From Bacteroides mediterraneensis (GTDB lineage Bacteria > Bacteroidota > Bacteroidia > Bacteroidales > Bacteroidaceae), in NCBI RefSeq assembly GCF_016900355.1, contig NZ_JACJKA010000008.1, positions 1 through 64,000 on the forward strand: DNA of 64,000 nt. Reading direction: 5' to 3'. Below are positions 1-64,000 of this stretch, piece by piece (the first letter of the stretch is position 1; every line of letters begins with the position of its first letter). The translations under genes were made by a program, and so were the position numbers. Below the pieces are notes generated by a model. That model had not been told where the DNA came from and did not search any database. It saw only the letters and a program-made list of their open reading frames with translations.

Positions 1-27
1 TATCTTTGCCATATTACTTTGCTTATG

Positions 28-89
28 CCTAAAGATACAAAATCTTTAGGTAATAACAACGCCTCGGCTTGGGAAAGTCGGGGCGTTGT
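28..89. other. two intergenic hairpins, role unknown
   Basis: A perfect 9-bp inverted repeat (CCTAAAGAT, 5-nt loop, ATCTTTAGG; 28-50) is followed by a longer hairpin whose outer arms are ACAACGCC (56-63) and GGCGTTGT (82-89). Neither has a clear U-tract on either strand, so neither is an obvious terminator. A promoter-like TATCTTTG sits at 1-8 on the plus strand, but no plus-strand gene follows. The gene to the left lies outside the window. Confidence 0.4.
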
Positions 90-92
90 CAT

Positions 93-127
93 AAAAAAAG
101 AGGGTATGCATTTTGACACACCCTCTT
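93..127 (-). terminator. rho-independent terminator of fur-purA
   Basis: On the minus strand, arms AAGAGGGT and ACCCTCTT (98-127) form a hairpin followed at once by a run of T (93-97). It lies 24 nt past the purA stop codon. Confidence 0.75.
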
Positions 128-150
128 CCCAATTTATTCAGATAAATAAA

Positions 151-1419
151 TCAATCCACGTAACGTTCAATTGTCTGTTCACGGTCAGGACCTACAGATA
201 CAATCTTTATCGGAGTACCCAACTGTTCTTCCAAGAAAGTGATATACGCATTGAATTCTTCGGGGAATTCATCTTCACTGGTCATCTTGGTCATATCCGT
301 CTTCCAGCCCGGAAGTTCTGCATATACAGGTTCAACTCCTTCTGTAATGTCGAACGGGAAGTAATCAATTTCCTCTCCATTGACTTTGTATGCCACACAA
401 GCCTTGATGGTATCGAAATCGTCCAAGACATCGCTCTTCATCAAAATCAACTGAGTAACCCCATTAATCATAATAGCATAACGCAATGCCACCAAGTCAA
501 CCCATCCGCAACGACGTTCACGACCCGTTACAGCTCCATATTCATGTCCCAAATCACGAATTTTCTTTCCGGTTTCATCAAAAAGTTCAGTAGGGAACGG
601 ACCTGAACCTACACGTGTACAATAAGCTTTCATGATACCATACACTTCACCGATTTTATTAGGACCTAATCCCAAACCCGTACAAGCACCTGCACAGATG
701 GTATTGGAAGAAGTGACAAACGGATAAGAACCAAAGTCTACATCCAACATGGTACCCTGAGCACCTTCACAAAGTACAGACTTACCTTCATTCAGCAGAC
801 GGTTCACTTCATGCTCGCTGTCTACCAACGGGAACTGACGGAGATATTCAATACCTTCCATCCATTGTTTTTCCAGTTCCGTAATATCATATTCATAATT
901 CAGGCTCTTCAGGATTGCTTCATGGCGTGCTTTGGCAGCTGCATATTTAGCCTCGAAGTTATGCAGGATATCTCCCACACGCAGTCCGTTACGACTCACC
1001 TTATCTGTATAAGTCGGGCCAATACCCTTTCCGGTAGTTCCCACTTTAGAAGCACCTTTTGCCGCTTCGTATGCTGCATCCAAAATACGGTGAGTAGGCA
1101 GAATCAGATGGGCTTTCTTAGAAATGTGCAAACGTTCCTTCAACGGGTGACCGCTTGCTTCCAATGCTTCAGCCTCAGCCTTGAACAAAGCCGGGTCAAG
1201 CACCACTCCATTACCGATGATATTTACTTTATCACCTTGAAAGATTCCAGAAGGAATAGAACGGAGCACATATTTCTGACCTTCAAATTCAAGAGTATGT
1301 CCGGCGTTCGGGCCACCCTGAAAACGAGCAACCACATCGTAACGGGGAGTCAATACATCGACCACTTTACCCTTTCCTTCGTCGCCCCATTGTAAACCTA
1401 ACAAAACATCTACTTTCAT
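151..1419 (-). CDS. purA: adenylosuccinate synthetase
   Basis: Joins IMP and aspartate using GTP to form adenylosuccinate, the first committed step to AMP, in the cytoplasm. The 422-residue length is normal for the family. The N-terminal GDEGKGK loop is at residues 12-18 with catalytic Asp13, and GGPNAGHTL carries catalytic His41. A GTTGKGIGP segment near residue 130 matches the IMP-binding region. The gene starts 31 nt after the Fur-family gene with no promoter seen between them, so the two are probably co-transcribed. A terminator follows. Identity is secure from the motifs. Confidence 0.97.
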   Translation of the reverse strand: MKVDVLLGLQWGDEGKGKVVDVLTPRYDVVARFQGGPNAGHTLEFEGQKYVLRSIPSGIFQGDKVNIIGNGVVLDPALFKAEAEALEASGHPLKERLHISKKAHLILPTHRILDAAYEAAKGASKVGTTGKGIGPTYTDKVSRNGLRVGDILHNFEAKYAAAKARHEAILKSLNYEYDITELEKQWMEGIEYLRQFPLVDSEHEVNRLLNEGKSVLCEGAQGTMLDVDFGSYPFVTSSNTICAGACTGLGLGPNKIGEVYGIMKAYCTRVGSGPFPTELFDETGKKIRDLGHEYGAVTGRERRCGWVDLVALRYAIMINGVTQLILMKSDVLDDFDTIKACVAYKVNGEEIDYFPFDITEGVEPVYAELPGWKTDMTKMTSEDEFPEEFNAYITFLEEQLGTPIKIVSVGPDREQTIERYVD

Positions 1420-1450
1420 GATTCTTTATGTTTTATATATTCTTTAAATA

Positions 1451-1909
1451 TTATTTCTTTTTCCGTTTAGCAGCCATACACTTGCTGCACAGGCCATAGA
1501 TATACAGCGAATAATGCGATGCATAAAATCCTTTCAATTTTGTCAGCGCGATGGCCTGTTTCAGATGGTCGTCTTCAAACTCTGAAACTCTTCCACAGCA
1601 GGTGCAAATCATGTGATGATGAGTTTCGTTGTTGTACGAACGTTCATATTGAGAAGTATTGCCAAACTGGTGCTTGATGACCAATCCTGCATCGATGAGC
1701 AGGATGATAGTATTGTACAAGGTGGCCCGACTCACCCGGAACTTTTCCTTTTCCGCCATATAGCTGTACAATTCATCCACATCAAAATGTCCTTTGATGG
1801 AATAAATCGTTTCAAGTATGGCATAACGTTCAGGCGTTTTCCGGTGTCCGTTCTTCTGCAAATACTCTGTAAGGATTTGTTTGACTGTCTCTTTTATATT
1901 CTCTTCCAT
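1451..1909 (-). CDS. Fur-family transcriptional regulator
   Basis: A 152-residue metal- or peroxide-sensing repressor of the Fur/PerR/Zur superfamily. The winged-helix part (about residues 20-90) contains RVSRATLYNTI, the family's recognition helix. A HHH segment at 97-99 and two cysteine pairs, C102/C105 and C141/C144, match the regulatory and structural metal sites. Which metal or signal it senses cannot be read from sequence; Fur, PerR and Zur all remain possible. Its promoter has a TAACTTTG -7 box, and purA follows 31 nt downstream. The tail is strongly basic (KRKKK). Confidence 0.92.
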   Translation of the reverse strand: MEENIKETVKQILTEYLQKNGHRKTPERYAILETIYSIKGHFDVDELYSYMAEKEKFRVSRATLYNTIILLIDAGLVIKHQFGNTSQYERSYNNETHHHMICTCCGRVSEFEDDHLKQAIALTKLKGFYASHYSLYIYGLCSKCMAAKRKKK

Positions 1910-1929
1910 CCCAATAATCGTTCAGCGGT

Positions 1930-1937
1930 CAAAGTTA
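1930..1937 (-). promoter_or_regulatory. -7 box of the fur-purA promoter
   Basis: TAACTTTG on the minus strand matches the Bacteroides TAnnTTTG -7 consensus, 20 nt before the fur start codon. No good -33 element is visible. Confidence 0.6.
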
Positions 1938-1962
1938 TATTATTTTGAGTAATTTAGAAAGA

Positions 1963-2640
1963 TTACAGGCTATATTCTATCTCATTTTTTAATTCTGTGG
2001 CAATTGTACGGATTTCCGGTTTAGAAGATTTCTGCAGATTTCCCAACTGACGGAGTACCGTACGGGAGTTCGTTCTCGACTGTATGGCAAACTTGCAAAT
2101 TGCCTTGGCCGCCACCCCACGCATGTCCGAATTTCCTTCCAAGACAGTAAAGGCCTGGTCTAGGAATTCAGCTTCCGCTCTTTCGTTCAGTGCCCATCCT
2201 TTCATCAGCAGACGGGTCATCAGCAAATAGCCGCACAGCTGGAAATATTCGCGCTCATCGGCCATCCAGGGAAACACCACTTCCGAAGCATACGGCAGAC
2301 GCTGGAAAAGATTCATCACCGTATATTCTGCCAGTTCCGGGTAGTGCATGTCTTCTATCCATATTTCGGCAATCTCCCGATAGAAGGTTTCTACAGGCTG
2401 CAAAAGCCCTGCCATAATCTTGCATTCACGGATGTTCTCTTTCCACAAAGCCTGAGCCAGTTCATGATTGGGCTCATACTCCGCCGCAATTTCTTTAATG
2501 CGAGGATATTCAATACCAAAATTCAACTTATAATCAAATCCTTTTTCCCGCATACTTTGGGAAATCATTCCATTCATAAACAAACGGAACTTTGACTTGA
2601 TTTCTCTTATCGTTTCATGTATTTCTGCTTCTGTCATCAT
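1963..2640 (-). CDS. DNA alkylation repair protein, AlkD-like HEAT-repeat family
   Basis: About 225 residues. The helical, Trp- and acidic-rich sequence (ALWKENIRECKIMAGLL, then FPWMADEREYFQLCGYLL) resembles the AlkD-type DNA glycosylase family, a HEAT-repeat solenoid that removes bulky alkylated bases. The chosen start is the ATG overlapping the stop of the upstream peptidase gene (TTGATGATG), which indicates translational coupling. A TTG one codon earlier is in frame but less likely. The glycosylase activity is inferred from the family; catalytic residues were not checked one by one. Confidence 0.8.
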   Translation of the reverse strand: MMTEAEIHETIREIKSKFRLFMNGMISQSMREKGFDYKLNFGIEYPRIKEIAAEYEPNHELAQALWKENIRECKIMAGLLQPVETFYREIAEIWIEDMHYPELAEYTVMNLFQRLPYASEVVFPWMADEREYFQLCGYLLMTRLLMKGWALNERAEAEFLDQAFTVLEGNSDMRGVAAKAICKFAIQSRTNSRTVLRQLGNLQKSSKPEIRTIATELKNEIEYSL

Positions 2641-4607
2641 CAAATTTTCAAATTAGAATAATCCCGGCCATAACGAAACATCTGCTCCTTATAGCCTTCT
2701 GTATAATCTACTTTCACGTCCACAATCCGGCCTTCCACATCGTATTCCGGACGATATACCGGATTGACAAATCCCTTGTAAGGAGCCAGATGCAAGGCAC
2801 GGTAACGAGCCAGCACTTCTTCGTGAAGCGACGCATCCAGTTTCACGGCATATTTTTCTATCAACGTACGAGCTGCTTCGTAATCGCCTTCACTCTTGAT
2901 ACGCTGAATCTCACTCAGCAACCTGCCGAACAAGTTGCGCAACTGAGGATAATCATTGATTTTTACATACGTCTTTCCTTCTTTTTTCACCAGTTCCACC
3001 ACATTCATCGGTTTGCCGTTTTCAAGAGCCCAACGGGCAATCAACTGACGATTACGCATATGTGCCTCTTCCAAATCGCATCCCGGCTCAATACGCACCA
3101 TTTGGGTTAGCAATCCGTTCATCATATACGCATAATATTCAGCCTTATACGCTTCTTCATCAGGAGTCAAGCCCAGTTCCACCAGCTTTTTGTCAGGGAG
3201 ATAATACAAACCGAACAAATCGGCACGGGCTTCTTCAATGGTAGAACCATACGCTTTCAAGGCATCCGGATCCACTCCCGGCAGCAATTTGCCGGAGCCA
3301 TGCCCTACACATTCATGCAGGTCGGTATGAAGGTCACCGGTGATGTCGGCATATTTCTCGAGCAAGTCCTTTTCCACTTGACTATACACAAACTCATCGC
3401 GGAAACCATTGCCTTTGGCAGCCTTGTTATAAGCATCTGTAAGGTTTCCAATCGTTACCGACTTGGAGCCATGCACACTACGAATCCAGTTGGAATTAGG
3501 CAGATTGATGCCAATGGCCGAACTCGGATACAAATCACCGCCCAGCATTGCAGCCGTAATCACCTTAGCTGAAACTCCCTTTACGACCTCTTTCTTGAAA
3601 GAAGGAGACACCGGAGAATGATCTTCAAACCATTGAGCATGCTGGCTGATGATTTCTGTACGCCGGGTAGCCTCCTCATCCTTGAAATTGACGATAGACT
3701 CCCAGCTGGCCTTCATGCCCAGCGGATCGCCGTAGCTCTCGATAAATCCGTTAACGAAATCCACTTTCGAATCCGTATCTTTCAGCCAAGCAATTGAATA
3801 CGCATCAAACACTTTCAAGTCGCCGGTACGATAGAAATCCACCAACAGCCGAATCACCTCACGCTGTGAATCGTTCTCTGCTACCTTTTCCGCTTTTTCC
3901 AACCAGGCAACAATCTTTTCGATGGCTTCTCCATACATTCCGTCCAGTTTCCATACTTCTTCCTGCAAGACACCCTCTTTCTTCACCAGACGGCTGTTCA
4001 TTCCATACATCACCGGATGCGGATCTCCCTGCGACTTCTGCTGTGCATAAAACTGTTCAGCTTCCTGCTGCGTCACCCCTTCATAATAGTTGGCCGCTGA
4101 AGTCACCACCAGGTCTTCCCCATCCGCCTGATTCACCCGTTTAGGCATGACTTTCGGATCAAATATCACCGGGAACAACTCCTGGCACATGTCCTCCACC
4201 GATTGTCCAGCCTTCAACGGAAGCTGTGACACATCCACTTTGTCAATCCACTTCCGTAAGAATTCCGGCGAGAAACCCGGCACAAACTTATCGCAGCCAT
4301 AATGATGGTATATGCCGCTGGAAAACCAAACCCGTTTCAAATAGACTTCCAGCCCTTGGAATTCCTTATCATTCTTATCACCCGAATAAGTGGTATAAAC
4401 CACTTCCAGCAATTTCCGGATTTGCAGATTATACTTTCCATTCTGATCAAACAGTATATCTCTTCCTTCCAATGCAGCTTGTGACAAATAATACACCAGT
4501 TCTTTCTGCTTTAAGGACAGATGCTCAAAACCGGCCACACAATAGCGCAACAATTGCAAATCGGCAAATTGTTCTACGATATAATAGAAATTTTCTTTTG
4601 TACTCAT
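2640..4607 (-). CDS. dipeptidyl peptidase III, zinc metallopeptidase family M49
   Basis: Removes dipeptides from the N-terminus of oligopeptides. The 655-residue protein has the zinc motif HECVGHGSGK near residue 430 and EEARADLFGLYYL about 50 residues later, which supplies the third ligand. Classical M49 enzymes have HELLGH; the Bacteroides branch has HECxGH, as here. No signal peptide is seen at MSTKENFYYI, so it is probably cytoplasmic. It overlaps the alkD start, forming a two-gene unit. Peptide turnover is the likely role; the DNA-repair neighbour may have no functional link. Confidence 0.93.
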   Translation of the reverse strand: MSTKENFYYIVEQFADLQLLRYCVAGFEHLSLKQKELVYYLSQAALEGRDILFDQNGKYNLQIRKLLEVVYTTYSGDKNDKEFQGLEVYLKRVWFSSGIYHHYGCDKFVPGFSPEFLRKWIDKVDVSQLPLKAGQSVEDMCQELFPVIFDPKVMPKRVNQADGEDLVVTSAANYYEGVTQQEAEQFYAQQKSQGDPHPVMYGMNSRLVKKEGVLQEEVWKLDGMYGEAIEKIVAWLEKAEKVAENDSQREVIRLLVDFYRTGDLKVFDAYSIAWLKDTDSKVDFVNGFIESYGDPLGMKASWESIVNFKDEEATRRTEIISQHAQWFEDHSPVSPSFKKEVVKGVSAKVITAAMLGGDLYPSSAIGINLPNSNWIRSVHGSKSVTIGNLTDAYNKAAKGNGFRDEFVYSQVEKDLLEKYADITGDLHTDLHECVGHGSGKLLPGVDPDALKAYGSTIEEARADLFGLYYLPDKKLVELGLTPDEEAYKAEYYAYMMNGLLTQMVRIEPGCDLEEAHMRNRQLIARWALENGKPMNVVELVKKEGKTYVKINDYPQLRNLFGRLLSEIQRIKSEGDYEAARTLIEKYAVKLDASLHEEVLARYRALHLAPYKGFVNPVYRPEYDVEGRIVDVKVDYTEGYKEQMFRYGRDYSNLKI

Positions 4608-4751
4608 TCCTGATTTATTTTACGTTCGTACATAATTATACAAAAATCGCAGAAGTTTTTCAATCTCACAACAATCCCCCCGAAAAGTTTACCAAAAAAC
4701 TTCACCTCCCGACAAAAATAAGAGAAAGCGGCAAGTCTTTAAATTTTTACC

Positions 4752-4759
4752 TATCTTTG
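4752..4759 (+). promoter_or_regulatory. -7 box of the recQ promoter
   Basis: TATCTTTG, an exact TAnnTTTG match, ends 17 nt before the recQ ATG in the gap between the divergent peptidase and helicase genes. Confidence 0.65.
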
Positions 4760-4776
4760 TATCTAAATTTAGAATC

Positions 4777-6618
4777 ATGAGAGAAAAAATGCTGAAAACG
4801 CTCAAATCTTATTTTGGGTATACTTCTTTCCGTCCGCTTCAAGAACAAATCATTTCCACCATACTGCAAAAGAAAGACACACTGGTACTTATGCCTACCG
4901 GAGGAGGAAAATCGATGTGTTACCAACTGCCGGCACTCCTGATGGAAGGAACCGCCATCGTGGTTTCTCCACTGATATCTCTCATGAAAGACCAGGTGGA
5001 ATCCTTGCAAGCCAACGGTATCGTAGCCCGTGCGTTAAACAGTACCAACGACGACGCGACCAACGCCCAGCTTTACTTTGAATGCGTACAAGGAAGGGTC
5101 AAACTGCTTTATATATCGCCCGAAAGACTGATGTCTGAAATGAACTATCTGCTGCGCGACATCAACATCTCCCTGTTCGCCATCGACGAGGCGCATTGTA
5201 TCTCTCACTGGGGACATGACTTCCGACCGGAATATACCCAACTGAAGAACATCCGACGTTTCTTCCCCCACGTGCCGGTAATGGCCTTGACCGCCACAGC
5301 CGATAAGATTACCCGTGAAGACATCATACAACAATTGGAAATGCGCAACCCGGAAATCTTCATTTCTTCCTTCGACCGCCCGAACCTGAGTCTAGAGGTG
5401 AAACGAGGCTATCCGCAGAAAGAAAAAATAAAAACCATCGTCAAATTCCTGCGACGCCACCGGAACGAAAGCGGCATCATCTATTGCATGAGCCGCAACG
5501 GGACAGAAAAGGTGGCCGGTCTGCTCGAAGAAGAAGGATTCGACGTAGGAGTCTACCATGCAGGATTATCGAACGAGCAGCGGGAAATGATGCAGGATGA
5601 TTTCATCAACGACCGCATACAGATTATCTGCGCCACCATTGCTTTCGGCATGGGAATTGACAAGTCGAATGTCAGATGGGTCATCCATTACAACCTTCCC
5701 AAAAGCATTGAGAACTTTTACCAGGAAATCGGACGGGCAGGACGCGACGGACTTCCCAGCGAGACCTTGCTGTTCTATTCCTTCAGCGACATCATCCTCT
5801 TGTCGCGCTTTGCCGCCGAAAGCCATCAGCAGAGCATCAACCTGGAAAAACTGAACCGCATGCAGCAGTATGCGGAGTCTGACATCTGCCGCCGCAGAAT
5901 CCTGCTGAACTACTTTGGAGAGACCATGGATCACGATTGCGGCAACTGCGATGTGTGCAAAAACCCGCCGGAACGCTTTGACGGTACCATCATCGTGCAA
6001 AAGGCCCTGAGTGCCATAGCCCGTACCGACCAACAAATCGGTACCCGTACGCTTATTGACATTCTGAAAGGTTACGCCTCTTCCGAAGTCCTTGAAAAAG
6101 GCTACGACAAGCTGAAGACGTATGGCGTAGGTCGTGATGTACCTGGAAAAGACTGGCAAGATTACCTGCTCCAGATGCTGAACCTCGGATATTTTGAAAT
6201 TGCCTACAACGAAAACAATCACCTGAAAATTACCCCCTCTGGGAAAAAGGTCCTCTTCGGGAAAGAACGGGCCCCACTGGTGGTCATCAAACGGGAGGAA
6301 TCGCATGGCAAGAAAACTGCGGCAAAAGGTCACAAAGCGGCGGCTCCCGTACCCATGTTCTCCTCTACCGTCTTTGAAGAAGAAGATGCCGAACTGTTTG
6401 AAAAGCTCCGTTTGCTCCGGAAAGACCTGGCCGACCAACTGGCTATCCCGGCCTACATCGTCTTATCAGACAAAACCTTGCATCTGCTGGCGTTCAAGAA
6501 ACCCCAAAGCATAGAAGAGTTCGGTGAAATCAGCGGCATCGGTGAGTTCAAGAAAGAAAGATACGGCAAAGACTTCCTCACCGTCATCCACAACCATTTG
6601 CAGAAAAAAGCAGATTGA
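4777..6618 (+). CDS. recQ: ATP-dependent DNA helicase RecQ
   Basis: A 3'-5' DNA helicase acting in recombination and fork repair. Walker A TGGGKS is at residues 41-46. DEAH is within AIDEAHCISHWGHDF, which includes the RecQ aromatic-rich loop. The second helicase lobe ends with the arginine-finger segment QEIGRAGRDG. A zinc-binding cysteine set follows (CRRR, then CGNCDVC), then a winged-helix region and a C-terminal HRDC domain over roughly the last 80 residues. The 613-residue length is typical of a complete bacterial RecQ. It is transcribed alone and faces oadB across a shared terminator. Confidence 0.96.
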   Translation: MREKMLKTLKSYFGYTSFRPLQEQIISTILQKKDTLVLMPTGGGKSMCYQLPALLMEGTAIVVSPLISLMKDQVESLQANGIVARALNSTNDDATNAQLYFECVQGRVKLLYISPERLMSEMNYLLRDINISLFAIDEAHCISHWGHDFRPEYTQLKNIRRFFPHVPVMALTATADKITREDIIQQLEMRNPEIFISSFDRPNLSLEVKRGYPQKEKIKTIVKFLRRHRNESGIIYCMSRNGTEKVAGLLEEEGFDVGVYHAGLSNEQREMMQDDFINDRIQIICATIAFGMGIDKSNVRWVIHYNLPKSIENFYQEIGRAGRDGLPSETLLFYSFSDIILLSRFAAESHQQSINLEKLNRMQQYAESDICRRRILLNYFGETMDHDCGNCDVCKNPPERFDGTIIVQKALSAIARTDQQIGTRTLIDILKGYASSEVLEKGYDKLKTYGVGRDVPGKDWQDYLLQMLNLGYFEIAYNENNHLKITPSGKKVLFGKERAPLVVIKREESHGKKTAAKGHKAAAPVPMFSSTVFEEEDAELFEKLRLLRKDLADQLAIPAYIVLSDKTLHLLAFKKPQSIEEFGEISGIGEFKKERYGKDFLTVIHNHLQKKAD

Positions 6619-6644
6619 ACCATCCTCTCCCAGATATCCACAAC

Positions 6645-6689
6645 AAAAAAGGATTGCAAAGCGACTCTTTCACTTTGCAATCCTTTTTT
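6645..6689. terminator. bidirectional terminator between recQ and oadB
   Basis: A perfect 17-bp stem (arms 6645-6661 and 6673-6689, GC-rich core GGATTGCAAAG) with an 11-nt loop. The A6/T6 ends supply U-tracts on both strands, so it can serve both convergent units. Confidence 0.9.
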
Positions 6690-6711
6690 ATTTTACTGAA
6701 GTTCCACCCGG

Positions 6712-7950
6712 TTATCCGAGGAAGGAAATCAGTACACCGGCTGCTACGGCAGAACCGATTACACCGGAAATATTACTTGCCATACAATATTGCAGCACGT
6801 GGTTCTTCGGGTCATATTTCAAGGCAATTTCGTTGGCTACACGGCTGGCCATCGGCACGGCACTCAATCCGGTAGCACCAATCAGCGGATTGATCTTCTT
6901 CTTGGTGAAGAGGTTGACCACCTTCACAAACAAGATACCACCAGAAATAGACAAAGCGAATGCCAAGAAACCGCCAATTACGATACCGATGGTTGTCCAG
7001 TTCAGGAAGGCATCGGTTGTCATGGTTGCTCCTACAGAAATGCCCAGGAAGATAGTAGCCGCATTCATGATGCTGTTGGAAGCGGCATCGAACAAACGGG
7101 AAGTGTTGCTACCGATTTCCTTTACCAAGTTACCGAACATCAGCATACCAATCAAAGGCACTGCACTCGGCACGAACAAGGCCACAATCGTAGTACATGC
7201 AATCGGGAAAATGATTTTCAGTACACGCAGGTTCTTGATTTCTGTCTTTGAAGGATATTTCTTTTCCTGTTCCTTCATATTGATGGACAGTTCCTTCTTC
7301 GTACACCAGATACGTACCACCAGCGGCACGATAACCGGAACCAAAGCCATGTAAGAATAAGCTGCAATGGCAATCGGACCCAGCAAATGAGGAGCCAGCT
7401 TAATAGTGGTAAAGATGGCTGTCGGACCGTCGGCACCACCAATGATACCCAGAGAAGCAGCTTCTTTCGGAGTGAAGCCCATCAGGATAGAAACCAGCAA
7501 TACGGCAAAAATACCCAGCTGGGCAGCCGCGCCGAAGATAGAAAGACGAAGATTACGCAACATCGGACCAAAGTCGGTCAGCGCACCTACACCCATGAAA
7601 ATAATCGGCGGCAGGAATCCTGTCTTAATCAACATATAATAAATGAAGTTCATCAGTCCCAGGTCGTGTGCAATTTCATGCAGCGGCATTTCCCAGATGT
7701 TCTTCATCACACCGTTCACCATGACCATTCCGTTCTCGTCGGCCTGCACAACTCCCATGTCGCCTCCCGGGAAGTTGGCCAGCAACACACCGAAAGCGAT
7801 AGGCACCAGCAACAGCGGTTCATACTGTTTCTTGATACCCAGATAGAGCAGGACGAAAGCGATGGCATACATGATGAGAAACCGCGGGTCAGCAGCAATG
7901 TTGCTGAAAGCGGTCATATCATATAATCTTTCTAATATATCTTCCATCAC
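6712..7950 (-). CDS. oadB: Na+-pumping decarboxylase beta subunit (oxaloacetate or methylmalonyl-CoA type)
   Basis: The integral membrane subunit that decarboxylates carboxybiotin and couples it to Na+ export. The 412 residues are strongly hydrophobic with many membrane segments. The signature GGADGPTAIFTTIKLAP, with the Asp essential for Na+ coupling in this family, is seen mid-protein. The start overlaps the alpha-subunit stop by 4 nt, so the two are translationally coupled. The beta subunit alone does not tell oxaloacetate decarboxylase from methylmalonyl-CoA decarboxylase. Confidence 0.9.
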   Translation of the reverse strand: MMEDILERLYDMTAFSNIAADPRFLIMYAIAFVLLYLGIKKQYEPLLLVPIAFGVLLANFPGGDMGVVQADENGMVMVNGVMKNIWEMPLHEIAHDLGLMNFIYYMLIKTGFLPPIIFMGVGALTDFGPMLRNLRLSIFGAAAQLGIFAVLLVSILMGFTPKEAASLGIIGGADGPTAIFTTIKLAPHLLGPIAIAAYSYMALVPVIVPLVVRIWCTKKELSINMKEQEKKYPSKTEIKNLRVLKIIFPIACTTIVALFVPSAVPLIGMLMFGNLVKEIGSNTSRLFDAASNSIMNAATIFLGISVGATMTTDAFLNWTTIGIVIGGFLAFALSISGGILFVKVVNLFTKKKINPLIGATGLSAVPMASRVANEIALKYDPKNHVLQYCMASNISGVIGSAVAAGVLISFLG

Positions 7951-9803
7951 AAAATCTTCATTAATACGTCATCTTCTGATACGGAATCACCGGAATTTAC
8001 ACAAATAGCGGTAATCGTTCCACTAAATTCTGCTCGGATGGCATTGTAAGTCTTCATTGCCTCCACGTAGCAAATCACATCTCCCTTGTTCACCTTGTCA
8101 CCCACTTTCAGCGGAGTTTCCTGGGCACCTTTGGTCAGGAAGAATTTACCTTCCAGCGGAGAAAGAACTTCTTTTCCTTCACCAGCCGGCACCTGAGCTG
8201 CCGGAGCGGCTGCTGCACCTGCCTGACCTGCCAGTTTCGCCGGATTGACATCACCGAAGGCAACGGTTACCCGATAAGCCTGTCCGTTAACGTCTACCGT
8301 CAATACCTTGGTCTGGTCGTTGGCCATGTGAACTTCTTCCTTGGCTTCACGACGTTTCTTCACGTCTTCCAGGAAGTCAGCCTTAGCCTTTCCACTCTTG
8401 TAGGCTTCATACTGAGCTGGATGCATGGCATATTCGAAGAGTTCTTCGTCGTCCTGTCCGGTATCCCATTTCTTTTCCCACATCATCTGGCGATATTTCT
8501 CCAGCTGGTCAGGATAGTTGTCCTGCGGGTTACCTGTAAAGAACTTACGTCCTTCACGTTCTGCCTTTTCTACGATTTCAGGAGCCAGCTTGCCCGGTAA
8601 TTGTCCGGCCTTGCCCAGAATCATGTCCCAGATATCGTCGGCAATCATACCCCAGCGTTCCTTGCCTTTTTCCATCTGGATGACGTTCATCATGGCCAGG
8701 TTCTTTACATACTGGCTGAACGGAGTAACCAGACACGGATAACCGACACGCGGCCATACGTAAGCAACTTCGTCGAACAGCTTGATCAGCAGCTCATCCT
8801 GAGTCATGAACGGCAGATTCCGTTTTGCCTTGTATTTGTTGATAGATTCCAGGTTAGAATCCAGGTCAGCCATCAAGCTACCCATCATACCACCCGGCAG
8901 TCCCGGTCCGATCAACAGAGAGTTCATCAGACGGTTTCTCGGACTGATGTACAAGCCCAGGAAGTCGTCCATGAATTCCTGAATCAATGAACGAACCTTC
9001 ATGTAAGCCTGCATGTTGATTTCAGGCACTTTGAAGCCCGCATCTTTCAACATAGCCTGTACACTGATAACATCCGCATGTCCTGTACCCCAAGACAACG
9101 GATCCATACCTACGTCCACGTAATCACAACCCGCCTTGCAGACTTCCAGAATAGAAGCCATGTTGAAACCAGGTCCCGCATGTGAGTGATACTGAATCGT
9201 GATATCTTTAATCTTCTTGATACCGGCTACCAGCTTGCCCAAGAATACCGGACGGCCGATACCCGCCATATCCTTGATACAGATTTCATCGCATCCTGCA
9301 TCAATCAGCTTCTTGGCCATATCCAAGTAATATTCTACAGTATGAATCGGAGAATAAGTGATGCAAAGACAGCACTGAGAAATCATGCCGGCATCGTGTG
9401 CATAACCGATAGAAGGAATAATGTTGCGCACATCATTCAGTCCGCAGAATGTACGGGTAATATCTGTACCTTGTGCTTTCTTGACCTTATAGAACAATTT
9501 TCGTACATCGGCGGGTACCGGACTCATTCGCAAACCGTTCAACGCACGGTCGAGCATGTGCGTCTGAATACCGGCTTCGTGAAAAGGCTTTGTCCACTCA
9601 CGGACCGCCTTGTTCGGATTCTCCCCGAATAACAGGTTTACTTGTTCAAAACCTCCCCCGTTTGTCTCTACACGGGCAAAACACCCCATTTCAATAATGG
9701 CTGGGGCTACCTTTACCAACTGGTCTACACGCGGTACGTACTTTCCGGCACTCTGCCACATATCGCGGAAAACCAAACTAAATTTGACTTCTTTCTGTTC
9801 CAT
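7947..9803 (-). CDS. oadA: decarboxylase alpha subunit: carboxyltransferase fused to biotin carrier domain
   Basis: The 618 residues hold an N-terminal pyruvate-carboxylase-type carboxyltransferase TIM barrel (about 1-290), a conserved carboxylase domain (about 290-470), a linker rich in Ala and Pro, and a C-terminal biotinyl domain. The biotinylated lysine is Lys584 in EAMKTYN; most relatives read AMKM, so Thr after Lys is a small departure. The metal-site segment YHSHAGPG is present. The carboxyltransferase resembles the oxaloacetate/pyruvate class, whereas methylmalonyl-CoA decarboxylases use a CoA-type transferase, so oxaloacetate decarboxylase is the better reading. It lies between oadG and oadB. 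Confidence 0.9.
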   Translation of the reverse strand: MEQKEVKFSLVFRDMWQSAGKYVPRVDQLVKVAPAIIEMGCFARVETNGGGFEQVNLLFGENPNKAVREWTKPFHEAGIQTHMLDRALNGLRMSPVPADVRKLFYKVKKAQGTDITRTFCGLNDVRNIIPSIGYAHDAGMISQCCLCITYSPIHTVEYYLDMAKKLIDAGCDEICIKDMAGIGRPVFLGKLVAGIKKIKDITIQYHSHAGPGFNMASILEVCKAGCDYVDVGMDPLSWGTGHADVISVQAMLKDAGFKVPEINMQAYMKVRSLIQEFMDDFLGLYISPRNRLMNSLLIGPGLPGGMMGSLMADLDSNLESINKYKAKRNLPFMTQDELLIKLFDEVAYVWPRVGYPCLVTPFSQYVKNLAMMNVIQMEKGKERWGMIADDIWDMILGKAGQLPGKLAPEIVEKAEREGRKFFTGNPQDNYPDQLEKYRQMMWEKKWDTGQDDEELFEYAMHPAQYEAYKSGKAKADFLEDVKKRREAKEEVHMANDQTKVLTVDVNGQAYRVTVAFGDVNPAKLAGQAGAAAAPAAQVPAGEGKEVLSPLEGKFFLTKGAQETPLKVGDKVNKGDVICYVEAMKTYNAIRAEFSGTITAICVNSGDSVSEDDVLMKIL

Positions 9804-9831
9804 GATTTTACATGCGTGTTTTTCTAATGGA

Positions 9832-10089
9832 CTACTGCAATTTTTCTACCTTTATTACCTGGCCTTTTCCGGCTGTCAGAATGTCGACGGCTGCCTTGAT
9901 GGCATCCATGGCGCCTGCATCAGTAGATGCTCCCGATGAAGTGTTTTTCTTTTTGGGAGCCTCCTCTGGAGCTACCTTGTTGACGACGGAAATCAGAAGT
10001 TGGCTTAACCAGATCACGATGAGCAGAATCACAAAGACAGTGACCATTCCAACCACCATCAGCAATAATCCCAGTTCAAAGTTTTCCAT
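9832..10089 (-). CDS. oadG: OadG-type gamma subunit of the Na+-pumping decarboxylase
   Basis: An 85-residue protein with one long membrane helix (about residues 6-33, LLLMVVGMVTVFVILLIVIW) and a charged, low-complexity cytoplasmic tail (EEAPKKKN). This is the standard layout of gamma subunits, which anchor the alpha subunit to beta and help assembly. It is the first gene of the oadGAB operon, 28 nt before oadA. Sequence conservation in this family is weak, so context carries much of the call. Confidence 0.87.
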   Translation of the reverse strand: MENFELGLLLMVVGMVTVFVILLIVIWLSQLLISVVNKVAPEEAPKKKNTSSGASTDAGAMDAIKAAVDILTAGKGQVIKVEKLQ

Positions 10090-10113
10090 CTTTTAATTAA
10101 TTTGAATGTATAT

Positions 10114-10154
10114 AAAAAGGCGCTCTCCAGGAAATACCTCCCAAAGAGCGTCCC
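10114..10154 (-). promoter_or_regulatory. hairpin plus T-tract at the head of the oad transcript
   Basis: On the minus strand, GGACGCTCT pairs with AGAGCGCC (one bulge; 10119-10153) and is followed by TTTTT (10114-10118). It can be read as the terminator of the upstream nitroreductase unit. It also lies immediately after a consensus -7 box, at the expected 5' end of the oad mRNA, so it could be a leader hairpin or attenuator. Confidence 0.6.
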
Positions 10155-10161
10155 AAAAGTA
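10154..10161 (-). promoter_or_regulatory. -7 box of the oadGAB promoter
   Basis: TACTTTTG on the minus strand matches TAnnTTTG, 64 nt before the oadG ATG. Transcription would begin within the adjacent hairpin sequence. Confidence 0.55.
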
Positions 10162-10236
10162 GAAATTTCAAACAAATATTGTAACTAAAACTCGTTAAAT
10201 ATTTGATAATTTGTTTACAAATTCACTAAATCACTA

Positions 10237-10740
10237 TCAAAATAAAATTTCATCCAGCGATTTGCGTTTTTTAGCTGACACTTCTTGCTCTGCGGCATAT
10301 CCTACCGGAATCAGTACCGCAGGCTCTATATGGGCGGGTAACTGAAGTGCTTCCCGGCAAAGAGAGACGTCAAAATTACATACCCAGCAGGTACCCAAAC
10401 CTTGCTCCGTAGCAGCCAGGCAAAGATGTTCCACGGCGATAGCAATATCAATGTCGGCATGGTCTTTCCCGTCCGACTTCCGGTGCCATGATTTTTCATG
10501 ATTCACACAGGCCACAATAAGGCAAGGCACATTGGCCATCCATTCTCTCGGATAGGCTTTTTTCAACTGTGACAAACGAGGTTCGTCCGTCACCACTGCA
10601 AACTTCCACGGCTGGAAGTTCACGGCTGAAGGAGCCATACGCACACACTCCATCACATATTCCAGTTTTTCTTTCTCTACCGCACGCGATTCATAGTTCC
10701 GCACGGAATGACGCTGCTTGACTAATTCTAAAAAATTCAT
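10237..10740 (-). CDS. nitroreductase-family FMN oxidoreductase
   Basis: A 167-residue protein of the small nitroreductase-like family. The N-terminal RHSVRNYE motif binds FMN phosphate, and APSAVNFQPWKF is the usual second FMN-contact segment. Near the C-terminus is a VGY stretch (LIPVGYAAE) typical of the fold. Such enzymes reduce nitro-compounds, quinones or flavins with NAD(P)H; the natural substrate is not evident. It follows the beta-barrel gene by 12 nt and is probably co-transcribed with it. Confidence 0.88.
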   Translation of the reverse strand: MNFLELVKQRHSVRNYESRAVEKEKLEYVMECVRMAPSAVNFQPWKFAVVTDEPRLSQLKKAYPREWMANVPCLIVACVNHEKSWHRKSDGKDHADIDIAIAVEHLCLAATEQGLGTCWVCNFDVSLCREALQLPAHIEPAVLIPVGYAAEQEVSAKKRKSLDEILF

Positions 10741-10752
10741 CTTATACTTTCT

Positions 10753-11418
10753 TTATAACGTGATTTCCAAATTGATACCTAACACATTCAGACATCGTTT
10801 CACATCATACTGACGGCAGTAATACACGTCCAGCATTGTCCGCTGCGACAAATTCCACCGCACCCCAGGGCGATAACGCACGCGAGGCAACGAAAAGAAC
10901 GCCTCCCCGCCTACCGGCTGAAAGGATTCTATCGAAAAATAAGGATGCAAGCGCCAGTCCGTCGGCTCATACACAGCCTGCAACCGGGAACGAAGCTGAG
11001 CCTCTTTACCTCCTCCGATAAACGTATGCTGGAACAGTTCCCTCCAGCCCAGCTTGAAGTCTCTCACAGGACTGGATACGACAAAACCTGCCTGATAACG
11101 ATGCCCGATTTTCCATCCGGCCTTTCCACGGTCACGGTATTGCAGCTCATAATAGCCTTTCAGCTGCATCAACGGAAGTACCCGGTAATTCAAGCCTATA
11201 TTCAGCCTTTCCCGCTCCATTTCTTTCAACCCATGTTGGGTTCTTGCCTGAAAGGTTCCCCTGAATTTAAGACGCTTGTCCACCTGCCAATTCACCCGGA
11301 CGCCTGTCCATGCGGCAAACTCTCCAGACGCCACAGCATACGTCCGTACCGGCAGCATCCATCCTCCGCATATGACAACCACTCCTACGATTATTTGACA
11401 CAGTGTCCGTCTCTTCAT
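10753..11418 (-). CDS. DUF2490-like putative outer-membrane beta-barrel protein
   Basis: About 221 residues from the preferred ATG at 11418, which has a good GGAGGTG ribosome-binding site, unusual for this group. An earlier in-frame ATG at 11502 would put 28 charged residues before the signal peptide. The N-terminus (MKRRTLCQIIVGVVVICGG) is a signal sequence. The rest alternates polar and aromatic residues in short strands (WTGVRVNWQV, YYELQYRDR, VRYRPGVRWNL), as in outer-membrane barrels. The repeated strand-turn pattern and closing strand resemble DUF2490. Its substrate is unknown. Confidence 0.65.
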   Translation of the reverse strand: MKRRTLCQIIVGVVVICGGWMLPVRTYAVASGEFAAWTGVRVNWQVDKRLKFRGTFQARTQHGLKEMERERLNIGLNYRVLPLMQLKGYYELQYRDRGKAGWKIGHRYQAGFVVSSPVRDFKLGWRELFQHTFIGGGKEAQLRSRLQAVYEPTDWRLHPYFSIESFQPVGGEAFFSLPRVRYRPGVRWNLSQRTMLDVYYCRQYDVKRCLNVLGINLEITL

Positions 11419-11537
11419 TTCACCTCCGGAATTTCTTTTATTTTCTCTGCAAGGTATTAAGAAAATCCTGAATCTGCAAAACTTCTCACCCCATTCCTCC
11501 ACATTCGTAGATTTTTTGAATACATTGGTAGATTTTA

Positions 11538-11569
11538 TTTGTTTCTTCTCACCTAATAAAATAAATTTG
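11538..11569 (+). promoter_or_regulatory. promoter of the M64 lipoprotein gene
   Basis: A -33 TTTG (11538-11541), a 20-nt spacer and a -7 TAAATTTG (11562-11569) fit the Bacteroides consensus, 27 nt before the chosen ATG. Confidence 0.7.
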
Positions 11570-11596
11570 TTTCGTCCCTTTAAATATCAATATGAC

Positions 11597-13228
11597 ATGA
11601 AACAGTATCTATTATCTTTCATTTTCATCATTCTGGCCATCAGCTGCACCGAACAAGAAATAGAACCCGATTTTTCATTCCAGTCGGATACGGACGAGAT
11701 TACCTTAGCTGCCACAGCAAACTCTCAAACTGTAATCCGTTTTACCAGCACCCGCGAGTGGCAAGCTTCCACAAACAGCCAATGGCTGGGTGTGACTCCC
11801 GCGTCTGGAGAAGCTGGTACTTGTGAAGTAACCCTGACCGCCTATAGTACAAACCAAGAAAAAACATCCAGAAGCGCAGTTCTTCAGCTTGTCTCCGACG
11901 GATTAACCCAGTCGCTCACCGTTACCCAATCGGCTGCCGACTATGTCACGCTGGAACAGACGACCTATTATATAAACGCAGAAGGAGGAGCACTGGAAAT
12001 CAATTTTACCTCCAACCTGAGTACTGACGAACTATTTATTTACGGCACAAGTTCCTGGATTACACAAACGGAGGAGAGCCGGTCGGAGAAAGGATACGTA
12101 CTTCCCCTGACAGTTCAGCCCAACCCTGATGAAAATCCACGAACAGCCTATATTCAATTTTACAAAAGCAGTTCAATCCTTCCACAAAACGGTCTTTTGA
12201 ACAGCATAACCGTAATACAAGAAGGCACTAAACCGGTTACCTCCACCGACTATTCGGCCGACAAAACCGTGCATATTTTCCAACAGGCCAGCGAAGGAAA
12301 AGGGCTCCCCATCGTACTCATGGGAGACGGTTTCTTGGATACGGAAATAGCTGACGGCACCTACGACAAGGTCATGAACAAGGCCATGGAAAACCTGTTC
12401 ACCGAAGAACCCTTGAAATCCCTGCGCAACTATTTCAATATCTATTCCGTCACAGCCGTTTCCAGCAGCACAAAGTTTGATGGCCTCAGCACTACTTTCG
12501 GATGCCAGATGGAAGGTGGTACAAGCACCCTCGTATTCGGCAACGATGAAACCGTCATGGAATATGCAAAATGTGTGGAAGGACTCGATCCTTCCGAAAT
12601 GCTGGCGGTAGTGGTACTCAATTCATCCGCCTATGCAGGAACCACCTATTTCGGATATGGCACCACCACCCAGATGAGCGAACTCGCCATTGCTTATTGC
12701 CCCATCATCGAGGACCTGGAAAACGAAATGTTCCGGGAAGTACTTGTGCACGAAGCGGTAGGACACGGATTTGCCAAACTGGAAGACGAATACAGCTACG
12801 ACGGACGGATTTCTTCTACCGAAATCCAGCAAGTGCAAACACTGCAAAGTTACGGATGGGCACAGAATGTGGATTTCACCCAAGACGAAAATACGGTGCT
12901 ATGGGCTTCCTTCCTTACTGACAGCCGCTACGACGATGAAAACATAGGTATCTACGAAGGAGCCTGCACGTATATGTATGGAGTATATCGCCCCACCGAA
13001 GACAGCATGATGAACAGCAACACCTGCGGCTTCAACGCTCCGTCACGAAAAGCGATTTACGACATGGTAATGAAAAGAGGAGAAAACCGCACTCCTACCT
13101 ATGAGGAGTTCGTCACATTCGATCAGTCACAAAGCACGCAGACACAAAGCCTCAGACGGACTTCCACACAAAGCCACCGTCCGTTTGCCCGGCCACACTT
13201 TGTCAACAAGCCACTGCCCACTCGATAA
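11597..13228 (+). CDS. BACON-domain lipoprotein with M64 (IgA-peptidase-like) metallopeptidase domain
   Basis: The chosen ATG at 11597 gives 543 residues beginning with a lipoprotein signal (MKQYLLSF, lipobox LAISC); an earlier ATG at 11516 would bury it. Two BACON-like beta domains follow (about 20-120 and 120-220, with the typical REWQASTNSQWLGVTPASG stretch), then a peptidase domain. The zinc motif HEAVGHGFAKLEDEY begins at His385, as in family M64. The tail is Ser/Thr/Arg-rich. BACON domains are thought to bind carbohydrate or glycoprotein, so a surface or periplasmic peptidase acting on host glycoproteins is plausible. Cleavage of IgA is not shown. Confidence 0.88.
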   Translation: MKQYLLSFIFIILAISCTEQEIEPDFSFQSDTDEITLAATANSQTVIRFTSTREWQASTNSQWLGVTPASGEAGTCEVTLTAYSTNQEKTSRSAVLQLVSDGLTQSLTVTQSAADYVTLEQTTYYINAEGGALEINFTSNLSTDELFIYGTSSWITQTEESRSEKGYVLPLTVQPNPDENPRTAYIQFYKSSSILPQNGLLNSITVIQEGTKPVTSTDYSADKTVHIFQQASEGKGLPIVLMGDGFLDTEIADGTYDKVMNKAMENLFTEEPLKSLRNYFNIYSVTAVSSSTKFDGLSTTFGCQMEGGTSTLVFGNDETVMEYAKCVEGLDPSEMLAVVVLNSSAYAGTTYFGYGTTTQMSELAIAYCPIIEDLENEMFREVLVHEAVGHGFAKLEDEYSYDGRISSTEIQQVQTLQSYGWAQNVDFTQDENTVLWASFLTDSRYDDENIGIYEGACTYMYGVYRPTEDSMMNSNTCGFNAPSRKAIYDMVMKRGENRTPTYEEFVTFDQSQSTQTQSLRRTSTQSHRPFARPHFVNKPLPTR

Positions 13229-13290
13229 GTATTCGAGGTAAAGTCTCTATTTACAAAGAGTTATTTTGCAAACGCTTTACTCTTTTTTAT

Positions 13291-13378
13291 GTTTTCCGTA
13301 GCGGGAACGTATGTTTTCCTTCTGCGAAACGTAGGTTTCCGCCGTGGGAAACGTACGTTTTCCCATAGGGAAACATAG
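13291..13378. repeat. array A: four tandem 22-nt palindromic units
   Basis: Units start at 13291, 13313, 13335 and 13357, each exactly 22 nt. A unit is GTTTtCC, a 3-6 nt variable loop, GGAAAC, then GTAT, GTAG, GTAC or ATAG. Half-sites GTTTCC and GGAAAC therefore alternate about every 11 nt. Both within-unit hairpins and junction palindromes (AAACGTACGTTT) can form. The array lies between the convergent M64 and exchanger genes, separate from the terminator at 13423-13460. It is homologous in sequence to array B. Confidence 0.9.
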
Positions 13379-13422
13379 AAAACAAAACGGAGAATGACGC
13401 TTTATGTATTGTCATTTACAAA

Positions 13423-13460
13423 AAGAACGCCCCGAACCTTTTCAGATTCAGGGCGTTCTT
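13423..13460. terminator. terminator between M64 gene and exchanger gene
   Basis: Arms AAGAACGCCC and GGGCGTTCTT with an 18-nt loop. A T-run follows on the minus strand and a T-rich stretch on the plus strand, so it may serve both convergent genes. Confidence 0.8.
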
Positions 13461-13481
13461 CTTATTTTAATTCTACTATAT

Positions 13482-15161
13482 TTATCCCGCCATCAGCAAG
13501 ACAAGCAGCTGTGCAGTCAGAATACGCAAGAACATGGCCAACGGATATACTGTAGAATAACCTACGGCCGGTGCATCGTTTCCCGCAATCTGATTGGCAT
13601 AAGCCAAGGCTGGAGGGTCAGTATTACTACCGGCAATCAAACCCATTAGCGTGAAATAGTTCACCCGATGATGCCAGCGAGCCACAATACCCGTAATAAT
13701 CAATGGAATAAAGGTAATCAGGAAACCGACTCCTACATAAAGTATACCATCTCCTTCTACCACCATCTGTACGAAATTCTCGCCGGCCTTGATTCCTACA
13801 CTGGCAAGGAAAAGTACCAGACCGACCTCACGCAACATCAGATTGGCACTCATCGTGGTATAGGTAACCAGTTTTACCTTATGACCGAAACGGCCAATCA
13901 AGATGGAAATAATCAGCGGACCACCGGCCAGACCCAGTTTCACCGGAGTCGGCATGCCCGGAATGGCAATCGGCAGACTACCGAACAAGATACCACAGAG
14001 GATACCCACAAAGATAGTCACGATGTTCGGATGGTCCAGACGGCGCAACTGGTTACCCAGCAAGTTAGCTACCCGTTCAATGGCATCCTGCGGACCGACC
14101 ACCATCACACGGTCGCCCACCTGCAAACGAAGCTGACGGGCCGCAAACAAGTCCATACCTGAACGGTTGACACGCGTCACGTTCACCCCATACATGCTGC
14201 TGAAGTGAAGCTCTCCCAAAGTCTTTCCGTTGATGTTCGGCTGCGTCACCAAAATACGGCGGGAAACCATCGGTTTGTCCTGCTGACCAGTCGCATCCCA
14301 GTCCTGGTCAATCTTCGGACCGATAAAAGCCATAATGGCTTCCGAGTCATCCTCGGCACACACCAGAAACATACGGTCGCCCAACCGCAATACCGTATTG
14401 GCATTCGGAGTCACCATGTGTTCATCCTGAATGATACGGGTACACACAAAGTCACGTGCCAAAAAGTTCTGCACCTGCGACAAGGTCTTGCCACTCAATG
14501 CCTCATTCTGCACCTTCAGCGATATGGTATAAGGCTTCATGTGCGGATTGGCTTCTTCCTCTTTCTGGATTTCATCGCTATCCCGCTTTACATCCACCCG
14601 GCAGATATAACGGATAAGAATCATGGAAAGAATGATACCCATCACGCCCAGCGGATAGGCACAAGCATATCCCATGGCGATTTCCGGTCCCTGATAATGG
14701 AGCTGCTGCAACGCCTCGTTGGCCGCACCAAGTCCCGGTGTATTGGTTACCGCTCCACAAAGAATACCCACCATCATCGGAATATCAATTCTGCCTTGCA
14801 GGGCGAAATACAGAATCAATGCCACGGCAATATTCAGTACCACAATTCCTACTGCCAACAAGTTGAGCGTAATACCCCCTCGTTTGAACGAAGAAAAGAA
14901 AGAAGGGCCGACCTGAAGTCCGATACAGAAGACAAAGAGAATCAGTCCGAAGTCTTGTACGAAAGAAAGTATGGCCGGATTTCCGGTAAAGCCGAAGTGT
15001 CCTGCCAAGATTCCGACAAACAAGACGAATGTAACTCCCAGCGAAATGCCGAAGAATTTAATTTTTCCCAACAATACCCCCGCCGCAATCACAAAAGCAT
15101 AAAGTGCCACGATGTGCGCTATAGAGTTGGGATTTGTAAACAAATCTTGTAGCCAATTCAT
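13482..15161 (-). CDS. aspartate-alanine exchanger (AspT/YidE duplication) family transporter
   Basis: A 559-residue inner-membrane protein with two halves of about five hydrophobic segments each, separated by two RCK-C/TrkA-C regulatory domains (about 200-370; [13 protein letters not shown] and [13 protein letters not shown] are matching strands). This is the layout of the putative transport protein family that includes AspT. The start is set at MNWLQDLF because the upstream ATG at 15200 adds a non-conserved extension. Aspartate:alanine exchange is known for AspT; the substrate here is unknown. It has its own terminator. Confidence 0.85.
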
Positions 15162-15378
15162 AGTTATTAAATTTTTTATTCGGAAGGCAAATGTAACCAA
15201 TTAAAAACAATAGGGCAAACTTTTCTTTCTTTTTTCCTGACAGAGAATCCGAATAAGTATCTTATGTACACTTTTTTCTTTGACATGTACCAGAACCAGC
15301 ATGCCGATAGTTTCACGTTTTTAGGCTTTCAAGACTGTAAAAAAAGAAAGAATGTAAGATAAACAACCGGAAAATTTG

Positions 15379-15386
15379 TATATTTG
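15379..15386 (+). promoter_or_regulatory. -7 box of the mutAB promoter
   Basis: TATATTTG matches TAnnTTTG and leaves a leader of roughly 60 nt before the mutA ATG. I saw no cobalamin-riboswitch-like element in the 291-nt gap upstream of mutA. Confidence 0.6.
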
Positions 15387-15452
15387 CCCATGCAGGTTAC
15401 TCGCCTACACTATAATTTTAAATCTGAATATCAACAAAAACACTAATTCACT

Positions 15453-17357
15453 ATGGCAGATAGTAAAGAAAAACTCTTTTCAGATTTTCCGCCCGTGTCT
15501 ACCCAAGAATGGATGGACAAAATTATGGTCGACCTGAAGGGAGCCGATTTTGAGAAGAAGTTGGTGTGGAAAACCAACGAAGGTTTCAAAGTGAAGCCGT
15601 TCTACCGTCAAGAAGATTTGGAAGGATTGAAAACCACTGAAGGACTTCCCGGACAATACCCATATATAAGAGGTATAAAGAAAGACGACAATACATGGTT
15701 TATCCGTCAGGACATTGTGGTGGAAGATGCCGCCGAAGCCAATGCAAAAGCCCTTGACATATTAAATAAAGGAGTCGATTCGCTCGGATTCCAGATTAAA
15801 GCCAAAGAACTCAGTGCCGAGTACCTCGACACCCTGCTGAAGGATATTTGTTGCGAATGCATCGAACTGAACTTCTCTACCTGCCAACGCCATACCCTGC
15901 AACTGGCACAACTGCTGGTAGCGTATTTCCAGAAAAAAGGCTATGCGCCTGAAAAACTGAGAGGCTCGCTGAATTTCGACCCCATCAGTAAAATGATGCA
16001 GAAAGGAAAAGATGTAAGTGCGGTCATCGCCACTGGAAAGGAACTGGTGGAAACACTGGCCGGATACCCGCATTTCCGTTGCATCGCCGTCAACTCGGTA
16101 CAGCTGAACAATGCCGGAGCGTATATCTACCAGGAATTAGGATATGCCCTGGCCTGGGGAAATGAGTACCTCAACCAGTTGGTAGAAGCCGGAGTGCCCG
16201 CTGCACTGGCTGCCAAGAAAATCAAATTCAATTTCGGCATCACCTCCAACTACTTCATGGAAATAGCCAAATTCCGTGCGGCACGCATGCTGTGGGCCGA
16301 CATCGTGAAACAATACCAACCGAAATGTCCGCGCACGGACTGCAAGAATACAGGAGCCGACGGTACCTGCTACTGCGCCTGCAAGATGGTAGCCCATGCA
16401 GAAACATCCAATTTTAACCTCACTCTGTTTGATGCACACGTCAACCTGCTCCGTACACAGACGGAAGCCATGAGTGCAGCCATTGCCGGTGTGAACTCCA
16501 TCACCGTTTCGCCGTTTGACAAGACCTACGAAACGCCGAACGATTTCTCTGAACGTATCGCCCGCAACCAGCAACTGCTGTTGAAGGAAGAATCGCACCT
16601 GAACCGCATCGTCGACCCGGCTGCCGGTTCTTATTACATTGAAAACCTGACCGTCTCCATCGCGAAAGAGGCTTGGAAACTTTTCCTGGCCGTAGAAGAC
16701 GCGGGAGGTATGTTGGCAGCCGTCAAATCCGGTAGCGTACAGGAAGCCGTGAACCAGAGCAACAAGGCTCGTCACGAAGCGGTATCCAAACGGAAAGAGA
16801 TTCTGTTAGGTACCAACCAGTATCCGAACTTCAACGAACTGGCTGGCGACAAACGCCCGTTGGACGGATGTACGAAATGCGGATGCGGCGGTCATGAAGA
16901 AGCAACCAGCATCCCCAAACTGCAGATGGCACGTGCAGCCAGCGAGTTTGAAGCCCTCCGCCTGGAAACGGAAGCTTCTGGCAAACGCCCGAAGGCCTTC
17001 ATGCTGACCATCGGCAACCTGGCCATGCGTCAGGCTCGTGCCCAGTTCTCTTGCAACTTCTTAGCTTGCGCCGGTTATCAGGTCATCGACAACTTGGGAT
17101 TTGCCAGCGTGGAAGAAGGTATCGAAGCGGCCATGAAAGCACAAGCCGACATCGTGGTGCTCTGCTCCAGTGACGATGAATATGCGGAATATGCTATTCC
17201 GGCCTTCAAGGCCCTCAACGGACGTGCCATGTTTATTGTGGCAGGTGCCCCGGCTTGCATGGAAGAACTGAAAGCTGCAGGCATTGAGAACTTCATCCAT
17301 GTACGTTGCAACGTGCTGGAAACTTTACGCGAATACAACCGTAAACTCTTATCTTGA
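15453..17357 (+). CDS. mutA: methylmalonyl-CoA mutase small (beta) subunit
   Basis: The structural, non-cobalamin-binding subunit of the B12-dependent mutase that interconverts succinyl-CoA and methylmalonyl-CoA. The 634 residues align in layout with MutB (substrate barrel then degenerate B12 domain), but the DxHxxG cobalt-ligand motif is absent, as expected. Two cysteine clusters stand out: C292, C297, C305, C307, C309 and C473, C476, C478. mutB follows 10 nt later in the same operon. The role fits propionate formation from succinate. Confidence 0.96.
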
Positions 17358-17367
17358 ATTGCACACT

Positions 17368-19521
17368 ATGAGACAGAATTTTAAACAAATCGATATATTT
17401 GCCGGTTTCCATCCGCAGAACGGCATGGAATGGCAGAAAGAGAATGGCATCACTGCCAACTGGAAAACACCTGAACAGATTCAGGTGAAACCCGTATATA
17501 CCAAGGAAGACCTGGAGGGTATGGAACACCTGAACTATGCAGCCGGTATTCCTCCTTATCTTCGCGGCCCGTACTCCATGATGTACACCTTCCGTCCGTG
17601 GACCATCCGTCAGTATGCCGGATTCTCCACCGCAGAAGAATCCAACGCCTTTTACCGTCGTAACTTGGCTTCTGGACAGAAAGGTCTGTCTGTGGCCTTC
17701 GACCTTCCGACTCACCGTGGCTACGACCCAGACCATCCGCGCGTAGTGGGCGATGTGGGTAAGGCCGGCGTGTCTATCTGCTCACTGGAAAACATGAAGG
17801 TGCTTTTCGACGGCATTCCCTTGAACAAGATGTCTGTATCCATGACCATGAACGGGGCAGTACTTCCCATCATGGCGTTCTACATCAATGCAGGACTGGA
17901 ACAGGGTGCCAAACTGGAAGAAATGGCTGGAACCATCCAAAACGATATTCTGAAGGAATTCATGGTGCGTAACACTTATATCTATCCGCCTGCCTTCTCC
18001 ATGAAGATTATTTCCGACATCTTTGAATACACTTCTCAGAAGATGCCGAAATTCAACTCCATCTCTATCTCAGGATACCACATGCAGGAAGCAGGTGCCA
18101 CAGCCGACATCGAGCTGGCTTATACCCTGGCCGACGGTTTGGAATACCTTCGTGCGGGAGTGGCTGCCGGTATTGACATCGATGCCTTTGCTCCTCGTCT
18201 GTCGTTCTTCTGGGCCATCGGTATGAACCACTTCATGGAAATTGCCAAGATGCGTGCCGCACGTATGCTGTGGGCCAAGATTGTAAAACAGTTTCACCCG
18301 AAGAACCCGAAATCACTGGCTCTGCGTACACACTCTCAGACTTCCGGATGGTCACTGACCGAACAGGATCCGTTCAACAACGTGGGACGTACTTGTATCG
18401 AAGCCATGGCTGCCGCACTGGGACACACGCAGTCACTGCATACCAACGCGCTGGATGAAGCCATCGCCTTGCCGACGGACTTCTCGGCCCGTATCGCCCG
18501 AAACACACAGATTTACATTCAGGAAGAGACACAGATTTGCAAGAACGTAGACCCGTGGGGCGGTTCTTACTATGTGGAATCTCTGACCAACGAACTGGCT
18601 CACAAGGCATGGGAACACATTCAGGAAATCGAGAAACTGGGTGGTATGGCCAAGGCCATCGAAACAGGTATTCCGAAGATGCGTATCGAAGAAGCGGCTG
18701 CCCGCACACAGGCTCGTATCGACTCCGGCGAGCAGACCATTGTGGGAACCAACAAATACCGTTTGGAAAAAGAAGACCCGATTGACATTCTGGAAGTGGA
18801 CAACACCGCCGTACGTCAGGAACAGATTGAGAATCTGCGCCGCCTGAAGGAAGGACGTAACCAGGCCGAAGTAGACAAGGCCTTGGAGGCCATCACCGAA
18901 TGTGTACGCACCGGCAAGGGTAATCTGCTGGAACTGGCTGTAGAAGCTGCGCGTGTACGGGCCACACTGGGAGAAATATCCGATGCCTGCGAAAAAGTCG
19001 TAGGACGTTATAAAGCAATTATCAGAACAATATCAGGCGTGTATTCATCAGAAAGTAAAAAGGATGCAGATTTCGCACGGGCTTGCGAACTGACCGAAGA
19101 ATTTGCCAAGAAAGAAGGCCGCCGTCCACGTGTCATGATTGCCAAGATGGGACAGGACGGACACGACCGTGGTGCCAAAGTAGTAGCAACCGGATTTGCC
19201 GACTGCGGCTTTGACGTGGATATGGGACCGTTGTTCCAGACCCCGGAAGAAGCAGCCCGCGAAGCCGTGGAAAACGACGTACATGCAGTAGGTGTATCGT
19301 CACTGGCTGCCGGACACAAGACCTTGATTCCGCAAATCATTGCCGAATTGAAGCGTCTGGGACGTGAAGACATCCTTGTATTCGCCGGAGGTGTCATCCC
19401 GGCACAGGATTATGACTTCCTGTATAAAGCCGGCGTAATGGCCATCTTTGGTCCGGGTACTTCCGTAGCCAAATCGGCCTGCCAGGTAATGGAACTGCTG
19501 CTGGAAAGTGTTGAAGATTAA
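17368..19521 (+). CDS. mutB: methylmalonyl-CoA mutase large (alpha) subunit
   Basis: The catalytic subunit of the adenosylcobalamin-dependent mutase. The 717 residues run from the preferred ATG at 17368; a longer frame overlapping mutA is a shadow start. The N-terminal segment [20 protein letters not shown] and the barrel match the family. The C-terminal B12 domain has the cobalt-ligand motif DGHDRG with His599, then [11 protein letters not shown] and [11 protein letters not shown] of the cobalamin fold. With mutA it forms the heterodimer of the succinate-propionate pathway. A bidirectional terminator follows. Confidence 0.97.
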
Positions 19522-19536
19522 CAAAAGTATCCCCAT

Positions 19537-19576
19537 AAAAAACGAGTCCCAAGCGTAAGTTCGGGACTCGTTTTTT
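19537..19576. terminator. bidirectional terminator of mutAB and the ABC exporter
   Basis: A 14-bp stem (core ACGAGTCCC / GGGACTCGT, 12-nt loop) flanked by A- and T-runs, placed between convergent mutB and the ABC permease gene. Confidence 0.88.
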
Positions 19577-19590
19577 TATGTATCTGTTTT

Positions 19591-20844
19591 TTACTTATAA
19601 GTAATCCAACGAATCATTTCCTTGAAAGAAGGTTTCTTTCCGTACATCAGAATACCTACCCGGTAAATCTTTCCCGCTATCCAAATCATACCGAAAGCAG
19701 CGGCATACAAAATCACCACCGACAGCACGGTTTCCCAGACCGGTACATCGAAAGGCAAACGCACCATCATGACAATGGGAGAAGTAAACGGAATCATGGA
19801 ACACCAGATAGCCAGCGGTCCGTCAGGATTATCGGAACTATAGATACCCGCATACAGCGCAAAAATCAGTAACAGAATAATCGGAGTCATAAACTGTTGG
19901 GAATCTTCCTGCCCGTTGATGGCCGCCCCGATGGCCGCAAAGATAGATGCATATACCAGATAGCCTCCGATGAAGTTCAAGACAAAGAAGCCTCCCATTT
20001 TGGCTAAATTCAATCCGTGAAGTGTAGCCAGTAACCCGGAAGCCTCTCCCATCAACTCCGGAGAACTGCCGGATAAGCTACCCGCAATGCCCAACAACAC
20101 CACAATCAACAGAATCCAAATGGCCAGCTGGGCCACACCTACCAGCCCGATACCCACAATCTTTCCAATCATCAGCTGAAAAGGACGTACAGAAGACACA
20201 ATGACTTCCACAATACGGTTAGTCTTTTCCTCCATCACACTTTGCATCACCATACCTCCGTATGACATTACAAACATATAAATAAGGAAAGTCAATACCA
20301 TGCCGGCGGCCATGGCTGCTCCCGCATTCGACTCACTTTCCGTGCCGTCGTCACTCCATTTTACTGTTCGGATATTCAGTTTCCGGTTCATATCTTGCAT
20401 GATGGAAGGTAACTGGGGAATGTCATAGTGAAGCAGTTTGTCCTGACGTACCTGTTCATCAAGTGTCTCGCCTACCAGTCGAGAAAGGCTGTTCGGCACT
20501 TCTTTCCGTGAATAAATGGTCACGGCTTCCGGATGAGCCGCCAGGTCGGCCTTGATTTCCACCACAGCCTCAAACGCACTGGAATCTGTCCGAAAAGAAG
20601 CCTCCATTTGAGGCACACCGACAAAATGCCAGGATTCATCGTCCTTGAACTGAGGCAGGTATTTCATGGTGGCATCAATGACAGCCACCTGTTTCTGGTC
20701 ACCTCCCTTAACGGTAGACAACCATAAAGGAACAAAAATAAGTGCCGCAAACACAAACGGCATCAGGATGGTGAGCAAAATGAATGATTTCTTGCTCACT
20801 CGATTTATAAATTCACGTTGAATAATAATCCAAGTCTTGTTCAT
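19591..20844 (-). CDS. ABC-2 type transporter permease, NatB-like
   Basis: A 417-residue membrane subunit of an ABC exporter. One membrane helix lies near the N-terminus (SFILLTILMPFVFAALIFVP), then a soluble domain of about 150 residues, then five or six helices in the C-terminal half. MQSVMEEKTNRIVEVIVSS in the second part is the usual ABC-2/NatB signature. It is 16 nt downstream of its ATPase gene. Family members export Na+, antibiotics or other small molecules; the substrate is not inferable. Confidence 0.9.
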   Translation of the reverse strand: MNKTWIIIQREFINRVSKKSFILLTILMPFVFAALIFVPLWLSTVKGGDQKQVAVIDATMKYLPQFKDDESWHFVGVPQMEASFRTDSSAFEAVVEIKADLAAHPEAVTIYSRKEVPNSLSRLVGETLDEQVRQDKLLHYDIPQLPSIMQDMNRKLNIRTVKWSDDGTESESNAGAAMAAGMVLTFLIYMFVMSYGGMVMQSVMEEKTNRIVEVIVSSVRPFQLMIGKIVGIGLVGVAQLAIWILLIVVLLGIAGSLSGSSPELMGEASGLLATLHGLNLAKMGGFFVLNFIGGYLVYASIFAAIGAAINGQEDSQQFMTPIILLLIFALYAGIYSSDNPDGPLAIWCSMIPFTSPIVMMVRLPFDVPVWETVLSVVILYAAAFGMIWIAGKIYRVGILMYGKKPSFKEMIRWITYK

Positions 20845-20860
20845 AGCAAAATAGATTTAA

Positions 20861-21778
20861 TTAAATTTTACCTTCTACCGTACGGATAAAAATATCGTTC
20901 ATGGAAGGAATACATTCTGAGAACTGAATGATTTCGGTTTGGGCACCAATCAGTGACAACATTTCCGAATTGGAGATGGAAGTCAGCTTACGCAATTTGT
21001 AACTGACCGTTTGCGCATCGACGACTTGACTGTCAACCACCTCAAAAGCATCCGATTCCGGCAAAGGATTGTCCAATCGTACCGTCAGTTCATACTGATT
21101 GCTCTTATACTGAGAACGTATGTCTTGCACAGCTCCCTGCAACACCACCTGGGAATGATTGATCAACGCAATGTGGTCGCAGATTTCTTCTACGGATGCC
21201 ATGTTGTGCGTAGAGAAGATAATGGTATGCCCTTCTTCTTTCAGCTTCAGGATTTCTCGTTTCAACAGTTCCGCATTCACTGGGTCAAAACCGGAAAAAG
21301 GTTCATCGAAAATCAACAAAGGAGGACGGTGGAGTACCGTGATGACAAACTGTACTTTCTGCTGCATCCCTTTGGAAAGTTCTTCCAGCTTCTTGTTCCA
21401 CCAAGGCATAATATCAAACCGATCGAACCAGTCGGTCAGACGTTTTTTTGCTTCCTGACGGCTCAAGCCTTTCAACTGAGCTAAATAAATGGCCTGTTCC
21501 CCTACTTTCATTTTCTTGTAAAGTCCTCGTTCTTCCGGAAGATAACCGATGGAATAAATATCCTGCGGTTGTGAAAGATGCCCATTGAACCATACTTCCC
21601 CCGCATCGGGCGCCGTAATACGGTTAATAATACGAATCAGCGTAGTTTTTCCGGCCCCGTTGGGTCCCAGCAAACCAAAGACTTGCCCCTTAGGAACCTG
21701 AATGCTTACTTCCTCCAATGCCGTATGGTTGGCATAACGTTTAGTGACTTGTCGTGCTTCTAAAAAAGATTCATTCAT
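20861..21778 (-). CDS. ABC transporter ATP-binding protein, NatA-like
   Basis: A 305-residue ATPase. Walker A GPNGAGKT is at residues 38-45, the signature ELSKGMQQKV about 100 residues later, Walker B LLIFDEPFSGFD follows, then the switch His in FSTHNM. The C-terminal extension of about 90 residues (ending with MNDIFIRTVEGKI) is typical of ATPases paired with ABC-2 permeases. It is first in a two-gene operon with the permease. Confidence 0.94.
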   Translation of the reverse strand: MNESFLEARQVTKRYANHTALEEVSIQVPKGQVFGLLGPNGAGKTTLIRIINRITAPDAGEVWFNGHLSQPQDIYSIGYLPEERGLYKKMKVGEQAIYLAQLKGLSRQEAKKRLTDWFDRFDIMPWWNKKLEELSKGMQQKVQFVITVLHRPPLLIFDEPFSGFDPVNAELLKREILKLKEEGHTIIFSTHNMASVEEICDHIALINHSQVVLQGAVQDIRSQYKSNQYELTVRLDNPLPESDAFEVVDSQVVDAQTVSYKLRKLTSISNSEMLSLIGAQTEIIQFSECIPSMNDIFIRTVEGKI

Positions 21779-21824
21779 GTCTTAGATTTTAAAAGTTTAA
21801 TTATAAAATACATTTCACATTCAA

Positions 21825-21854
21825 CAAAGGTAGAAAAATCCCTTTTATGACCAA
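21825..21854 (-). promoter_or_regulatory. promoter of the ABC exporter operon
   Basis: On the minus strand, a -33 TTG, 19-nt spacer and -7 TACCTTTG lie 46 nt before the ATPase start. Confidence 0.65.
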
Positions 21855-21881
21855 CATTTGATTACATTTTGTACATAAAAA

Positions 21882-21920
21882 AACGGAAATACCGATACTT
21901 GTTACATCGGTATTTCCGTT
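21882..21920 (-). terminator. terminator of the purine permease operon
   Basis: A perfect 15-bp stem (core CGGAAATACCGAT), 9-nt loop and seven Ts on the minus strand, 22 nt past the permease stop. Confidence 0.9.
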
Positions 21921-21941
21921 ATCTATCAGGATAGATTAAAA

Positions 21942-23234
21942 TTACAAAAAGAACTTAAAGACAAAGATGACCGACAAGATGTACATGGCCGGCGTCAGTT
22001 TCTTGGTATGCCCACACAACAAGTTAATCAAGACATAACTGATCATTCCCAGCACAATACCATCGGAGATACTATAAGCCAACGGCATGAAGATAATGCA
22101 GATGAAAGCCGGAATGGCCTCAGAATAATCCAGAAAATCTACCTTCTTGACAGAAGACATCATCATCAGTCCCACCAGAATCAGTACCGGAGCCGTAGCA
22201 GCTCCCGGAACAGCCAGGAAGAAAGGAGCCAAAAACAAAGATAACAGGAAGCAAACAGCCGTCACAAACGAGGTCAGTCCGCTACGTCCGCCTTCTCCCA
22301 CTCCGGAAGCACTCTCCACAAAGGTCGTAATGGTACTGGTTCCCAATACGGCTCCAGCTGTCGTACCTACCGCATCTACCAAAAAAGCCTGCTTCAAATG
22401 AGGAATCTTTCCGTCTTTTGTCACCATACCCGCCTTTGTGGTTACGCCCACCAAGGTACCGATGGTATCAAACATATCCACAAACAGGAAAGTGAAAACG
22501 ACAATGACCATTTCCTTGGTGAAGATATGTTCCCACTGGAACTGACAGAAAATCGGAGCTATGGAAGGAGGTGTACTGAATACGCCATCCAGATGAGTCT
22601 GCCCCATCGGAATGCCAATCACGGTAGTCAGCAGGATACCAATCAGCAAGGCACCGCGTACTCTTTTAATCAGCAGGATGGAAGTGACCAGCAGACCGAT
22701 AATTCCCAGTAAGGCAGAGCCTGAAGTGATATCTCCCAGTGAAAGCAAAGTCGCATCGTTGTTTACAATAATACCGGCATTCTGCAAACCTATGAAAGCG
22801 ATAAACAGACCGATACCTGCCCCAATGGCATTTCGAAGCGTGAGCGGAAGTGCATCCACAATCTTTTCACGCAGATTTGTAATCGTCAACAGAATAAAGA
22901 TAATACCTTCCAGCAGCACAGCCGTCAGGGCAAACTGCCAGGTATATCCCAGCGTCAGACATACCGTATAGGCAAAAAACGCGTTCAAGCCCATCCCCGG
23001 AGCCAGTCCGAAAGGAAGTTTCGCATACAAGGCCATCAACAAGGTGGCAAAAGCAGAAGCCACGACCGTCGTCGTAAACAAGGCTCCTTTGTCCATCCCC
23101 GTAGCCGACAGGATATTCGGATTGACCGCCAGAATATAGGCCATGGTCAAAAAAGTAGTAATACCTGCCAGGATTTCCGTGCGTACACGGGTTTCCCGAG
23201 GATTAAAGCCAAATAATTTTTCCAGCATTTTCAT
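21942..23234 (-). CDS. NCS2-family purine permease, AzgA-like (guanine/hypoxanthine/adenine)
   Basis: A 430-residue inner-membrane proton symporter with 12-14 hydrophobic segments. The N-terminus (LFGFNPRETRVRTEILAGITTFLTMAYIL) and GTSTITTFVESASGVGEGGRSGLTS carry signatures of the AzgA/PbuG branch, distinct from the uracil/xanthine branch. It follows the Tsx-like outer-membrane gene by 29 nt, and a terminator follows the permease. Purine nucleobases are the likely substrates; which one is not determinable here. Confidence 0.92.
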   Translation of the reverse strand: MKMLEKLFGFNPRETRVRTEILAGITTFLTMAYILAVNPNILSATGMDKGALFTTTVVASAFATLLMALYAKLPFGLAPGMGLNAFFAYTVCLTLGYTWQFALTAVLLEGIIFILLTITNLREKIVDALPLTLRNAIGAGIGLFIAFIGLQNAGIIVNNDATLLSLGDITSGSALLGIIGLLVTSILLIKRVRGALLIGILLTTVIGIPMGQTHLDGVFSTPPSIAPIFCQFQWEHIFTKEMVIVVFTFLFVDMFDTIGTLVGVTTKAGMVTKDGKIPHLKQAFLVDAVGTTAGAVLGTSTITTFVESASGVGEGGRSGLTSFVTAVCFLLSLFLAPFFLAVPGAATAPVLILVGLMMMSSVKKVDFLDYSEAIPAFICIIFMPLAYSISDGIVLGMISYVLINLLCGHTKKLTPAMYILSVIFVFKFFL

Positions 23235-23263
23235 TTTATAATTGCTTTAAGTCTATTTCCTTA

Positions 23264-23965
23264 TCAGAAACTCCATTTCATGGCCAGTGTCGGAATGAAA
23301 TAGAAACCGTCGCGAGTAGCAAAATTGGTACTCAACTCCCATTCCGAACCCACACTCAGGTTCAAATTATCGTTCACGTGCTTGAACTTGTTCAGATTAA
23401 TCCAGAACTGCGGTTCACTGATGAAAATAAAGTTATAGTTCTGCCCCTTTTCGTCAGTATGTTTTTCACGCCAGAAATCGGCAAATCCACTCATTGTAAA
23501 CTTTCCCTGCCAGAAATTCAGGGTCCACGTACCCGTTAACTGGAAGTTGTGAGGCTTCGCATTCTTCTGGATGTATTTATACAATACCTGAATACCAAAA
23601 GTCTTTGAGAAGTCACTGTTGTTCCAAGAATAGGTAGCACCTCCCAAGAATGCATTGTTGATATAATTCAAACCACCATTATATTCTACGTGTGCAGAAA
23701 AAGGAGCTTTCCAGAATTTCAGTTCCCGGCTGATTTCCCAATAGGCTGAAGCCACTCCCTTATCCGTGTAATCCATATCGACAAAGAAATACGTGCTTCC
23801 CCAATTGTCGGCCTTGAACATTTCGACCGTAGTGGTTACCCAAGGACGTTCGTCGAGTGATTTGTACAAGGCACGTCCCAAGTCGTAGTGTAACTGAATG
23901 TTTTGCGCCACGGCTCCTCCCACAAAGGCAGACAGGAGAAGAACGAAAAGAAATAATTTTTTCAT
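23264..23965 (-). CDS. DUF5020 outer-membrane protein, Tsx-like
   Basis: A 233-residue exported beta-barrel protein. The signal peptide is followed by AQNIQLHYDLGRALY. Segments such as WGSTYFFVDMDY, GVASAYWEISRELKFW and the final aromatic strand TLAMKWSF resemble the nucleoside-specific channel-forming Tsx family, to which DUF5020 is related. The purine permease gene follows directly, which supports passage of nucleosides or bases across the outer membrane. That role is inference from fold and operon. Confidence 0.8.
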   Translation of the reverse strand: MKKLFLFVLLLSAFVGGAVAQNIQLHYDLGRALYKSLDERPWVTTTVEMFKADNWGSTYFFVDMDYTDKGVASAYWEISRELKFWKAPFSAHVEYNGGLNYINNAFLGGATYSWNNSDFSKTFGIQVLYKYIQKNAKPHNFQLTGTWTLNFWQGKFTMSGFADFWREKHTDEKGQNYNFIFISEPQFWINLNKFKHVNDNLNLSVGSEWELSTNFATRDGFYFIPTLAMKWSF

Positions 23966-24004
23966 TTGAATTTAACTTGTTTTTAATGGTTTTTAAATCG
24001 GCTG

Positions 24005-24037
24005 CAAAATTACATAAAAAAGCACTATAAAAACAAA
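24005..24037 (-). promoter_or_regulatory. promoter of the DUF5020-permease operon
   Basis: On the minus strand, a -33 TTTG, 21-nt spacer and -7 TAATTTTG lie 39 nt before the DUF5020 start. No purine-riboswitch-like leader is visible. Confidence 0.6.
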
Positions 24038-24045
24038 GAACTCCT

Positions 24046-24053
24046 TATCTTTG
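24046..24053 (+). promoter_or_regulatory. -7 box of the fucosidase promoter
   Basis: TATCTTTG, an exact consensus match, ends 23 nt before the ATG of the GH29 gene and is divergent from the DUF5020 promoter. Confidence 0.6.
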
Positions 24054-24076
24054 CTTAAACGAATTCAGCAAAGCCC

Positions 24077-26185
24077 ATGAAAAAGCTATTTATCACCTTA
24101 TTAGTGTGTGTAATCGGTCTGGGAGTGAAAGGCCAAGTTTCTCCACAAGCCTTCCAGCAATGGCACGGAGACAAGTTTTCCATGTTCATCCATTTTGGAC
24201 TTTATTCACAACTGGGAGGAGTTTGGAACCATCAACAAATTCAAGATGGATACAGTGAACAGATTCGGGCTTTTGCACAAATACCTCAAGAGGAATACGA
24301 AAAATTAGCCAGTGAGTTTAATCCCACTGCGTTCAATGCAGACTCCATCGCCTTGCTGGCTAAGAAGGCGGGTATGCATTCCATTATCTTTACCAGCAAG
24401 CACCACGATGGATTCTGCCTGTTCAAAACCGCCACCACTCCATTCAATTCCTACGATGCCAGCCCTTGCAAACGGGATTTCGTCAAAGAATTGGCAGAAG
24501 CAGCCCACCGACAAGGATTACGGTTCGGACTATACTTTTCACTCATCGACTGGCACTATCCGTATGCTTCGCCCATGTCACCGCATAATGCGGATTTCAT
24601 TACGGAAGCTCATCACAATTATACCAAGCAACAGTTGAAGGAATTGCTGACTCGCTACGGAACTATCTCAGAGCTTTGGTTCGACATGGGTTCCAACACT
24701 CCTGCACAGAGTAAAGAACTTTACGAAATGGTTCACCAGTACCAACCCGACTGCATGGTCAGTGGACGACTGGGAAATGACCAATACAATTTCTGTGTGA
24801 TGGCCGACAATGACTATCCGGAAAAAACACTGCATGCTCCTTGGCAAAGTGCCGCTTCCATGTTCAATGAAACTTGGGGCTACCGCTCCTGGCAGGAACG
24901 CGGCAAGGTGGAAGACAAAGTACGGGAGAAAATTCTCAGCTTGATCAATGTCGTTTCCAGAGGAGGAAACTATTTGCTCAACATTGGCCCTAAAGGAAAC
25001 GGCGAAGTGGTCGACTTTGAAAAAGAAGTACTGGAACAAATGGGCAACTGGCTTTCTCGTTATGGTTACGCTGTATATCAAACAGAAGCTTCTCCATTCC
25101 AGCAAGAATTTGAGTGGGGAGCAGTGACCCGCAAAGACAACCACTTATATCTGTTCCTTTCAGGCAACTATCCGAAAGAAGGAAAAATTACCTTCCAGAT
25201 GCCAGGCTATATCTTGCAAAAAGGAGACGGGAAAATGGCTACCTACCTGCAATATGGAGATGAAGTGGTGCTCACCATACCAGCCTCAGCCTATAAGGAC
25301 AAACAGATTCATGTACTGACACTTGATTTTGACAAAAAAATTGAACCGTTACCCGGAAATACGGTCAGAAGCATAGTATTAACTGCACAGAATGCGACTC
25401 CACAATACAGCTATTCCTGCTTTGACTATTATACCAACTACCGTAGTGTCATTGGTTACAGCTGGAACTTTGAACAACTGCTTTTAAAGCAGCTGGAAGT
25501 GGTTTATACCTCCCAGGAAGCAGGACGTGAAATTGATTTGACCCTTGACGGAAAGACTTATCACGTCACTTTAAACAAAGGTAAAGAACAAAAAATAAAT
25601 TCACTCTCAAGCCCCACATGGGGAGAAACCTATGTATGCGGACCTGGGAACGGAATTTTCCATGCCAAAGACTCCTTATCTGCCAATCTGCAGCACTCTC
25701 CCCTTACCGGTAAAGCCTGGAAACAAACAAAAGAAGAAGGTACACTCGATTGTCCTCAGTTTGCGAGCTACTATATTCTGCGAGAAATCGAAGCACCCCG
25801 TTCACAATATGTGCTGGCAGAAGTAGGAGCTGGAAACGGTATGGAAATCTACGTAAACGGAAAATTGATTGCCAAACACTTGAATCCATACCGTACGAAG
25901 TTCCGTACTGAAAAAGTACTTCTTCCACTTGAAAAGGGAAAGAATATGGTCATTCTTCGCTCTTACAACCGATTCGAAACTCAGGCAACCTACCTGTTAC
26001 GCCCAGCCGAAGAGCAAAAGGTCTACCGTCAGGATGTGGTGCTTCCAGATGCCTTGAACGGAAAAGATCATAGCCTTGTATTAAAACCACACAATCCTTC
26101 TTCCCCGCATACTGATGCAGAATTATCCAATCTGCGCATCCGGTTAAGAAGGATTGCCCTCAACAAAGGTCAAAAAGATCAATAA
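24077..26185 (+). CDS. alpha-L-fucosidase, glycoside hydrolase family 29
   Basis: Releases alpha-linked fucose from host glycans. The 702-residue protein has a signal peptide (MKKLFITLLVCVIGLG), then the GH29 barrel with WHGDKFSMFIHFGLYS, FTSKHHDGFCLF and the nucleophile region ELWFDMGSN, where Asp203 is the expected nucleophile. GGNYLLNIGPKGNGEV closes the catalytic domain near residue 310. About 350 further residues form beta-rich domains. Export suggests action in the periplasm or at the surface. It stands alone, with no SusC/SusD pair or sulfatase nearby. It overlaps metF by 7 nt tail to tail. Confidence 0.95.
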   Translation: MKKLFITLLVCVIGLGVKGQVSPQAFQQWHGDKFSMFIHFGLYSQLGGVWNHQQIQDGYSEQIRAFAQIPQEEYEKLASEFNPTAFNADSIALLAKKAGMHSIIFTSKHHDGFCLFKTATTPFNSYDASPCKRDFVKELAEAAHRQGLRFGLYFSLIDWHYPYASPMSPHNADFITEAHHNYTKQQLKELLTRYGTISELWFDMGSNTPAQSKELYEMVHQYQPDCMVSGRLGNDQYNFCVMADNDYPEKTLHAPWQSAASMFNETWGYRSWQERGKVEDKVREKILSLINVVSRGGNYLLNIGPKGNGEVVDFEKEVLEQMGNWLSRYGYAVYQTEASPFQQEFEWGAVTRKDNHLYLFLSGNYPKEGKITFQMPGYILQKGDGKMATYLQYGDEVVLTIPASAYKDKQIHVLTLDFDKKIEPLPGNTVRSIVLTAQNATPQYSYSCFDYYTNYRSVIGYSWNFEQLLLKQLEVVYTSQEAGREIDLTLDGKTYHVTLNKGKEQKINSLSSPTWGETYVCGPGNGIFHAKDSLSANLQHSPLTGKAWKQTKEEGTLDCPQFASYYILREIEAPRSQYVLAEVGAGNGMEIYVNGKLIAKHLNPYRTKFRTEKVLLPLEKGKNMVILRSYNRFETQATYLLRPAEEQKVYRQDVVLPDALNGKDHSLVLKPHNPSSPHTDAELSNLRIRLRRIALNKGQKDQ

Positions 26186-27132
26186 ATCTCTTTGGCCACT
26201 TTATATACACTGTCGGAAGCCATAAAGGTATAGAAATGCAGGCCGGGAACCCCATGTGCCAGCAAGTCTTTGCACTGGGCCTTGCACCATTCTACTCCTA
26301 CCGCCTTCACCTCCTCATCATTCGCACACTTGCGGAGTTCTGAAGCAAAGGCTTCCGGTATATCCGTGCGGAACACTTTAGGCAACACATTCAACTGATT
26401 CTTGAAGACTACCGGCTTGATACCTGGAATGATAGGCACCTCAATACCTTCCTGCCGGCAACGGTCGACAAAAGCATAGTATTTCTCGTTGTCAAAGAAC
26501 ATCTGTGTCACCACGTAATCCGCTCCGTTACGTACTTTCTCTTTCAAGTAAAACAAGTCTGATTCCATGTTGGGCGCTTCTTCATGCTTCTCCGGATAGC
26601 AGGCCATGCCATAAGAGAAAGGAGTCTCAATGCCTTCAATTTTCGAACCGTCCAGCGAAATGCCCTGATTGAAGCGGTTCACCTGCTGCTGCAAGTCGGT
26701 AGCGTGTTCGTTATAGAGATACAAGTCCTTCGCTGCAATGTCCAACGGTTTGGAGTCGCCTCTCAGCAACAGCAAATTGGTAATGCCTAAAAAGTTCAAG
26801 TCGAGCAAGGCGTATTCCGTTTCTTCCTTGGTAAATCCCTTGCAGATAATATGAGGCACCGCCTGAATACCGTACTTGTTCTGAATGGCTGCCGCAATGG
26901 CCACTGTACCCGGACGTTTCCGGACCGTGGTCTTCTTCAGATTACCGTCGGGTTGCGGCAGATACACAATCTCGCTGTGGTGAGCCGTGATGTTGATGTA
27001 CTTGGGGTCGAACTCACGCAACTTGTCGATGACGTGATATACTTTTTGTATGCTGTTTCCTTTCAAAGGTGGCAAAATCTCAAAGGAAAATATCGGTTCC
27101 TTACTATTCTTGATTAAATCTATTACTTTCAT
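26179..27132 (-). CDS. metF: methylenetetrahydrofolate reductase
   Basis: Reduces 5,10-methylene-THF to 5-methyl-THF, the methyl donor for methionine synthesis, using FAD. The start is set at MKVIDLIKN (27132); an upstream in-frame ATG at 27171 would cross the promoter. The 317-residue length is normal. PIFSFEILPPLKGNS contains the catalytic Glu region, and ITAHHSEI, LLLLRGDS and YVVTQMFFDN match the barrel. It lies downstream of the Lrp-type gene but has its own promoter. Confidence 0.96.
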   Translation of the reverse strand: MKVIDLIKNSKEPIFSFEILPPLKGNSIQKVYHVIDKLREFDPKYINITAHHSEIVYLPQPDGNLKKTTVRKRPGTVAIAAAIQNKYGIQAVPHIICKGFTKEETEYALLDLNFLGITNLLLLRGDSKPLDIAAKDLYLYNEHATDLQQQVNRFNQGISLDGSKIEGIETPFSYGMACYPEKHEEAPNMESDLFYLKEKVRNGADYVVTQMFFDNEKYYAFVDRCRQEGIEVPIIPGIKPVVFKNQLNVLPKVFRTDIPEAFASELRKCANDEEVKAVGVEWCKAQCKDLLAHGVPGLHFYTFMASDSVYKVAKEIY

Positions 27133-27156
27133 CGTGCATTTGTTAATTGATTGCGA

Positions 27157-27187
27157 CAAAGATACAAGCAATTGATTTATCCACCAA
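27157..27187 (-). promoter_or_regulatory. metF promoter
   Basis: On the minus strand, a -33 TTG, 20-nt spacer and -7 TATCTTTG lie 24 nt before the metF ATG. Confidence 0.7.
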
Positions 27188-27245
27188 CATTCAAAGAATA
27201 TTTAGAAAAAAGGAATTGTTTAACCCACAAAACACCTATCAAAAC

Positions 27246-27258
27246 AGAATAATATTCT
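27246..27258. promoter_or_regulatory. candidate Lrp-type operator upstream of metF
   Basis: A 13-bp palindrome AGAAT-AAT-ATTCT. It overlaps a second dyad (TATTCTAT at 27253-27260 with ATAGAATA at 27275-27282). The same AGAAT-N3-ATTCT form recurs next to the lrp start codon. Confidence 0.45.
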
Positions 27259-27307
27259 ATTCAGAGCTTCGACTATAGAATAAAAGAGTAGTAAACCATA
27301 CAGAAGC

Positions 27308-27772
27308 TTAAATATGAAGTCCGTAGTCGTGCTTCACTTCATCCATCACAAACATGCTTTCCAACGAACCCAGACTGTCGACCGTTCCTAATACATTAAT
27401 GATAAATTCCTGGTAGTACTTCATGTTTGGGGCATGGATTTTCAACAGGTAATCATAGCTTCCTGAAATGTTGTAACACTCCGTCACCTCCGGTATCTGC
27501 TGGATGATGCGAGTAAACTCCATGGCAATGTCCTTGTTCATCCGACGCAACTTCACGTTGCAGAACACCACAAACCCCTGATTCAACTTGTCGGCATCGA
27601 GCACGGCAATGTATTTCTTGATGTATCCTTCCCGCTCCAACCTTTTCAACCGCTCAAATACGGGGGTAGACGACAAACTGACTTGTGCTGCCAGTTCCTT
27701 GGTAGTCAACCGGGCATTCTCCTGCAACGTGCGGAGAATCTGCAAATCTACTTTATCCAATCTTTCGGTCAT
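27308..27772 (-). CDS. Lrp/AsnC-family transcriptional regulator
   Basis: A 154-residue amino-acid-responsive regulator. The N-terminal helix-turn-helix (about residues 10-55, LTTKELAAQVSLSSTPVFERL) is followed by the RAM ligand-binding and oligomerisation domain with GSYDYLLKI and an ending FVMDEVKHDYGLHI. It lies between metF and divergent metY, so regulation of methionine or sulfur genes is a reasonable guess. A 13-bp palindrome beside its start codon suggests autoregulation. Confidence 0.93.
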   Translation of the reverse strand: MTERLDKVDLQILRTLQENARLTTKELAAQVSLSSTPVFERLKRLEREGYIKKYIAVLDADKLNQGFVVFCNVKLRRMNKDIAMEFTRIIQQIPEVTECYNISGSYDYLLKIHAPNMKYYQEFIINVLGTVDSLGSLESMFVMDEVKHDYGLHI

Positions 27773-27773
27773 A

Positions 27774-27786
27774 AGAATTTTATTCT
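27774..27786. promoter_or_regulatory. candidate Lrp autoregulatory site at its own start codon
   Basis: AGAAT-TTT-ATTCT begins one base upstream of the lrp ATG, where binding would block translation-proximal transcription. It matches the pattern at 27246-27258 and resembles the classical Lrp consensus with an A/T centre. Confidence 0.45.
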
Positions 27787-27870
27787 ATCAAAGTTCATTT
27801 TATACATACAAAACTAATCGTTTTTTCTTTTACAACATCACTTGATAGATGAATTTTCCATATTTTCCGT

Positions 27871-27906
27871 ACATATTGGAGGATATGTCCATCAGAACTA
27901 CTTTTG
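27871..27906 (+). promoter_or_regulatory. metY promoter with overlapping dyad
   Basis: A -33 TTG (27876-27878), 20-nt spacer and -7 TACTTTTG (27899-27906). The inverted repeat ACATAT, 6 nt, ATATGT (27871-27888) covers the -33 element, a position expected for a repressor site. Confidence 0.6.
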
Positions 27907-27939
27907 CATTGTATTTAAAACCTCTAAAAACTCACAGCA

Positions 27940-29226
27940 ATGGAAAAGACTAAGCTACACTTCGAAACACTTCAACTACACGTAGGACAAGAAACACCAG
28001 ATCCGGCTACCGATGCACGGGCTGTACCTATTTATCAGACTACTTCGTATGTATTTCAGGATTCGGCTCATGCAGCCGCCCGTTTCAGCTTGGAAGAGGG
28101 TGGAAACATTTACGGACGCCTGACCAATCCCACACAAAGTGTACTGGAACAGCGGGTGGCCGCATTGGAAGGCGGAGTGGCCGCGCTGGCCGTTGCCTCA
28201 GGAGCCGCCGCCATCAGTTACGCGTTTGAAAATATCACCCAACAAGGTGACCATATCGTATCTGCCTGCACCATTTATGGAGGCACTTACAACCTGCTGG
28301 CACATACTTTCCCCACCCGGGGCGTACATACTACCTTCGTAGACCCGGAAGACCCGGAGAACTTCGAACGGGCCATCCAGCCGAACACCAAAGCGTTATT
28401 CATTGAAAGTTTAGGAAATCCCAACAGTACATTGGTGGACATTGAACGTATTGCGGAAATTGCCCACCGGCATCAGATTCCCCTCTTGATAGACAACACC
28501 TTTGCCACCCCCTATTTGTTGCGTCCCATTGAGTACGGAGCCGACATCGTGATTCATTCGGCTACCAAATTCATCGGCGGGCATGGCACCTCGCTGGGAG
28601 GTATCATCGTGGATTCCGGTAAGTTCGACTGGAAGGCTTCCGGAAAGTTCCCCCAGTTGACCGACCCAGACCCATGTTACCACGGCCTCTGCTTCACCGA
28701 AGTAGCCGGAGCTGCTGCCTACGTGACCCGCATCCGGGCCATCCTGCTTCGTGATACCGGAGCCGCCCTCAGTCCGTTCAATGCTTTCCTGCTCTTGCAG
28801 GGACTGGAAACGCTTTCACTGAGAGTGGAACGCCATGTGGAAAACGCCTTGAAGGTAGTGGACTTCCTGCAGCATCACCCCAAGGTGACGAAAGTCAACC
28901 ATCCGTCGCTGGCGTCACACACTTCTCCGGCACTCTACCAGAAGTATTTCCCGAAAGGAGCCGGATCCATCTTTACCTTTGAAATCAAAGGAGGACGCAC
29001 CGAAGCGCACCGCTTCATCGACCACCTGAAGATTTTCTCCTTACTGGCCAACGTAGCCGATGTGAAATCACTGGTCATCCACCCGGCCAGCACCACTCAC
29101 TCCCAGCTCAATGACGAAGAACTGGCCGCACAAGGCATCTCACAAGCCACCATCCGTTTATCAATAGGTACCGAACATATCGATGATTTGATTGCTGACT
29201 TGACGCAGGCTTTTGCACAAATCTGA
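27940..29226 (+). CDS. metY: O-acetylhomoserine sulfhydrylase (PLP-dependent)
   Basis: Converts O-acetyl-L-homoserine and sulfide to homocysteine and acetate. The 428-residue protein belongs to the Cys/Met metabolism PLP family. The PLP lysine is Lys210 in [31 protein letters not shown] and YGRLTNPTQ near the N-terminus, and the length (longer than cystathionine synthases of about 390), indicate the MetY branch. It is divergent from the Lrp-type gene. MetY and MetF together supply homocysteine and methyl groups for methionine. Confidence 0.95.
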
Positions 29227-29239
29227 CAAACGAGTAAAA

Positions 29240-29327
29240 AATCCCCCTTGCTTTTAAAATGAAATGCACCCCAAAATGTGGTATCTAACTTTCAGGTGCA
29301 CTTCAAAATTTAGAAGCAAGGGGGATT
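29240..29327. terminator. long imperfect hairpin between convergent metY and thioesterase
   Basis: The outer arms AATCCCCCTTGCTT and AAGCAAGGGGGATT (14 bp) can extend inward through TTTTAAAATGAAATGCACC and GGTGCACTTCAAAATTTA with a few mismatches. The result is about a 31-bp stem around a 24-nt loop. It can terminate both genes, but is much longer than the other terminators here and may be a relic of a mobile element. Confidence 0.65.
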
Positions 29328-29374
29328 GTTTGTTGATTCAGGAATCGGAATGCTCCTGAAAGTTCCTTTGTGTT

Positions 29375-29785
29375 TTATTCCAGCCCTTCCACGTTCAATT
29401 CTTCATTCTTCCGATACCCAGAACTGGTCATCACAGCAATCAACTGTTGTTGTTCATCCATCAAACGAACTTCTACAAAAGGCACACGGAAATGATTATA
29501 GACCTCGTTTGCCTCTGCATATACATAACCTTCGCTGACCGCACGCAAAAACGTGATGTTCGCATTCAACGACAAGGTCAACTTTTCCCGACTATTTGCT
29601 ACAGCCGCAAAAGTCAGGTCAGCCAGCGTGAACAACGCACCTCCCTGGCAAACCCCTCCGGCATTCAAATGCGTCTCAGTCACTTTCATCCGCGCCTTGG
29701 CATATCCCGGACTGATTTCCAACAATTCCACTCCTGCCTCCGCCGCAAAACGGTCGGCTGACAGCAATTCTTTCAAAGTTCTCAT
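29375..29785 (-). CDS. PaaI-type hotdog-fold thioesterase
   Basis: A 136-residue acyl-CoA thioesterase-like protein. HLNAGGVCQGGALFTLADLTFAAVAN is the PaaI active-site segment; the aspartate of TLAD is the usual catalytic residue. The preferred start is MRTLKELLS, because the longer frame reads back into the upstream smr coding end. It follows the Smr gene by 5 nt in the same operon. Substrate unknown. Confidence 0.88.
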   Translation of the reverse strand: MRTLKELLSADRFAAEAGVELLEISPGYAKARMKVTETHLNAGGVCQGGALFTLADLTFAAVANSREKLTLSLNANITFLRAVSEGYVYAEANEVYNHFRVPFVEVRLMDEQQQLIAVMTSSGYRKNEELNVEGLE

Positions 29786-29790
29786 ATCTC

Positions 29791-30846
29791 TTAACGTATT
29801 GTCACCATCGTAGCCCCAAATCCGTATTCCCGGAAAGAAGCATCCTGCCATTGGTAAGTCTTGTACTTCCGCTTCAGTTCATCCAGGATGGCCCGGCGCA
29901 GCACACCGTCTCCCTTGCCATGAATAAACACAATCCGCTGGCCTTTCTTCTGCTTATACTCTTCCAGCGTCTTGCGGAACACATCCAACTGATAGTTCAA
30001 CATTTCTGCATTACCCATGCCGGTAGTATCGTCCAATAATTCATGGATGTGCAAGTCCACCTCCACAATCTCATTTTTCACCACATGCTGCTTTTTCTGT
30101 ACCTTGGCCGGTACGTCCTGCACGTTCTTCTGCAACAGCGCATTCTTGATGTCATCGGCTGACACATAAACCTGCTTCACCGCTTCATCGTCCTTCACAA
30201 TCTCATAAATCAAGGCCGGTTCTTCAAAGAAAGCCGACGGCTGGAACGTATGCAGCTTATAGAACTTCACCGTATCGATGCGCAACTCCTGTGTGACTGC
30301 CGGCTTCAACAAAAACGAACGATCGTCTTTATACACCATCAACTGTACCGCCACGCGCTCCATTTCGTTCAGGTCACTCTTTTCAAATTCTTCCAGATGC
30401 AGCTTCATGTTTGGTTTCACTGTACCCCGGCTGCGCAATGTCCAACTGTTGCCTTCTGCCGAAAGGTACAGGTAATCCACGAAATAATTGCTGTCGTTCA
30501 CCAGGTAAGCATCAAAGGCTGTAGAAGAGATAGCCTTCACATCCTGCGGCACATAGGCCAGGAACACGTTCAGTACATCGTTCCCGCGAATCTCAGGTGC
30601 CCGATACGTAATCGGTTTTTCTTCTTCCACCTCTTCTTCCTCTTCCACCTCAGGAGCCGAAGGCTTTTTAGTCGACTTCAACGGAATATTATAATCATCA
30701 GTCTGAATCACCACACATTCCTTAATCAGCATAGGAATTTCAAACCCGTCTTCTCCTTCTACCAATGCCACATCTTTTCCCTGAAAGCCGCGGACAATTC
30801 CTCCACCCACTTCGCTCAGGAAACGTACTTTATCTCCTATTTTCAT
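29791..30846 (-). CDS. DUF2027 and Smr-domain protein
   Basis: A 351-residue protein from the [16 protein letters not shown] start. The N-terminus is a small beta domain resembling the KOW-like part of MutS2. The middle carries an acidic linker ([11 protein letters not shown]) and a DUF2027 region. The C-terminal 85 residues are an Smr domain with [11 protein letters not shown] and the loop [11 protein letters not shown]. Smr domains are nucleases in MutS2 and related proteins, acting on branched DNA or on mRNA at collided ribosomes. Which applies here is unknown. It is first in a two-gene unit with the thioesterase. Confidence 0.88.
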
Positions 30847-30973
30847 ATCTTTCTCTGATTTTATAACTCTGACAAATGTAGCGACTTTCATCGGAATATG
30901 GAAATTATTCAAAGAGCCATGAAACGAAGTCCATGAAAAAATTATTCTGTTAGGAGGATTCTGCTAATTATTG

Positions 30974-30981
30974 TACTTTTG
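30974..30981 (+). promoter_or_regulatory. -7 box of the queA promoter
   Basis: TACTTTTG, a consensus match, ends 16 nt before the queA ATG. Confidence 0.6.
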
Positions 30982-30997
30982 CAAAAAAATAAACGAC

Positions 30998-32215
30998 ATG
31001 GAAGATACCAAGCATATAAAAATCAGCGATTACAACTATCCGCTACCGGATGACCGCATCGCGAAATTCCCGCTGCCAGTCCGCGACCAATCCAAGCTGC
31101 TGGTATATCAGCACGGACAAATCAGTGAAACCCATTTCACTTCCCTTCCGGATTACCTGGAACCCGGCACCCTCATGATTTTCAACAATACGAAAGTGAT
31201 TCAGGCCCGTCTGCATTTCCGCAAGGAAACCGGTGCGCTGATTGAAATATTCTGTCTGGAGCCCATCGAGCCCAACGATTATGCCCTCAACTTCCAGCAA
31301 ACCCAACACTCCGCCTGGCTCTGCATGATTGGCAACCTGAAGAAATGGAAGGAAGGCCCGCTGCATAAGGAAATGACAGTCAAAGGCAAAACCCTGACCT
31401 TGACGGCCACCCGTGGCGCCTGCCACGGCACCAGCCACTGGATTGATTTCACCTGGGACAACCCCGAAGTGACCTTTGCCGACATCTTGGAATTCTTCGG
31501 CGAATTGCCCATTCCTCCCTACTTGAACAGAGAGACGCAGGAAAGTGACAAGGTAACTTATCAGACGGTTTATTCCAAGATAAAAGGTTCCGTAGCGGCC
31601 CCGACCGCCGGCCTGCACTTCACCGAGCGCGTATTGAACGCCCTGAAAGAAAAAGGAGTCGACCTGGAAGAAGTGACCCTCCACGTGGGAGCCGGTACGT
31701 TCAAGCCGGTAAAGAGTGAAGAGATTGAAGGACACGAAATGCATACGGAATACATCTCCGTAAACCGGAGTACCATCGAGAAACTGCTGGCACACGGAGG
31801 CGAGGCGGTAGCGGTAGGCACCACTTCTGTCCGTACCCTCGAAAGTCTTTACTACATCGGCGTAACAGTATCACAGCATCTGGATGCCAGCCAGGAAGAG
31901 CTGCACGTACAGCAATGGCAACCCTACGACACTCATCCGACACTGAGCACGATGGAGGCCCTGCAACACCTCCTCGACTACATGGACCGTCACGGACTGG
32001 AAGCCCTGCACACCAGTACCCAGATTATCATCGCTCCGGGTTACGAATATCACATTGTCAAGAAAATGGTGACCAATTTCCATCAGCCGCAGAGCACCCT
32101 GCTGTTGTTGGTTTCAGCCTTTGTGAAAGGCAACTGGCGACCGATTTATGATTATGCCCTGGCTCACGATTTCCGTTTCCTGAGCTACGGTGATTCATCC
32201 TTACTGATTCCCTGA
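30998..32215 (+). CDS. queA: S-adenosylmethionine:tRNA ribosyltransferase-isomerase
   Basis: Transfers and isomerises the ribosyl group of SAM to 7-aminomethyl-7-deazaguanine in tRNA, giving epoxyqueuosine. The 405 residues start at MEDTKHIKISDYNYPLPDDRIA, where the family's YxLPxxRIA motif is clear. Other matches are FNNTKVIQARL, APTAGLHFT and the closing YRFLSYGDxSLL type end. An upstream ATG at 30971 lies in the promoter and was rejected. It is followed 18 nt later by a Nudix gene. Confidence 0.96.
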   Translation: MEDTKHIKISDYNYPLPDDRIAKFPLPVRDQSKLLVYQHGQISETHFTSLPDYLEPGTLMIFNNTKVIQARLHFRKETGALIEIFCLEPIEPNDYALNFQQTQHSAWLCMIGNLKKWKEGPLHKEMTVKGKTLTLTATRGACHGTSHWIDFTWDNPEVTFADILEFFGELPIPPYLNRETQESDKVTYQTVYSKIKGSVAAPTAGLHFTERVLNALKEKGVDLEEVTLHVGAGTFKPVKSEEIEGHEMHTEYISVNRSTIEKLLAHGGEAVAVGTTSVRTLESLYYIGVTVSQHLDASQEELHVQQWQPYDTHPTLSTMEALQHLLDYMDRHGLEALHTSTQIIIAPGYEYHIVKKMVTNFHQPQSTLLLLVSAFVKGNWRPIYDYALAHDFRFLSYGDSSLLIP

Positions 32216-32233
32216 TTTTAAAAGCTTCAACCG

Positions 32234-32737
32234 ATGAAAGATAATAGCGAAGAAATGTTTCCTCTCGTAGACGAGGAAGGCAACCTCATAGGAGCAGCCA
32301 CCCGAGGAGAATGTCACAACGGCAGCAAGCTCCTCCACCCGGTGGTCCACCTGCATGTATTCAACAGCAAAGGGGAACTCTATCTGCAGAAACGACCGGA
32401 CTGGAAAGACATCCAGCCCGGCAAATGGGATACTTCCGTGGGAGGACATATCGACTTGGGAGAAAGCGTAGAGATGGCCTTGAAGCGGGAAGTCCGCGAA
32501 GAGCTCGGCATTACCGACTTCACACCCCAACTACTGGCTCACTATGTATTTGAATCCGCTCGGGAAAAAGAACTGGTATTTTCCCACAAGACCGTGTACG
32601 ACGGACCTATCTCTCCCAGCGAAGAGCTGGATGGAGGACGTTTCTGGTCCATCGAAGAAATCCGCCAGAACTTAGGAAAAGATGTGTTTACACCCAACTT
32701 TGAACGGGAATTCACGACCGTACTCCAGCCAAAATAA
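32234..32737 (+). CDS. Nudix hydrolase
   Basis: A 167-residue protein with a full Nudix box (GHIDLGESVEMALKREVREE, about residues 74-96). The N-terminal VDEEGNLIGAATRGECH resembles isopentenyl-diphosphate isomerase or YfcD-type Nudix proteins, so the substrate may not be a nucleotide. It follows queA by 18 nt and is probably in its operon. No conventional terminator follows; repeat array B occupies that gap. Confidence 0.9.
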   Translation: MKDNSEEMFPLVDEEGNLIGAATRGECHNGSKLLHPVVHLHVFNSKGELYLQKRPDWKDIQPGKWDTSVGGHIDLGESVEMALKREVREELGITDFTPQLLAHYVFESAREKELVFSHKTVYDGPISPSEELDGGRFWSIEEIRQNLGKDVFTPNFEREFTTVLQPK

Positions 32738-32801
32738 CGGTCAGTAAAACGAATCTGAAAACACTGCTTGCTTTTCGGAAAAACACGTTTGTCCCGACTA
32801 A

Positions 32802-32889
32802 GTTTCCCTACCGTAAAACATACGTTTTCCCCGGCGGAAACGTATGTTTCTGCGAAGGAAAACGTACGTTTCCGCCAAGGGAAACCTAA
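32802..32889. repeat. array B: four tandem 22-nt palindromic units
   Basis: Units start at 32802, 32824, 32846 and 32868, each exactly 22 nt, with the same plan as array A: GTTTyCC, short variable loop, GGAAAAC or GGAAAC, then a 4-nt joint (ATAC, GTAT, GTAC). A degenerate fifth unit of 15 nt precedes it (32787-32801). Junction palindromes such as AAACGTACGTTT recur. It occupies the gap between convergent nudix and guaD, where no ordinary terminator is seen. Confidence 0.9.
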
Positions 32890-32927
32890 AAAACGACAAG
32901 ACACTACTGCCTCATTGCCGCATCATC

Positions 32928-33395
32928 TCAATATTCCACCTTATCCGTTTTGGTAGCCCAGTCCTGAAAGGCCTTAATAGCTTCTTCGGGCAGCAATACC
33001 TCTGAAGGCAAACGTCTGTCTGCCGGTTTCAGCTCCAGTTCCTCATAAATAAAGGCATCGTCGAAACCAATGGCTGCCGCATCATGCTTGTTATTTCCAT
33101 AATACATCCGGTCCAGATGTGCCCAATAGATAGCCCCCAAGCACATGGGACAAGGTTCACACGAAGTATAGATTTCACATCCACTCAAATCGAACGTACC
33201 TAACTTCTTGGCTGCTGCCCGAATGGCACTCACCTCCGCATGAGCCGTCGGGTCACAATCCGGAGTCACACGGTTGACTCCCGTGGCCACAATCTCCCCA
33301 TTCCGGGCAATCACGGCCCCGAAAGGTCCTCCTCCTTCTGCCACATTCTTTACAGACAGGTCTATTGCTTTTCGCATCAATTCTTCTTTTGTCAT
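32928..33395 (-). CDS. guaD: guanine deaminase, cytidine-deaminase fold
   Basis: A 155-residue zinc enzyme that converts guanine to xanthine. Zinc ligands are His52 (in TAHAEVSAI, with catalytic Glu54) and Cys82 and Cys85 (in PCPMC). The whole sequence resembles the Bacillus subtilis GuaD pattern: GGPFGAVI at the front, YTSCEPCPMCLGAIYWA, IGFDDAFIYEE, and the C-terminal Tyr that caps the active site in that enzyme. This separates it from TadA tRNA adenosine deaminases. The start is MTKEELMRKA. The context fits purine salvage. Confidence 0.85.
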   Translation of the reverse strand: MTKEELMRKAIDLSVKNVAEGGGPFGAVIARNGEIVATGVNRVTPDCDPTAHAEVSAIRAAAKKLGTFDLSGCEIYTSCEPCPMCLGAIYWAHLDRMYYGNNKHDAAAIGFDDAFIYEELELKPADRRLPSEVLLPEEAIKAFQDWATKTDKVEY

Positions 33396-33607
33396 ACGAT
33401 TTAGTTTTAAGTCCAAGTTTCTATCTGCGGAAAATAGAGAAAAACTTAGAATAATCCAAATTTTTTCTTCCTACTTTTCTCCACTTATCTCCTGAGAAAA
33501 ATCTCTTTCCAAGAGCTACTCATTTATCGAAGCACAAGATTTAATCCCTTTCATATAAAAACGAACTTTCGGAATAAAGGAAAATCCCTGCGTTCAGGCC
33601 CCCAAAA

Positions 33608-33641
33608 AAAATCCCAGCCGGAATCATCCGGTTGGGATTTT
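33608..33641 (-). terminator. terminator of groES-groEL
   Basis: Arms AAAATCCCAgCCGGA and TCCGGtTGGGATTTT with a 4-nt loop, followed on the minus strand by a run of T, 26 nt past the groEL stop. The remaining 33396-33607 gap before guaD holds nothing I recognise. Confidence 0.9.
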
Positions 33642-33666
33642 ACTTTTATGTCTTAAAAGGAGAGAA

Positions 33667-35319
<1,653 letters not shown>

Positions 35320-35356
35320 CTAATCTTCTTAATTAAATAAACAATGAATAAATGAA

Positions 35357-35629
35357 TTATCCCAGAACAGCCAACACGTCGCTCTGACGCATCATCAAAT
35401 ACTTCACGCCTTCGTATTCGATTTCTGTACCAGAATATTTACCGTACAAGACTGTATCGCCTACTTTCAAGACCATTTCTTCGTCTTTTGTACCATGGCC
35501 TACGGCTACTACTTCACCCTGCAACGGTTTTTCTTTTGCTGTGTCAGGAATAATAATACCACCGATTGTTTTTTCTTCTGCAGGAGCCGGAAGAATCAGG
35601 ACTCTGTCTGCTAATGGTTTAATGTTCAT
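35357..35629 (-). CDS. groES: co-chaperonin GroES
   Basis: The 90-residue lid of the GroEL cage. It starts at [16 protein letters not shown]; the longer frame upstream is non-coding leader. The mobile loop ([17 protein letters not shown]) and the [17 protein letters not shown] end match the family. It is first in the groES-groEL operon. No CIRCE element is seen; the upstream region instead carries repeated CTGACA motifs. Confidence 0.98.
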
Positions 35630-35703
35630 AATTCTATATTTTTTTACGTTTATACTAAATAATAGTTCCATGCATTGCCGCATGAAAGCACCAAACTCCT
35701 TAC

Positions 35704-35776
35704 GAAAAGTATGCCAAACGCAAAAAGCTGACATTCTGACATGAAAATTCTGACAAAGTGCGTTGCCTGCCTGACA
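35704..35776 (-). promoter_or_regulatory. groES upstream region with four CTGACA repeats
   Basis: On the plus strand CTGACA occurs at 35728, 35736, 35750 and 35771 (TGTCAG reading toward groES), two of them as TTCTGACA. A near-consensus -7 box TACTTTTC on the minus strand is at 35704-35711, placing the closest TGTCAG at the -33 position. This suggests a heat-shock promoter or activator site. Confidence 0.45.
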
Positions 35777-35859
35777 TCGTTTACTATCCGACACACGCTT
35801 TTCTTCCCAAACCACCCCTTTCACAGAGGTCTCTCTTCACACATCAGCGTTTTTCTGAT

Positions 35860-37269
35860 TTATTTTTCGGCTGCGTCCGAAAACAGATCTTTGGCAGGTG
35901 TAGCCAGTGCCGCATCCTTGTCAGCCTCTTGACGGAGACGAGGGGAGAATTTCTTTTTCGACGTAATCCCCAGTTCGGTCAGCATGTCCGCCTGGCGAAT
36001 CAGGTTACCTTTCCCCTGCGAAAGCTGTCCCAAGGCATTCTTGTAGGCCGTAGAAGCTGCCTGCAGCGTATCACCGATTTTCTCGAAAGTCTCGGTAAAT
36101 CCCACCAGTTTCTCATACAGCACGGTACCTCGCTTGATGATGTTCTGAATGTTTTTCACCTGATACTCCCGTTTCCACAAATCCAGCGCCAGCCTCAGCG
36201 CCGCAATCAGGTTCGTAGGACTCATCAGCACCACTTTCTTCTGATAAGCATAGTTCCACAAATCCGGATCGGCCTGCAATGCCAGCAGGTACGCCGGCTC
36301 GTTGGGCACGAACATCATCACGAAGTCCAGTGCAGACACATTGTAACTGGAATAATCCTTCCGGCTCAGCTCGTCAATGTGCGCCTTCACCGAAGCCAGA
36401 TGCGCTTTCAGGTACAGTTCCCGCTGTCCGGCATCCTCACATCCCACATAGTTGGCATAGGCCGTAAGCGATACCTTCGAGTCGATAATTACCTGTCGAT
36501 TGTCCGGATACACCACCAGCACATCAGGCTGCATCCGCTGTCCCAGCTCATTCTTGAGCGACTCGCCATGCTCATCTTTCAGAAACTCCTGACGGAAATA
36601 TTCCTCCCCTTCCCGCAAACCGGAATTCTCCAGAATGGTTTCCAGAATCATTTCACCCCAGTTTCCCTGTACCTTGGAATCTCCTTTCAAAGCCCGGGTC
36701 AAGTTGTTGGCATCGTCACTAATCTGCTTGTTCAACTGCATCAGTTCCTTGATGCGGTCCTCCAATGAAAAACGTTGCTTGGATTCCTTGTCGTACACTT
36801 CTTCCACCTGATGCTTGAACTCTTTCAAGTTTTCTCCGAAAGGTTTCAACAGATTACCCAATGTTTCCGAACTGAGCCGATTGAACGCCTCTGTCTTCTG
36901 CTGGAAAATCCGGTTGGCCATGTTCTCAAATTCCATGTTCAACTGCTTCCGTAACTGCTCCATTTCTTCCTTCTGATGCGCCAGTCGCTCTTCCAAATTC
37001 CGCCGTTCCGCCTGTGAAGCGGCCAATGCTCGACCGGTCTCACTCCACTTCCCGGAAAGTTCATCCAACTGGCTACGCAGTCTCTCCGTTTCTTTCTTAT
37101 ATTGGTCGGTCAAAGCCGCCGTACGTTCTTTTTCTGCTCGAAGCAAATCCTGAGCATGTGCCTCGCTCCATTGCAACTGTGAACGCAAGGCCACTGATTT
37201 CCGGGCTGCGAACAAATACCCCAGCAAACCTCCCACTATCACACCAATCACTAAATATACTATCTCCAT
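35860..37269 (-). CDS. rmuC: DNA recombination protein RmuC
   Basis: A 469-residue RmuC-family protein, linked in E. coli to limiting DNA inversions at short inverted repeats. A membrane helix at the N-terminus ([20 protein letters not shown]) is followed by a coiled coil of about 120 residues, then a nuclease-like domain with VDSK-type [11 protein letters not shown] and [15 protein letters not shown]. It lies between hisS, which is downstream of a terminator, and groES, all on the minus strand. Confidence 0.92.
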
Positions 37270-37305
37270 ATCTTCTGCAATTATTATTAAAGTAAACCGA
37301 TAAAA

Positions 37306-37374
37306 AACACAGGTTCCACGAAACCGAAGCCCGAAGCCTTTGCCTCTTCCGTCTTCTTCCGTGAAACCTGTGTT
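37306..37374 (-). terminator. hairpin between rmuC start and hisS end Confidence 0.6.
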
Positions 37375-37397
37375 CTTATTCTATAAATGCATCACAC

Positions 37398-38762
37398 TTA
37401 TCCGTGAATGGCAGCGACCAATTCATCCGGAGTGACCAGCGACTGCTCACCGCTTGTCATATTCTTCAGTGTTACTTTTCCTTCTTTCATTTCGTTTTCA
37501 CCTACAATGGCTACAAACGGCACCATCTTCGCATTGGCATAGCTCATCTGCTTTTTCATCTTGGCAGTGTCCGGATAGATTTCCGCACGGATACCTGCCG
37601 CACGAACCTTGGCCAAAATCGGGAGTACAGCAGCCGCTTCTGCTTCTCCAAAGTTGACGAACAACAGCTGTGTACCGTTCACCGCTTCCTTCGGATACAA
37701 ATCCAACTGGTTCAGCACGTCGTAAATACGGTCGGCACCGAATGAGATACCTACGCCTGACATACCGTCCATACCGAACACTCCTGTCAAGTTGTCGTAA
37801 CGACCTCCTCCGCTGATACTTCCAATCTGTACATCCAAAGCCTTCACTTCAAAGATGGCTCCTGTATAATAGTTCAATCCGCGAGCCAACGTCAAATCCA
37901 GTTCCACTTCCGACTTGATATTCAGTCCGTCAATCGTCTTCAGGATAAATTCGCTTTCCTCCACACCTTTCATACCGGTTTCACTGGCAGCCAGCACATT
38001 CTTCAACGTAGCTAACTTCTCTTCGTTCGAACCGCTCAACAGGATAATCGGCTGCAACTTGTCAATCGCTTCCTGCGGAATACCCTTTAAAGCCAATTCC
38101 GCATTCACATTGTCCAAACCGATTTTGTCCAACTTGTCGATGGCTACCGTAATGTCGACAATCTTGTCTGCTTCTCCGATGATTTCTGCAATACCGGTCA
38201 GAATCTTGCGGTTGTTAATCTTGATGGAAACCCGGATACCGAATTTCTGGAACACCGTATCAATCATCTGTACCAGTTCCACCTCGTTCAGCAGCGAATT
38301 GCTGCCCACTACGTCGGCATCACACTGGTAGAACTCGCGATAACGTCCCTTCTGCGGACGGTCGGCACGCCATACCGGCTGAATCTGGAAACGCTTGAAC
38401 GGGAAAGTAATTTCATCACGGTGCATCACCACGTAACGTGCGAAAGGAACCGTCAGGTCATAGCGCAAGCCCTTCTCACAGAACTTGCTGGCCAACTTGG
38501 CCGCGTTCCGGCTCAACAGCTCTTCATCCGTCAGCCCAGAGAAATAATCCCCCGAATTCTGGATTTTGAAAAGCAGTTTGTCGCCTTCCTCCCCGTACTT
38601 ACCCATCAAGGTAGACAGGTTTTCCATGGAAGGAGTCTCAATCTGCTGAAATCCATAAAGATAGAACACTTCGCGAATCGTGTTGAATATATAGTTACGT
38701 TTCGCCATTTCCACCGGCGAAAAGTCTCTTGTTCCTTTCGGTATACTTGGTTTTGTTGCCAT
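37398..38762 (-). CDS. hisS: histidyl-tRNA synthetase
   Basis: A class II aminoacyl-tRNA synthetase of 454 residues that charges tRNA-His. Motif 1 and its lead-in ([17 protein letters not shown]), motif 2 ([22 protein letters not shown]), the histidine A motif [14 protein letters not shown] and motif 3 ([15 protein letters not shown]) are all present. The C-terminal anticodon-binding domain contains [25 protein letters not shown] -7 box (TAATTTTG) lies 28 nt before its start. Confidence 0.97.
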
Positions 38763-38789
38763 AATGAATCAATCTTTAAATTAACGCGG

Positions 38790-38797
38790 CAAAATTA
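38790..38797 (-). promoter_or_regulatory. -7 box of the hisS promoter
   Basis: TAATTTTG on the minus strand matches TAnnTTTG. Confidence 0.55.
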
Positions 38798-38844
38798 CGA
38801 ATAAAATTTCTACCTTCCGCATACAAAACGAAAGGATTTCACGC

Positions 38845-39522
38845 TTACTCGCGACGATTCATATAAATTGTCACGTAGTAAATCAACGTAGCCAAGGAAC
38901 CCAGTGCCGCTACTACATAGGTATAAGCAGCCGACTTCAACGCATCCGTGGCCTGCTGGTGGTTAAAGGCATTGGTGATACCTGCCCGGCTCAACCAAGC
39001 CAACGCCCGACGGCTGGCGTCAATCTCTACCGGAAGTGTGATGATACTGAACAAAGTGGTCATGGCAAACAGACAGATACCAATCAACAGCAACTGCGGA
39101 AAAGAGTTTACCATGATGATGCCCGCTAACAATACCCACGATACGATGGAAGAAGAAAACTGTACCACTGGCACCAATGCTGAACGCATCCGTAAAGGCG
39201 CATATCCCCGGGCATGCTGCACCGCATGTCCACACTCATGGGCAGCTACTGCCGCCGCAGCCACACTCGCACTACCATAAACCCCTTCACTCAGGTTCAC
39301 CGTCTTGTTCATCGGGTTATAATGGTCGGTCAGCATACCCGACGTACTGGTCACCGTCACGTCGTAGATACCGTTATCACGCAACATTTTTTCGGCGACT
39401 TCCCTTCCCGTCATCCCATTGGTCAGCGGAATCTGGGAATATTTCTCAAACTTACTCTTCAGACTGGCCTGCACCATGTAACTGAGAATCGCAATACCTA
39501 TAAATACAATCCAAATAAACAT
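38845..39522 (-). CDS. membrane zinc metallopeptidase, YugP family
   Basis: A 225-residue membrane protein of the neutral zinc metallopeptidase (YugP-like) family. Zinc motif HECGH is at residues 95-99, preceded by the family's EGVYGSASVAAAAVAAHE and followed by HARGYAPLRMRSALVP. One helix lies at the N-terminus and three in the C-terminal half. VEIDASRRALAWL and the DALKSAAYTYVVAAL end are family hallmarks. Physiological substrate unknown. Confidence 0.92.
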   Translation of the reverse strand: MFIWIVFIGIAILSYMVQASLKSKFEKYSQIPLTNGMTGREVAEKMLRDNGIYDVTVTSTSGMLTDHYNPMNKTVNLSEGVYGSASVAAAAVAAHECGHAVQHARGYAPLRMRSALVPVVQFSSSIVSWVLLAGIIMVNSFPQLLLIGICLFAMTTLFSIITLPVEIDASRRALAWLSRAGITNAFNHQQATDALKSAAYTYVVAALGSLATLIYYVTIYMNRRE

Positions 39523-39639
39523 AATTTCTTCATTTAATCGTTATACATTCTATTTTACAAAAACCTTGCCAAAAGAAAGGCTGTCAGTCGTTTCCGCTCA
39601 AAGATAAAGATTTTATTTTTCTATTCAGGCAACTTTGCG

Positions 39640-39647
39640 TAATTTTG
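39640..39647 (+). promoter_or_regulatory. -7 box of the topB promoter
   Basis: TAATTTTG matches the -7 consensus 21 nt before the topB ATG. Confidence 0.55.
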
Positions 39648-39668
39648 CCCCATATTGAAAGAAAGACC

Positions 39669-41828
39669 ATGATAGTTTGCATCGCCGAAAAGCCCAGCGT
39701 GGCACGCGACATCGCCGACGTGCTGGGAGCCAAGAACCGTAAAGAAGGATACATTGAAGGAAACGGATACCAGGTGACCTGGACGTTCGGTCATTTGTGT
39801 ACCCTGAAAGAACCGCATGAATATACTCCTTCATGGAAAACGTGGAGCCTGAGTAACCTGCCCATGATTCCACCTCGCTTCGGCATCAAGTTAATCAACG
39901 ACAGCGGGATTGAGAAGCAGTTCCACATCATCGAAAAGCTGATGCATGAAGCCGAAATGATTATCAACTGCGGGGATGCCGGCCAGGAGGGAGAACTCAT
40001 CCAGCGGTGGGTGATGCAGAAGGCCGGAGCCAAGTGTCCGGTCAAACGACTGTGGATTTCTTCACTGACGGAAGAGGCCATTCGCGACGGTTTTGCACAC
40101 TTGAAAGACCAGTCGGAGTTCCAGCCGCTCTACGAAGCCGGACTGAGCCGGGCCATCGGCGACTGGACCTTGGGCATGAATGCCACCCGACTCTATACTC
40201 TGAAATACGGACAGAACAAACAAGTGCTTTCCATCGGGCGGGTACAAACGCCTACCCTGGCCCTGATTGTAAAACGACAGCAGGAAATCGAACATTTCGT
40301 GCCCAAACAATACTGGGAACTGAAGACGGTCTACCGCGATACGGTCTTCTCGGCCATCGTACGCAAAAGTGACGAAGAACTGGCGGAAGAAGCCGAGAAG
40401 GAAAAAGAGAATCCTTCGGCCAAGAAAAAAACACAGGCTGATGCCAACCGAGGCATTCCGCAGATTACCGACGAACAGACGGGAAAAAATTTGCTGGAAC
40501 GCATCCGGAACGTAGATTTCACCGTGACCGAAGTCAGTTCCAAGAAAGGTACGGAAGCGCCTCCCCGCCTGTTCGACCTGACCTCTTTGCAGGTGGAATG
40601 CAACAAGAAATTCAGCTACTCGGCCGACATGACCTTGCAGCTCATCCAGTCATTATATGAAAAGAAGGTGGCCACCTATCCGCGTGTGGATACCACTTTC
40701 CTGAGCGATGACATCTATCCCAAGTGTCCGAAGATCTTAGAGGGACTGAAAGACTATACTACCTACACAGCCGCACTGGCCGGGAAACCGCTCCTCAAGT
40801 CGAAAAAGGTATTCGACAACAGCAAGGTGACCGACCACCATGCCATCATCCCTACGGGTGTACAGCCGCAGGGCCTCAGCGACATGGAGAAACGGGTATT
40901 CGACCTGATAGCCCGGCGCTTCATTGCGGTGTTCTACCCTGACTGCAAATTCTCTACGACCACCGTCATCGGGGAAGCCGACCAAATAGAGTTCAAGGTA
41001 ACCGGAAAGCAGATTCTGGAACCCGGCTGGCGAATCATCTTTGCCAAGGACGTGTCGGAAGAAAACAAGGAAAATGAAGAAGAAAGCGTGTTGCCCGCCT
41101 TCACCAAGGGAGAAAGCGGTCCGCACAGTCCGATGCTCAACGAGAAATGGACACAGCCGCCCCGACCCTATACCGAGGCTACCCTACTGCGTGCCATGGA
41201 AACCGCCGGAAAATTGGTGGATAACGACGAACTGCGGGATGCCTTGAAGGAGAACGGCATCGGCCGCCCGTCTACCCGTGCCGCCATCATTGAGACTTTG
41301 TTCAAGCGGCATTACATCCGCAAGGAACGCAAAAACCTGATTGCCACTCCTACGGGCGTGGAACTAATTCAGCTAATTCACGAGGAACTGCTGAAATCTG
41401 CCGAACTGACCGGTATCTGGGAAAAGAAACTGCGGGAAATCGAGCGGAAAAGCTACGATGCAGGTACCTTTCTGGCTGAACTGAAACAGATGGTCACCGA
41501 CATTGTGTACAGTGTGTTGCGCGACAACAGCAACCGCCGTGTCACCGTCACTACCGACGACAGTCCGAAAATCCCATTGAAAAAAGCTGCTTCCCCCAAG
41601 AGCAACGACGGTGAGCCAAAGAAGAAAGCTGCTACCCGCAAGCCAAGGGCCAGCAAGAAAGCTGCCGCGCCGGATACTCCTAAAGAGGATACCCTTCCTG
41701 CCGACGACAGTATTTTGGGCAAAGCCTGCCCCGTATGCGGCACGGGAATCATCATCAAGGGAAAGACGGCCTACGGCTGTTCGCAGTGGAAAAACGGATG
41801 CAAGTTCCGCAAGCCTTTTAAAGTGTAA
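39669..41828 (+). CDS. topB: DNA topoisomerase III (type IA)
   Basis: A 719-residue decatenating topoisomerase. The Toprim domain begins MIVCIAEKPSVARDIADVLG and continues to INCGDAGQEGELI. The catalytic tyrosine is in ATYPRVDTTFLSDDIYP. The C-terminal half ends with a Lys/Ala-rich low-complexity linker and a zinc-finger-like tail (ACPVCGTG, then GCSQW and GCKFRK). The start at 39669 is preferred over an upstream ATG at 39645, which falls in the promoter region. The last 11 nt overlap the convergent acyltransferase gene. Confidence 0.94.
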   Translation: MIVCIAEKPSVARDIADVLGAKNRKEGYIEGNGYQVTWTFGHLCTLKEPHEYTPSWKTWSLSNLPMIPPRFGIKLINDSGIEKQFHIIEKLMHEAEMIINCGDAGQEGELIQRWVMQKAGAKCPVKRLWISSLTEEAIRDGFAHLKDQSEFQPLYEAGLSRAIGDWTLGMNATRLYTLKYGQNKQVLSIGRVQTPTLALIVKRQQEIEHFVPKQYWELKTVYRDTVFSAIVRKSDEELAEEAEKEKENPSAKKKTQADANRGIPQITDEQTGKNLLERIRNVDFTVTEVSSKKGTEAPPRLFDLTSLQVECNKKFSYSADMTLQLIQSLYEKKVATYPRVDTTFLSDDIYPKCPKILEGLKDYTTYTAALAGKPLLKSKKVFDNSKVTDHHAIIPTGVQPQGLSDMEKRVFDLIARRFIAVFYPDCKFSTTTVIGEADQIEFKVTGKQILEPGWRIIFAKDVSEENKENEEESVLPAFTKGESGPHSPMLNEKWTQPPRPYTEATLLRAMETAGKLVDNDELRDALKENGIGRPSTRAAIIETLFKRHYIRKERKNLIATPTGVELIQLIHEELLKSAELTGIWEKKLREIERKSYDAGTFLAELKQMVTDIVYSVLRDNSNRRVTVTTDDSPKIPLKKAASPKSNDGEPKKKAATRKPRASKKAAAPDTPKEDTLPADDSILGKACPVCGTGIIIKGKTAYGCSQWKNGCKFRKPFKV

Positions 41829-42975
41829 TTACAAACTTCCTGCCCAACCACTTCCTTACAGGCTCATCATAGAGTTTCAGACACAGATAGGCCAAGACGA
41901 TACTTCCGAAATAAACCAGTGCCGCCATCGGCCAGGTTTCTCCCAGCGTGTACAGTTTGTTTTCAATCAGCCACGCATAGAACAGGTACATCAAAGGATA
42001 GTGAATGGCATACAACGGATAGGATATATCGCCTAAAAACTTGCAGATACGGGTCGACCGCTTGTCGGTGGTCTGTCCGGAAGCCCCGAGACAAACCAAC
42101 AAAGGGAATATGACGACTATGCAGACCATCTCGAACACCCCGTTCAGACACACGGGCGAATGGCCCCCAATATAAGGCACACAGAAAAGCACCAGCAGAA
42201 TGACGCTGCAAATCCAGAATGCCCCCCGAACCTTGAACGGACGGAAATTCCGTGATATCAACATGCCCAGCGTGAAAGGAAAGAGCATTCGCAGCATTCC
42301 TCCCCAGAAGTTTAGTCCGTCGAGCGTCCAGCCCACGCCAATCATGCCGTAGCCCACCACGTCGAACAAGGCAAACCAGGAGAGTCCTAATCCAAGCAGT
42401 ATCACCAAGACGGCCAGGGCCTTATTGCTCAGCCGATGGATAAAAAGAGCATAAAGGATATTCCCAATGTATTCAAAAAACAGCGACCAACTGGGACCGT
42501 TCAGCGAAAACATCTCCCCGTTTCCACGTACGTCATAACCTGCTCCTGGATAGGCTGGTATGAAAAACATCGCCAGCAAGAGGGCCAGCATCACTGCAGA
42601 AGTAGCCACCTGTGTACCGTCCCACTTCACTCCTCCCTGGATAAAGAAGGTAATGCAGCCGATGACCGCTCCCATGATAATCATCGGATGGAGGCGGATC
42701 AGTCTTCGCTTGAAGAAGCCCTTCAAGGTCAGATTCTTCTTCCAGCGGTCGTCGTAAGCATAGCCGATGACAAAGCCCGAAAGTATAAAGAAAAAGTCGA
42801 CTGCCAGATAACCGTGGTTGATGACTGTGATGAGGGTGCCCCCTTCGGCAAAGGAAAATCCTTCAAAAATGTGATAAAACACCACCAGCAGTGCGGCCAC
42901 TCCTCTCAGTCCGTCGAGCAGTTCATAATGGGGCTTTGTATCGGCAAAGGCCGAGGAAGAAATTGAATGATTCAT
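41818..42975 (-). CDS. acyltransferase family 3 membrane protein
   Basis: A 385-residue integral membrane O-acyltransferase (OafA-like family). YELLDGLRGVAALLVVFYHIFEGF carries the family's conserved His, and RRLIRLHPMIIMG carries the conserved RxxRxxP-type region. About ten membrane helices follow. Such proteins add acetyl groups to surface polysaccharides, peptidoglycan or antibiotics; the target here is unknown. Its stop overlaps the topB stop by 11 nt tail to tail. Confidence 0.88.
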   Translation of the reverse strand: MNHSISSSAFADTKPHYELLDGLRGVAALLVVFYHIFEGFSFAEGGTLITVINHGYLAVDFFFILSGFVIGYAYDDRWKKNLTLKGFFKRRLIRLHPMIIMGAVIGCITFFIQGGVKWDGTQVATSAVMLALLLAMFFIPAYPGAGYDVRGNGEMFSLNGPSWSLFFEYIGNILYALFIHRLSNKALAVLVILLGLGLSWFALFDVVGYGMIGVGWTLDGLNFWGGMLRMLFPFTLGMLISRNFRPFKVRGAFWICSVILLVLFCVPYIGGHSPVCLNGVFEMVCIVVIFPLLVCLGASGQTTDKRSTRICKFLGDISYPLYAIHYPLMYLFYAWLIENKLYTLGETWPMAALVYFGSIVLAYLCLKLYDEPVRKWLGRKFVITL

Positions 42976-43001
42976 ATTGGAATAAATTGAATGTGACTCT
43001 A

Positions 43002-43009
43002 CAAAGATA
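43002..43009 (-). promoter_or_regulatory. -7 box of the acyltransferase promoter
   Basis: TATCTTTG on the minus strand, an exact consensus, 26 nt before the acyltransferase ATG. Confidence 0.6.
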
Positions 43010-43046
43010 GGAAATCACCCCCAATTAAAATTTGTCCTACATCAAA

Positions 43047-43616
43047 TTATGGCTTTTTGCTTCGCAGTCTGCTGAGCGTAGAAAGGGTAATCCCCAGATA
43101 AGAAGCAATGTATTTCAAGTTCACCTTCCTGCATATTTCAGGAAACTGTTTTTGGAATTCCTCATAACGTTCCTTAGCCGGAAGCGACAGCCGCTCTTTA
43201 TGACTTCGGTGGAGCCTTCTGTATTCATTCTGATGGATGATTCTCCCCCAGTTGCATAGCTCCAGATTCGTTTCAAACAGATGTTGGAGGTCGGTTATAC
43301 TGATTCTGTAGGCTTGCACTTCTTCCAAGGTTTCTACATATTCTTCACTTTTCCGGTTGTAATAAAGTTCATCCATACTGAACACAATACCGCCTTCTGT
43401 GCCAAATGAAGTGGTATATTCCTCCCCATCCACCACCCAATAGGCTCTTATGATACCTTTTTCTATGAAATAGGCATATTTGCAATAAATCCCTTCTTTA
43501 ATCAGCTGGTACTTTTTAGGAAAAGTACAAGGTGTCAAATAAGACTCCAACTCCTCGATGGTAGAGTCGGATACAGGACATTGCTTTCTGATACTCTCAA
43601 TAATATTTTTCATCAA
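43047..43616 (-). CDS. Crp/Fnr-family cyclic-nucleotide-binding-fold regulator
   Basis: A 189-residue regulator. The N-terminal cupin-like effector domain (about 20-115, KYQLIKEGIYCKYAYFIEKGIIRAYW) lacks an obvious CRP phosphate-binding cassette, as in most Bacteroidetes members. The C-terminal helix-turn-helix (KYIASYLGITLSTLSRLRSK) is complete. No N-terminal cysteine cluster for an iron-sulfur centre is evident, so oxygen sensing is not supported. The signal and targets are unknown; it lies between the acyltransferase gene and repeat array C. Confidence 0.88.
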   Translation of the reverse strand: MMKNIIESIRKQCPVSDSTIEELESYLTPCTFPKKYQLIKEGIYCKYAYFIEKGIIRAYWVVDGEEYTTSFGTEGGIVFSMDELYYNRKSEEYVETLEEVQAYRISITDLQHLFETNLELCNWGRIIHQNEYRRLHRSHKERLSLPAKERYEEFQKQFPEICRKVNLKYIASYLGITLSTLSRLRSKKP

Positions 43617-43788
43617 TCAATCTTACCCCCGCATACAAATACAATACAAGAAAATCCCAACCAGATTCCCGGAGGTTAAAATTACGGAGATTTATGGTAT
43701 GAAGGGTAATTTCTGCCAAAAAATTGTGCAGCAACCGTCGTTAATTACAAACACCCGCAAGAATAACCGTAAATGCTCCTGTTTATTC

Positions 43789-43872
43789 TCTGTTTCACAC
43801 TGCGGGATTTGTATTTCACAGTGTGAAATATGTATCCCACACTGTGGTTTTTGTATCCCACACTGTGGTACA
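43789..43872. repeat. array C: four tandem 21-nt palindromic units in a 328-nt gene-free gap
   Basis: Units start at 43789, 43810, 43831 and 43852, each 21 nt, built on CACAGTGTG or CACACTGTGG dyads with a TGTAT joint. Perfect 7-nt inverted repeats TTCTCTG (43786-43792) and CAGAGAA (43871-43877) bound it. TTTCACACTG (43793-43802) can also pair with CAGTGTGAAA (43819-43828). The sequence is unrelated to arrays A and B but the plan is the same. The rest of 43617-43944 holds the Crp/Fnr leader and nothing else I recognise. Confidence 0.88.
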
Positions 43873-43944
43873 GAGAAATCGCCTAAAGGTTTTACACCTT
43901 ATCTACTTGTATTTCAATGAATTTACCCTTTCATTCCACAAAAT

Positions 43945-45324
43945 CTATTTTTTCACAGGAATCGGGGCTTTGCGAAGTATCTTCGGGAACTGCCAGAAGA
44001 AAAGCAACGTGCAGCAGATGGCGGCTGTAGCATCCGAAACGGCCTCAGCCAGAAACACGCCTTCCACACCGAAGAAACGGGGCAACACCAAGGCAAGGGG
44101 TACGAGCAAAATGACCTTACGGAGCAAGGCGATAAAAATGGAAATCCGGGCCTGACCAAGGGCCACGAACATGTTCTGACAGGCACGCTGCAGACCGAAA
44201 ATGGTCATTCCGGCAAGAAAAATCGGCAACACGTGCTCCACGGTGGCAATCAGTTCCTGATCGCTCGTAAAAGCAGAAGCCACCACCGACGGGAAACAAA
44301 TCATCAGCAGCATCAGAACGAAATTGAAGGAGAACATCACTGTCAGCACAATCCGGAAACAGTCTTTCACCCGCTGTCGGTCGCCATGCCCGTAGTTATA
44401 ACTGGCCACCGGCACAAAACCTTGGGCAAAACCGGTGAGCGGCACACTGACCAGTTGCATGGCACTTTGCAGGATAGCCAAAGCCCCCACATAGATATCG
44501 CCAAATTTCTCCAAACTGCCGTTCAGTACAAACCCTACCAGACTTTCCGTACTGGCCATGATGAAAGGAGACACGCCCAAGGCCAGCATACCGCCCACAA
44601 TGCGACGGTCGAACTTCAAATAGCGCTTTTCCAGACGCAGGGAAGCCCGGTCGGAACACAGGAAACCCAAAACCCAGCAGGCACTGCAGGCCTGCGAGAG
44701 GATGGTGGCCAGTGCCGCTCCCTTCACGCCCATGTCGAACCAGAAGATAAAAATCGGGTCGAGCACGATGTTCAGCAAGGCGCCAATCAGCACGGAATAC
44801 ATGGCGATGCTGGGGCGTCCCTGTGAATTGATGAAGGTATTGAGTCCGGTGGAGACTTCCACAAACAGCGTACCCAGCAAATACACCGAAAGATAATCTT
44901 CCGCGTAAGGCAATGTGACAGCAGAAGCCCCTGCAAACTTCAGGATGGGTTCCATACACAGATAAGACACCAGCGAAGTGAGGACGGTAAACAGAATTAG
45001 CAACATGAAACCGTTGCCCAAAATCTTTCCCGCACGCACCCGGTCGCCCTGTCCCAACGCCATGGCGGCCAACGGGGCTCCTCCGGCTCCCACAATGGCC
45101 GAGAAAGAGGAAATCAGGATGACAAGAGAAGTGGTCACTCCCACTCCCGCCAGCGCATTCGTCCCGATTTCGGGGATGTGTCCGATGTAAATACGGTCTA
45201 CTATATTATATAGGAGATTGACAAACTGTGCGGCCACTGCCGGCAACGCCATCTTGAAAATAAGGGGAAGCATCCGTTCCGTCCCCAGGCGTTCTTCGTA
45301 TTGATTGTTGGTTCTTACTGTCAT
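43945..45324 (-). CDS. MATE-family multidrug efflux transporter
   Basis: A 459-residue antiporter with 12 membrane helices. The start is set at MTVRTNNQ, because the longer frame to 45405 crosses the promoter. MALPAVAAQFVNLLYNIVDRIYIGHIPEIG is the family's N-terminal signature, repeated in weaker form at the half-way point (GFVLNGSLEKFGDIYVGALAIL). It belongs to the DinF/NorM-like branch and exports cationic drugs or metabolites with Na+ or H+. Substrate unknown. It has its own promoter. Confidence 0.92.
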   Translation of the reverse strand: MTVRTNNQYEERLGTERMLPLIFKMALPAVAAQFVNLLYNIVDRIYIGHIPEIGTNALAGVGVTTSLVILISSFSAIVGAGGAPLAAMALGQGDRVRAGKILGNGFMLLILFTVLTSLVSYLCMEPILKFAGASAVTLPYAEDYLSVYLLGTLFVEVSTGLNTFINSQGRPSIAMYSVLIGALLNIVLDPIFIFWFDMGVKGAALATILSQACSACWVLGFLCSDRASLRLEKRYLKFDRRIVGGMLALGVSPFIMASTESLVGFVLNGSLEKFGDIYVGALAILQSAMQLVSVPLTGFAQGFVPVASYNYGHGDRQRVKDCFRIVLTVMFSFNFVLMLLMICFPSVVASAFTSDQELIATVEHVLPIFLAGMTIFGLQRACQNMFVALGQARISIFIALLRKVILLVPLALVLPRFFGVEGVFLAEAVSDATAAICCTLLFFWQFPKILRKAPIPVKK

Positions 45325-45344
45325 AAATCTTCCAAAAACGGAAG

Positions 45345-45352
45345 CAAAGTTA
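45345..45352 (-). promoter_or_regulatory. -7 box of the MATE promoter
   Basis: TAACTTTG on the minus strand, consensus match, 20 nt before the MATE ATG. Confidence 0.6.
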
Positions 45353-45413
45353 CAAGTTTTTCGGGAGAGAAGGAGAAGAATGTAACCTAAAAGCAATCCT
45401 TCCACCCCCGGAT

Positions 45414-45427
45414 TTGATTTACATCAA
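45414..45427. promoter_or_regulatory. perfect FNR-type palindrome
   Basis: TTGAT-TTAC-ATCAA matches the FNR half-sites exactly. It is embedded in a wider dyad (GATTTG and CAAATC, 45411-45433). It lies 60 nt upstream of the -7 box at 45488, at about -80 relative to the expected start of that transcript, and about 60 nt upstream of the MATE promoter on the other strand. Confidence 0.45.
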
Positions 45428-45487
45428 CAAATCGGGCCTTTACTTGAAAAATATGCTATAAAACATATTTCATAAGAAAGAAAGCCG

Positions 45488-45495
45488 TATCTTTG
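45488..45495 (+). promoter_or_regulatory. -7 box of the short transcription unit
   Basis: TATCTTTG, an exact consensus match. Transcription would start near 45500. Confidence 0.65.
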
Positions 45496-45644
45496 TGGTG
45501 TAAAAAGATAAGGGCAATAAGAAAGAAGCCCAGAAAAAAGTTTTCATAGGTAATTATAAATTAGGTAACAAGTACAACAAGGCCGGCTGGGAAGTCCGCC
45601 AGAAGATTTAATTAAACTAACTAAAAAAAGAAAGGGTAACAATT

Positions 45645-45737
45645 ATGAAAAAGGTAAAAAACATTTTCCACAAGATTGCCAATGCAGATCCAATGATCTG
45701 GGGGTATGTAATGCTGAATGACGAAAGACGCAAATAA
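45645..45737 (+). CDS. 30-residue small protein, unrecognised
   Basis: An ATG ORF of 30 codons beginning MKKVKNIFHKIANADPM and ending NDERRK. It is basic at both ends with a short hydrophobic middle (MIWGYVML), compatible with a membrane-associated amphipathic peptide. An AAAGGGTAAC stretch lies just before the start. I do not recognise the sequence. The dedicated promoter and terminator are the main support for it being real. Confidence 0.5.
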   Translation: MKKVKNIFHKIANADPMIWGYVMLNDERRK

Positions 45738-45815
45738 ACAGGCGCCGCTGACAAGTTCAGCATTTGAAGAATGAATCTGATAAATGCCGAAAGGCTTCTC
45801 GTAAATATTCTGACG

Positions 45816-45847
45816 AAAAAGCGGTTGGGTTTCCAACCGCTTTTTTT
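45816..45847 (+). terminator. terminator of the short unit
   Basis: AAAAAGCGGTTGG, 4-nt loop, CCAACCGCTTTTT, then more T. A very strong rho-independent terminator, also usable on the minus strand. Confidence 0.9.
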
Positions 45848-45863
45848 ATTGCCCTTTTGTCTA

Positions 45864-45871
45864 TATCTTTG
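45864..45871 (+). promoter_or_regulatory. -7 box of the Pif1-TPR helicase promoter
   Basis: TATCTTTG, exact consensus, 19 nt before the helicase ATG and just after the preceding terminator. Confidence 0.6.
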
Positions 45872-45890
45872 CCTCTAAAAACAACGTCAC

Positions 45891-47891
45891 ATGACTCCGA
45901 CCCTGATAGATACCGACAACCCCGAATTTCAGAATGCCCTGAAGCTCATCCAGTACACCCGCCAGTCAGTCTTCCTGACTGGAAAAGCGGGTACGGGTAA
46001 GTCTACTTTCCTGAAATACGTCTGCCAGCATACCAAAAAGAAATATGTGGTGCTGGCTCCTACGGGTATTGCGGCGATCAATGCGGGCGGAAGCACCCTG
46101 CACAGCTTCTTCAAACTCCCGTTTCATCCGCTTCTGCCGGACGACCCGAAGTTTCAGGGACGGAAGCTGAAAGATTTCCTGAAATATTCTGCCGACCACC
46201 GGAAACTGATTCAAAACATCGAACTCATCATCATCGACGAGATTTCCATGGTACGGGCCGACATCATCGACTTCATCGACAAGGTGCTGCGTACCTACTC
46301 GCACAACCTGCGCGAACCTTTTGGTGGGAAACAGCTGCTGCTCGTGGGCGACGTGTTCCAGCTGGAACCGGTAGTGAAAAGTGACGAACGGGAGATTCTG
46401 AACCGTTTTTACCCGAACCCGTATTTCTTCTCGGCCAAGGTGTTTCAGGAAATGGAACTGGTATCCATCGAACTGACCAAGGTGTACCGGCAGACCGACA
46501 AAGTATTTGTGAGTGTACTCGACCATATCCGAACCAATACCGCCGGAGCGACCGACCTGCAGCTGCTGAACACCCGTTACCTCCCTACACCTCCCTGTCC
46601 GGAAGAAAACGACCTCTACATCACCCTGGCCACGCGACGGGATAACGTAGACTACATCAACGAAAAGAAACTGGAGGAACTGCCAGGTGAACCGGTTACA
46701 CTCCAAGGAGAAATACACGGGGAATTTCCTGAAAGCAGCCTCCCCACCCTCATGGAACTGGTCATCAAACCGGGCGCACAGGTCATTTTCATCAAAAACG
46801 ATCAGGAAAAACGCTGGGTGAACGGTACCATCGGCACCATCTCGGGCCTCTCAGCCGACGGCACCATCTATGTGGTAACGGAAGACGGCAGTGAGTTCGA
46901 CGTACATAAGGAGAGCTGGAGCAACATCCGCTACCGCTACAATGAAACAGAGAAAAAGATAGAAGAAGAAGAACTGGGTACTTTCACACAGTATCCCATC
47001 CGGCTGGCGTGGGCCATCACTGTACACAAGAGCCAAGGCCTCACCTTTAACCGGGTCATCATCGACTTTACAGGAGGGGTATTTGCCGGTGGACAGGCGT
47101 ATGTAGCCCTAAGCCGCTGCACCTCGCTCGAAGGTATCCAGCTGAAGCGACGCATCTCACTTGCCGATGTGTTTGTCCGTCCGGAGATTGTCAGCTTTGC
47201 CCAGCGTTTTAACGACAACCGGACGTTTGAACGGGCCATGAAACAGGCACAGGCCGACATCCAGTACGTGGCAGCCGTAAAAGCCTTCGACCAAGGTCAT
47301 TTTGATGAGTTTCTGGAAGCCTTCTTCAAGGCTATCCACAGCCGGTATGACATTGAAAAACCGTTGATACAACGGTTTATCCGCCGGAAACTGGGGCTTA
47401 TCAACCGTCTCAAGGAGGAAAACCGGCTGCTCAAGGAGCAAATGCAGCAACAACGGCAGAACTTACAGAAATATGCCCGCGAATACTACCTGATGGGCAA
47501 CGAATGTATCACCAAGGCGCACGACCCACGGGCGGCACAGGCCAACTACGACAAAGCACTGGAACTATATCCGGAATATGTGGATGCCTGGGTACGCAAG
47601 GGAGTGACCTTCTTCGACGAGAACCGGATGGAAGAAGCGGAAGAATGCCTGAACCGGGCCGTACAGCTTCGTCCACAGGACTTCAAGGCGGTGTACAATC
47701 GGGGCAAGCTCCGGCTGCTGACCGGAAAAACGGAAGAAGCCCTGACCGACCTGGATAAGGCGACCAGCTTGAAACCTGAGCATGCGGGAGCGCATGAATA
47801 TTTTGCGGAGGCACTCGAAAAAAGCGGAAAGGAAATAGAAGCGGCCATCCATTATCGAATTGCACAAGAACTACGGAAGAAAAAGAAATAA
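45891..47891 (+). CDS. Pif1/RecD-like DNA helicase with C-terminal TPR repeats
   Basis: A 666-residue superfamily 1B helicase. Walker A GKAGTGKS is at residues 31-38, then APTGIAAINAGGSTLHSFF (Pif1 motif Ia region), Walker B IIIDEISMVRADIIDF, and TVHKSQGLTFNRVIIDF with AYVALSRCTSLEGIQL near residues 375-420. A charged coiled segment (about 500-530) precedes two or three TPR repeats (about 535-650, with NYDKALELYPEYVDAWVRKG). The helicase likely acts 5'-3'. The TPR tail implies a protein partner that is not identified here. Confidence 0.9.
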   Translation: MTPTLIDTDNPEFQNALKLIQYTRQSVFLTGKAGTGKSTFLKYVCQHTKKKYVVLAPTGIAAINAGGSTLHSFFKLPFHPLLPDDPKFQGRKLKDFLKYSADHRKLIQNIELIIIDEISMVRADIIDFIDKVLRTYSHNLREPFGGKQLLLVGDVFQLEPVVKSDEREILNRFYPNPYFFSAKVFQEMELVSIELTKVYRQTDKVFVSVLDHIRTNTAGATDLQLLNTRYLPTPPCPEENDLYITLATRRDNVDYINEKKLEELPGEPVTLQGEIHGEFPESSLPTLMELVIKPGAQVIFIKNDQEKRWVNGTIGTISGLSADGTIYVVTEDGSEFDVHKESWSNIRYRYNETEKKIEEEELGTFTQYPIRLAWAITVHKSQGLTFNRVIIDFTGGVFAGGQAYVALSRCTSLEGIQLKRRISLADVFVRPEIVSFAQRFNDNRTFERAMKQAQADIQYVAAVKAFDQGHFDEFLEAFFKAIHSRYDIEKPLIQRFIRRKLGLINRLKEENRLLKEQMQQQRQNLQKYAREYYLMGNECITKAHDPRAAQANYDKALELYPEYVDAWVRKGVTFFDENRMEEAEECLNRAVQLRPQDFKAVYNRGKLRLLTGKTEEALTDLDKATSLKPEHAGAHEYFAEALEKSGKEIEAAIHYRIAQELRKKKK

Positions 47892-47897
47892 TTTTCT

Positions 47898-47905
47898 TAT
47901 TTTTG
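47898..47905 (+). promoter_or_regulatory. -7 box of the YrdC promoter
   Basis: TATTTTTG matches TAnnTTTG, 36 nt before the yrdC-family ATG. Confidence 0.5.
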
Positions 47906-47941
47906 CGATTCACGAGGTCTCATCATTCGTGAATAAACGTC

Positions 47942-48553
47942 ATGATACTGAAATTATATCCCAAAAACAACCGACCGGAAGACTTGCAACGCGTAGTCGA
48001 TCTGCTGAACGACGGCGGTATTCTTATCTACCCTACCGATACAGTGTATGCCATGGGGTGTCACGCCCTGAAAGAACGGCCTATCGAACGTATCTGCAAG
48101 CTGAAAAATATCGACCCGCGCAAGCACAACCTGTCCATCATCTGCTACGACCTGAGCAACATCAGCGAATATGCACAGGTGAGCAATGCTACTTTCAAGC
48201 TGATGAAACGTAACTTGCCCGGTCCGTTCACCTTTATTCTGAATGCCAACAGCCGGCTGCCCAAGATTTTCCGCAACCGAAAGGAAGTGGGTATCCGTGT
48301 GCCCGACCATCCTATCATTCGGGAAATCTGCCGTCTGCTCGACGCCCCGATTCTGACCACTACCCTCCCGCTGGAGAAGGGAGAAGACATCGAATACATC
48401 ACCGACCCGGAACTGATTGACGAAAAATTCGGCAGTGTGACCGACCTGATTATTGACGGAGGTACAGGCGGTATTGAACCTTCTACCGTGATAAATTGTT
48501 GTGAAGATGTACCTGAAATTGTCAGAGAGGGAAAAGGTATATTAAAGGAATAA
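47942..48553 (+). CDS. L-threonylcarbamoyladenylate synthase, Sua5/YrdC/YciO family
   Basis: Makes threonylcarbamoyl-AMP for the t6A modification of ANN-decoding tRNAs. The 203 residues hold a single YrdC domain: GGILIYPTDTVYAMGCHAL, the basic RICKLKNIDPRKHNLS segment, and LPGPFTFILNANSRLPKIF. STVINC near the C-terminus closes the nucleotide site. With no Sua5 C-terminal domain it is YrdC- or YciO-like, and YciO paralogues with weaker activity cannot be excluded. The MscS gene follows 31 nt later. Confidence 0.88.
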   Translation: MILKLYPKNNRPEDLQRVVDLLNDGGILIYPTDTVYAMGCHALKERPIERICKLKNIDPRKHNLSIICYDLSNISEYAQVSNATFKLMKRNLPGPFTFILNANSRLPKIFRNRKEVGIRVPDHPIIREICRLLDAPILTTTLPLEKGEDIEYITDPELIDEKFGSVTDLIIDGGTGGIEPSTVINCCEDVPEIVREGKGILKE

Positions 48554-48584
48554 ATAACTGTATTATTTAACTAATCATCAAAAC

Positions 48585-49451
48585 ATGTTACTTACATTAT
48601 TACAAGCAACTGCACAGGCAGAAAAAGCAGTCTCCAAAATCAATGTGGAACAAATTCTGGACAGACTGCTCAACTGGGGGATTGAAGTAGGAAAAGACAT
48701 TTTGGCGGCTATCATCATCTACATCGTAGGCCGCTTCATCATCAAGCAAATCGGACGGCTGGTCAGCAAAATTTTGGAAAAGAGAAAACTGGAAATCAGT
48801 GTGCAGACCTTCCTGAAAAGCTTGCTCAACATCTTACTGAATTTGATTCTGGCATTCGCCATCGTGAGCAAACTGGGAGTAGAAACCACGAGCTTCGCCG
48901 CCATCCTGGCCTCTGCCGGTGTGGCAATCGGTATGGCCCTGTCAGGAAATCTGTCCAACTTTGCGGGGGGACTGATTATCTTGGTATTCAAACCGTTCAA
49001 AGTGGGCGACTACATTGACGGACAGAATGCCAGCGGAACAGTCAAGGAAATCCAGATTTTCCATACCATCCTAGCCACCGTAGACAACCGCATCATTTAT
49101 GTGCCTAACGGCTCATTGAGCAGCAATGCCATCACCAACTACAGCAAACAGGAGATGCGCCGTGCGGAATGGGTGTTCGGCGTAGAATATGGAGAAGACT
49201 TTGAAAAAGTGAAAGCCGTATTGGAACGCATCATTGCAGCAGATACCCGTATCCTGACCACTCCTGCTCCCTTCATCGGACTGGGCGCCTTGTCGGCCAG
49301 CAGCGTGGATATCAAAGTACGTGTATGGACCAAGACCGAAAACTATTGGGATGTGTATTTTGACATGAACAAAATCGTGTACGACACCTTCAACAAGGAA
49401 GGCATCGGATTCCCGTTCCCGCAGCTGACGGTACACCAAGCAAAAGACTGA
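48585..49451 (+). CDS. small-conductance mechanosensitive channel, MscS family
   Basis: A 288-residue inner-membrane channel that opens on membrane tension to release solutes in osmotic downshock. Three membrane helices are seen: GKDILAAIIIYIVGRFII, SLLNILLNLILAFAIVS, and the pore helix SFAAILASAGVAIGMALSG with its Ala/Gly pattern. The beta domain signature GGLIILVFKPFKVGDYI follows, then the alpha/beta C-terminal domain. It is close to YrdC and may share its promoter. Confidence 0.94.
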   Translation: MLLTLLQATAQAEKAVSKINVEQILDRLLNWGIEVGKDILAAIIIYIVGRFIIKQIGRLVSKILEKRKLEISVQTFLKSLLNILLNLILAFAIVSKLGVETTSFAAILASAGVAIGMALSGNLSNFAGGLIILVFKPFKVGDYIDGQNASGTVKEIQIFHTILATVDNRIIYVPNGSLSSNAITNYSKQEMRRAEWVFGVEYGEDFEKVKAVLERIIAADTRILTTPAPFIGLGALSASSVDIKVRVWTKTENYWDVYFDMNKIVYDTFNKEGIGFPFPQLTVHQAKD

Positions 49452-49475
49452 TTTCAGAACAAATCTCACTGCATA

Positions 49476-49519
49476 AAAAAATCTTCCACCGAAGGCATCA
49501 CCTCAGTGGAAGATTTTTT
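49476..49519. terminator. bidirectional terminator between mscS and the flavodiiron gene
   Basis: Arms AAAAAATCTTCCAC (49476-49489) and GTGGAAGATTTTTT (49506-49519), A/T-run on both sides, between convergent genes. Confidence 0.9.
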
Positions 49520-49551
49520 ATATCCTATTTCTAAAAGGAAATTTGTTTTTC

Positions 49552-50742
49552 TTATTTGCGGTCAGCTTTCAGACGGTCGGCCATAGCTTTAGCCAGTTCC
49601 TTAGCCTGTGCATAGTTGTCCGCCTTCATGCTCTGCTTCATTTCAATCGGATTACCTACCACTTCGAATTTCAGTTTCTCAGTGAATTCCCCCAGTTTCT
49701 TCACCGCTGCACTGGCCCAAGTGAATGAACCGAAGTAACCGAACAGACGGTTCTTCATTTCACGGGCAGCCACCTTATTCAGCAAGGACTCCATTTCAGG
49801 ATACAACTGCATGTTGTAAGTCGTGCAACCTGCAATCAGAGCTTTGTATTTAAAGATATCAGCCAGGATATAAGAATGAGGCGTATGAGATACATTGTGC
49901 AGCACAATATTCTTGATGCCCTGTGCACTCAGTTCTTCCGCAATGGCTTCCGCCAATTCTTCTGTGTTGCCATACATCGTACCATAAGCAATCACCACGC
50001 CTTCTTCACCTTCATAGCGGCTCATCTTGTCGTACATGTCCACTACCTTCGGAATGTATTCTTCCCATACCGGTCCGTGAGTCGGGCAAATCATCTTGAT
50101 AGGCAGACCACCGCATTTCTGCAAAGCTTTCTGTACCGGATTACCAAATTTACCAACAATGTTGGCATAGTAACGGCGCATTTCGTTCCAATAGATATCA
50201 GTATTGATGTTACGGTCGATGCAACCTCCGTTCAAGGCTCCGAAGCATCCGAACGCGTCACCTGAGAACAAGATTCCATCCGTTTCATCGAATGTCACCA
50301 TGGTTTCCGGCCAGTGAACCATCGGCACCAGATAGAAACGCAGGTTGTGATGTCCGAGTTTCAGGAAATCTCCCTCGCCTACTACGTAACGCTCACCTGT
50401 CACGCCATAGTATCCTTCTACCATGTCGAAAGTCTTCTTGTTTCCTACCAGCACAATTTCAGGATAATATTTCTTAATCAATGCAATAGAGCCTGAGTGG
50501 TCTGGTTCCATGTGGTTGATAATCAAATAATCAATCTTACGGTTGCCGATAACACTGCGGATTTTCTTGATATACACTTCGAAAAAAGCGACATCCACCG
50601 TATCCACCAGTGCCACCATATCGTCATCTGCAATCAGATAAGAGTTATAAGATACGCCATAAGGAAGTGGCCACAAATTCTCAAACAATGCTTTTGTGCG
50701 GTCGTTCACACCGACATAATGCACTTTACCTTTAATTTCCAT
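49552..50742 (-). CDS. FprA-family flavodiiron protein (A-type flavoprotein)
   Basis: A 396-residue oxygen or nitric-oxide reductase. The N-terminal beta-lactamase-like domain has the diiron motif HMEPDH at residues 77-82 and further ligands in FSGDAFGCFG. The C-terminal flavodoxin domain (from about residue 255) begins VVIAYGTMYGNTEELAEAI, the FMN phosphate loop. Such proteins scavenge O2 or NO in anaerobes by reducing them with electrons from rubredoxin or similar. It is second in an operon with a radical-SAM gene. Confidence 0.94.
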   Translation of the reverse strand: MEIKGKVHYVGVNDRTKALFENLWPLPYGVSYNSYLIADDDMVALVDTVDVAFFEVYIKKIRSVIGNRKIDYLIINHMEPDHSGSIALIKKYYPEIVLVGNKKTFDMVEGYYGVTGERYVVGEGDFLKLGHHNLRFYLVPMVHWPETMVTFDETDGILFSGDAFGCFGALNGGCIDRNINTDIYWNEMRRYYANIVGKFGNPVQKALQKCGGLPIKMICPTHGPVWEEYIPKVVDMYDKMSRYEGEEGVVIAYGTMYGNTEELAEAIAEELSAQGIKNIVLHNVSHTPHSYILADIFKYKALIAGCTTYNMQLYPEMESLLNKVAAREMKNRLFGYFGSFTWASAAVKKLGEFTEKLKFEVVGNPIEMKQSMKADNYAQAKELAKAMADRLKADRK

Positions 50743-50774
50743 TGATATCCTATTAATTAAAAATACTATATTGT

Positions 50775-51710
50775 TTATTCTTTTTCCTTATTATAAAACT
50801 TACCCTGCCAGGTATCTCTTTCTTGCAGACGACGCTTCATACGGACCGCAAACTCGTAGTTCTTGATTCCCCAGTCGGGGGCTATCAACAACTCTTTGGG
50901 CGACTGTGACACGAAACGTTCCAGCACCAGATCAGGACGTACACGTTCCAGATAATCAATCACCAGGTCAATATACTCATCCACTTCGTACAAATGGAAG
51001 TCCTCGGGATGCTGTTCGTACTCACGAGCCATACGCGTACCGCGAACCAACTGCAACTGATGCATCTTCAACGTGGTCAGAGGCAAGTCCGACACTTGAG
51101 CAGCCTGCCGGATAATGGCCTCATGGTCTTCTCCCGGTAGTCCTAAAATGACATGACCTCCCACACGTATTCCTCTTTCTGCCGTACGCTTCACGGCATC
51201 TGCCGTACATTCAAACGTATGCCCACGGTTAATCCGTTGCAAGGTATGATTGTCCGTACTCTCAATGCCATACTCTACCAGCAGGAAAGTCCGTCGGTTC
51301 AACTCCTCCAAATAATCCAACAGTTCCTCGGGCATGCAGTCGGGACGCGTACCGATTACCAGTCCTACAACTCCTTCCACCCGAAGGGCATCCTCGTATA
51401 TCTGACGCAATTTCTCCAGTTCCGCATAGGTATTGGTATAAGCCTGAAAATAAGCAAGGTATCTCATCTCCGGATACTTCCGTGCAAAAAAGGCCTTTCC
51501 TTCTTCCAGCTGCTCCGTTACCGACTTGTCCGTCCGGCAATAGGCAGGATTAAACGTCTGATTATTGCAATAGGTACATCCTCCATATCCTTTTACTCCA
51601 TCCCTGTTCGGACAGGTAAATCCCACATTCAGGGAAATCTTCTGCACCTTGAATGGGAAATGAAGCGCCAGAAACTTGGCAAAATCATTGTATCGTGTAC
51701 GTTCTTCCAT
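50775..51710 (-). CDS. TIGR01212-type radical SAM protein, YhcC-like
   Basis: A 311-residue radical-SAM enzyme starting at MEERTRYNDFAKFL. The cluster-binding cysteines are in FTCPNRDGVKGYGGCTYCNN, the spacing typical of this family rather than the plain CxxxCxxC. GTRPDCMPEELLDYL and HVILGLPGEDHEAI match the family's later motifs. Its reaction is unknown. The flavodiiron gene follows 32 nt downstream. An alternative start at 51761 would add 17 residues upstream of the conserved start and overlap the promoter. Confidence 0.9.
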   Translation of the reverse strand: MEERTRYNDFAKFLALHFPFKVQKISLNVGFTCPNRDGVKGYGGCTYCNNQTFNPAYCRTDKSVTEQLEEGKAFFARKYPEMRYLAYFQAYTNTYAELEKLRQIYEDALRVEGVVGLVIGTRPDCMPEELLDYLEELNRRTFLLVEYGIESTDNHTLQRINRGHTFECTADAVKRTAERGIRVGGHVILGLPGEDHEAIIRQAAQVSDLPLTTLKMHQLQLVRGTRMAREYEQHPEDFHLYEVDEYIDLVIDYLERVRPDLVLERFVSQSPKELLIAPDWGIKNYEFAVRMKRRLQERDTWQGKFYNKEKE

Positions 51711-51729
51711 GATTTTACAAATTCGGGGA

Positions 51730-51737
51730 CAAAGATA
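51730..51737 (-). promoter_or_regulatory. -7 box of the radical-SAM operon promoter
   Basis: TATCTTTG on the minus strand, exact match, 19 nt before the preferred ATG. Confidence 0.6.
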
Positions 51738-51811
51738 ATGCTTTTCAGCCACTTTTCCCACAATTCATAAATACAAGAAATACAAAAACCTCCCTACCAC
51801 GGATAAAACGC

Positions 51812-51847
51812 AAAAAAGGCTGTCACAGCTTTACCTGCAACAGCCTT
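51812..51847 (-). terminator. terminator of the ompA gene
   Basis: Arms AAGGCTGT and ACAGCCTT plus a T6 tract on the minus strand, 29 nt past the stop codon. Confidence 0.85.
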
Positions 51848-51876
51848 CAGACTACATTATTTCAATTTAAAAAGAA

Positions 51877-53019
51877 TTATTCCGCTTCATTCAATGTCGC
51901 AATACTTACACGGTTCCAGTCCGGTTCAGAGAACATATCACCTACTCCCTGACCTTCAGCAGTGATACGTGAAGCACTGATTTTGTACTTACTGATCAGC
52001 ATGTTCTTCACTGCATCTGCACGCTGCTGAGCCACACGGGCATTGACTTCTGCACTACCTTCCGGAGAAGCATATCCCTTGATAGATACGGTGCTCTTCG
52101 GGTTGTTCTTCATATAAGTAGCAATACGTTCTACATTCGGAATCTGGTCTGCGCTGATGGCAGTCTTTCCCTGACGGAAAGTAATCACTGATTCCAATGA
52201 CTTGGAATGGGTGTTCTGAACGATTGTTTCAACCTGCTTAGGTGCATTCTTCAAATCGGTCAGTTCTTTTGCCAGACGGGCATTCTCAGCTTCTTTCGCA
52301 TTCAAAGCTTCCTCCTTACGGGCATTTTCCGCACGCAACGCATTGATAGATTCATTCAACGCATCAACTTCTGCCTGATTATAAGGTTTCTGGATAGTCA
52401 TGTAATGCTTGCCGTTGCTGCTAGCAAAATGGTAAGTCACACCTGCCAAGATTTCAATCTTCGACTTGTTGACATTCAGCAATTGTGCACGGTTACCATC
52501 CATTCTATAAACAATAGCCGGACGAACATTTACAGTCCATGCCTTTTGCTCACCCAAATTGAAGTTCAAGCTTGCACCGAAACGGCTTACCATATAAGAA
52601 CGGTCATATCCATAACCCGAGTTCATGAAGTCATGTCCCCAGCCAAATCCGGCAATACCTTCCACTTCAAACAATCTCGGCTCACCGTTATATCCGAAGA
52701 ACAGATTATTCAAGTTGATTTTACCCAATGCTCCCAAATTCAAATCATCGAAAGCCGTTCTACTCATTGAGGTATTGATACCCGTCAATCCTTCAAAAGA
52801 TACAGCCAGAACCGGAGTAATCTGCTTACCCAGTTCAATACCTGTTTCCGCACGCATGTTACGCCAGAAAGCGGAATGAGCAGCAGGAGTTGTGACTCCA
52901 CCTTTCACGCCCACATACCAATTGTCAAGAAAACGAGTTCCCTCGTACGCCTTTTGTGCATTTGCAGAAAGGCCCGTTACAGCCAAAGCTGCAGCTACTA
53001 AAATTGTTACCTTTTTCAT
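51877..53019 (-). CDS. OmpA-family outer-membrane protein
   Basis: A 380-residue envelope protein starting MKKVTILVAAALAVTG with a signal peptide cut after ANAQ. About 190 residues of beta-barrel-like sequence follow, then a coiled coil (about 205-265, LNESINALRAENARKEEAL) and a C-terminal OmpA peptidoglycan-binding domain (SIKGYASPEGSAEVNARVAQ). This matches the abundant Bacteroides OmpA-like porins that anchor the outer membrane to peptidoglycan. A longer start four residues upstream is possible. Confidence 0.93.
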   Translation of the reverse strand: MKKVTILVAAALAVTGLSANAQKAYEGTRFLDNWYVGVKGGVTTPAAHSAFWRNMRAETGIELGKQITPVLAVSFEGLTGINTSMSRTAFDDLNLGALGKINLNNLFFGYNGEPRLFEVEGIAGFGWGHDFMNSGYGYDRSYMVSRFGASLNFNLGEQKAWTVNVRPAIVYRMDGNRAQLLNVNKSKIEILAGVTYHFASSNGKHYMTIQKPYNQAEVDALNESINALRAENARKEEALNAKEAENARLAKELTDLKNAPKQVETIVQNTHSKSLESVITFRQGKTAISADQIPNVERIATYMKNNPKSTVSIKGYASPEGSAEVNARVAQQRADAVKNMLISKYKISASRITAEGQGVGDMFSEPDWNRVSIATLNEAE

Positions 53020-53183
53020 TTTTTCATTCAAACTTTAATTAATCACATTTTTCAATCTCGATGTTTTAATAACTAGAATGTACTTTCAATTGTTTGCGAA
53101 ATAAATATTATTAACATTTAAAGAGTACCTCAATAAAAGGTTACCATATATTCCCCTCTACAAATATAAAAAAGTAAAAAACA

Positions 53184-53217
53184 AAAAAGGTGTCCTGATA
53201 ACTCAGAACACCTTTTT
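53184..53217 (-). terminator. terminator of the tRNA-Gln pair
   Basis: Arms AAAAAGGTGTcCTGA and TCAGaACACCTTTTT with a 4-nt loop, immediately after the downstream tRNA on the minus strand. Confidence 0.88.
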
Positions 53218-53218
53218 G

Positions 53219-53289
53219 TTGGGCTACTCGGATTCGAACCAAGAAAAACAGGACCAGAATCTGTTGTGTTACCATTACACCATAGCCCA
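53219..53289 (-). tRNA. tRNA-Gln (anticodon CUG), downstream copy
   Basis: Cloverleaf on the minus strand: acceptor TGGGCTA/TAGCCCA, D arm GTGT-AATGGTA-ACAC, anticodon loop TTCTGGT with anticodon CTG (decodes CAG), T arm CTTGG-TTCGAAT-CCGAG. Base pair 31-39 is an A/C mismatch. The discriminator is A and CCA is not encoded. The 70-nt body is identical to the copy at 53333-53402. Confidence 0.93.
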
Positions 53290-53331
53290 ATAGTGCTTTG
53301 TCTCCTCCGTGGAAACGCGGCAAAAAAGAAG

Positions 53332-53402
53332 TTGGGCTACTCGGATTCGAACCAAGAAAAACAGGACCAGAATCTGTTGTGTTACCATTACACCATAGCC
53401 CA
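53332..53402 (-). tRNA. tRNA-Gln (anticodon CUG), upstream copy
   Basis: Same 70-nt sequence and fold as the downstream copy, 42 nt away, anticodon CTG, CCA not encoded. The pair is transcribed leftward from a promoter with a TACCTTTG -7 box at 53443-53450. Confidence 0.93.
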
Positions 53403-53442
53403 AAATCGAAAGAACGATTGTCATCCTTTTTGTTTGACGGTG

Positions 53443-53450
53443 CAAAGGTA
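53443..53450 (-). promoter_or_regulatory. -7 box of the tRNA-Gln promoter
   Basis: TACCTTTG on the minus strand, with a -33-like TTTG 18 nt further upstream, 41 nt before the first tRNA. Confidence 0.65.
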
Positions 53451-53564
53451 CAACATTTTTGGAACATACAAAGCATTCGGGCATTTTTTTCTTCTCAAAA
53501 ACATATTTTTCTTCTTTTTTCAGCTTCTTTCAGGCAAAAATTTTCTGATATACGGAAAAGCAAG

Positions 53565-53572
53565 TATATTTG
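53565..53572 (+). promoter_or_regulatory. -7 box of the rsfS-ftsH-cdsA promoter
   Basis: TATATTTG, consensus match, 53 nt before the rsfS ATG. Confidence 0.55.
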
Positions 53573-53625
53573 CCCTACTTATTATATAAAGAACTTTATT
53601 TGTAAATATAGGAAGATTCAAAAGA

Positions 53626-53985
53626 ATGAACGAAACAACAAATTTAATAGAAAAAATCACTGAAGGGATTCAAGAAAAAAAAGGAAAACAGATTGTCATT
53701 GTCAATTTAACTGAAATAGAAGATACCATCTGTAAATATTTTGTCATTTGTCAAGGAAATTCACCAAGCCAGGTTTTGTCTATCGTAGACTCTATCAAAG
53801 AGCATGTGAGAAAAGAAACCGGAATCAAAGCATATGGCATAGACGGACAGCGAAATGCCCAATGGGTAGCAATGGATTACAGTGATGTCATTGTACATGT
53901 ATTCCTACCGGAAGTACGGAATTTTTATAATCTGGAACACTTGTGGGCAGATGCCAAATTAACGCGTGTACCAGATTTAGACTAA
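53626..53985 (+). CDS. rsfS: ribosome silencing factor RsfS
   Basis: A 119-residue protein that binds L14 on the large ribosomal subunit and blocks subunit joining when nutrients are scarce. DTICKYFVICQGNSPSQVLSI, the IKAYGIDGQRNAQWVAMDYSDVIVHVF core and the closing YNLEHLWADAKL are family signatures. First in an operon with ftsH and cdsA. Confidence 0.96.
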   Translation: MNETTNLIEKITEGIQEKKGKQIVIVNLTEIEDTICKYFVICQGNSPSQVLSIVDSIKEHVRKETGIKAYGIDGQRNAQWVAMDYSDVIVHVFLPEVRNFYNLEHLWADAKLTRVPDLD

Positions 53986-54000
53986 TAAAACAAGAAAATT

Positions 54001-56049
54001 ATGAGCAATAATACAAATAATAAACCTAAACTCAATGTGCCACGTTTCAGCTTGACGTGGCTTTACATCATTATAGCCATGATTTTTGCCTTCCTTTACT
54101 TCTCGGGAGATGAAGGAAGCGCCTCAAAAGAAGTGAACTATACGGAATTCCAGGATATGGTCACCAAAGGATATGCAGACAAAATCGTGGCTTACGACAA
54201 TAATACTATAGAAATGTATATCAAGCCGGAGCACATTGTGGACGTATTCAAAAAAGATGCGACCAAAGTGGGAAGAAGTCCGGCTGTCAACGTACAGATT
54301 GGTTCCATGGAAGCATTGGATAAATTTCTGGACGAACAGACGAAGGCTGGAAATTTCACAGGCTCCATCCAATACGAAAAGAAAAGTGACTATTTCAGCC
54401 TGATTCTTTGGAATGTATTACCTTTTGTCGTACTCATTGCCATCTGGATGTTTGCCATGCGACGCATGGGAGGTGGCGGAGGTGCCGGTGGCGCATCGAA
54501 CGTATTCAACGTGGGCAGAAGCAAAGCACAGCTTTTTGAAAAAGGAACCAACCGCATCACCTTCAAGGACGTAGCCGGACAAGCAGCTGCCAAACAGGAG
54601 GTACAGGAAATCGTAGACTTCTTGAAACAACCGCAAAAATACACGGAACTGGGAGGTAAAATACCTAAAGGTGCCTTGCTGGTAGGCCCTCCGGGAACTG
54701 GAAAGACCCTGCTGGCCAAGGCTGTAGCTGGAGAAGCTGATGTACCGTTCTTCTCCATTTCCGGTTCTGACTTCGTAGAAATGTTTGTGGGTGTGGGTGC
54801 ATCCCGCGTACGCGATTTGTTCCGTCAGGCCAAAGAAAAAGCTCCATGCATCATTTTCATCGATGAAATTGATGCTGTAGGACGTGCCCGTGGAAAGAAC
54901 CCAAGCATGGGAGGAAACGACGAGCGTGAAAACACCTTGAACCAGTTGCTGACAGAAATGGACGGATTCGGTTCCAACAGTGGAGTCATCATCCTGGCTG
55001 CTACCAACCGAGTAGATATCCTGGATAAGGCCTTGCTGCGTGCCGGTCGTTTTGACCGTCAGATTTATGTAGACCTGCCGGACTTGAACGAACGGAAGGA
55101 AGTATTTGGCGTACATTTGAGACCTCTGAAACTGGACGACACTGTAGACGTAGACCTGCTGGCCCGCCAGACTCCGGGATTCAGCGGAGCAGATATAGCC
55201 AATGTATGTAACGAAGCAGCCCTGATTGCCGCCCGTCACCAAAAGAAGAGCGTAGGCAAAGATGATTTCCTGGCTGCGATAGACCGTATCGTAGGTGGAC
55301 TGGAAAAGAAGACGAAAGTGATGACCGCAGCCGAAAAGCGGGCCATCGCCCTGCACGAAGCAGGTCATGCCACGATTTCCTGGTTCTTGGAACATGCCAA
55401 TCCGCTGATCAAGGTAACCATCGTACCGAGAGGACGTGCCTTGGGGGCAGCCTGGTATCTGCCTGAAGAACGCCAAATTACCACCAAAGAACAGATGCTG
55501 GACGAAATGTGTGCTACCTTGGGAGGACGTGCGGCCGAAGAACTCTTTATCGGACACATCTCTACAGGGGCCATGAACGACTTGGAACGGGTGACCAAAC
55601 AGGCATACGGTATGATCGCCTATGCAGGTATGAGCGACAAACTGCCAAACCTATGTTATTACAACAGCAACGAAGACTACAGCTTTACCAAGCCGTACAG
55701 TGAACATACTGCCGAACTCATTGACCAGGAAGTACAGAACATGATCAATGAACAATACAGCAGAGCAAAAGAATTGCTGAAGGAACACAGTGAAGGACAT
55801 AACCAACTGGCTCAGATGCTGATAGAACGGGAAGTGATTTTTGCAGAGGACGTGGAACACATCTTCGGCAAACGTCCGTGGACTTCACGTTCGGAAGAAA
55901 TCATGGCTGCCAACGAACAGGCTGAAGAAGCCAAACGTTTGGAGAACAAGACACAGACCGCTGAATCTGCACCTGCAGAAAAGACCGAGGAAAAGCCGGA
56001 AGACCAACCTGCTACTGACGAACCTCAGTCCACTGCAGAAGATAAATGA
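54001..56049 (+). CDS. ftsH: ATP-dependent zinc metalloprotease FtsH
   Basis: A membrane-anchored AAA+ protease that degrades misfolded membrane proteins and regulators. The 682 residues show two N-terminal membrane helices (about 15-37 and 130-155) around a periplasmic domain. Walker A GPPGTGKT is near residue 228, then Walker [13 protein letters not shown], the SRH region, and the zinc motif HEAGH at residues 452-456. The C-terminal tail is long, acidic and low in complexity. It is 15 nt after rsfS and 29 nt before cdsA. Confidence 0.97.
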
Positions 56050-56078
56050 AAGAAAACTATTTGCTAACATAAAACAAC

Positions 56079-56924
56079 GTGAAAAACAACTTTATCCAAC
56101 GTGCTATCACAGGAGTAATTTTTGTAGGCGTCCTGGTAGGATGCATCCTATGGGACCCTATTTCTTTTACCCTGTTGTTCGCACTCATCAGCGCGTTGAC
56201 CATACATGAATTCGGAACCATTGTCAGCAAGCAACCGGATGTAGAAATCAACAAACCCATCTGCATGCTGGCCGGCATATTCCTGTTCTTTGGCTTCGCT
56301 TATCTGGGTGTCATGCCAAGACAAACCGAGGTATTGATACCGTATTTATTTCTGATCCTCTACCTGCTGGTCAGCGAACTCTATCTGAAAAAGAAGAATC
56401 CGCTGAACAACTGGGCGTATGCCATGATGAGCCAAGTGTATATTGCGCTTTCGTTCGCCATGCTGAACGTACTGGCCTATCATTCTACGGGCGGTTCTTC
56501 TCCTTATAATGTACAGTATAATCCGATACTGCCTTTATCCATCTTCATCTTTACCTGGATAAATGATACGGGAGCCTACTGTACAGGAATGTTGTTTGGG
56601 AAACATCGCTTGTTCGAGAGAATCTCACCCAAGAAATCATGGGAAGGTTCGATTGGAGGAGGTATATTCAGTGTGATTGCGGCCGTAGTAATGGCTCATT
56701 TCTTTCCATTCATGTCATTGGGAGTATGGATCGGACTCGCTCTGACGGTAGTGGTTTTCGGTACGCTGGGCGACCTGACAGAATCGCTACTGAAGCGTAC
56801 TTTGGGAATAAAAGATTCGGGAAATATTCTCCCGGGACACGGAGGTATGCTCGACCGGTTTGACAGCACGCTGATGGCGGTTCCAGCAGCAGTAGTATAC
56901 CTATATATAATATCTTGCTTTTAA
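56079..56924 (+). CDS. cdsA: phosphatidate cytidylyltransferase (CDP-diglyceride synthase)
   Basis: Makes CDP-diacylglycerol from phosphatidic acid and CTP, the branch point for phospholipids. The 281-residue protein has about eight membrane helices and the family signature near the C-terminus (SLLKRTLGIKDSG followed by LPGHGGMLDRFD). It starts with GTG, 29 nt after ftsH. Third gene of rsfS-ftsH-cdsA. Confidence 0.95.
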   Translation: MKNNFIQRAITGVIFVGVLVGCILWDPISFTLLFALISALTIHEFGTIVSKQPDVEINKPICMLAGIFLFFGFAYLGVMPRQTEVLIPYLFLILYLLVSELYLKKKNPLNNWAYAMMSQVYIALSFAMLNVLAYHSTGGSSPYNVQYNPILPLSIFIFTWINDTGAYCTGMLFGKHRLFERISPKKSWEGSIGGGIFSVIAAVVMAHFFPFMSLGVWIGLALTVVVFGTLGDLTESLLKRTLGIKDSGNILPGHGGMLDRFDSTLMAVPAAVVYLYIISCF

Positions 56925-56954
56925 AAGTCTATTCTTTCTATATCCAACAAATAC

Positions 56955-56986
56955 AAGTCCTCCATTCATTTGGAATGTGAGGACTT
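56955..56986 (+). terminator. hairpin at the cdsA/lpxB junction
   Basis: Arms AAGTCCTC and GAGGACTT with an inner CATTC/GAATG pairing, followed by ATTCTTTTTC on the plus strand. It overlaps the last codons of convergent lpxB. U-tract is moderate. Confidence 0.55.
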
Positions 56987-58123
56987 ATTCTTTTTCTGTT
57001 GTAGGCATTCTATCATTTGAGAAGCAGCCCTGTCGGAAGCTCCGCCCTCACCGAGCAGATTAATCAAGCTCTTATATCCCTGCAACATCTGTTCCCGGCC
57101 CTCAGCGCCTGGAAGAATCCGGGCCAGCTGCGCCTTCACATTTTCCACCGTCATTCCATCAGCCACCAGTTCGGCCACCACTTCACGCCCGGCAATCAGA
57201 TTGACCAGCGAGATATATTTTACCTTTAATATATGCCGCCGCAAAAACGACACGAGCTTGCCGGCTGCCGTATAGTAACATACCACCTGAGGAACGCGGA
57301 ATAATGCCGTTTCCAGGGTAGCCGTACCGCTCGTCACCAAAGCAGCCGTGGCGTGGGAAAGCAAATCATAGGTCTGCCCGAACACAATCTCGGCATTCTC
57401 TCCCATATAGGCCCGATAAAACTCCGGTGCAATGCTCGGCGCCCCTGCGATAACGAACTGATATTCTGGAAACGCCCGGGAAGCTTCTATCATACGCGAA
57501 AGATTGTCTTTTATTTCCTGCTTCCGGCTACCAGCCAGTAATGCTACGATAGGTTTGCTGCCCAGTTTGTTACGTGTCACAAACTGAGCAAAATCTTCCG
57601 AGTATGCCTGTTGGAAACCATCGACGGCATCCACACACGGATTGCCCACATAATGAATAGGATAGGAATGTTTCTCGAAGAAATCCACTTCAAACGGAAG
57701 GATGGAAAACAGCTCATCCACATCGCGCTTGATGTTCTTGATGCGATATTCTTTCCACGCCCATATTTTGGGCGAGATATAATAAAAAATCGGGATGCAA
57801 GTATGCGCCTTAATATATTCGGCAATTTTCAGGTTGAACCCCGGATAGTCAACCAAAATCAATACATCCGGCTGCCAACCGACAATATCTTGCTTGCAAA
57901 AGTCCATGTTCCGGAAAATCGTACGCAAATGCAATAAAACCGGAATGAATCCCATGTAGGCCATATCCTTGTAATGCTTGACCAAGGTGCCTCCCACGGC
58001 CGCCATCAAATCGCCTCCGAAAAAGCGAAATTCAGCAGCTGAATCATTCTTTTGCAAGGCTTTCATCAAATTGGAAGCATGCAAATCACCCGAAGCCTCT
58101 CCTACAATCAAATAGTATTTCAT
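56966..58123 (-). CDS. lpxB: lipid-A-disaccharide synthase
   Basis: Joins UDP-diacylglucosamine and lipid X to form the lipid A disaccharide, at the inner face of the membrane. The 385-residue GT19 protein begins MKYYLIVGEASGDLHASNLMKA, the family signature, and has GFIPVLLHL, DYPGFNLKIAEY, YYISPKIWAWKEYRIKNIKRDVD and VTSGTATLETALFRVPQVVCY. The start overlaps the surE stop by 4 nt (ATGA), so the two are coupled. Confidence 0.97.
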   Translation of the reverse strand: MKYYLIVGEASGDLHASNLMKALQKNDSAAEFRFFGGDLMAAVGGTLVKHYKDMAYMGFIPVLLHLRTIFRNMDFCKQDIVGWQPDVLILVDYPGFNLKIAEYIKAHTCIPIFYYISPKIWAWKEYRIKNIKRDVDELFSILPFEVDFFEKHSYPIHYVGNPCVDAVDGFQQAYSEDFAQFVTRNKLGSKPIVALLAGSRKQEIKDNLSRMIEASRAFPEYQFVIAGAPSIAPEFYRAYMGENAEIVFGQTYDLLSHATAALVTSGTATLETALFRVPQVVCYYTAAGKLVSFLRRHILKVKYISLVNLIAGREVVAELVADGMTVENVKAQLARILPGAEGREQMLQGYKSLINLLGEGGASDRAASQMIECLQQKKNKSSHSK

Positions 58124-58893
58124 ACCTGAAAATTCCAGTGAGTCATCTCTTCCTTCAAAGCATAAGCCGTCACATCAATCTGTGTGGGGGTAATAGCCAC
58201 ATAACCATGATCAAGCGCCCAATGGTCCGTATCTTCCGCATCCTGTTCATTATTCTTGTAAGAGCCTGTCAACCAATAATAGTAACCTCCTCTCGGATGC
58301 TCTGCCTTCACAAATTCATTGGTCCACACGCCATTTGTCTGTCGGCAGACACGTACACCTTTCAATTCCTTTACGTTGGGAAAGTTCACATTCAGGCAAG
58401 TACCTAAAGGCAAACCATGTTCCAGCACCTCCTCTACAATACGCTGTATATACGGGAATGTAGGAGTAAAATCCGCTTCCGCATCATGATTGCAAAGAGA
58501 AAAGCCCACCGACGGGATACCTTTCAAACATCCTTCAATCACCACTCCCATCGTACCGGAATAATGTACATTGACCGAAGAATTATCTCCGTGGTTGATT
58601 CCGCCAATCACCATATCGGGCACCCGAGGAACCAGTTCGTGCAAGGCCAGCTTCACACAGTCTACCGGTGTTCCTGTACAACTATATAAAACAAAGCCAG
58701 ATTCTGAAGCCAATTGTTTGCAACGCAAAGGATGCTCTGACGTAATGGAACCTGAAGCTCCCGAACGGGGACCGGAAGGAGCTACTACCATCAAATTAGC
58801 CATAGGTCGCAACACTTTTATCAATTCCTGAATTCCTTTTGCAGCATAGCCGTCGTCGTTCGACAACAGCAGAAACGGTTTCTCTTTCATCAT
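58120..58893 (-). CDS. surE: 5'/3'-nucleotidase SurE
   Basis: A survival protein that dephosphorylates nucleoside monophosphates and short polyphosphates. About 257 residues from the ATG at 58893 (the second Met codon is also possible). The motif LLSNDDGYAAKG carries the metal-binding Asp pair, and GTPVDCVKLAL, GGINHGDNSSVNVHYSGTM and the long C-terminal loop match the family. It is translationally coupled to lpxB. Confidence 0.96.
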   Translation of the reverse strand: MMKEKPFLLLSNDDGYAAKGIQELIKVLRPMANLMVVAPSGPRSGASGSITSEHPLRCKQLASESGFVLYSCTGTPVDCVKLALHELVPRVPDMVIGGINHGDNSSVNVHYSGTMGVVIEGCLKGIPSVGFSLCNHDAEADFTPTFPYIQRIVEEVLEHGLPLGTCLNVNFPNVKELKGVRVCRQTNGVWTNEFVKAEHPRGGYYYWLTGSYKNNEQDAEDTDHWALDHGYVAITPTQIDVTAYALKEEMTHWNFQV

Positions 58894-58978
58894 ATTATCA
58901 TTCAATCTTTTTATGAGTGTAAAGTTACAACAAATCTTAATCTTACCAAACCGGGTCACACAATTAAGCAAAAATATA

Positions 58979-58986
58979 TATCTTTG
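58979..58986 (+). promoter_or_regulatory. -7 box of the parAB promoter
   Basis: TATCTTTG, exact consensus, about 120 nt before the parA ATG. The long leader carries no recognised element. Confidence 0.55.
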
Positions 58987-59105
58987 CCCGCGTGAAGTTA
59001 TTAACAGATGAGGTGACTTTTCAACACTTTCCCAAAAGTCATGGAATTTTAATTGACACTGTCACCAATTATTAGTTACTTCGCAATCAGAATAAACTGA
59101 TTAAT

Positions 59106-59873
59106 ATGGGAAAAATTATTGCTTTGGCCAATCAAAAAGGAGGAGTAGGCAAAACTACAACGACGATTAACTTGGCTGCATCTTTAGCTACTCTCGAGAA
59201 GAAAGTACTAGTGATTGACGCTGACCCTCAGGCAAATGCCTCATCTGGTCTAGGCGTGGACTTGAAAGACATTGATTGTTCAATCTACGAATGTTTAATC
59301 AATCAGGCAGACATCCGGGAAGCTATTTACACCACCGATATTGACGGATTAGACATCATACCTTCTCACATCGACCTGGTAGGTGCTGAAATTGAAATGT
59401 TGAACCTGGAGAATCGTGAGAAAATCATGCGACACGCACTGGAACCGATGAAAGACGAATATGACTATATACTGATAGACTGCTCGCCTTCGCTCGGCTT
59501 GATTACCATCAATGCACTGACTGCTGCCGATTCGGTAATCATCCCTGTACAATGCGAATACTTTGCACTGGAAGGAATTAGCAAACTGCTGAATACCATC
59601 AAGATTATCAAAACGAAACTGAATCCTTCACTGGAAATTGAAGGATTTTTGTTGACCATGTTTGACTCACGTCTGCGCCTGGCTAACCAGATTTACGACG
59701 AAGTGAAACGACATTTCCAGGAGCTGGTATTCAAAACCATCATCCAGCGTAATGTCAAACTGAGTGAAGCTCCCAGCCACGGTATTCCGGCCATCCTTTA
59801 TGATGCAGAATCCACCGGAGCAAAGAACCATTTGGCCCTGGCCAACGAAATTATAACCAAAAACGGCAAATAA
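59106..59873 (+). CDS. parA: chromosome-partitioning ATPase ParA (Soj-like)
   Basis: A 255-residue deviant Walker ATPase that positions chromosomal origins with ParB. The deviant Walker A KGGVGKTTT is at residues 11-19, Walker A' DADPQANASSGLG at about 40, and Walker B DYILIDCSPSLG near 120. ParB follows 6 nt later. No classical parS sequence was seen in the window. Confidence 0.97.
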   Translation: MGKIIALANQKGGVGKTTTTINLAASLATLEKKVLVIDADPQANASSGLGVDLKDIDCSIYECLINQADIREAIYTTDIDGLDIIPSHIDLVGAEIEMLNLENREKIMRHALEPMKDEYDYILIDCSPSLGLITINALTAADSVIIPVQCEYFALEGISKLLNTIKIIKTKLNPSLEIEGFLLTMFDSRLRLANQIYDEVKRHFQELVFKTIIQRNVKLSEAPSHGIPAILYDAESTGAKNHLALANEIITKNGK

Positions 59874-59879
59874 AAGTAT

Positions 59880-60776
59880 ATGGCAGTACAGAAAAAATTT
59901 GCATTAGGACGAGGACTGGATGCCTTAATATCTCATGAAGAGGTAAAGACCTCCGGCTCATCCTCTATCAACGAAATAGAATTGAGCAAGATATCAGTCA
60001 ATCCCAACCAACCTCGCCGGGAATTTGATCCGATCGCTTTGCAGGAACTGGCTGACTCCATTGCTGAAATTGGTATCATACAGCCTATTACCCTACGTCA
60101 AATCAGCGAGGATTCTTATCAGATCATTGCAGGAGAAAGACGTTACAGAGCCTCCATATTAGCGGGACTGAAAACCATACCGGCTTATATCCGCACGGCA
60201 GACGACGAGAATGTCATGGAAATGGCATTGATTGAAAATATACAACGTGAAGACCTGAATTCACTGGAAATCGCACTGGCTTACCAGCACCTGATTGAGC
60301 AGTATGAACTGACACAAGAACGACTCAGCGAACGAATAGGCAAGAAACGTACAACTATCGCGAATTACCTGCGGTTATTGAAACTGCCGGCTCCCATTCA
60401 GATGGCTCTGAAAAACAAAGAAATCGACATGGGACATGCACGCGCATTACTGACTTTAGATGACCCTAAAACACAGATACGTATTTTCAATGAAATCGTA
60501 AGTCAGGGATATTCTGTCAGAAAGGTAGAAGAAATCGTGAAGGCACTAGCCAGTGGCGAAAGTGTGAAAAGCGGAGGAAAAACCATCACTCCCAAAGGAA
60601 CACAATTGTCAGAAGAATACTCTATGCTGCAAAACCATTTGTGCAGTTTCTTCGGCACAAAGGTACAGCTATCTTGCAGCAACAAAGGAAAAGGAAAAAT
60701 CAGCATTCCTTTTAACAGTGAAGCAGACCTGGAAAGAATTATGGAGATTTTAGACTCTTTGAAAAAAACAGAATAA
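59880..60776 (+). CDS. parB: ParB/Spo0J chromosome-partitioning protein
   Basis: A 298-residue CTP-dependent DNA clamp that loads at parS. The N-terminal ParB nuclease-fold domain contains VNPNQPRREFDPIALQEL and the CTP-site segment AGERRYRASILAGL. ENIQREDLNSLEIALAYQHL begins the helix-turn-helix domain (RLSERIGKKRTTIANYLRLLKLP), and the C-terminal 45 residues form the dimerisation domain. Confidence 0.96.
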   Translation: MAVQKKFALGRGLDALISHEEVKTSGSSSINEIELSKISVNPNQPRREFDPIALQELADSIAEIGIIQPITLRQISEDSYQIIAGERRYRASILAGLKTIPAYIRTADDENVMEMALIENIQREDLNSLEIALAYQHLIEQYELTQERLSERIGKKRTTIANYLRLLKLPAPIQMALKNKEIDMGHARALLTLDDPKTQIRIFNEIVSQGYSVRKVEEIVKALASGESVKSGGKTITPKGTQLSEEYSMLQNHLCSFFGTKVQLSCSNKGKGKISIPFNSEADLERIMEILDSLKKTE

Positions 60777-60789
60777 ACGACCACTTCAT

Positions 60790-61575
60790 TTGAGAGCACA
60801 TACATTTACATATATACTATCGTTTATCTTGTTACTCTGCACCCCTTACTGGGGGGGCATGGAGGTACATGCCCAACGTGCCAAGAAACACCGGGAAGGT
60901 ATACTGACCACCGACTCCATCCGCTTGAAGCATCAAGCGGACAGCCTGGCACTGGCCGATACCACGGATTTGCAACGACAGCTGAACCTGAAAAATCTGG
61001 AAGCTCCCGTAGATACGGCGGCATTGGCACAACAAAATGATTCTTTACAGCATGCCCAACCTCAGCCCATAGAGAAAAAACGCTGGATCCCCAATTCCAG
61101 CCGTACAGTATGGCTGGGACTGGTCATCCCAGGGGCCGGACAAATCTATAACCGGAAATACTGGAAGTTACCCATCATTTATGGAGGTTTTGTGGGCTGT
61201 GCCTACGCCCTTACCTGGAACAGCCAGATGTACAAGGACTATTCGCAGGCCTATCAGGACATCATGAGCAACAATCCGAACAACAAAAGCTACGAAAACT
61301 TCCTTTCTCCTGGAACCAATGTAAATGACCGGCTTGAATATTGGCAAGAACAGTTTCGTTCACGTAAAGACCAATATCGTCGCCAACGTGACCTAAGTAT
61401 ATTTGCATTTATTGGTGTATATTTATTATCGGTGATTGATGCCTATGTGGATGCCGAACTTTCTGATTTTGACATCAGCAAAGACCTCAGCATGAAATGG
61501 GAACCCACCATCTTTAACGATGCATTCCGCAACCGTCCCCAAGGAGTCGGCTTGCAATGCTGTATTAAATTTTAA
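60790..61575 (+). CDS. DUF5683 membrane protein
   Basis: A 261-residue exported or membrane protein. The open frame starts at TTG (60790), which puts a hydrophobic signal-like helix (TYILSFILLLCTPYWGG) at the N-terminus; the first ATG in frame would delete it. A low-complexity Gln/Ala-rich linker is followed by the DUF5683 core (SRTVWLGLVIPGAGQIYNRKYWKLPIIYGGF), with further hydrophobic segments. Function unknown. The gene follows parB by 13 nt and precedes a lytic transglycosylase by 3 nt. Confidence 0.82.
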   Translation: MRAHTFTYILSFILLLCTPYWGGMEVHAQRAKKHREGILTTDSIRLKHQADSLALADTTDLQRQLNLKNLEAPVDTAALAQQNDSLQHAQPQPIEKKRWIPNSSRTVWLGLVIPGAGQIYNRKYWKLPIIYGGFVGCAYALTWNSQMYKDYSQAYQDIMSNNPNNKSYENFLSPGTNVNDRLEYWQEQFRSRKDQYRRQRDLSIFAFIGVYLLSVIDAYVDAELSDFDISKDLSMKWEPTIFNDAFRNRPQGVGLQCCIKF

Positions 61576-61578
61576 ACA

Positions 61579-62844
61579 ATGAGAAAGCTACTTTTCAGTT
61601 TACTGACTGCCACAATCTGCAGTGCGTCCTCCCTTTTTGCACAGCAAACGGAGAAAACCATTACTGTACAATCTGCAAACGGACAAGAAGACGTAATAGA
61701 CTTACCGGAAGGTATGATATCCACCACCGACAGCCTTTATCTGGACTGGATATCCAAACACTATATCAACCCGGCAGAGAACTGTACGATGACTACCCAG
61801 AACCCGGAAGTCAGCGATTCAATCTATATGGATCGTCTGCAACGGATTCCGGCCATCATCGAGATGCCTTACAATGATATCATACGGAAATTCATCGACA
61901 TGTATGCCACTCGCCTGCGACAGAAAGTATCTTTCATGTTGAGCGCGAACAATCTATACATGCCTATTTTTGAAGAAGCTCTCGATTTATATGACCTTCC
62001 ACTGGAACTTAAATACTTGCCTGTCATTGAATCGGCATTGAATCCGACAGCCACTTCCGCACAAGGAGCCGTAGGCCTATGGCAGTTCATGCTTCGTACC
62101 GGTCAGGTATATGGTCTGAAAGTCAATTCACTGGTAGATGAACGGAGAGATCCGATTAAATCTACACGCGCCGCAGCCCGCTACTTGAAAGATTTATTTG
62201 ATATCTACCACGACTGGAACCTCGTGTTAGCAGCCTATAACTGCGGACCGGGTACCATCAACAAAGCCATCCGCCGGGCAGGAGGTGAAAAGGATTTCTG
62301 GAAGATTTACAATTACCTGCCCAAGGAAACCAGAGGTTATGTACCTGCATTTGTAGCAGCTAATTACATCATGACTTATTATTGCGAGCATTATATCAGT
62401 CCCATGGAAATGAATATGCCCGAAAGTACAGATACGGTTCACATCAACCGTCCACTAAATCTGAACCAGATAGCTGAAGTATGCAAGATGGATATCGACC
62501 AGCTACGTGCCCTGAACCCCGAATTCAAGAAAGATATCATTCCGGGCAATGAAAAGCCCTATGCCTTAAGATTGCCGACCCAGATGATGAGCTGCTTCAT
62601 CGACCATGAAGATAGCATCTACAACTACAAACTGGAAATCTACCAAACCCGCCGCAGTACTGTTACAGTCAGCAACAGTAACACCAGCAAAAGTAAAGGA
62701 AAAGCGGTATACCATCGCATCCGTAATGGAGAGACATTAGGAAGCATTGCAGCCAAATATGGCGTAAGTGTAAACCAACTCCGACGATTGAATGGGATTA
62801 AAGGTAGTAATATCCGAGCAGGCAAATCACTGCGCATCCGATAA
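61579..62844 (+). CDS. MltD-like lytic transglycosylase with C-terminal LysM
   Basis: Cleaves peptidoglycan glycan strands to 1,6-anhydro products. The 421-residue protein has a signal peptide (MRKLLFSLLTATICS), an SLT catalytic domain with Glu151 in PVIESALNPTA and AQGAVGLWQFM, AAYNCGPGTINKAIRRAGG, and at least one clear LysM repeat at the C-terminus (HRIRNGETLGSIAAKYGVSVNQL). It acts in the periplasm. It completes the parA-parB-DUF5683 gene string. Confidence 0.93.
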   Translation: MRKLLFSLLTATICSASSLFAQQTEKTITVQSANGQEDVIDLPEGMISTTDSLYLDWISKHYINPAENCTMTTQNPEVSDSIYMDRLQRIPAIIEMPYNDIIRKFIDMYATRLRQKVSFMLSANNLYMPIFEEALDLYDLPLELKYLPVIESALNPTATSAQGAVGLWQFMLRTGQVYGLKVNSLVDERRDPIKSTRAAARYLKDLFDIYHDWNLVLAAYNCGPGTINKAIRRAGGEKDFWKIYNYLPKETRGYVPAFVAANYIMTYYCEHYISPMEMNMPESTDTVHINRPLNLNQIAEVCKMDIDQLRALNPEFKKDIIPGNEKPYALRLPTQMMSCFIDHEDSIYNYKLEIYQTRRSTVTVSNSNTSKSKGKAVYHRIRNGETLGSIAAKYGVSVNQLRRLNGIKGSNIRAGKSLRIR

Positions 62845-62861
62845 GAAAAGCGACCATTTGC

Positions 62862-62891
62862 TTGTTTGATTCGTATTTTTCTCTATTTTTG
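62862..62891 (+). promoter_or_regulatory. promoter of the RelA/SpoT gene
   Basis: A -33 TTG (62862-62864), 19-nt spacer and -7 TATTTTTG (62884-62891), 28 nt before the ATG. Confidence 0.65.
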
Positions 62892-62919
62892 CATTATCGA
62901 TTCAAAGAAGGGAGAGAAT

Positions 62920-64000
62920 ATGACTGAGGAGAAACTTACGCAGGAACAAGCAGATGAGCAACTGATAGACAACGCCTTTCAGGAGTTATTGGACCGATAC
63001 CTTGAAAGTAAACACCGGAAAAAGGTAGAGATTATTACAAAAGCCTTCAACTTCGCCCGACAAGCTCACAAAGGAGTACGCAGACGTTCGGGCGAACCTT
63101 ATATATTGCATCCCATAGCCGTAGCACGTATTGCATGCGTGGAAATCGGATTAGGGTCTACTTCTATCTGTTCTGCACTACTTCACGATGTAGTGGAGGA
63201 TACAGACTATACTGTGGAGGACATCGAAAATCTGTTCGGGCCTAAAATAGCCCAGATTGTGGACGGGCTGACAAAGATTTCTGGAGGAATCTTCGGAGAC
63301 AGAGCTTCTGCCCAAGCTGAAAATTTCAAGAAACTACTTCTTACGATGAACGATGACATCCGTGTCATCCTCATCAAAATAGCGGACCGCCTGCACAACA
63401 TGCGTACACTCGGTTCCATGCTGCCCAGCAAACAATATAAAATTGCGGGAGAAACCCTTTATATTTATGCGCCACTGGCCAACCGCTTAGGCCTAAACCG
63501 TATCAAGACTGAGTTAGAGGATCTGAGCTTCAAGTATGAACATCCAGAAGCCTATCAGCAGATAGAAGACAAACTGAAAGCCACACAAACCGAACGAGAA
63601 AGTTTGTTCGAAGAATTCACAGCTCCTATTCGTGCCCAACTCGACAAGATGGGACTTCCCTATCGGATACTGGCACGAATCAAGTCGCCTTATTCCATTT
63701 GGAATAAAATGCAGAACAAGCACATCACCTTCGAAGAAATCTATGATATTCTGGCTGTACGTATCATATTCACTCCCAAAAACGAAGAAGAAGAGTTGAA
63801 TGACTGCTTCAACATCTATGTAGCCATTTCCCGCATATATAAGCCACATCCCGACCGCTTGCGCGACTGGGTCAGCCATCCGAAAGCCAACGGCTATCAG
63901 GCTCTCCATGTGACTCTGATGAGTAACAAAGGACAATGGATTGAAGTGCAGATTAGAAGTGAGCGGATGAACGACGTAGCTGAACAGGGTTTTGCTGCAC
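62920..64000 (+). CDS. bifunctional (p)ppGpp synthase/hydrolase RelA/SpoT (5' part only)
   Basis: The stringent-response enzyme that makes and degrades (p)ppGpp. At least 360 residues are present; the gene continues past the right edge. The N-terminal HD hydrolase domain has RRRSGEPYILHPIAVA, then CSALLHDVVEDTDYT with the HD pair, and LIKIADRLHNMRTLGSM. The synthetase domain begins with RIKSPYSIWNKM and DILAVRIIF, and DRLRDWVSHPKANGYQALHVTL is its GTP-binding and catalytic stretch. An intact hydrolase motif argues for a bifunctional enzyme. TGS and ACT domains would lie outside the window. Confidence 0.96.
   Translation, partial: MTEEKLTQEQADEQLIDNAFQELLDRYLESKHRKKVEIITKAFNFARQAHKGVRRRSGEPYILHPIAVARIACVEIGLGSTSICSALLHDVVEDTDYTVEDIENLFGPKIAQIVDGLTKISGGIFGDRASAQAENFKKLLLTMNDDIRVILIKIADRLHNMRTLGSMLPSKQYKIAGETLYIYAPLANRLGLNRIKTELEDLSFKYEHPEAYQQIEDKLKATQTERESLFEEFTAPIRAQLDKMGLPYRILARIKSPYSIWNKMQNKHITFEEIYDILAVRIIFTPKNEEEELNDCFNIYVAISRIYKPHPDRLRDWVSHPKANGYQALHVTLMSNKGQWIEVQIRSERMNDVAEQGFAA

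What the first reader, a model, noticed from the sequence alone, without database searches (positions are those of the whole stretch)
13291..13378. Array A: helically phased 22-nt palindromic tandem repeat
Seen: four back-to-back units of exactly 22 nt whose GTTTCC and GGAAAC half-sites alternate about every 11 nt, one helical turn, so all sites lie on one DNA face. Loops and joints vary while the half-sites hold, and junction palindromes such as AAACGTACGTTT also form. The whole array is nearly symmetric on both strands. It lies between convergent genes beside a normal terminator. Inference: a multi-site protein-binding element or an RNA with switching hairpins. I know no named family that matches.
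Basis: partly seen in the sequence, partly recalled or inferred. Interest (0 to 1): 0.7.

Follow-up and report, generated by a model that had tools for sequence, protein, structure and literature searches.

The report
Four-site tandem DNA elements in Bacteroidaceae
The array is one of at least 33 DNA elements with the same layout scattered through the genome of this gut bacterium, each with four mirror-image 22-base sites that look built to hold a protein complex, and related bacteria seem to carry elements with the same layout but different letters.

Summary
In 91 copies from four genomes a four-unit core fits better than two, three, five or six units; one further copy has five units and one is truncated. 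Patterning reaches about 93 bp either side of a dyad centre. In 329 distinct units, changes at mirror positions are not compensated as base pairs, so an RNA hairpin is unlikely. Half-sites are of two kinds, so the four units run → → ← ←. Between 28 orthologous pairs half-sites are held (9.7% different) while loop centres drift (35%). Neighbouring genes share no theme. The family is abundant in 4 of 399 sampled family genomes. A second family (21 bp × 4) shares the genome and replaces the first at one locus of a relative. In 1.5 Mb sampled from seven other Bacteroidaceae, 23 of 25 intergenic four-copy arrays of period 16-40 have period 21-23. Best reading: a lineage-diverse class of multi-site protein-binding platforms, probably architectural. 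The bound protein is unknown; a transposon-derived origin is not excluded.

The parts
13240..13425 (.). Array A, full patterned element (about 186 bp, dyad centre 13332/13333)
   Evidence: profile of 90 elements shows base preference to about +-93 bp of the centre
13283..13382 (.). Array A core (100 bp): TTTTYTAN, four units, NTARAAAA
   Evidence: 2 of 68 constrained columns mismatched; four units fit best
13291..13312 (+). Unit 1 (outer half-site type alpha, inner type beta)
   Evidence: half-site types from the 90-element profile
13313..13334 (+). Unit 2
13335..13356 (-). Unit 3 (inverted relative to units 1-2 by half-site type in the profile)
13357..13374 (-). Unit 4 (inverted; 18 bp without the outer joint)
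32794..32893 (.). Array B, second copy of the same family, core 100 bp
   Evidence: 6 of 68 constrained columns mismatched; TRF
43787..43876 (.). Array C, a copy of the second family: TCTCTG followed by four 21-bp units TYYCACASTGTGRRATNNRTA, the last ending in CAGAGA
   Evidence: further copies

Best explanation
Shown: the array is one copy of a dispersed element with a fixed plan, four 22-bp pseudo-palindromic sites in the order → → ← ← about a dyad, inside about 186 bp of phased A/T tracts, whose half-sites change several times more slowly than its loops. Inferred: it works as double-stranded DNA, as a loading platform on which four dimers of a sequence-specific DNA-binding protein sit two helical turns apart on nearly the same face and assemble into one complex that bends or wraps the flanks. 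Inferred with less confidence: since the neighbouring genes share no theme, the complex acts on the chromosome (an anchor, boundary or compaction site at gene borders) rather than as the operator of a regulon. Inferred, boldest: the protein and its site change together between lineages, so that related species carry elements with the same plan and other letters.
For: Copies: 75/74 matches at up to 1 mismatch against 0/0 control in the own genome; 33 arrays read. Plan: 91 elements fitted (33 in G000, 40 of 41 G020 loci, 17 of 17 G024 loci looked at, 1 in G017) with 2-12 of 68 constrained columns wrong, the next best separate place in each locus at 27 or more; in all 91 four units fit better than 2, 3, 5 or 6. 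dsDNA not hairpin: 329 distinct units, no compensation, strong dependence between neighbouring bases. Polarity: G at half-site position 5 in 2, 50, 7 and 29 of 180 for half-sites counted from outside in. Selection: 28 orthologous pairs, 9.7% difference over constrained A/C/G/T columns, 23% at R/Y, 35% at loop centres. Copies at different loci have on average no shared loop sequence: 0.277 against a column-shuffled null of 0.277, with fixed-column identity 0.87 (G000). No regulon: 40 of 63 neighbour ORFs scanned, 36 with a Pfam match, no shared theme. Same plan elsewhere: second family; period peak at 21-23 in seven other genomes.
Against: No binding protein was identified and no gene co-occurrence was tested. 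Unit number is not absolute: one orthologue has five units, one copy is truncated, and own copy L034 has a degenerate unit-like stretch just outside its fourth unit (4 of 12 mismatches). One slot holds the other family in a relative, so the sequence is replaceable there. Position along the G020 chromosome is only weakly biased to the inferred origin (mean distance 861 kb against 1011 kb, p about 0.05; 0.11 without four rRNA-linked copies). Orthologous pairs were found by the motif itself, which favours conserved copies, and several rest on one flank or on rRNA-linked paralogues. Predicted ORFs of at least 90 aa overlap 10 of 33 own copies or contain 7 of 33, so 'intergenic' rests on judging these spurious. 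Divergent gene pairs are over-represented, which would also fit a role at promoters.
Confidence: 0.6

Rival explanations
1. Transposon-derived miniature element (MITE-like): the four sites are transposase-binding sites, two per end, inverted between the ends, with imperfect terminal repeats near +-85-93 bp; copies spread by transposition and are relics or still mobile.
For: Dispersed, two sites direct and two inverted as at transposon ends; weak end motif AAAACGC / GCGTTTT; families differ between lineages; the array-B gap is about 163 bp shorter in 2 (G009, G045) of 7 species without the array that I measured; one copy in G017 sits beside ORFs that look like a conjugative element (by eye).
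Against: In the other 5 of 7 measured species that gap ranges from 60 bp shorter to longer than in G000. No consistent target duplication in 73 family-1 copies and 19 family-2 rows or in a column test of 50 non-redundant copies. The strongest conservation is internal, not terminal; copies share no loop sequence on average; half-sites are held between orthologues; no Y1 (REP-type) transposase in the genome. Other transposase classes were not searched.
Confidence: 0.22
2. Operators of a global transcription factor at many promoters.
For: Divergent gene pairs exceed convergent ones: 14 to 4 in G000, or 10 to 4 in G000, 10 to 7 in G020 and 9 to 4 in G024 by the second ORF caller; gaps of at least 200 bp in G008 and G060 are 23 divergent, 23 convergent, 72 co-directional. 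Palindromic half-sites. Some copies lie upstream of rRNA operons.
Against: No common function among the neighbours scanned; invariant four-site plan regardless of context; copies also between convergent genes (arrays A and B).
Confidence: 0.1
3. Topological sites, for example strong gyrase or HU/IHF-like sites, comparable to BIMEs.
For: Dyad with phased A/T tracts over about 186 bp; some copies near rRNA operons.
Against: Strict sequence in eight half-sites and lineage-specific letters are not expected of a conserved enzyme; not tested directly.
Confidence: 0.06
4. RNA element: hairpins acting as terminators, mRNA-end protectors or switches.
For: Each unit can be drawn as a hairpin, and most units keep the consensus pairs.
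Against: Changes are not compensated; T-runs precede and A-runs follow the core on both strands, the reverse of an intrinsic terminator; all gene orientations; no Rfam match there at gathering threshold.
Confidence: 0.02

Closest known systems
REP/BIME repeats with RAYT transposases (PMC3733652, passages seen)
   Same: Dispersed, palindromic, lineage-specific families
   Different: Fixed four-unit array; no Y1 transposase in this genome; no compensated hairpin. A GTAG tag was not looked for
ERIC-type and MITE-type fixed-length repeats (ERIC recalled; MITEs of Porphyromonas in PMC5771137, passages seen)
   Same: Fixed length, inverted symmetry, dispersed
   Different: The conserved part is an internal four-site plan; no target duplication found
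matS/MatP and SlmA sites (PMC3116907, passages seen: matS 13 bp, 23 times in Ter; SlmA site 12 bp, 50 times)
   Same: Tens of short palindromic sites for one protein across a chromosome
   Different: Single sites rather than four-site arrays; here no clear chromosomal territory and no known protein
parC centromeres of ParMRC plasmid systems (PMC9426499, passages seen: four 17-bp direct repeats in parCC; pSK41 20-bp repeats; family-specific ParR-parC pairs; DNA wraps around ParR)
   Same: A few tandem sites near two helical turns apart; pairs of protein and site differ between families
   Different: There one site upstream of parM; here dozens per chromosome, inverted about a dyad, no ParM among scanned neighbours
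parS / Noc-binding sites (sequences recalled, from no call)
   Same: GTTTC...GAAAC-like half-sites
   Different: Spacing of 18 bp and four tandem units; no ParB-family protein was searched for

Membership tests
REP/RAYT | cognate Y1 (RAYT) transposase in the genome | tested here: not met
   PF01797: 0 matches in G000; rings in 5 of 14 control genomes, E. coli among them
REP/RAYT | hairpin with a maintained paired stem | tested here: not met
   no compensation in 329 distinct units
MITE | terminal inverted repeats | tested here: inconclusive
   weak AAAACGC/GCGTTTT preference near +-85 bp
MITE | target-site duplication | tested here: not met
   no consistent direct repeat; old copies may have lost it
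MITE | clean empty site in a relative | tested here: inconclusive
   array-B gap about 163 bp shorter in 2 of 7 measured species, flanks too diverged for a junction; array-C slot in G024 likewise unalignable
Intrinsic terminator | hairpin followed by T-run at gene 3' ends | tested here: not met
   T-run before, A-run after; all gene orientations
matS-like macrodomain sites | restricted to one chromosomal territory | tested here: inconclusive
   weak origin bias, p about 0.05
matS-like / Noc-like sites | bound by a dedicated protein | not tested
   no binding data; no gene co-occurrence test was run
parC centromere | adjacent ParM/ParR genes | tested here: not met
   none among the 40 of 63 own neighbours scanned
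Minisatellite (neutral tandem repeat) | unit number varies freely | tested here: not met
   four units best in 91 of 91 fitted copies; one five-unit and one truncated copy besides

The most novel reading that the evidence does not exclude
Bacteroidaceae carry a general chromosome-organising system whose sites are always about four palindromes of 21-23 bp about a dyad, but whose recognition sequence is rewritten from lineage to lineage together with a fast-evolving DNA-binding protein, several such systems coexisting in one genome and replacing one another at the same slots.
Probability: 0.3. Interest if true: 0.9.

Novelty: new variant of a known kind. Interest (0 to 1): 0.72.

Why it matters
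A class of chromosomal elements defined by geometry (four sites, two turns apart, inverted about a dyad) rather than by sequence, present in dozens of copies and apparently under selection, gives a direct handle on how these chromosomes are organised: the bait DNA for a pull-down is the window sequence itself. If protein and sites co-evolve, it would be a rare bacterial case of a genome-wide recognition system that is rewritten between related species.

Tried and rejected
RNA hairpin or terminator: rejected on lack of compensation, T-run polarity and gene orientation. REP/RAYT: no Y1 transposase. Plasmids and phages: no match of array A in either collection. Viral contigs: 9 hold the 26-mer; 6 of 9 are lone matches, but 3 (L071, L073, L076) have 22-bp-phased sites of this kind in printed stretches; with the four-unit core L073 has 14 mismatches of 68, between the elements (2-12) and the background (27 or more), while the best places in L071 and L076 have 21 and 20. 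I do not count them as members; I cannot call them chance either. A contig titled Clostridiales (L068) matched once, not tandem (core 35 mismatches). A 31-base pattern of the second family had no match in viral contigs and an inverted form none in the window. Origin clustering: suggested by the first listing, weak when tested (one locus of the 40, L078, has the opposite GC skew to its neighbours). Founder locus with the cognate gene: the G017 copy is an orthologue-like copy beside conjugative-looking ORFs. Clean empty sites: flanks too diverged. Presence or absence of G020 element L097 in G000: the flanks were not found there. Target duplications: a 2-bp signal at offset 39 in one scan (21 of 73) did not survive the column test, whose best of 400 cells has z 2.9. 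In one search the G053 row was aligned in the wrong orientation; that G053 carries family 1 at this slot rests instead. Literature: seven topic searches (open-access library only, listings and abstract starts seen) showed no title or abstract start describing this element; passages of PMC5771137 and PMC3733652 were seen; two searches were for comparison systems. Intergenic placement: ORFs of at least 90 aa overlap 10 of 33 own copies, and a second ORF caller puts 7 of 33 own, 15 of 40 G020 and 1 of 17 G024 copies inside an ORF; I take them as spurious because of the repeat, but did not prove it.

Full report
What is there. Array A is four 22-bp units, GTTTYC-N6-GRAAAC-NTAN, from window 13291, far above chance. 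A second copy, B, is at 32802-32885 and a differently lettered 21-bp array, C, at 43787-43876.

Copies and plan. The own genome (G000, 107 contigs) gives 75/74 matches at up to one mismatch against 0/0 for the reversed pattern and 109/113 against 14/14 at three (of which 100 places were listed). I read 33 arrays, so 33 is a lower bound. A 100-bp core pattern with 68 constrained columns fits 33 own elements, 40 of 41 G020 loci, 17 of 17 G024 loci looked at (a part of that genome's copies) and one G017 copy, with 2-12 mismatches, while the next best separate place in each locus has 27 or more. Against cores of 2, 3, 5 and 6 units, four is best in all 91. Exceptions outside this set, both in G020: L095 is truncated, and L184 has five units in exact register where its own-genome orthologue has four. 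Own copy L034 has a degenerate unit-like stretch beyond unit 4. The base-preference profile of 90 elements continues to about 93 bp either side of the centre, as A/T tracts in the 22-bp phase plus a weak AAAACGC-like end motif.

dsDNA, not RNA. The consensus unit is palindromic. In 329 distinct units of 360, however, changes at mirror positions are not compensated: at positions 5/14, 6/13, 7/12 and 8/11 pairing (G-U allowed) is 0.74, 0.66, 0.45, 0.29 against 0.77, 0.69, 0.55, 0.39 shuffled. The mutual information at 7/12, 8/11 and 9/10 does exceed or reach the shuffled maximum, but at 7/12 and 8/11 in the direction of avoiding pairs; 9/10, adjacent in the loop centre, is above expectation (0.53 against 0.39) and cannot pair in a hairpin. 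T-to-G at position 2 is compensated in 2 cases and not in 80. The strongest dependences are between neighbours (11-12, 7-8).

Hidden polarity. Half-sites counted from the outside differ: G at position 5 occurs in 2, 50, 7 and 29 of 180, and position 10 is C in about 81% of ranks 1 and 3 but 51-56% of ranks 2 and 4. So each unit has an outer and an inner half-site, and the four units are two direct plus two inverted.

Selection and age. 28 orthologous pairs between G000 and G020 differ at 9.7% of constrained A/C/G/T columns, 23% of R/Y columns and 35% of loop centres. Pairs were found by the motif, which biases towards conserved copies; several rest on one flank or are rRNA-linked paralogues. 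Of two own elements without a listed G020 partner that I followed (L039, L040), one corresponds to the five-unit copy and one to a slot taken by the second family. Between different loci of one genome, mean loop identity equals the column-shuffled null (0.277 in G000, 0.278 in G020); the most similar pairs in G000 are rRNA-linked.

Where. Of 33 own copies 14 lie between divergent, 13 between co-directional and 4 between convergent neighbours, 2 have one neighbour only; in 10 of 33 a predicted ORF of at least 90 aa overlaps the array. The second ORF caller gives 10, 11 and 4, one one-sided and 7 inside an ORF. Pfam on 40 of 63 neighbours shows unrelated enzymes, transporters and regulators (two ECF sigma factors, one TetR, one with a response-regulator-type DNA-binding domain); 4 of 40 have no match. 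Of 11 loci with the shared flanks searched, 8 carry the FopS sRNA; 16S rRNA is in reach in L056, L061, L088, L091 and L120 and partly in L117, 5S in L109. The GC skew of 40 G020 loci puts the origin near 3.78 Mb; the origin bias of the copies is weak.

Who has it. Of 61 genus genomes, 4 have it in bulk (G000, G020, G024, G053) and 3 have one match each; of 399 genomes of the family, the same 4 plus G017. An exact-match scan of one genome for each of 84,980 species found six stretches of Bacteroides mediterraneensis and one lone match elsewhere, with the caveat that records near the window may be left out. One viral contig (L073) has an array with 14 mismatches to the core, so the plan may also occur on phage or prophage DNA.

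A second family and a wider class. The 21-bp family has 63/63 matches in G000, 58/57 in G020, 36/36 in G053, 3/3 in G024, small numbers in six others and none in 51 of 61. Of 21 distinct arrays viewed, 18 have four units by the rule used and 3 have three plus a degenerate one. At the slot of own element L040, G020 carries this family, while G024 and G053 carry the first. I then scanned 1,514,223 bases sampled from seven genomes without the first family in bulk (G008, G017, G026, G060 of the genus; G201, G070, G083 of other genera) for four-copy arrays of any sequence, periods 12-40, low-complexity units dropped. Leaving out 29 arrays of period 12-15 (21 of them of period 12), 37 remain: 22 of period 22, 4 of 21, 3 of 23, 8 others. 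Of the 29 with period 21-23, 23 are intergenic by the ORF caller and 6 inside ORFs; of the 8 others, 2 are intergenic. Several unit sequences recur within the G026 sample (by eye), and some resemble the window's half-sites. Units of period 21-23 are more self-complementary than random 22-mers (0.69 against 0.50). Markov shuffles gave none. E. coli K-12, 250 kb, gave 4 arrays of period 16 or more, none of 21-23. The threshold was not fixed beforehand and the sample is small, so the generality is a strong lead rather than a census; G017, G008 and the other-genus samples give few arrays each and G026 gives about half of them.

Mechanism. Fixed number, phase and dyad, constrained half-sites, free loops and lack of compensated pairing point to a protein complex on double-stranded DNA. 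That it is architectural, and that protein and site co-evolve, is inference. A transposon-end origin explains the → → ← ← plan and the dispersion, but no target duplication was found, and slow change of half-sites in old copies would then still need a role that keeps them.

Noticed in passing
window 43787-43876: Copy of a second dispersed four-unit family (21-bp units around CACASTGTG, beginning after TCTCTG and ending in CAGAGA).
   Followed up: partly
L180 2193-2352 (G020) against L040 2404-2504 (G000): The same slot holds the 22-bp family in G000, G024 and G053 and the 21-bp family in G020.
   Followed up: partly
L073 503-603 (viral contig IMGVR_UViG_2857861838_000001); also L071 and L076: 22-bp-phased GAAAC/GGTTTCC-like sites on GC-rich viral contigs; L073 has 14 mismatches of 68 to the four-unit core.
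   Followed up: partly
L320, L323, L324; L321, L325; L233, L326; L238, L239, L241 (G026): Apparently four different recurring 22-bp array families in a 400-kb sample of one genome, grouped by eye.
   Followed up: no
L215 (G008) 2587-2672; L226 (G017) 12850-12940: Four-unit 22-bp arrays with TCAC-N4-GTGA cores in two other species of the genus.
   Followed up: no
window 13420-13463: Inverted repeat followed by T's that looks like an ordinary terminator between array A and the gene at 13482-15200; read by eye.
   Followed up: no
L118 9717 (G017): Lone family-1 element beside ORFs that look like a conjugative element (read by eye).
   Followed up: partly
L184 and L189 (G020:C1:3097073-3106971): About 8 kb inserted near the five-unit element, with 24 bp of query overlap at the junctions.
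   Followed up: no
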